A stretch of DNA of 22,070 bases from a virus. Shown here in pieces: positions 1 to 22,070 of the stretch. The stretch's first letter is position 1; every line of letters begins with the position of its first letter. Position numbers and translations under genes: made by a program. The DNA is taken from IMG/VR virus record IMGVR_UViG_3300022871_000130, positions 1-22,070 of that record, one strand, 5' to 3'. The notes under the pieces are model-generated. The model was not told the origin of the DNA and searched no databases. It was given only the letters and a program-made list of their open reading frames with translations.

Positions 1-3000
1 TCCTGCTTTATCAACAAACCAAAAAGAAATTGCTTTAGCTGCCTTATTCATATAGTTTGCATTTTCAGCTGCGAATAAAGTACCTTGTTCAAATATCTTT
101 CCCATTCCAGTTCCTTCTTGCATTGCTCTTCTTGTTTTTTTCCATCCTAATGGTGTGGCTGATGCTGCAATCATCTTCATTGATCTTAAACTATCTCCTC
201 CTTCAGCTACTAATCCCATCTTTATACTATTATCCATTATGTTTCTTACTCCCCAACCTGGACGTAAAAATAAAACTGAGTACTTCCATACTGTTTGTGG
301 TGTATTTAAGATTGTAAATATTCCACGAAGTATTGATGCTTGTTTAGGATGAGTTCTTTTCCATGATCCAGTTCCAAAATCCTTAAGCCATAATGGTCCA
401 CTTAACCACCTCTTACCACCAACTATCTCAAGATCAAATAATTTTAATCTCTCTGCACCAGCAGTGTTTGGATAAATTCCTAATGATTTTAATAGGTCTT
501 CTACAGAACCAAGAGTTACAAATTCTTTATTAGTAAATTCATCATACCATTTCTGAATAGCTTTTCTTTGTAGATCAGTAATATATGGCTTAGCCATTTC
601 TTTTTTAACAAGCTTTCCTACTTTAATTCTTGCCATCTTCTGCATCTGCTTTACCTTTCCTTCTTTTAATGCTCGAATAATTTCATTTGGTTTACCAATA
701 AATTCATTAAGATATGGATCTATCCTAGGAAACTTACCATCTTTAATTGCTGCATTAGTATATTTAATTAAAGCTGGCTTACTTTGAATGCCAATATCTT
801 TTAATATTAAAGCTATATCCTCAGCCTTTGCAGGATTAATTCTTCTTGTAATTGATCTTAACATTCCAGGAGTAAGATCATATGGATCTAATTGTATCTT
901 AAGATTAGGATCTTCATAACCCTTAACCATTTTTGGAATTGTAGTATCTATCTCTTTGTTTTGAATAGCTTTAGCTTTAGGTCCTTTCATTTCTACAAAT
1001 CCATGTCTATAAGGTTCAAAATATGGAATCTTTTTTGATTCAACTATTAATCCATTCTCTAGAACCTGTATCATTTCATCTGCTTTTTCTTTCCCATATT
1101 TTTTAATTAATAATTTTTTATCTATTTCAGATAAAGTCTTTGGGAAAAATATAGCAAGTTCATCTGTATTAAAAAGCTTTCCATTCTTTGCTAAATCTGC
1201 CATTGAACTTTTGACTTGTGAAACTTTATTAATATCAACCTTTGCTAGCTTTGGCCAATGTCTTAAACTTAATTTTAAATTTGAATTAACTGCTTGTTGA
1301 ACTTCAACCATAGCAGCATAAAATTCTCTTATTAAAAATTTTCTTTGTTCAACAGATAAATCCTTTACAGCTTTTTGAAAATATCCTTGTGATAAATTAT
1401 CAAATATTTTTCTCAAGATAGAACTTTTCTTAATCTTTTCTTCGAAGTTAGACATTAAAAAATCATCTAAAGATTTACCTTTATAAAATAAACTACTACC
1501 AGCATCCATAATTGCATGTGCAGATTCATGGAATGTTACTGAACTTACATCATCAATAGTTCTTGTTAAACTTTTCTTAACAATACTAACTCTGAATGTT
1601 TTATTAGGATTAGCAAGAGCTTTAACTCCAGTATATTTTGCTAAAGCTTTAGAACCTTTAAGATTCATAAAAGTACCTGAAGCTCCTTTAGGTAATTTTA
1701 AACTATTCCATTGCTTATCATCTGCTAACCATGTATAAGTTTTTATTCCTTTTGTATTGGCCCATGGTATATTAACTGGCTTACCTAATTTACCATTAAT
1801 ATTTCTAACCGCATCACTAAATTCTTTAAGTTCATTTTCTAATTTTACAATTCTTTTAACAATAGATTTACTATATGTTTTATTTAAAACATTAAGAAAA
1901 TCTTTTCTACCTTTTACTGTCTCTGAATACATTCTAAGTTTTATAATATCATCCTGCATCCACTTCTCTGCTTTACCACCAAGTGTTCTAGCCATTGAAT
2001 TAAATGTCATTTCAGCTTTAAGTTTTCCTCCCTTACTTAAGGCAGCAATAAACTTTGGCATCTCTTTCATTTCAAATCCTAAGTCTCTAAGTTTTTTTAG
2101 TTCACCATAAAAAGCTGGATCTATCTCAGCTAAAAACTCAAAGGCTAATTCATTTGCAGTCTTACCATCTTTAATAATTTCACCAGCTTTAGCACTATAA
2201 AAAAGTTCATCAGGCTTAACCTTCTGACTAATAATATCAGATAATCTTTTTTTAGCAGCTGGAGTCGGTGCAAATTCTTCAATCTTCTTTTCTAAATTAT
2301 AAAGAATCTTTGCTTCGGCTTGTTCTGCTTTAGTCATTCCAATCTTTTGAATCTTAGCTTTTAATAACTTAGGAAAGTTTTTACCCCAAGCACTAGCAAA
2401 TGAAGATTTAATAACATTATTTATTGTTGGAATACCATAAGGTCCAGTAATATATTTTGTATATCCAGATCCTATTGTATTTTTAAATGCTTTACCAAGA
2501 AATTTATTCAAAGCTAAATTTTTAGCTACTACATAAGGACCACCACCAAGATGACTTATAGTAGGAATAATTTTCTTATTAATATTTTTAAAAATATTAG
2601 TATATGTTGAATCATTTCTCATCCCATCTCTAAACATATAAGCTGCAAGTATTAAACCTAATGAACCTTTAACTCCAGATCTATATTTTTCTTTAACCCA
2701 TAGATCGCCTTCTAGTGCTTCATATAAATCTACTTCTGACCAATCAGTATTCCATACTTTATCAGCTAATGATTTAGCCATATATATAGCTTCTTTATTT
2801 TGTCTTTCTAACCATGTATCTCCTTGTTGAACAGGCATCTCTTTTATTATTTTATTTGCTGTAACCTGAATAGCTAAAAGTTTTTCAACTTCTTTTTCAC
2901 GCTGCTCTGGACTCATCTTTTTTATTTTAGCTGCTGTAGGTAATGTATCAATAAAAGTATCCATCTCTTTACTCATTCCTCTGAATTCTTTTATATCAGC

Positions 3001-4950
3001 AAGTAATTGAAATGGAACAGTAAAATGTGCACAATAAATATTCATACCTTTCTCTACTACCTTCCATCCTTCTTTTAAAGTATTTTTTAAAGTATCAACA
3101 GCAATATTAAATTCAGTATCAGATTCTGCTGTTTTCATAAATATCTCTGCCATCTCATGTTTTATTGATTGCTTCCTTCTACGAATAGTCTTATCACTTA
3201 AAAAATCTTTAAATATTTTTGTAGTATAATAATCTTTAGGATCAGAAATATTTGCATTCAATCTTTCAATAGCTTGACTACTAGTTATAGTACCAGTTTC
3301 ATATAACTGAATGATTCCTTTTTCTTCTACTCTAATCCATTCATTGACTCTAGCTTCCATGTTTGTATTATAATCTATTAAAGCATAAAGATTTGCCCAC
3401 TTAGTTGACATATTTTCTTTATCAAACTTTGCTCTAATATTTTCACTCTTAGATTCTAAGATAGTTAATTCTTTTTCTAGATTAGTAAGAGCATTAGTAA
3501 TAGGTTTATATTTTAAATTAAAAGCATTGACCTTATCACGTGCTTTATTATATTCTGTTTTTAAATTATTTAATTTTTCTTTATCTGGATTATCTTCTGA
3601 TTCTTCAAATACAATTTGTGTTTCCAATTTATCAATATCTTTATATAAAGATTCAGATTGTCCTTTATAAGTTTCTGATTCTTTTAATTTTTCTTGATAC
3701 TCTTTAACTTTATTTATAAATTCTTTTTGTAAATTATCAAGATGCTCAGTCTCTTTATTTATTTCTTTAATTGCAGTTTCAAGATCTAAAGATACTGGAA
3801 ATTTATCTTCTCCAGTCTCAGGATCTATAAATCCAACTTTTAATTTTTCTTCAGATTCTATTTTTTGTCTTTCTATCTGAGCTTTCTTTATTAATTCATT
3901 ACCATAAGCAGGATCAAATCCATATTGTTTATCTAATTTATCTTTCTCTTTTTGTGTAATCTTCCCATAATCTTTTAGCTCATTAGCTACAACATCAGAA
4001 TCAGATAATTTATAATCAAATGCTTTCTTGGCAAAAGCTGGCGTTACTTGATCTGTCTTTAGAATAGGACTTTTTAAAAAATCAGCATAAGCATTTACTG
4101 CTTTAGCTGCATCTGCTTTTGTTTCAAAACTCCAACGCTTAACTTGTTCAACTGTTTTAAATTTATCTTGCTTTTCTTTATAACTACTAAACTCTTTAGC
4201 TTTATCAGATGCATCAATAGCTTTCTTTAACTTAGCTGTAGTAGTTTTAATACTTTGAGGAGTCCACTTCTCTTTCATTGTGAACTGTCCAACATATCCT
4301 TTTGGAACTTCAGTAACTTTTTTCAAATCAAAACCGGCTGGACGCACTGCTTCGGCTGTAAGCCAACGCGCCTGGCCGGTTTTTGGATCCAACGTATATA
4401 CTTCTAATGTATCTTTTTCTCTAATTAAAGCATAGCCTCTTTGTGTATCAAAGCTTTTATAGTCTGGAGCTTTCACATTCTTCTTTTCAAAAGCTTCGAT
4501 AGCTTGCTTAGTTATTTGACCATAATAACCAGTAGATAATTTAGGTGTAGGAAAATATCCTGCATCCTTTAATAAATCTTGAAGCTGACGTACCTCATCA
4601 GACTTTTGTCCAAAGGCAACTTTCTTTGCTAGTTCTGATATTTGATCTAGCCCTGGAATCTTCTTTGGTTCAAAACTTGCTTTGACTGGTCCAGTCTTTT
4701 CAAACTTTTGTTTGTACCAAGATTCATTCCATTCTTGTCCAGCACTAATCCCAACTAATATATTTGGAATTTGATATGGACGAAAAGTTGCCTTATCTAT
4801 ATTAAGCAATTTCAAAATCGGTTCATCAATACGATGAGCAGTTTTTTGCTCAATATCATAAGCGAATACTTTATCAGGAAATTCTTTAGGCTTGAATATC
4901 CGATAACGTTTTCCACCTATCGTGGCGTAAGTCTTAAAGGGTAAGGCCAT
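1..4950 (-). CDS. Giant multidomain virion-type protein, partial (runs off left edge)
   Basis: One frame stays open from the ATG at 4950 to base 1: 1650 codons, no stop, C terminus missing. The start (MALPFKTYATIGG) follows the 102-aa gene by 23 bases and has no clear Shine-Dalgarno. Seen in order: a peptidoglycan-binding-1-like unit at about residues 115-160 (SDEVRQLQDLL, then GYF, then TGYYGQITKQAIEAF); a GC-rich patch at residues 191-206; a Lys/Glu-rich long coiled coil at about 385-520; a zinc-peptidase motif HESAH at 1141-1145, with an acidic EFYAAMVE stretch further on that could supply the third ligand; and near 1545-1590 a segment with LRPGWGVRNIMDN resembling the 'P-x-x-x-RN' signature of large polyvalent phage proteins. 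Position after the capsid gene and modular size suggest an ejected or internal virion protein that works on the cell wall during infection. That role is inference; the open frame and motifs are seen. Confidence 0.8.
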   Translation of the reverse strand, partial: MALPFKTYATIGGKRYRIFKPKEFPDKVFAYDIEQKTAHRIDEPILKLLNIDKATFRPYQIPNILVGISAGQEWNESWYKQKFEKTGPVKASFEPKKIPGLDQISELAKKVAFGQKSDEVRQLQDLLKDAGYFPTPKLSTGYYGQITKQAIEAFEKKNVKAPDYKSFDTQRGYALIREKDTLEVYTLDPKTGQARWLTAEAVRPAGFDLKKVTEVPKGYVGQFTMKEKWTPQSIKTTTAKLKKAIDASDKAKEFSSYKEKQDKFKTVEQVKRWSFETKADAAKAVNAYADFLKSPILKTDQVTPAFAKKAFDYKLSDSDVVANELKDYGKITQKEKDKLDKQYGFDPAYGNELIKKAQIERQKIESEEKLKVGFIDPETGEDKFPVSLDLETAIKEINKETEHLDNLQKEFINKVKEYQEKLKESETYKGQSESLYKDIDKLETQIVFEESEDNPDKEKLNNLKTEYNKARDKVNAFNLKYKPITNALTNLEKELTILESKSENIRAKFDKENMSTKWANLYALIDYNTNMEARVNEWIRVEEKGIIQLYETGTITSSQAIERLNANISDPKDYYTTKIFKDFLSDKTIRRRKQSIKHEMAEIFMKTAESDTEFNIAVDTLKNTLKEGWKVVEKGMNIYCAHFTVPFQLLADIKEFRGMSKEMDTFIDTLPTAAKIKKMSPEQREKEVEKLLAIQVTANKIIKEMPVQQGDTWLERQNKEAIYMAKSLADKVWNTDWSEVDLYEALEGDLWVKEKYRSGVKGSLGLILAAYMFRDGMRNDSTYTNIFKNINKKIIPTISHLGGGPYVVAKNLALNKFLGKAFKNTIGSGYTKYITGPYGIPTINNVIKSSFASAWGKNFPKLLKAKIQKIGMTKAEQAEAKILYNLEKKIEEFAPTPAAKKRLSDIISQKVKPDELFYSAKAGEIIKDGKTANELAFEFLAEIDPAFYGELKKLRDLGFEMKEMPKFIAALSKGGKLKAEMTFNSMARTLGGKAEKWMQDDIIKLRMYSETVKGRKDFLNVLNKTYSKSIVKRIVKLENELKEFSDAVRNINGKLGKPVNIPWANTKGIKTYTWLADDKQWNSLKLPKGASGTFMNLKGSKALAKYTGVKALANPNKTFRVSIVKKSLTRTIDDVSSVTFHESAHAIMDAGSSLFYKGKSLDDFLMSNFEEKIKKSSILRKIFDNLSQGYFQKAVKDLSVEQRKFLIREFYAAMVEVQQAVNSNLKLSLRHWPKLAKVDINKVSQVKSSMADLAKNGKLFNTDELAIFFPKTLSEIDKKLLIKKYGKEKADEMIQVLENGLIVESKKIPYFEPYRHGFVEMKGPKAKAIQNKEIDTTIPKMVKGYEDPNLKIQLDPYDLTPGMLRSITRRINPAKAEDIALILKDIGIQSKPALIKYTNAAIKDGKFPRIDPYLNEFIGKPNEIIRALKEGKVKQMQKMARIKVGKLVKKEMAKPYITDLQRKAIQKWYDEFTNKEFVTLGSVEDLLKSLGIYPNTAGAERLKLFDLEIVGGKRWLSGPLWLKDFGTGSWKRTHPKQASILRGIFTILNTPQTVWKYSVLFLRPGWGVRNIMDNSIKMGLVAEGGDSLRSMKMIAASATPLGWKKTRRAMQEGTGMGKIFEQGTLFAAENANYMNKAAKAISFWFVDKAG
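4330..4383 (-). repeat. GC-rich inverted-repeat element inside the giant gene
   Basis: A GC-rich island inside a very AT-rich gene. Its ends are a perfect 9-bp inverted repeat (AAAACCGGC and GCCGGTTTT, at 4330-4338 and 4375-4383). Read as minus-strand RNA, further pairing forms inside: GGCGCG with UGCGUC (two G-U pairs), then UUGGCU with AGCCGAA (one bulged G) around a UAC loop. Because the wobble pairs exist only in the minus transcript, the fold fits the coding strand RNA. It encodes residues 191-206 in frame with codons (GCG, CGT, GTG, GCC) rarely used nearby. It may be a small inserted palindromic element or a structured regulatory segment. Confidence 0.6.
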
Positions 4951-4973
4951 GGTTTAATTGTATTAGATAATAA

Positions 4974-5282
4974 TTATTTTTCCGGTGTAGCTTCTGGGCT
5001 TTCCTCTGACTCTACTTCATCTGAAGCTGGAGCTGGAGTACTAGCTTTTACTCGTGGAGTAAAATAAACATCATAAGTACCTAGTTCTTTAATCTTATTG
5101 ATAACATCAATAATGCTTTCGAATTCTAACAATGATTCATTTTGTCCCATGATATGCTTAGCAACAAAATGAACTACAGGTAAAAAACCTTTGGCTGGTA
5201 CTTTATAAGTAATACCATCAAGCATTCCATCAAAGTGTCTTTTTCCTGGATTTACTACGTAAACTGTTCGATAATTTTGCAT
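4974..5282 (-). CDS. Small conserved-looking head-region protein, unknown function
   Basis: A 102-residue protein with a globular N-terminal part (YVVNPGKRHFDGMLDGITY, then GFLPVVHFVAKHI) and an acidic, low-complexity tail rich in Ser, Pro and Glu from about residue 80. No family recognised. It lies between the Rossmann-like gene and the giant gene, after the capsid gene, so a minor structural or head-completion role is possible by position only. Its start is supported by AAAGGA about 9 bases upstream of ATG and by the AAAGGTCGA leader motif at 5310-5319. Both lie inside the 3' end of the preceding gene, which overlaps it by 53 bases. Confidence 0.8.
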   Translation of the reverse strand: MQNYRTVYVVNPGKRHFDGMLDGITYKVPAKGFLPVVHFVAKHIMGQNESLLEFESIIDVINKIKELGTYDVYFTPRVKASTPAPASDEVESEESPEATPEK

Positions 5283-6141
5283 GTTGAAATTTCCTTTTAA
5301 TTATATTAATTCGACCTTTAACTTTTAACCACATTAATCTAAAGACATTTTTAATTCTATTCTTTAATTCATTTGTCTTTTTATCTGAATATATTAAGAA
5401 TCTAAATCTTAAACTATTAGGTAGGAATTTTAGACATTCTTTATTTCCAATTTTAATATCTTGATTAATGGTAGGAAGAATTAGACTAGGTTTTTGAATT
5501 TCAATTAATCCTTCATTAACTTCAAACATTATATCTTCAAAAACATTTCTATCTATATCTTTATTCTTGTATTCGTATTTTCTAAAAATTCTTTTCCTTT
5601 GTTGTTCACAATAATTATACAACAGATAATTATAATTAATCAATAGCTTACTGATTTCTAGATTAAAAGATCCCTTGATAGAGCGGATAGGAATTTGTAA
5701 TTCTGAAAAATGTGTTTTAGCTAATAATAAAGATCCTTTTAAATCCCAACCAATTAATAAATTAAATGCATGAATATATCTTTGATAATCTAACAGAACT
5801 TCTGGACAAGAACTATCTGTATAAATTAAATGAGTTTTTAATCCTAACTCTTTTATTTTATTTTGTAATTCTAAAGTTGTAAATGGTTTTACAGAATTAG
5901 AAATAAAACAGATCGTTGGATTATATTCTGCTATTAAACGAATAACATTTTTCTTTAATTGTTTATTTGATTTAAATAATTTACATACCCACAAAATATC
6001 TAATGCACCTATATCTATAAACTCTTGATCCCACGCATTATGTTTAAAAACTTCAAAGCGATTTTTATTCTTATTTAGTTTTTCAAGTATAAAGTGTGAG
6101 AGTTTGGTATTCCCTAGAATACCGACTTTTAATTTTTTCAT
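5230..6141 (-). CDS. Rossmann-like protein, probable accessory (moron) gene
   Basis: 303 residues. The N terminus (KVGILGNTKLSHFILEKL) looks like a beta-strand, glycine loop and helix of a Rossmann fold. It is followed by strands such as LDILWVCKLF and TICFISNSVKPF, then THLIYTD, a pattern reminiscent of NAD(P)-dependent sugar-nucleotide or 6-phosphogluconate-type dehydrogenases. The glycine loop is degenerate (GxxGxx with no third Gly), so cofactor binding is uncertain. The C terminus from about residue 240 is strongly basic. It follows the capsid terminator directly, has no visible Shine-Dalgarno (AAATTAT before ATG), is more AT-rich than the capsid gene, and overlaps the next start by 53 bases. 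It sits where phages often carry later-acquired genes. The exact activity is unknown. Confidence 0.5.
   Translation of the reverse strand: MKKLKVGILGNTKLSHFILEKLNKNKNRFEVFKHNAWDQEFIDIGALDILWVCKLFKSNKQLKKNVIRLIAEYNPTICFISNSVKPFTTLELQNKIKELGLKTHLIYTDSSCPEVLLDYQRYIHAFNLLIGWDLKGSLLLAKTHFSELQIPIRSIKGSFNLEISKLLINYNYLLYNYCEQQRKRIFRKYEYKNKDIDRNVFEDIMFEVNEGLIEIQKPSLILPTINQDIKIGNKECLKFLPNSLRFRFLIYSDKKTNELKNRIKNVFRLMWLKVKGRINIIKRKFQHAKLSNSLRSKSRKKTL
5310..5319 (-). promoter_or_regulatory. AAAGGTCGAA leader motif (102-aa gene)
   Basis: AAAGGTCGAA, 28 bases before the ATG at 5282. It lies inside the end of the preceding gene and matches the core of the 25-bp repeats. Confidence 0.5.
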
Positions 6142-6153
6142 ATAATTTAGAAA

Positions 6154-6183
6154 GAAAAGGCTGATGACGCTATCAGCCTTTTC
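6154..6183 (-). terminator. Intrinsic terminator after the major capsid gene
   Basis: A perfect 12-bp stem (GAAAAGGCTGAT with ATCAGCCTTTTC) and a 6-base loop start 10 bases after the capsid stop codon. On the minus strand the stem ends in TTTTC and continues TTTCT, a usable if imperfect U-tract. The stem is almost symmetric in A and T runs, so it could also stop plus-strand transcription. It separates the highly expressed scaffold/capsid block from the Rossmann-like gene. Confidence 0.85.
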
Positions 6184-6193
6184 AACTTACTGG

Positions 6194-7147
6194 CTAGTTA
6201 GTTCTACGCATTTGACCACTCATCCTACAGTTGTTGCAGGTGAATGCTCCGTACCAGATGATATGAGAAACTAATTCATCCTTATTAATCGGCCTTTGCC
6301 ATCCCTTATTAAAGAAATCGCGAAGGATACGGAATTGCAGATAGTTCTCATTCAACATGTATAGACGCTTAGCTTGACAGTGACTGTCTTCTACCCAAGG
6401 AGTACCCTTAAAACTGAAAGACTCGAATGATCCATCTAATACCTTTGGTTGTAGAGCTGATGTCCACATAGTATTAGTAGTATTCAAGAATAGGTTCTCG
6501 TAGTTATTCATTTCAGTCGAATCAGAAATAATCAAAGTAGGTACATCGCCACTAACTCTACAAGAAGCATAAGCTGTTCGAAGCTCAGCTAAAGTAAAGT
6601 TATTAGCATTACTATCGTAATAAGCCTTCCACCATGCATCACCATCAGTTGAACGAGTAATGCCTCCATAGGAATCAACGTTAGTGGCGTCATCAACTGC
6701 AGCTGCTAAACCTAAAAGGTCCTTGGCTGAGTTTCCAGTACCATCACTAAACAATTGAGTAGCCATAGAATCACCTAAAGACTTAGAAGCGCTTTTCATT
6801 TTAGCCGCTACTAAATCAATAACTCGTGCTGAACCTCTATTCTCGACTTCTTCTAAGCCATCAATATAAAGATCAGCATGTTCTCGTTTCCAACTAAATT
6901 CTGCAGCGGTAATAAACTCTTCCTCGGCAGCTGTTAAAGAATCACCCTTGCTGAAAGATCCTACTTTTGTAGAAACCACATATTCGAGAGGTTCAATAAC
7001 TTTTGTTCCACCAATCTTAGCACCTACATTATCTGCTTTTGAAAGCAAACGATATAGTAAGATGTTGGATTCAAAAATCTGATCTTTCAAAGCTGGGATA
7101 AAACGTGTTTGCGTTGTTGCATCTAAAGAATCGTATGTTAAAGTCAT
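6194..7147 (-). CDS. Major capsid protein (HK97-like fold)
   Basis: 317 residues, the usual size for a HK97-fold capsid protein without a long scaffold domain. Supporting signs are the N-terminal block (TRFIPALKDQIFESN), a GDSLTAAEE loop, FSWKREHADLYIDGL, an alpha/beta core with a phage-type segment GDVPTLIISDS, and a C-terminal stretch (YLQFRILRDFFNKGW, then RPINKDELVSHIIWYGAFTC) typical of the P domain. It sits directly downstream of the acidic scaffold candidate and ends at a strong terminator, as expected for the most abundant virion protein. G+C and codon use are richer than in the flanking genes, consistent with high expression. The C terminus has an odd CNNC pair. No Shine-Dalgarno is visible before ATG. 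Confidence 0.88.
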   Translation of the reverse strand: MTLTYDSLDATTQTRFIPALKDQIFESNILLYRLLSKADNVGAKIGGTKVIEPLEYVVSTKVGSFSKGDSLTAAEEEFITAAEFSWKREHADLYIDGLEEVENRGSARVIDLVAAKMKSASKSLGDSMATQLFSDGTGNSAKDLLGLAAAVDDATNVDSYGGITRSTDGDAWWKAYYDSNANNFTLAELRTAYASCRVSGDVPTLIISDSTEMNNYENLFLNTTNTMWTSALQPKVLDGSFESFSFKGTPWVEDSHCQAKRLYMLNENYLQFRILRDFFNKGWQRPINKDELVSHIIWYGAFTCNNCRMSGQMRRTN

Positions 7148-7153
7148 GTTCGT

Positions 7154-7193
7154 AACAATAAATATTAATTGTTAAGAATCTTATATTAAGATT
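7154..7193 (-). promoter_or_regulatory. Two inverted repeats in the leader of the capsid gene
   Basis: In the 44-base gap before the capsid gene are two small palindromes: AATCTTA/TAAGATT (7 bp, 3-base loop, 7177-7193, overlapping the scaffold stop) and AACAAT/ATTGTT (6 bp, 8-base loop, 7154-7173). With no Shine-Dalgarno present, they may shape the leader RNA or mark a processing site. Seen directly; function inferred. Confidence 0.4.
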
Positions 7194-8004
7194 AAGTTAC
7201 TTCACCCAAATCAACCTGAGCCTCTTTAGTCGCTTGCGCCCAGCGATCCTTAGACTTCTCTTGACGTGAAGGAATAGCATCACTCGCGGGTGCGGACGGA
7301 ATAGTTTCCGTCTTTTCGGTCTCTGCTTTGACACCGTCTGCCTCATTTTTGAGTTCAAGTTTAAGTTCCTCTTTCAGTGCATCTTGTCTAGCTATAGAAT
7401 CTATTTCAGATTTTTCAGCTAGCTTGATAACATCTTGAGTGGGATCTTTTTGAATCTCAAAGAGGACTTCCCGCTTATCCATCTTTGGATATGCGATAAC
7501 AGCTTTGTCTAATTCCTCATTAAGTTCACGCTCCGCAAATTTTCGGTTTAAGATTTTTTGATTAGAGAGAACTTTTTTCCTAAATTCACTTTCGTCTTTT
7601 ATCTCTCTTTCAACTGTCTTCTCAAACCCGGTATCTAATTCAGTACCCTCAACTGGTGCTGAAGGTTCTAAATCAACCTTTTCATCTTCTTTCTTAACGT
7701 CTTCATCTCCTTCATTAAAGTCTACATCTTCTAGATCCTCATCTGGAGTTTCGGCTAACTCTTTTAGAGCATCCATTTCTGAAGCTTTTTCATCCCATTC
7801 TTTACGAAATAATTCTTGCGATTCGCCTATCTCTTTGAGCTTAGACTCAACTGCTTCTTCGCGAGCCTCTATTTTTTTTGTACGTTCATCTAATTTTGTA
7901 TCCGCTAACGGATTATCAACCTTAGAATCTTCCAACTTTATCTCTGGCTCTTTTGAAGGACCACCTTCAATATCGACAGAGTCAACTTTTTTTTCTTTTT
8001 CCAT
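7192..8004 (-). CDS. Probable scaffolding protein
   Basis: 270 residues, very rich in Glu, Asp and Lys, almost without aromatic or hydrophobic core segments, and predicted to be helical and partly coiled coil (KIEAREEAVESKLKEIG; ELNEELDKAVIA). Size, acidity and the position immediately upstream of the major capsid gene match phage scaffolding or core proteins, which fill the prohead and leave before packaging. Sequence identity to a known scaffold cannot be claimed. The gene shares the richer G+C and codon use of the capsid gene. There is no protease gene next to it in the window, so exit would be without cleavage or by a protease encoded elsewhere. No Shine-Dalgarno is seen. Confidence 0.7.
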   Translation of the reverse strand: MEKEKKVDSVDIEGGPSKEPEIKLEDSKVDNPLADTKLDERTKKIEAREEAVESKLKEIGESQELFRKEWDEKASEMDALKELAETPDEDLEDVDFNEGDEDVKKEDEKVDLEPSAPVEGTELDTGFEKTVEREIKDESEFRKKVLSNQKILNRKFAERELNEELDKAVIAYPKMDKREVLFEIQKDPTQDVIKLAEKSEIDSIARQDALKEELKLELKNEADGVKAETEKTETIPSAPASDAIPSRQEKSKDRWAQATKEAQVDLGEVT

Positions 8005-8017
8005 AATTTTAAATTAA

Positions 8018-8212
8018 TTAAGCTTCCTCGGTTTCTTCGTCTTCTTTTTTAGTTTCGTCTTTGGTTTCGGTTTCACCCTTAGACTTATTGTACTCAGCTT
8101 TTGCTCTCTTAATAGCTTCTGCCATTACTTTGCCTTTAAATTTGCCAGCTGCTTTTTCAGCGGCAACTGCTTTTGTGTGCTTTTTAACTAACACTAACCA
8201 TACATTAGCCAT
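8018..8212 (-). CDS. Small charged head-region protein
   Basis: 64 residues: a short hydrophobic start (MANVWLVLVKK), an Ala/Lys-rich helix (AVAAEKAAGKFKGKVMAEAIKRAKAEY) and a Lys/Glu/Thr-rich tail that is probably disordered. It precedes the scaffold candidate by 13 bases and is probably cotranscribed with it. Family unknown. The leader is AT-rich with no good Shine-Dalgarno, unlike the tiny gene just upstream, so translation may depend on that gene. Confidence 0.7.
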   Translation of the reverse strand: MANVWLVLVKKHTKAVAAEKAAGKFKGKVMAEAIKRAKAEYNKSKGETETKDETKKEDEETEEA

Positions 8213-8246
8213 AAATTTGTACTTATTTATTTATTACTTAGGAGTT

Positions 8247-8306
8247 TTAGCGGCTGAGTCCGTAACCATAACCAACTAATTTAGTGGTTTTTTTATTCTT
8301 AGCCAT
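8247..8306 (-). CDS. Putative 19-residue microprotein with a strong ribosome-binding site
   Basis: ATG at 8306, TAA at 8247: MAKNKKTTKLVGYGYGLSR. The leader AGGAGATATAATT-ATG is the best Shine-Dalgarno in the window, with seven bases between AGGAGA and ATG, in a phage where most genes lack one. A leader hairpin (8333-8351) and an AGGTCGA motif (8357-8362) lie further upstream, as for several other genes. The peptide is basic at its start and ends in a Gly/Tyr stretch. It may be a small virion protein or a leader peptide for the downstream 64-aa gene. The remote chance is that a longer gene lost its frame: no alternative frame gives a longer product without stops. Confidence 0.5.
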   Translation of the reverse strand: MAKNKKTTKLVGYGYGLSR

Positions 8307-8332
8307 AATTATATCTCCTATAATTATTTGTA

Positions 8333-8351
8333 AGCAGAGCAATAGCCTGCT
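8333..8351 (-). promoter_or_regulatory. Leader hairpin upstream of the 19-codon gene
   Basis: Minus-strand RNA AGCAGGC-UAUU-GCUCUGCU forms a 7-bp stem with one bulged U and a tetraloop. It lies between the GGTCGA motif and the AGGAGA ribosome-binding site, in the 105-base gap after the basic repeat gene. There is no U-tract, so it is probably not a terminator. Confidence 0.4.
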
Positions 8352-8356
8352 ATTAA

Positions 8357-8362
8357 TCGACC
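8357..8362 (-). promoter_or_regulatory. GGTCGA leader motif (19-codon gene)
   Basis: TATAGGTCGATTAATAG, 50 bases before the ATG at 8306, followed by a hairpin and an AGGAGA ribosome-binding site. Upstream it is TATATAGG rather than AAAGG. Confidence 0.4.
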
Positions 8363-8411
8363 TATATAAATTATTTAAATGTTAAGATAATTTCTTTTCC
8401 ATTTATTAATA

Positions 8412-9080
8412 CTACATCTCAGCATTTTGTTCCCATGTACCGTCCTTTTTTAATCCCATTAATCTACCATCTGCTAGTCTTTTCATTCTTATATACTTAG
8501 ACTTTCCTGTTGTTGATTCTTTCTTTGTTCCATACTTGATAACATTCCATGTTCCATTAGCTTTGTATCCAACCATTGTACCATCCTTTAATGTAACACG
8601 TCTAGTATATTTACCTTTTATTAAAGTCCAACTACCATCAGATTTATATCCGACTACATTACCATCCTTTAAAGTTGCAACTCTAATAAATTGAGATCTA
8701 GATTTCTTAACAGCATCACTAGCTTCTTTATTAGTTTCTTTCTTATACCCCAATTGTTTCTTTGCAGCATCTTGCTTTGAAGCATAATCTTCTTTAGCTT
8801 TAGTCTGTGCTTTAGTTTTAGGTTGACTATAAGAAGTTTTTTCTTTTTTCTGTACTTTATCTTTTGGAACTCTTTGTCTTGATAAAAGTTTTTCTGCAGC
8901 TAATTGTCTAACAGAACTTAATTTATTATTAGTAATAAAACCAAAGGCTCCAGCTTTTACTTCCTTAACGTCTTTCCAGATATCCTTTTTCTTAGCTTCA
9001 TCATATCCAACATGTCGCCATTTACCAGCTTCTTTTGTATAGACTTTCTTCTTACCTTTTTCTCTATAATAATTAGACAT
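8412..9080 (-). CDS. Basic protein with three C-terminal beta-type repeats
   Basis: 222 residues, strongly basic. The N terminus (KKKVYTKEAGKWRHVGYDEAKKKD) precedes a Lys/Gln/Ala-rich middle part that is probably disordered or helical (about 70-130). Then come three copies of a 24-residue unit at about 131-154, 158-181 and 196-219, with the pattern R-x-x-x-LKDG-x-x-x-GYK-x-DG-T/S-W. Each could form a beta hairpin, as in SH3-like or cell-wall/nucleic-acid-binding repeats. The third copy is the most diverged (LADG, GLKKDG). AAGGA is well placed before ATG. It lies between the portal-ligase gene and the scaffold block; a head decoration or DNA-binding role is a guess. Confidence 0.75.
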   Translation of the reverse strand: MSNYYREKGKKKVYTKEAGKWRHVGYDEAKKKDIWKDVKEVKAGAFGFITNNKLSSVRQLAAEKLLSRQRVPKDKVQKKEKTSYSQPKTKAQTKAKEDYASKQDAAKKQLGYKKETNKEASDAVKKSRSQFIRVATLKDGNVVGYKSDGSWTLIKGKYTRRVTLKDGTMVGYKANGTWNVIKYGTKKESTTGKSKYIRMKRLADGRLMGLKKDGTWEQNAEM

Positions 9081-9081
9081 A

Positions 9082-9267
9082 TTATTTTTCCTTAGTTAAT
9101 TTATTAAAATATTTTCCTTTTAATAATTTATCATACAAAGTATAATCTGTAAAGTTTAGTTCTTTTTTATCTGTAATAACTTTTCCTAAATCTATTCTAA
9201 TTCGTAATAAATTTGTAACTACTTCTCGTCTATACTTCTTAGTAGTTGAATCCATTTGATTTATCAT
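9082..9267 (-). CDS. Small basic protein, unknown function
   Basis: 61 residues (MINQMDSTTKKYRREVV...). Its ATG overlaps the TGA of the portal-ligase gene as ATGA, so it is probably translated by coupling to that gene. A second in-frame ATG four codons on could also serve. Helical and basic, with no recognised motif. It ends one base before the ATG of the basic repeat protein (9080). Confidence 0.65.
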   Translation of the reverse strand: MINQMDSTTKKYRREVVTNLLRIRIDLGKVITDKKELNFTDYTLYDKLLKGKYFNKLTKEK

Positions 9268-12200
9268 TTCTTTATTTTAGCTATTAACTTTGGCATTTGA
9301 GTTTTTCTCCATACTACAAATTTAGGTAACCATATACCCCAGCGTTTTAAATCTCCTCCTCCTGATAAATAAATTTCTTTAACTTGAGCAAGTGTATCTG
9401 ATCTTCCAATCTTAGTATTAGTTTTTAAATTAATTGGTTTAGGTGAAAACCAAGAAAGCTGACCTGATGGTCTTAATGTAACATGCTCAACTGAAACTCT
9501 AATCACATCACCATGTTTAGCATTAAGATATTTTTGTGCATAGGTTTGTCCTATATAAGTACCATCTCTTAATGCAGTATGATAAACATATCCTCCATTG
9601 GCTGTTGTTTCTTTCTTAAGTACTTTAACATCTAAGTCAAAATTCTTTTTTACTTTATACATTAATGCATTATGAAAATAAGATGCATCTATAGCACGAA
9701 CAATAACTCCTTCATCTGAAGTAATCTTCTTTATTAAAGATGGGAGTTGATCTATTGTTCCTACTTGATGTTTAGCTCTTAATACTTGACCACCAGTTTT
9801 AAGAAATAGATCTAAAGCTTTTGATCTAGCTTCATAAGGCTTCTTAGAAATATCAGTATCCTTAACATATAAGATATCAAATACTTTATATCTTAATCCA
9901 GCTAATTCTAATGGTAATGATTCTTTCTTTGAATGAATATATCCAGCAATACCTTGATGTTTTAAACTATGACCTTTTTGAAATAACATTAACTCTCCAT
10001 CTATACTAACATCATATGGAAATTTCTTTTTAATTTCATTAACTATTGGAGCTACTCTATCTAGTGGAATTTTATTTGCTTCATTACTAAATAATAAAAC
10101 ACTATCTCCTTTCTTAGTAGCTTGACACCTTATTCCATCTAGCTTCTCACTAACATCCCACTTCTTTCCTTCTGGTAATACAGCTTTTAATCGTGCTACT
10201 GAATAAACTTCTGAAGTTTTTAAAGCTTTCTTCTCTGGTTTTGCTACTGGGAATGGACGACCTGGAACAATTGGTTTAATTTTTAAACCACCAGTCGCTG
10301 GAACTGCTTGCTTGACATCTTTAACCTCAGCTTCTGGATCAATAAGCTTTACATTCTTTAAATAAGTTTGAAGACCTTTTGGTTTTTCATAAGCTAATGG
10401 TGTATCAAATCTTTTAATTTGAAAAGCATAAGCATATAATGGTTTTCTACCCCACCATTTTCTTCTTTCCTTTTCAGTTACTCTATGTAACTTTTCAAAT
10501 CGTGTTATATCTTTATCTGATATTCTACCTCCGTGGATTAAACGAATAACTCCATAAACTTTATCACCAATTAATAAAACATCCTTATCTACAAAATTAG
10601 GATATGCTCTTCCTTTAAGAATTAATTTCTTTTGCCTTGTCCATATCATTTCTGCATGTGGTTCTACTATATACATGCCAGGCATATCTTTAAATTGATT
10701 TAAATTCTTAGATTTAATTGTTGAACTTTTGATGATCCCTTTTTTAATCTGACCAAATAAAATATTAGCAGACACTAAATCTTTATCTGATCCTGAATCT
10801 TCTACTTTATCTTTTTTTTTTAAATTAGAAGAAACTCCTTTTATAAAGATAATCTTACCAGCAGCTTCTGGAATAGCAGTTACAATTTCAATCCTATCTT
10901 CTTGATTTGGAGCTAAGATTGTAACGTTCTTAGCTACAACTGTATTTGGTCCAGGCTTTACTATCCTAACTTCATCTTTAAATTTAAGATTCTTTAATCT
11001 TAATCTTAAACCAGGCATTAAAATATTCCCCATATAATCTATAAATTTTGGATAAGCTCTATCTTCTTGAGGTTCATTAGTAGATTCTACTGGAGTTTCT
11101 GTTGGAGCTGGTTCTTCTTGAGGACTTTCTGTCCCATCAATTGGTGTTGGCTTTCCATCTTCTGGATTAGAAGGTCCACCTTCAGGTGATGTTTCTTGAA
11201 CAGGAGGTGTTTCAGTAGCTCTTTGTCTTTCTATATATTCAGCTTTCTCTTTCTCTTTTAATAAAGCTTCTTTCTGTTCTTGGTCTTGTTCTTCCATAGT
11301 TTGATCTGGATCTTTATCTCCAAGTTCTACTAATGCTTTCCTTCTACCAATTATTCCTAGCTTATAAAACATTGCAACTTCTTGAGCTCTTAATTTTTCA
11401 CGCTCAGGTTCTAATCCTTTTATATCTACATCAGATAAATATGCTCCTTTAATATCTGAAGGAGAAAATCCCTCATATGAAGAAGCTTTTCTATATTCAA
11501 AAGCTTTCTTAGTTGAAAAAGAAAACTCTCTTAAGAATCCAATTACAATTTGATTAGCATCGTTTAATGCTTTTTCTAAATTTTTAAGTTTAGGATCTAA
11601 TGCTGTATAAGAAGAATTCATTAATAAAGAGATTGCACCTTTCTCTCTTTGTCCACTTGATTGTCCAGAAGACATCATATCATTCCAAGCGGCTACACGT
11701 TCCATACTTTGTCTAGTTTTTTCTGGTTGTCTTTCTACATACCCAGGCAAAGGAGGAACTGGAACAATTCTAAATTCACCATCTTTATATTTTCTAATAA
11801 TTAATCTAGGTTTACCTTCAATCTTTTTAGTGTCAATCCCAGATTCTACATCAACTACAATAGGTGGGTTACCCATGAATTCAGCATTCTCTTTTATCTG
11901 AATCTTTTGTTTATCATATGCTCGTTGTAAAGCATAAAGCATTTGAACTGTAGAAATTGGTTGTGCACAACCAAGTATTGGAATATCTTGTAATTCAAAG
12001 AATGGATAAAGTTCTAAATGTTTATATGGCCAATCTCTTTTCTTTATAGCTATTCCACTATCAGTCATTAAAATGTTTTGCCTAGTTTCCTTAGCCCAAA
12101 AATCCCAAATACCTACAACGGCTTTGGGATCTGAATACTTTAAAGTAAGTTTAGCTATAAGTTGTTCATTCTGAGCTTTCTTTTCTTCAGTACTACTAAG

Positions 12201-12737
12201 CATATTAACAATTTGATTTCTTGTTGAAGTAGCAATTCGTGCAATCCATGGCTGAGATTGAATGTTATCTACTATCTCTGATCCATAAACAAAATCTTCT
12301 GGACCAAATGTATCTAAAATAAAAGGATAGTTTGCATTTGGATCTATCCTAATAAATCCATAAGTAACTCCTTTAATTAATGTATTTCTAAACCAAGATT
12401 GAAGACGAGAGCGTCTTTGATTGTACCACCAAAAATCATCTAGTGCATGCTCAAAATTAGTTGCTATATTTCTTTCTATTTCATCGTCAGTTGATGGTGG
12501 CATAACACGATCTACAATTGAAATCTTTTGAAGATATCCAGTTAAGGATTGTATTAATGGAAATATTTGATTATCAATATCTGATGACTTAGATCCTTCG
12601 TATTGAATTTTATTAGCCCACCAAGCTTGTCCTTTAAAAAGATTACTATACTTAAGCCAAATAGCTTTCTTTTCTGAAAGCATATTAACTTTATTTTCAA
12701 TTAAACTTTGTGCATCTGAAGTTGTAATTTTACTCAT
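9264..12737 (-). CDS. Portal protein fused to an ATP-dependent DNA ligase domain
   Basis: A single frame of 1157 residues. Residues 1 to about 470 resemble a phage portal protein: early helical region, IFPLIQSLTGYL, FWWYNQRRSRLQSWF, VTYGFIRIDP, FGPEDFVYG. It lies six bases after TerL, the usual portal position. An acidic Pro-rich linker follows (about 505-562), then a poorly known middle part. Residues 695-798 (KKLILKGRAYP...RKWWGRK...YAYAFQIKRF) recall ASCH/PUA-type folds, weakly. From about 835 an ATP-dependent ligase/nucleotidyltransferase core is clear: motif I EKLDGIR (Lys865), III IDGEL (913-916), IIIa YKVFDILY (D954), IV DEGVIVR (E1009), V MYKVKK (1026-1031), then an OB-like tail. Motif VI is not clear. 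The ligase could seal nicks or ends of packaged or ejected DNA; this role is inference. Confidence 0.85.
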   Translation of the reverse strand: MSKITTSDAQSLIENKVNMLSEKKAIWLKYSNLFKGQAWWANKIQYEGSKSSDIDNQIFPLIQSLTGYLQKISIVDRVMPPSTDDEIERNIATNFEHALDDFWWYNQRRSRLQSWFRNTLIKGVTYGFIRIDPNANYPFILDTFGPEDFVYGSEIVDNIQSQPWIARIATSTRNQIVNMLSSTEEKKAQNEQLIAKLTLKYSDPKAVVGIWDFWAKETRQNILMTDSGIAIKKRDWPYKHLELYPFFELQDIPILGCAQPISTVQMLYALQRAYDKQKIQIKENAEFMGNPPIVVDVESGIDTKKIEGKPRLIIRKYKDGEFRIVPVPPLPGYVERQPEKTRQSMERVAAWNDMMSSGQSSGQREKGAISLLMNSSYTALDPKLKNLEKALNDANQIVIGFLREFSFSTKKAFEYRKASSYEGFSPSDIKGAYLSDVDIKGLEPEREKLRAQEVAMFYKLGIIGRRKALVELGDKDPDQTMEEQDQEQKEALLKEKEKAEYIERQRATETPPVQETSPEGGPSNPEDGKPTPIDGTESPQEEPAPTETPVESTNEPQEDRAYPKFIDYMGNILMPGLRLRLKNLKFKDEVRIVKPGPNTVVAKNVTILAPNQEDRIEIVTAIPEAAGKIIFIKGVSSNLKKKDKVEDSGSDKDLVSANILFGQIKKGIIKSSTIKSKNLNQFKDMPGMYIVEPHAEMIWTRQKKLILKGRAYPNFVDKDVLLIGDKVYGVIRLIHGGRISDKDITRFEKLHRVTEKERRKWWGRKPLYAYAFQIKRFDTPLAYEKPKGLQTYLKNVKLIDPEAEVKDVKQAVPATGGLKIKPIVPGRPFPVAKPEKKALKTSEVYSVARLKAVLPEGKKWDVSEKLDGIRCQATKKGDSVLLFSNEANKIPLDRVAPIVNEIKKKFPYDVSIDGELMLFQKGHSLKHQGIAGYIHSKKESLPLELAGLRYKVFDILYVKDTDISKKPYEARSKALDLFLKTGGQVLRAKHQVGTIDQLPSLIKKITSDEGVIVRAIDASYFHNALMYKVKKNFDLDVKVLKKETTANGGYVYHTALRDGTYIGQTYAQKYLNAKHGDVIRVSVEHVTLRPSGQLSWFSPKPINLKTNTKIGRSDTLAQVKEIYLSGGGDLKRWGIWLPKFVVWRKTQMPKLIAKIKK

Positions 12738-12743
12738 ATATTA

Positions 12744-14429
12744 TTAGTCGAGAACATCGACTCTAGTAACTCCATCTCTATTAGATAATATATCTTCAAT
12801 TGATGGAACTTCATTAGATTGACTTTTATTATCTAAACTAGAATATCTAACTCCAGGATTAGCATCGTCTGAACCCTGCATAAAACGTGGAGCTTTTTCA
12901 AAAGCTAAGTTCAGATAGTTTAATGCATGGAAATAATGGTCTGGTCCGTTATGATCATAAACTTTAGTTGTTAACCCAAATCTATTAACATACTTAACAG
13001 AAATATTCTTGACGTGCTTTATCATCACTTTAACATTGGCACATAAATTTGGCAATACCCATTGTCCTTTATCTAAACTTTGTACTAAAGCATCTAAACT
13101 TTCTGTCCTTTGAACCTTCACTATTTGTCCAGATAAATCCCATTCTATTTCTTTCTTTCTTTTCTTAGCTGACATTCCTGTTTGATAATAAGATAAGAAT
13201 AATTTTCCCCTAAACTTTTGAGCTAATTGTTTAGCTGTATGTTTATTTGGCATTGCATCCAGTACTCCAAAACGCATTCCATATCTCTCAAGTATTGTTT
13301 CAACTTCCTCTGGAGTTTCTGCTGTTAATAAATTAACAATTCTTTTTTGATATTCATTAGTTCCATTTATTTTTTCTAATCTTCCTATTGCAATATAAAA
13401 TATATCACCTTGATCTATCCCTACTACCGTTGCATCTGCAGATAATAATGGTTCTTGATCACCAACCAATCTATACATTTCTTTATCACCCATTAATTTA
13501 CTTTGCATTTGATAAGCTAAACCTAATGAATAATTATAGAAATGTTTTTTAGACTTAGCTTTTTCTTCTTTCTTTAATAATCTATCTGCTGAAATCCATG
13601 GACAAGCCAACTGAGAAATATGATAACCATGTATTGGTCTTTTTGGAAATTTTGCAATCCAAATTCCAGAACGTCTTACAATATCTTTTAATTCTTTTTT
13701 ACAATATTTACAAATATAAATTTTTCTTTCTCTATTTATGTTCTCAAAGATATTTAAACTTTGAAGTTTTTTACAATGAGGACATTTATTAAACCATTCA
13801 TATTGACATGAGTCTTCATATAGTCTATCAACTCCAACTCCAGGAAGAGAAGGTACGGAGAATTGGTACATCATTCCTAATGAATCAGCACCTTCTAATC
13901 TTTCTTCATACATCTCTGCAATATCTGGTTTAGAAAAATCCAATTCATCAATTACTAATATGTCTGCATCAATACTCTGGGCTTGTTGTTCACTCCATGA
14001 ACCTCTGAAGTACAAAGAAGATCCACCTATTCTTTTTAATTCAGTTGAATCAGCTAACGTAGAACCAAATGGTTTCATCTTAGATTGTAGATAAACACAG
14101 TTCTCAAGCATTGGATCTACTCTAGCAGTTACAAACTTACGTACATCAGAAGTCGTGGGTAATGTATAAATCACAGAGATATTTTCCTTAGAAGCTTTAT
14201 GTAAAATTTTTGTTAATGCAATTGTAGAGAATCCAGCTTGAACAGGTTTTTTAAAAACAATATTCTGAGACCAATCCATTAATGGTTGTACCATAAAAGG
14301 ATGGTTATCCCATGTTAAAGGAATACCTTTCGATGTTTTTAAATCAATAAGCTTAATCCATGTTGCGATATTGGCCGATGAAATAAGATCAAGATTTTTT
14401 TTGTTCTCGTTTTCCATTTGTAGCTTCAT
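12744..14429 (-). CDS. terL: Terminase large subunit (GpA-like)
   Basis: 561 residues. ATPase half: a deviant Walker A PVQAGFST (62-69), and Walker B ILVIDELD (157-164; D161, E162). Next a zinc-ribbon pair CPHC (216-219) and CKYC (240-243), with WIAKFPKRPIHGYHISQLACPW after it, as in the GpA family (Pfam PF05876). Nuclease half: GIDQGD (D339), VLDAMP (D391) and GPDHYFHALNY (D497, H498), plausible metal ligands of the RNase H-like fold. It cuts concatemeric DNA and drives it through the portal. The start at 14429 overlaps terS by 41 bases; an in-frame ATG four codons later (14417) is an equal choice. The gene ends six bases before the portal gene. Confidence 0.9.
   Translation of the reverse strand: MKLQMENENKKNLDLISSANIATWIKLIDLKTSKGIPLTWDNHPFMVQPLMDWSQNIVFKKPVQAGFSTIALTKILHKASKENISVIYTLPTTSDVRKFVTARVDPMLENCVYLQSKMKPFGSTLADSTELKRIGGSSLYFRGSWSEQQAQSIDADILVIDELDFSKPDIAEMYEERLEGADSLGMMYQFSVPSLPGVGVDRLYEDSCQYEWFNKCPHCKKLQSLNIFENINRERKIYICKYCKKELKDIVRRSGIWIAKFPKRPIHGYHISQLACPWISADRLLKKEEKAKSKKHFYNYSLGLAYQMQSKLMGDKEMYRLVGDQEPLLSADATVVGIDQGDIFYIAIGRLEKINGTNEYQKRIVNLLTAETPEEVETILERYGMRFGVLDAMPNKHTAKQLAQKFRGKLFLSYYQTGMSAKKRKKEIEWDLSGQIVKVQRTESLDALVQSLDKGQWVLPNLCANVKVMIKHVKNISVKYVNRFGLTTKVYDHNGPDHYFHALNYLNLAFEKAPRFMQGSDDANPGVRYSSLDNKSQSNEVPSIEDILSNRDGVTRVDVLD
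12746..12762 (-). promoter_or_regulatory. Small hairpin at the terL end, before the portal start
   Basis: AGTCGA and TCGACT form a perfect 6-bp stem with a 5-base loop over the last codons and stop of terL, 8 bases before the portal ATG. No U-tract follows. It contains the GTCGA core seen in other leaders, which may be chance. It could influence coupling between TerL and portal translation. Confidence 0.3.
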
Positions 14430-14958
14430 TAATTTCTTCAGACGATACTTCTAATGGTATAAATTTTTGATCTTTAAGTACAGCCTTCTCAATAATTTTT
14501 AAAGCATCTGCTGAAATTAATTGTGGATTAATAATATTCTGTTGGAACTTAGGTCCCTTCGAATTTTCTTTAACTGGTGCAGAAATACCTTGAAGTAATA
14601 AACGATACTCAGTTAATAATCTATCTGGACTTAATTTAGTAATCTTATATTTAATTTCCCTTCTAAGTATCCTCATTAATTCTTGGATATGTCTCTTGTT
14701 CTCTCCAAGTAATTGTTCTGTTCCTGCTTCTACAATTTCTGTATACCTACGTTGAAATTCTTTGTCTCTAATAAATCTAGAAACTCTCCATGGAGCAAGA
14801 TCTACTTCTTCTCCAATAGCTTTAATTGAACAATTCTGATTGATTATCATATCTAAGATTTTCTTTTTCTTTTCATCCCAATACAAAGGCTGAGGAGTTA
14901 AGTCCTTAGTTTTAACACCAACTGAATTCGGATTTAATTCTTTTTGTTCAATGCCCAT
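14389..14958 (-). CDS. terS: Terminase small subunit candidate
   Basis: 189 residues. A helix-turn-helix at about 43-64 (CSIKAIGEEVDLAPWRVSRFI) is followed by FQRRYTEIVEAG and a long helical segment (EQLLGENKRHIQELMRILRREI), then a Pro-rich linker (about 127-135) and a short C-terminal part. This is the layout of small terminase subunits, which bind the packaging site and recruit TerL. The call rests on this layout and on its place directly before terL. It overlaps terL by 41 bases. Its ATG follows the previous stop by one base (TAGTATG), so translation is probably coupled. Confidence 0.78.
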   Translation of the reverse strand: MGIEQKELNPNSVGVKTKDLTPQPLYWDEKKKKILDMIINQNCSIKAIGEEVDLAPWRVSRFIRDKEFQRRYTEIVEAGTEQLLGENKRHIQELMRILRREIKYKITKLSPDRLLTEYRLLLQGISAPVKENSKGPKFQQNIINPQLISADALKIIEKAVLKDQKFIPLEVSSEEINEATNGKREQKKS

Positions 14959-14959
14959 A

Positions 14960-15301
14960 CTAATCTTCTTCCATTTCTCTTGAAGCTAATTCATCTGCTT
15001 CAGCTTTACTTGTTGGCTTCTCAATAAATCTTACTTCTGGTTTTATATCTTGAGTAAGTTTTACTTCTGTCTCTTCTTGTTTAAGATTAAAACTACCGAA
15101 GTACCAAGCCTGTGAATAAGCTACAAGAGATCCAGTTAAGAGTGTTAGAACTATTAATAATTCTAAATCTCTGTCCTGAAAGAATGCTATAATGTCTACA
15201 ATAATTATTATACTGAAGATTAATGCATTTAGCAATGTTAAGATACTCCGAATTACTTTTCGATTCATTTTAAATAATGATAGTATCTTTTTAATAAACA
15301 T
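14960..15301 (-). CDS. Small membrane protein with two helices (holin candidate)
   Basis: 113 residues. A basic N terminus (FIKKILSLFKMNRKVIR) precedes two hydrophobic segments, about 19-42 (LTLLNALIFSIIIIVDIIAFF) and 48-70 (ELLIVLTLLTGSLVAYSQ), separated by a short charged turn (QDRDLE). The C-terminal 40 residues are charged and probably cytoplasmic. The shape fits a class II-like holin. No endolysin sits next to it, although an SLT-domain protein is encoded at 21510. Other membrane roles are equally open. The ATG overlaps the previous stop as TAATG. Confidence 0.7.
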   Translation of the reverse strand: MFIKKILSLFKMNRKVIRSILTLLNALIFSIIIIVDIIAFFQDRDLELLIVLTLLTGSLVAYSQAWYFGSFNLKQEETEVKLTQDIKPEVRFIEKPTSKAEADELASREMEED

Positions 15302-15510
15302 TATTGTTCGTCTACAAAGTTAATTGAAGGAACCTTTTTATACTTTGACAACAAAGTTTGTAGTTCATTCATAAACTCCTGATCATTTTGTTGCTTTAGC
15401 TCCTGTATTTTTTTTTGGTTTTCTTTTACTAGGTCCTTTCCTATCTGGGAAGGGTTCGTTTGTTTGTTTGAGTCTATCTTTGATTTCATTTTTGTTTTTT
15501 TTATCTTCAT
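15301..15510 (-). CDS. Small coiled-coil protein overlapping the nuclease gene
   Basis: 69 residues, rich in Lys, Gln and Glu, with a helical middle (LVKENQKKIQELKQQNDQEFMNELQTLLSKY). The first 128 bases overlap the 3' end of the PD-(D/E)XK gene in a +1 frame, an unusually long overlap, so a later start is possible (ATG at 15489, or at 15372 for a 23-residue product). The AAAGGTCGA motif lies 19 bases before the 15510 ATG, but here it is also coding sequence. A TAATG junction couples it to the next gene. Function unknown. Confidence 0.5.
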   Translation of the reverse strand: MKIKKTKMKSKIDSNKQTNPSQIGKDLVKENQKKIQELKQQNDQEFMNELQTLLSKYKKVPSINFVDEQ

Positions 15511-16417
15511 CTACTATTACTAAATCGGGTCGACCTTTAACTCCACCGATTTCTTTTCTTGCTTCTATTCTACACATATCACCATAATCACAATAAGAAC
15601 ATTGCCAAGGTAACTTAACTATTTTCTTACCATCCTTAAATGCTTTAGCTTCTGTTCTATTTAATTCTCCTAAACCATTTAGAATACTTATTTCAGCATC
15701 TGTCATTCCTAAAGGAGAATAATCTCTAGGAACAATATCATCTTCATCTATATGCTTTTGGAATTTATCGAATCTTCTTTTAATATCTGATATTGCTAAT
15801 GGAAATTTCTTATATTCTTTTCCATCAACTAAAATTCTATTCTTATCTTCAGCAAGAGTAACATCGAATTCAGTTATCTCTTGTGAATCTCTACATCCAT
15901 ATATTATCTTAAATGGAATTGGATGAAAATTATAACAATATAATGCAGTCTGCATTAAATGTTCTATCTTTGGATTTCTCATTGTGAATACTTCTTTAGT
16001 AGCCCAATACCCATAGATAGTTTTACATTCTACACCAATAGTTTTATTATCAACCTTAACAAAGATATCTACTTCTCCAGATATATTCAATTCTTTATTA
16101 AAGAATTTTCTAATATCATTCATCTTTGCATCCCACATATTCATTTCTTTAATGTTCTCAATCATTAAAGCTTCAAATGCTAATCCTGCTTTAACAGTTC
16201 TCCAACCTCTACCATCCATATAGTTTGTAGTTGGTTCATTCTTAAAGCTATACCATAAAGCTCTATGACATTTTCCTATCTTAACTGGACCTGGTAATTG
16301 AACTGAACACTCTGATGGCCAGAACGCTGTTCGTTTACCTTTATCTAATCTACGTTTAGCTTGCCTAAACTTTTCTCTAGTCAATGCAAACTTTTCTATT
16401 TCTTTACATATATTCAT
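15383..16417 (-). CDS. RecB/Cas4-like PD-(D/E)XK exonuclease with probable 4Fe-4S cluster
   Basis: 344 residues. Nuclease core: E82 in AFEAL, GEVDI (D117), VECKT (E130, K132) and a helix with Q156 (IEHLMQTALY), the order of RecB-family motifs. Four cysteines, C50 (KCHRALWY) and C273, C276, C282 (CSYCDYGDMC), match the split 4Fe-4S arrangement of Cas4 and AddB. The expected activity is metal-dependent ssDNA/dsDNA exonuclease or flap cleavage, used in phage recombination, replication or host DNA breakdown. There are no cas genes nearby, so this is a phage nuclease and not a CRISPR gene. The last 50 residues are basic and low in complexity, and overlap the next ORF in another frame. Start: ATG at 16417, 5 bases after the LexA-like gene stop, with no Shine-Dalgarno. 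Confidence 0.85.
   Translation of the reverse strand: MNICKEIEKFALTREKFRQAKRRLDKGKRTAFWPSECSVQLPGPVKIGKCHRALWYSFKNEPTTNYMDGRGWRTVKAGLAFEALMIENIKEMNMWDAKMNDIRKFFNKELNISGEVDIFVKVDNKTIGVECKTIYGYWATKEVFTMRNPKIEHLMQTALYCYNFHPIPFKIIYGCRDSQEITEFDVTLAEDKNRILVDGKEYKKFPLAISDIKRRFDKFQKHIDEDDIVPRDYSPLGMTDAEISILNGLGELNRTEAKAFKDGKKIVKLPWQCSYCDYGDMCRIEARKEIGGVKGRPDLVIVDEDKKNKNEIKDRLKQTNEPFPDRKGPSKRKPKKNTGAKATK
15530..15538 (-). promoter_or_regulatory. AAAGGTCGA motif before the 69-aa gene (coding)
   Basis: TTAAAGGTCGA, 19 bases before the 15510 ATG. It encodes KGRP of the nuclease, so its conservation may be chance. Confidence 0.3.
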
Positions 16418-16421
16418 AATT

Positions 16422-16655
16422 TTATATTTTTATTTTAATATTTCTTTGACCTTTCTTTTTATCTATAATTATATATTCTTTTTTTATAAGTGCATAGATG
16501 TGCCTGTCTATAGCTTGACGACTTAATTTTAACTTCCAACTCTTCTCAAAGTCTTTTGATAATTCTTTTCTAGTTGGAGAGTAACCATTATCTACCCAAC
16601 TTTTTCTTATTAACGTTAATACCGTTGTTTGTTTATTTGTTAATGGTAATTTCAT
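16422..16655 (-). CDS. LexA-type winged-helix DNA-binding protein
   Basis: 77 residues, only a DNA-binding domain. LTNKQTTVLTLIRKSWVDNGYSPTRKEL matches the N-terminal domain of LexA repressors (LT..Q..VL..I......GYSPT..EL), and SRQAIDRHIYALIKKEYI gives the recognition helix and wing. There is no peptidase domain, so it cannot self-cleave. It may be a small transcription regulator or an origin-binding protein. The ATG overlaps the preceding stop by four bases (ATGA), so it is coupled to the helicase gene. Confidence 0.75.
   Translation of the reverse strand: MKLPLTNKQTTVLTLIRKSWVDNGYSPTRKELSKDFEKSWKLKLSRQAIDRHIYALIKKEYIIIDKKKGQRNIKIKI
16446..16454 (-). promoter_or_regulatory. AAAGGTCAA motif before the nuclease gene
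   Basis: AAAGGTCAA (one mismatch to AAAGGTCGA), 28 bases before the ATG at 16417, the same distance as at 5310. It lies in the end of the LexA-like gene. Confidence 0.35.
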
Positions 16656-18181
16656 ATGTTTAATTTTTGACCACCAATAGTAACGTTAGTTGCTTTTTTC
16701 TTTTTCTTAATTCCTTTTATAGGAGCTATCCTTCCAGAAGTAGATAGAATTTCTAGATCACTAGCTATAAGTTTTCTTATACCTAGATCAGAAGCTAACT
16801 CAATCATATTCTCTATAGTAGTAACTACCCTCATTCCAGTACCAGCTCTAACTGTATCTAAATATAGTTTATGTTTAACAATATAACCTAACTTTTGAGA
16901 TGTAATTTTATAAGCATCAGTAATTCCTAACGCTGTAGCTTCTTCCATTAATTCAGATAAAAGAGTTTTTAAATCTAGTGGATCTTTAATAGGACCAGTT
17001 AACCTTCTCCATATTAATTTGAATACTGCGATATCAATTTCAGGAGTTTCTTCACCTTCACGTTGTTTCTCTCCACGCTGTGCATATTTAAATAACTTCA
17101 TATTCTCTTCTTTATCATTGATAACTGTTAGCATTGGATTAAGTACCTGGAATAAACGCATACTAGCTTGACCAGGTAAAACAAATTCACCAGTAACATT
17201 TTTTAATCTATCCCAATTTCTAAACTTCCACATTACTAATTTATTTCTAAATGATTGTGCACGTTCCTTAAAATCATCACCTAATTCTAAGATATCAATA
17301 CCTTCAGCTCTTCTCTTAGTATATAAATCCCAAGCAGCTTTATTTCCAGGTGGCATTTTAATAACTAAGCAACGAGATTCGAATGCTTGTTCTGGTGATG
17401 CACCTTTAAGAATAGCAATCTTAGGAGAATGTAATTCGAAAAATTTTAATTTAAATTTTAAACCTCCTCTTGCTTCATTTCTAATAACACCAGAGTCTGA
17501 TTTAAATCCTGCGTTCCAAATTGCAACGAAGGAATCAAAGTCTGGGTTCTTTGGATTTAAAGTTAACTCATCAAAAAGAATCAATGGTTTTAAACCAGCT
17601 GATGCTCTAAACAAAACTGCTATTGATGAACATACACAAGCGTTTAATGTTCTTGGTACCATCCATCTAAACATATCTTCTAATCTACTCTTCCCTTTTC
17701 CATGAGAACCTCTGATTATTATATTCATTGATGTATCAAATCTATCCCATGAACTTAAATAAAACATAGCCCACACTACAATGAAATTAATTTCTTTATC
17801 TAGTGCAACATAATCTGCTACAAGATCACTACCTTCTTTCCATAATTCTTTTGTCGTTCCATACTCTTCAATCTCTGAAGGTGATTTCATTAAGTTATGT
17901 TCGAAAGATTCTATAAAAGATAGTGGAGGTCTATAGTGAAAACCTTTAGCATCTACTAATTCTGTTTCATAGGTTATCTCTGGAGTTTCACTATCAAGAG
18001 GATAGACCGCATATATTAATGGATCATTAATTTCTTTTCTGAATATAGATTCAAATAATAATCTTCCTCTATGCTTAGTATCGATTTCCCCTCCTATCAA
18101 TTCTGTATAGGATTCGACTTTCTCTTTAGTTTTCTTTGAGCTATCTTCTTTATTCGATTGTTTTGTCTTCTCCTTTGACAT
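16652..18181 (-). CDS. P-loop ATPase / probable replicative helicase
   Basis: 509 residues. Walker A GSHGKGKS (158-165), Walker B LILFDE (200-205; D204, E205) and a later arginine in ESRCLVIKMP (R270) that could act as an arginine finger or sensor. The N-terminal 25 residues are Lys/Ser-rich and disordered. The downstream half holds helical segments and a possible winged helix (about 440-470). The family resembles primase-associated AAA+/D5-like phage ATPases. The start lies 32 bases inside the primase gene, so the two are almost certainly translated together and act together at the phage replication fork. Helicase activity itself is inferred, and a DNA-bound ATPase of another type cannot be excluded. 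Confidence 0.75.
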   Translation of the reverse strand: MSKEKTKQSNKEDSSKKTKEKVESYTELIGGEIDTKHRGRLLFESIFRKEINDPLIYAVYPLDSETPEITYETELVDAKGFHYRPPLSFIESFEHNLMKSPSEIEEYGTTKELWKEGSDLVADYVALDKEINFIVVWAMFYLSSWDRFDTSMNIIIRGSHGKGKSRLEDMFRWMVPRTLNACVCSSIAVLFRASAGLKPLILFDELTLNPKNPDFDSFVAIWNAGFKSDSGVIRNEARGGLKFKLKFFELHSPKIAILKGASPEQAFESRCLVIKMPPGNKAAWDLYTKRRAEGIDILELGDDFKERAQSFRNKLVMWKFRNWDRLKNVTGEFVLPGQASMRLFQVLNPMLTVINDKEENMKLFKYAQRGEKQREGEETPEIDIAVFKLIWRRLTGPIKDPLDLKTLLSELMEEATALGITDAYKITSQKLGYIVKHKLYLDTVRAGTGMRVVTTIENMIELASDLGIRKLIASDLEILSTSGRIAPIKGIKKKKKATNVTIGGQKLNI

Positions 18182-19070
18182 AATTATTTTTTAAAAAATC
18201 AATAGCTTTTGATAAATTCATATCTCCATTAATTTTCATAATAAAATCTAAAGAACTTCCTCCAGCTCCACATGAAAAACAATAAAAAGAATTTGTCTTT
18301 TCATATACTACTAATGAAGGAACTTTATCCTCATGGAATGGACAACAAGCTTGCCATCCTAAAGGTATAGACTTTATCTTAGTGAACTTACTAATAACAT
18401 TATCTATTGGAATTTGTTTCTTTAACTGATTTAAATCTGCATCCTTAGTAACACTAACTCTTTTATATTTATAAACTAATAAATCTTCATTAACTGCTTT
18501 AAAAGTTTTGAAGGCTAAGTTACTAATTCTATCAGCTAAATTCTTAGAAGATTTTTTAGCATAATCAGTTACATCAAATCCTATAGTATCAGATGGCCAT
18601 ACTGCTCTATAAACATCTCTTCCTATTTTATTAGCAATGTTTTGTGTTCCTTTATCTCCGGCTGAATCATTATCTAATAATGAAAATACTTTAACATCTG
18701 AATCTCTTAGAATAGTAGCCCATTCATTCTTAAATGTTGATGCACCGAAAGGCAACCCAAAGACATTACTATTATTACCTAATGAAGATCTTAATAATAT
18801 AGTATCGAACTCTCCTTCACAGATATAAACAAATGTATCCCATCCAGTGGGATCCCAATTAAAAGGAAAGTCTGGTTTACCTCTAAGCCATAAATACTTT
18901 GGTAAACTTTTTGGTCTTTGACTTCCATTAACATCAGACCATCTACCTTTAATTGTTTCCATCCTTTCCATTGGATATGGAATTCTATACCATGGGTATG
19001 AATAAGTTATCTTAGATTCTTTTATTATTTCTTCATTGATTCCTCGTTGAATTAAAAATTCTTTCCACAT
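18150..19070 (-). CDS. DNA primase with reversed domain order (Toprim then CHC2 zinc finger)
   Basis: 306 residues. An N-terminal catalytic half has YPWYRIPYP...RPKSLPKYLWLRG, then Toprim motifs EGEFD (85-89) and DNDSAG (133-138; acidic D133, D135). A DnaG-type zinc finger sits at the C terminus: CPFH (C243, H246) and CFSC (C264, C267), followed by GGSSLDFI as in CHC2 fingers. In DnaG and T7 gp4 the finger comes first, so this is a circular permutation of the usual layout. It makes RNA primers on unwound DNA; the finger reads the template start. There is no helicase-binding domain, but the helicase gene overlaps it by 32 bases. Start: ATG at 19070 after a GC-rich hairpin, with no clear Shine-Dalgarno. 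Confidence 0.85.
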   Translation of the reverse strand: MWKEFLIQRGINEEIIKESKITYSYPWYRIPYPMERMETIKGRWSDVNGSQRPKSLPKYLWLRGKPDFPFNWDPTGWDTFVYICEGEFDTILLRSSLGNNSNVFGLPFGASTFKNEWATILRDSDVKVFSLLDNDSAGDKGTQNIANKIGRDVYRAVWPSDTIGFDVTDYAKKSSKNLADRISNLAFKTFKAVNEDLLVYKYKRVSVTKDADLNQLKKQIPIDNVISKFTKIKSIPLGWQACCPFHEDKVPSLVVYEKTNSFYCFSCGAGGSSLDFIMKINGDMNLSKAIDFLKNNYVKGEDKTIE

Positions 19071-19079
19071 AATTCTTAA

Positions 19080-19103
19080 GAGGCGAGAAAGATATCCCGC
19101 CCC
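19080..19103 (-). promoter_or_regulatory. GC-rich hairpin in the leader of the primase gene
   Basis: In the 43-base gap, minus-strand RNA GGGGCGGGA and UCUCGCCUC pair over 9 bp (two G-U pairs) around a 6-base loop. The wobble pairs would be mismatches in the plus-strand RNA, so the fold fits leftward transcription. It ends 9 bases before ATG and has no U-tract. It may limit translation start or act as an RNA processing site rather than a terminator. Confidence 0.5.
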
Positions 19104-19113
19104 TTTACTAAAT

Positions 19114-19527
19114 TTATTTAGCTTTAGCTGATAAAACAGTTTCTACCTTAGAATAATCTCTACCAAGTTTTGAAGTTTCAGTTTTTAAAACTAATCTTAT
19201 TTTCTTTCCTATCATTAATGAAGCATCAAACGTATCAGAGGTTTCATCAAACTCTTTACCAAGAATTGCTTTAGCTAACTTATATAAATTACTTCGACTT
19301 GATAATGACTTACTGATAAACCAAGTAAATTCCCATGGCTTACCTGTTGATTCTGGATCATAGTCACTATTGAAAGTAATCTTGAATGATGGTGTGGTTT
19401 CATCTGGATTATTAAATGCTGGACGTTCAAAGTTTTGAATATCCATTAATTGCATTTCATAATCATCATCTGGAAAGACAGGTGCTACTTGTCTTTCAAC
19501 TACTAAATCATTTTTTTCTGGGTCCAT
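19114..19527 (-). CDS. Putative phage ssDNA-binding (OB-fold type) protein
   Basis: 137 residues. Features: DYEMQLMDIQNFERPAF near the start, PSFKITFNSDYD, a WEFTWFISKSLSSRSNLYKLAKAILG core, and MIGKKIRLVLKTETS. The alternation of strands and the 'iskslS.rS.LyklakailG' stretch recall phage replication-associated proteins of DUF669 type, thought to be OB-fold ssDNA-binding proteins. The place directly before primase and helicase fits. The identity is by pattern only; a recombination mediator is an alternative. AAGGAT lies 7 bases before ATG, and the leader holds one copy of the 25-bp repeat. Confidence 0.6.
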   Translation of the reverse strand: MDPEKNDLVVERQVAPVFPDDDYEMQLMDIQNFERPAFNNPDETTPSFKITFNSDYDPESTGKPWEFTWFISKSLSSRSNLYKLAKAILGKEFDETSDTFDASLMIGKKIRLVLKTETSKLGRDYSKVETVLSAKAK

Positions 19528-19546
19528 AATAGTATCCTTATTAATT

Positions 19547-19571
19547 ATTACTTATTACTTCGACCTTTATT
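19547..19571 (-). repeat. 25-bp direct repeat, copy B (leader of the ssDNA-binding gene)
   Basis: Identical over 25 bases to 19832-19856. On the minus strand it begins at the stop of the previous gene (AATAAAGGTCGAA) and ends in AAGTAAT. It contains the AAAGGTCGA motif and lies upstream of an AAGGAT ribosome-binding site. Confidence 0.85.
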
Positions 19572-19818
19572 TAGCTAATCTTGCCTGTTGATCTTTCTGA
19601 AACGGCATCCAATCCCACTGACCACCTTCTTGTCCTTGCTCAACACATTCATTAAAGAACATACCAGTTGGATTTAGAACACATAAACTTACTGTTGTAT
19701 CATTCTTAATAGCAGTAATGATTGCAGCTCTATCCTCTGACTTATATTCTCCATTAGGAGTGCCATAGGATTTGTAATAGACTACTCTTCCAACTGTTGG
19801 TTTGATTGTATCTGTCAT
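19567..19818 (-). CDS. Small conserved phage protein, unknown function
   Basis: 83 residues. The sequence VGRVVYYKSYG, EDRAAIITAI, VSLCVLNPTGMFFNE and GQWDWMPF resembles a widespread family of 80-90 residue phage proteins whose role is unknown. It is compact, with several beta strands and no catalytic motif. AGGA is placed 8 bases before ATG, and the leader is a copy of the 25-bp repeat. It sits in the operon between an acidic protein and the ssDNA-binding candidate. Confidence 0.75.
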   Translation of the reverse strand: MTDTIKPTVGRVVYYKSYGTPNGEYKSEDRAAIITAIKNDTTVSLCVLNPTGMFFNECVEQGQEGGQWDWMPFQKDQQARLAK

Positions 19819-19831
19819 AATTTTATTCCTA

Positions 19832-19856
19832 ATTACTTATTACTTCGACCTTTATT
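19832..19856 (-). repeat. 25-bp direct repeat, copy A (leader of the 83-aa gene)
   Basis: Identical to 19547-19571 at a distance of 285 bases. It starts at the TAA of the upstream gene and ends just before TAGGAAT, the ribosome-binding site of the 83-aa gene. It contains AAAGGTCGA. Confidence 0.85.
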
Positions 19857-20157
19857 ATTCCATCTCTTTAGTCATGGCATCTGCCCAAGCATCTAGTGTT
19901 GGAGCAATATCTCCTTTCTTAAACTCTCTAGTAAAAGTATCATGACTTAATTTATCTCCCTCTAATCTAGTGATGCAGATAAAATACTTATTAGCTTGAA
20001 ATGCTTTTACTAATGTATTTTGAAGATCTGGATCTACCTTAACTGCTTGAACTTCTGGTTCTTTAATATCTTCTCTGATTGGTTGAATTCCCGGTTCTTT
20101 AATCTCTTCTACATTATTATCTTTTACTTCTATTTTTTTTTCTGTTGCTGAATCCAT
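19855..20157 (-). CDS. Acidic small protein, unknown function
   Basis: 100 residues. The first 45 are acidic and repetitive, with EPGIQPIREDIKEPEVQAVKVD forming two similar units (KEPxxQ). The second half (LQNTLVKAFQANKYFICITRLEGDKLSH...) is ordered and may fold as a small alpha/beta domain. No family recognised. The start lies 28 bases inside the YkgJ-type gene, in an A-rich leader without Shine-Dalgarno. It is followed by the first copy of the 25-bp repeat. Confidence 0.65.
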   Translation of the reverse strand: MDSATEKKIEVKDNNVEEIKEPGIQPIREDIKEPEVQAVKVDPDLQNTLVKAFQANKYFICITRLEGDKLSHDTFTREFKKGDIAPTLDAWADAMTKEME

Positions 20158-20738
20158 TTTTTTTGTTGGCGCAATTCTTCCTCAATTAATTTTTTATACA
20201 TAATTAAATTAGGAAACCATTGCTTTGTTAAGAAACTTTTCACCGCAGGACAATGCGGAGATAGAGTGATTGCCAGATATGGCATACCCTCATAATTTAT
20301 TTTCTTTGGATTTTGTAATGGAAACATTTTACATGCTGTAGGTCTGCTTCCATAAATTTTACATTCTTGGTTTAATGCATTGTCATATTGTGTATGAAAA
20401 TGACATGGAGCTTTTAAAAACCAACGACCTTTAATTTCTTTACAATAAAATTCTTTAACAGTTTTTTCTTTTAAACTAATAGCCTTAGCTATTTTTTTAA
20501 GTTCACCATCTACTAAACTAATATGATTTAACTTTCCTCTGTGTTTAATAATAGTACAACACCTTCCACACTGCTTACATTTCATATTAGATTCTACAAA
20601 ATTAATATTAGTTCTAGTGAATGGAAGTTCTAAACAATAAGATAAATCTTTGATGCGATAGAATCTTACCATCTTATTATACTCTTTATTTTTAAACCAT
20701 TTTAAAATATTTTGTTTTTGTTTTGATGTAAATTTCAT
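20130..20738 (-). CDS. YkgJ-type cysteine-cluster protein
   Basis: 202 residues. CKQCGRCC (C54, C57, C60, C61) followed by C112, C126, C136 and C163, with ECKIYGSRPTACKMFP, is the signature of the YkgJ/CxxCxxCC family (Pfam PF03692), thought to bind zinc or iron-sulphur. The role of this family is poorly known. It may bind metal or an Fe-S centre and act in modifying proteins or in host takeover. Basic, Gln/Lys-rich tail (RQQKKWIQQQKKK). The ATG follows the previous stop by one base, and the 3' end overlaps the next gene by 28 bases. Confidence 0.8.
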   Translation of the reverse strand: MKFTSKQKQNILKWFKNKEYNKMVRFYRIKDLSYCLELPFTRTNINFVESNMKCKQCGRCCTIIKHRGKLNHISLVDGELKKIAKAISLKEKTVKEFYCKEIKGRWFLKAPCHFHTQYDNALNQECKIYGSRPTACKMFPLQNPKKINYEGMPYLAITLSPHCPAVKSFLTKQWFPNLIMYKKLIEEELRQQKKWIQQQKKK

Positions 20739-20739
20739 T

Positions 20740-21024
20740 TTATTCAGAACTATTTAAAAATTTACTTTGAACATTACATTGGTATATTTGTTTATTCCAT
20801 GCATTAAAAGCTCTAATATATTTTGAACCATAATTTACAATTATATATCCCTTACACGGACTTCCTTCTAAAACATAAAGAGTAACTCTATTAGATTCTG
20901 ATTGATAAGAATCTAAATTAGTTTTAAGCCATGGTCTTCCATTATCTGGATAAGATTCTTCAACCTTTCTTATAGCTTCTGCAATATATTTTTCAAAAAA
21001 TGATTCTAAAGTAATTTGGTTCAT
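20740..21024 (-). CDS. Small protein of unknown function
   Basis: 94 residues: a helical start (ITLESFFEKYIAEAIRKVEESYPD) followed by strands (NRVTLYVLEG, GYIIVNYGSKYIRAF) and two cysteines. No family recognised. The leader is A-rich (AAGAAAAAATAAAT) without a Shine-Dalgarno. It lies between the SLT gene, which ends 27 bases before, and the YkgJ-type gene, which starts one base after. Confidence 0.65.
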   Translation of the reverse strand: MNQITLESFFEKYIAEAIRKVEESYPDNGRPWLKTNLDSYQSESNRVTLYVLEGSPCKGYIIVNYGSKYIRAFNAWNKQIYQCNVQSKFLNSSE

Positions 21025-21051
21025 ATTTATTTTTTCTTATTTATTTTATAT

Positions 21052-21510
21052 TTATTTCCAATTATGTTTACTCATATCCCAATGATAATCACCTTCTGTT
21101 TTTAATAAATAAATTCCTCTTTGAATATTTAAATATGGATCCATTGTATCTCCTGTAACTTGTTTCATTTTATCTCCAGTGCCTTTCCATGTAGTTGGAA
21201 TGAACATAAATATTCCTTGACCAAATCTACAGCTTTCATAGTTACAAATATTCTTAAAATTAGATTCAGCTTTAACTATTGCTAATGCTTTGTTTAAATC
21301 AGCTCCATATATTTTAGACCAATAAGATATTTGAATTCTATATTCTTCTTCTAAAGAATGATTAATCTCTGTGTTGTTAATTATCTGAGATGAAAGTCCA
21401 ATAGCTTTCTGTAATTGAAAAACATTATAGCTTGTTGAGATAATCCCAAACAAGAAAACTATTAATGCAGTAATAATTATTCCACTATTTATCTTCAATT
21501 GTTTTTGCAT
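21052..21510 (-). CDS. Membrane-anchored lytic transglycosylase (SLT domain)
   Basis: 152 residues. One hydrophobic segment at about 10-28 (IIITALIVFLFGII) lacks a lipobox or clear cleavage site, so it is an uncleaved anchor. The rest is a small SLT (goose-lysozyme-like) domain: ALAIVKAESNFKN with catalytic Glu82, FGQGIFMFIPTTW, and DPYLNIQRGIYLL, the family's GxxxxxP and NI...G..YL pattern. Cys89 and Cys94 could form a disulphide. It cleaves glycan strands without hydrolysis. The anchor makes it like signal-anchor-release endolysins, so it may be the lysis enzyme, or a wall-opening protein in the membrane. Its start lies 26 bases inside the previous gene, with no Shine-Dalgarno. Confidence 0.8.
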   Translation of the reverse strand: MQKQLKINSGIIITALIVFLFGIISTSYNVFQLQKAIGLSSQIINNTEINHSLEEEYRIQISYWSKIYGADLNKALAIVKAESNFKNICNYESCRFGQGIFMFIPTTWKGTGDKMKQVTGDTMDPYLNIQRGIYLLKTEGDYHWDMSKHNWK

Positions 21511-21895
21511 ACTGGTTAAATGCTTTTTTAAATGTTTCAGTAAGAATATCTAATGGTGATTTATATAATATCAATAAATTCTTTTTAGGATTATATTTAA
21601 TATGTCCTGGTCTTGCCCAATCAGTTCCTATATTCTTTAATCTAAACTTAGCCCACATAAGATCTCCCATAGCATTATAAACTTTAACTAATAATTTAAA
21701 TTTAAGTACTTCATCTTTTGAAATATTAAAAGTCTTCATTAGTTCAGACTCTAACATTGAGTTTCTTTTTTTATTTTCTAACCAATGAACTCCTACGCCT
21801 AGAATATCAGCGCAAGCTTTCTTATTAGATTCCATTTCTTTAAAACTTTTCTTAAACCAAACTGGTGCTTTTTTTTCTTTTAATTTAAATTTCAT
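21485..21895 (-). CDS. First gene of the early operon, unknown function
   Basis: 136 residues when started at 21895 (MKFKLKEKKAPVWFKKSF). A longer frame opens at 21943, but its first codons overlap the -10 box and spacer of the promoter, so the shorter start is chosen. An AAGAG stretch 5 bases before ATG gives a weak ribosome-binding site. The protein is basic with a helical N-terminal half (ACADILGVGVHWLENKK) and later GTDWARPGHIKYNPKKNLL. No family recognised. It is followed by the SLT gene with a 26-base overlap. Confidence 0.75.
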   Translation of the reverse strand: MKFKLKEKKAPVWFKKSFKEMESNKKACADILGVGVHWLENKKRNSMLESELMKTFNISKDEVLKFKLLVKVYNAMGDLMWAKFRLKNIGTDWARPGHIKYNPKKNLLILYKSPLDILTETFKKAFNQYAKTIEDK

Positions 21896-21921
21896 AGTTG
21901 CTCTTTTAGTTGCGTAATTTA

Positions 21922-21951
21922 AGTATACCAAATAGAATAGCAAGCTGTCAA
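21922..21951 (-). promoter_or_regulatory. Sigma-70 promoter of the early operon
   Basis: On the minus strand: TTGACA (21946-21951), an 18-base spacer, then TATACT (21922-21927) with TGG in front (an extended -10). The -35 is perfect and the -10 has five of six consensus bases. The RNA should start near 21915, about 20 bases before the ATG at 21895. No operator repeat is evident around it. Confidence 0.85.
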
Positions 21952-22070
21952 GTCTTTTTAAAGGTAGTAATAATCAACGAATTTTTGTCTTATTAAAAAT
22001 AAAAAAATAATTTTATATTCTAATCTCTAATCAAAATCAGTGCCCATAAAAAAAGGGAAGACATTTCTGT
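21952..22070. other. AT-rich edge sequence, with a possible end of an upstream gene
   Basis: About 119 bases upstream of the promoter. On the minus strand a short frame from the edge ends at a TAG (22027-22029) as ...RNVFPFFMGTDFD. It could be the end of another gene, but it is too short to judge. The rest is AT-rich with no repeat, hairpin or rightward promoter that I can support. Confidence 0.3.

Follow-up and report, generated by a model that had tools for sequence, protein, structure and literature searches.

Fusion of a viral portal protein to an ASCH-like domain and an ATP-dependent DNA ligase, with a possible role in DNA sealing at the portal vertex

The fusion gene and its domains

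Why should the portal protein of a tailed virus end in a DNA ligase, and what might the ligase do there? The question arises from one gene in the window (the whole stretch of DNA analysed, a metagenomic record of 22,070 bases), which an earlier note had read as a single 1157-codon frame directly after terL with a portal-like first half and a C-terminal ligase. The frame is indeed single, and terL ends 6 nt before its start. The division into portal and ligase was also correct, while the minus-strand orientation and an ASCH-like domain between the two halves had been missed (Table 1). The gene lies between terL and, downstream, the gene for the major capsid protein, as expected of portal genes. 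The window also encodes a giant protein that bears an HExxH motif.

Table 1 Features of the portal-ASCH-ligase locus in the window.
Feature	Coordinates	Strand	Evidence or remarks
Portal-ASCH-ligase fusion gene	9264..12737	-	1157 aa, ATG to stop, frame uninterrupted
Portal domain, aa ~1-490	11268..12737	-	phrog_156 E=2e-10 at aa 223-408
Tether, aa ~491-680	10698..11267	-	composition; pLDDT ~30 past residue 510
ASCH-like domain, aa ~681-805, WWG..PLY.Y signature	10323..10697	-	family of relatives
ATP-dependent DNA ligase core, aa ~831-1157, nucleotidyltransferase and OB-like domain	9267..10247	-	Pfam DNA_ligase_A_M PF01068 E=1.6e-18
Lys865 codon (KLDG), predicted adenylated lysine	10143..10145	-	Lys865 conserved in L072, L083, L084, L085
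terL, large terminase subunit	12744..14429	-	directly upstream of fusion gene; phrog_675 E=1.6e-109
Probable small terminase subunit	14389..14958	-	phrog_2538 E=0.005 and position
Probable scaffolding protein	7192..8004	-	position and composition only; no Pfam match
Major capsid protein	6194..7147	-	phrog_9953 E=1.7e-50; SU10_MCP E=2e-4

The portal-like character of the first half is supported by a second profile match, to phrog_332 (E=5e-4), and by weak tblastn matches to the portals of Arthrobacter phages. All 13 Foldseek matches of its structure model to the PDB at E<=1e-3 are phage portal or tail entries, but the model is of low quality (pLDDT 52.6) and the TM-scores are <0.2. The start of the tether (residues 491-560) is rich in Glu, Pro and Thr and is predicted from its composition to be disordered.

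The ASCH-like domain belongs to a so far nameless ASCH-like/ligase family, which is defined here and is widespread in uncultivated tailed viruses (41 viral loci and 5 MAG loci). The route into the family was a hand-made WWG..PLY.Y pattern, only two of whose 28 matches (L003 and L020) were relatives, and the 31-row family alignment was too diverse to be used in scanning. The ASCH profile PF04266 was matched weakly by 5 of 31 family members (best E=0.0018) and not by the domain in the window. A Lys and a His of the ASCH-like domain are invariant.

The ligase half matches phrog_114 (E=2e-18) as well as PF01068. Motifs EKLDGIR (residue 864, with Lys865), IDGEL (912), VFDILY (952), DEGVIVR (1008) and MYKVKK (1026) are all where the earlier note had placed them, and when this half was modelled separately (pLDDT 87.1) the best matches in the PDB were ATP-dependent DNA ligases (E=2e-18). 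Production of a free ligase from an internal start is unsupported because no suitable Met was found: none occurs between residues 697 and 917 in the window and none at the ASCH-ligase border is common to the fused proteins, GTG and TTG starts being possible.

Recurrence of the fusion

Full portal-ASCH-ligase fusions were found in a WOR-3 MAG (L072/L076, two contigs which overlap by 50 identical amino acids, with terL upstream) and in three further IMG/VR records (L083, L084 and L085). The order terL, fusion gene, major capsid protein gene is shared by L072/L076 and L083. The fused ligases form one clade (support 100/100); between the window and the other fusions the ligase part is 43-46% identical and the portal 21-22%.

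The window is a metagenomic record, and an artefact of assembly or frame could in principle have merged two neighbouring genes. This reading is rejected because four other independent assemblies, from different sources, carry the fusion intact, and its probability is negligible. Nor did the homologues prove to lack the catalytic residues or the ligase fold, which the earlier note had named as evidence that would count against it. The portal-ligase fusion is thus confirmed as real and recurrent, being replicated in independent assemblies.

No relatives were obtained when GenBank phages were searched by tblastn with the whole protein or when IMG/VR was scanned with single sequences; a portal-based scan returned only the contig of L030, already known, and further scans for additional fusions gave nothing beyond the three known records. 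Among 147 genomes from the phylum of the WOR-3 MAG there was no other ASCH-ligase fusion, only apparently ordinary host ligases.

Two relatives have a portal joined to the ASCH-like domain, with portal-profile matches at E=1e-8 (L030) and E=0.0065 (L037). The contig of L030 runs out inside the ASCH domain. The 100 kb record of L037 contains no PF01068 ligase, so the ASCH part has a role independent of the ligase.

Conservation of the ligase domain

The fused clade retains the lysine of motif I, the glutamates of motifs III and IV and the lysines of motif V. In ATP-dependent DNA ligases motif Ia usually, but not universally, contains a Ser-Arg pair. This pair is absent from the fused clade, which has S-N, S-D or T-D, and the motif is acidic in most relatives, making the change nearly family-wide. 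L041, L059 and L061 keep the motif VI RxDK; in the fused clade, for which the alignment is uncertain here, it cannot be recognised. In L072 the motif I arginine is also lost.

Among L083, L084 and L085 the dN/dS is 0.10-0.12 for the ligase, 0.06-0.08 for the ASCH-like domain, 0.17-0.26 for the portal and 0.24-0.34 for the linker, showing that purifying selection acts more strongly on the ligase and ASCH parts than on the portal. L084 and L085 contain an intein within ligase motif V; inteins are typically placed in active-site motifs.

The altered motifs Ia and VI, and the arginine lost from L072, are what might be expected of a pseudo-ligase, in which the fold, placed at the portal, clamps nucleic acid or senses nucleotides and seals nothing. 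The retained lysines and glutamates, the dN/dS of about 0.1 and the intein in motif V all argue against such a protein, which we regard as quite unlikely. Full catalysis by the ligase half is nevertheless only putative, given the altered motifs Ia (SR) and VI (RxDK).

Relatives with a separate ligase

In L031, L032, L034, L036, L042, L044, L055, L057, L060, L086 and the archaeal virus ANMV-1 (KP703175) the portal gene adjoins or overlaps a separate ligase gene. These ligase-bearing tailed viruses have unrelated portals. In ANMV-1 a ligase of the same family (AJP62006; our own HMM, E=9e-72) begins 7 nt after the portal gene (phrog_146 E=2e-30), but portal and ligase are separate genes and the ASCH domain is lacking. 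The ANMV-1 portal carries the annotation 'MutT-like phage hydrolase'; neither a portal nor a ligase is named in the main text of the paper on that virus. These arrangements offer a testable evolutionary series, from a separate adjacent ligase, through a portal-ASCH protein with a separate ligase, to the full fusion.

The fusion is the sole PF01068 ligase in the fused records examined (G000 and G002-G004, 22-72 kb, completeness not established). It might accordingly be a means of making the only ligase of the virus with the late genes, the free fusion protein sealing DNA in the cytoplasm during replication and recombination, and its location at the portal being incidental. A purely cytoplasmic enzyme would not need the repeated link between ligase and portal, which is seen in many tailed viruses with unrelated portals, and late expression is poorly suited to replication; this explanation is unlikely.

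A Pol-beta-type nucleotidyltransferase motif is often found beside or inside the ligase module of the relatives, and a motif resembling the LigD PE domain was judged by eye to be present in related viruses. The combination of nucleotidyltransferase, ligase and PE-like motif in one protein resembles bacterial LigD end-joining (NHEJ), but the polymerase motif of the relatives is of the Pol-beta type and not the AEP-primase type. Ku (PF02735) was found in one of 18 records (G014) and in none of the fused records, while the 3'-phosphoesterase profile PF13298 gave a single match in 18 records, below the cut-off. Membership of the LigD-type NHEJ systems is rejected because Ku and the PE profile are missing. 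The position of a separate ligase gene next to the portal gene, with a Pol-beta-type nucleotidyltransferase often joined to the ligase, suggests a wider module that serves as a viral DNA end- and gap-repair kit tied to head assembly.

Proposed function

Our first choice, in which we place a little less than even confidence, is that the fusion protein is a DNA-sealing enzyme tethered to the portal, which works on the genome of the virus at the portal vertex and seals it in step with packaging. The protein is a genuine portal bearing the ASCH-like domain and the ATP-dependent DNA ligase at its C-terminus on a flexible tether. If it assembles into a ring as other portals do, the portal vertex would hold about a dozen ligases, most probably on the side of the capsid lumen, as in other phages portal crowns or barrels face the capsid interior. 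The ASCH-like domain may bind nucleic acid or dock the ligase, and the ligase, charged with AMP on Lys865, would seal nicks or ends as the viral DNA enters the head or, at a later stage, leaves it, which would couple sealing physically to packaging. Against this reading speak the altered motifs Ia and VI, the motif I arginine lost from L072 and the portal-ASCH protein of L037, whose record contains no PF01068 ligase. A ligase on the lumen side would also meet the DNA only past the motor.

A precedent is provided by phage T4, where encapsidation was reported in 1981 to require ligase and endonuclease VII is portal-associated (both as cited in PMC10893049). There, too, DNA-repair enzymes are tied functionally or physically to the portal during packaging, but as separate proteins and not by covalent fusion. 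Translocation by T4 in vitro is blocked by short nicked DNA (PMC3012670). The T4 and phi29 motors package longer nicked DNA normally (PMC9958956, PMC10893049), and nick sealing is therefore not necessarily a requirement for packaging.

It is doubtful that a ligase which is still tethered circularises the genome on ejection: the portal does not leave the particle and the crowns or barrels point inward, so that release would be needed. Release is part of a further explanation, possible but on balance rather improbable, in which the portal is a packaging tag and about 12 copies of the ASCH-ligase part are carried in the head, freed when the protein is cleaved or unfolds, and injected, the incoming genome then being circularised or repaired (e.g. 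after restriction cuts or for end joining). Enzyme-fused portal and MuF proteins have been interpreted as injected 'polyvalent' proteins (PMC5512222), the ligase, Pol-beta-type nucleotidyltransferase and LigD-PE-like motif (by eye) of the relatives would be a set suited to end joining, and the giant HExxH protein of the window could be a processing peptidase. However, portals remain with the particle, the analysis identified neither a cleavage site nor a processing protease, and the fused records are without Ku, with PF13298 found in one record only and below threshold.

More broadly, we tentatively propose, with appreciable reserve, that a DNA repair system linked to the portal exists in tailed viruses of archaea and deep-branching bacteria. 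Its ligases, either part of the portal protein or encoded next to the portal together with ASCH-like, Pol-beta-type nucleotidyltransferase, metallo-beta-lactamase and PE-like modules, would heal and seal genome ends, working at the portal vertex or within the virion. If so, the portal would be an enzymatic DNA-repair device and more than a channel. The fusion also gives a handle on the old question of how nick and end repair are coupled to DNA packaging or genome entry.

Comparison with published fusions

The earlier note knew of no described portal-ligase fusion, and our searches of the open-access literature likewise found none; on that literature this is the first portal-DNA ligase fusion found. 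The fold and motifs I, III, IIIa, IV and V are those of free ATP-dependent DNA ligases (PF01068, phrog_114; T4 ligase, archaeal Lig). The ligase half differs from these in forming the C-terminus of a structural protein, preceded by an ASCH-like domain, and in its motifs Ia and VI.

The nearest published concept is that of the 'polyvalent' portal fusions of Iyer et al. 2017 (PMC5512222), in which a portal domain and an enzyme acting on nucleic acids or nucleotides share one chain, encoded in the head-gene cluster. The fusion in the window likewise joins a virion structural domain to an enzyme domain, as polyvalent proteins do. The portal-fused enzymes described there are, however, PBECR RNases, 2H phosphoesterases and InPases, and 'DNA ligase' does not occur in the text, so that the present fusion extends portal-enzyme fusions to DNA repair enzymes. 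Polyvalent proteins are scarce in archaea according to the same study; by contrast, the ASCH-ligase family is present in archaeal MAGs.

The fusion gene and its domains

The window, an entire IMG/VR record of 22,070 bases with a G+C content of about 30%, carries nearly all of its genes on the minus strand. The start codon of the fusion lies 6 nt past the end of terL (phrog_675, E = 1.6e-109), and small genes, a probable scaffold gene and the major capsid protein gene (phrog_9953, E = 1.7e-50) lie downstream. The earlier note, made from the sequence without database searches, had described an uninterrupted 1157-codon frame after terL with a portal-like first half and a C-terminal ligase; the frame was confirmed, on the minus strand, and so were all five ligase motifs at the residues given, with Lys865 within KLDG. 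In the portal part, aa 223-408 match the portal family phrog_156 (E = 2e-10), and a further match is to phrog_332 (E = 5e-4). The AlphaFold model of this part is poor (pLDDT 52.6), yet its Foldseek PDB matches at E ≤ 1e-3 are all phage portal or tail entries (Pan3, Carin1, SU10, B2, DEV and E1004). The ligase part matches PF01068 (E = 1.6e-18), and the good ASCH-ligase model (pLDDT 87.1) has ATP-dependent DNA ligases as its top PDB matches (E = 2e-18). Portal-enzyme fusions are already a known kind; no description of a portal-DNA ligase fusion was found in the open-access literature searched, within which the same statement in the note holds.

A Glu/Pro/Thr-rich tether and a domain of about 125 residues that the note had not mentioned (signature G.YLV.PH...G.K..IVK...YG.I.L...H.V...ER.KWW...LY.Y) lie between the two parts. 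The domain occurs in 41 viral and 5 metagenome-assembled genome (MAG) loci; the Pfam ASCH profile is matched by 5 of 31 family members (best E = 0.0018), and the name ASCH-like is therefore probable, though unproven. Short model matches (~120 columns, 32-33% identity) to the giant-virus BFVD proteins A0A3G5AF11 (Hyperionvirus) and A0A481Z0I5 (Mimivirus LCMiAC01) were also obtained, and their length suggests that they cover this domain. Elsewhere in the window, the giant protein at the record's edge is possibly an ejection or polyvalent protein.

Positions of the fusion gene and of features in the window and related records
Feature	Record	Position	Details
Fusion gene	window	12737 to 9264 (-)	ATG to stop, 1157 aa
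Repeat protein	window	8412-9080 (-)	just 3' of fusion; 222 aa; repeated LKDG..VGYK..G.W..I units
Cas4/PD-(D/E)XK-type exonuclease gene	window	15383-16417 (-)	phrog_1706, E = 8e-19
Giant protein	window	1-4950 (-)	at least 1650 aa, runs off record; peptidoglycan-binding domain (E = 2.8e-8); HExxH near aa 1142
ANMV-1 portal	L089, KP703175.1	1913-3193	phrog_146, E = 2e-30; annotated 'MutT-like phage hydrolase'
Intein in ligase motif V	L084	9090-10085	equivalent in L085
Small Pol-beta-type nucleotidyltransferase-like protein	L083	10449-10751	
Same	L084	11120-11470	
Same	L085	11168-11494	
Same	L072	3414-3773	
terL frame with apparent intein-like insert	L037	3430-5982	insert after ...VVRKC
Lon-like protease gene	L020	4078-6285	between portal and metallo-beta-lactamase-ASCH genes
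Ku gene and second, separate ATP ligase, adjoining	G014 (L047 record)	25031-26534	Ku E = 2.5e-24

The fusion in independent assemblies

A search of related contigs, proposed in the earlier note, found the same fusion in a WOR-3 MAG and three more IMG/VR records, and an assembly artefact was rejected on these grounds. One MAG contig (L072, JAGMCN010000046.1) encodes portal (portal HMM, E = 1e-92), ASCH-like domain and ligase in a single frame that the contig start truncates to 1055 aa; a second (L076) carries terL followed by the portal start that L072 lacks, and the two share 50 identical aa where they overlap. The fusion is complete in L083 (61 kb; 1126 aa, 2 nt after terL), L084 (42 kb) and L085 (72 kb). 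In L084 and L085, whose frames have 1467 and 1451 codons with the intein counted in, a 332-aa intein (PF14890, E = 1e-4) separates MYK from CKK of ligase motif V. Inteins are usually found in active-site motifs. A further contig (L030, 75% DNA identity) ends within a portal-ASCH gene, and two further scans, which may leave out records very near the window, returned the same records only. The ligases of the fusions form one clade with 100/100 support in a tree of 22 ligases.

Selection and catalytic motifs

The window and the other fusions share 43-46% identity in the ligase and only 21-22% in the portal. Rough Nei-Gojobori dN/dS values among L083, L084 and L085 (dS above 1 in most pairs, saturated in two) ranged over 0.10-0.12 in the ligase, 0.06-0.08 in ASCH, 0.17-0.26 in the portal and 0.24-0.34 in the linker; the ligase part is under selection. 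The fused clade retains motifs I (K), III (E), IV (EG) and V (lysines), has S/T-D or S-N in place of S-R in motif Ia, and lacks a recognisable motif VI (RxDK), which is present in the related loci L041, L059 and L061. Catalysis is therefore likely, though not assured; a pseudo-ligase is possible. The doubt is greatest for step 1, self-adenylation, to which motif VI contributes.

Possible function

The crown and barrel of the portal point into the capsid in known phages (PMC5850374), which would probably place the tethered ligases on the inside of the portal vertex. In vitro, T4 translocation is blocked by short nicked DNA (PMC3012670), although packaging of longer nicked DNA proceeds normally (PMC9958956, PMC10893049). 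A coupling of DNA sealing to packaging at the portal vertex would be our first choice, the whole statement being held tentatively, at slightly under an even chance. Its main rival, injected cargo after the polyvalent-protein model (PMC5512222), needs a release step, and none was identified; a late cytoplasmic ligase is also possible.

Portal-ligase linkage in relatives

In related records the ASCH-family gene, usually ligase-containing, is separate from the portal, yet again lies beside the portal gene, which overlaps it or is at most ~0.7 kb upstream in L031, L032 (portal assigned through similarity to L031), L034, L036, L042, L044, L047, L048, L055, L056, L057, L060 and L086. Ten upstream genes were tested, some of them as far as 3.4 kb away, and all but that of L039 gave matches to portal or MuF/minor head families. 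ASCH is fused to another portal type in L041, L043, L045, L073 and L075, with the ligase a separate downstream gene in the first three, and several relatives have additional metallo-beta-lactamase or Dam methylase domains. A PF01068 ligase, mostly a single one, is present in 16 of the 17 records searched; none was found in the 100 kb of L037, which has portal-ASCH alone. The capsid gene region of L037 contains additional LAGLIDADG-like frames. In the published archaeal virus ANMV-1, the portal gene lies 7 nt upstream of a ligase of the fused ligases' family; the main text of the ANMV-1 paper mentions neither.

A Pol-beta-type nucleotidyltransferase motif (GG..R..DID) is found just 3' of the fusion in L072, L083, L084 and L085, inside the ligase chain, on the N-terminal side of the ligase, in L003, L031, L032 and L041, and, by eye, in the ANMV-1 ligase-family protein; none was found in the window. 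Membership in LigD-type non-homologous end joining (NHEJ) was rejected: of 18 records searched, none of those with the fusion has Ku, and the 3'-phosphoesterase profile gave a single match, below its threshold. Separately, the Ku gene and adjoining ligase of G014, which also carries a metallo-beta-lactamase-ASCH-ligase gene, are a candidate viral NHEJ pair.
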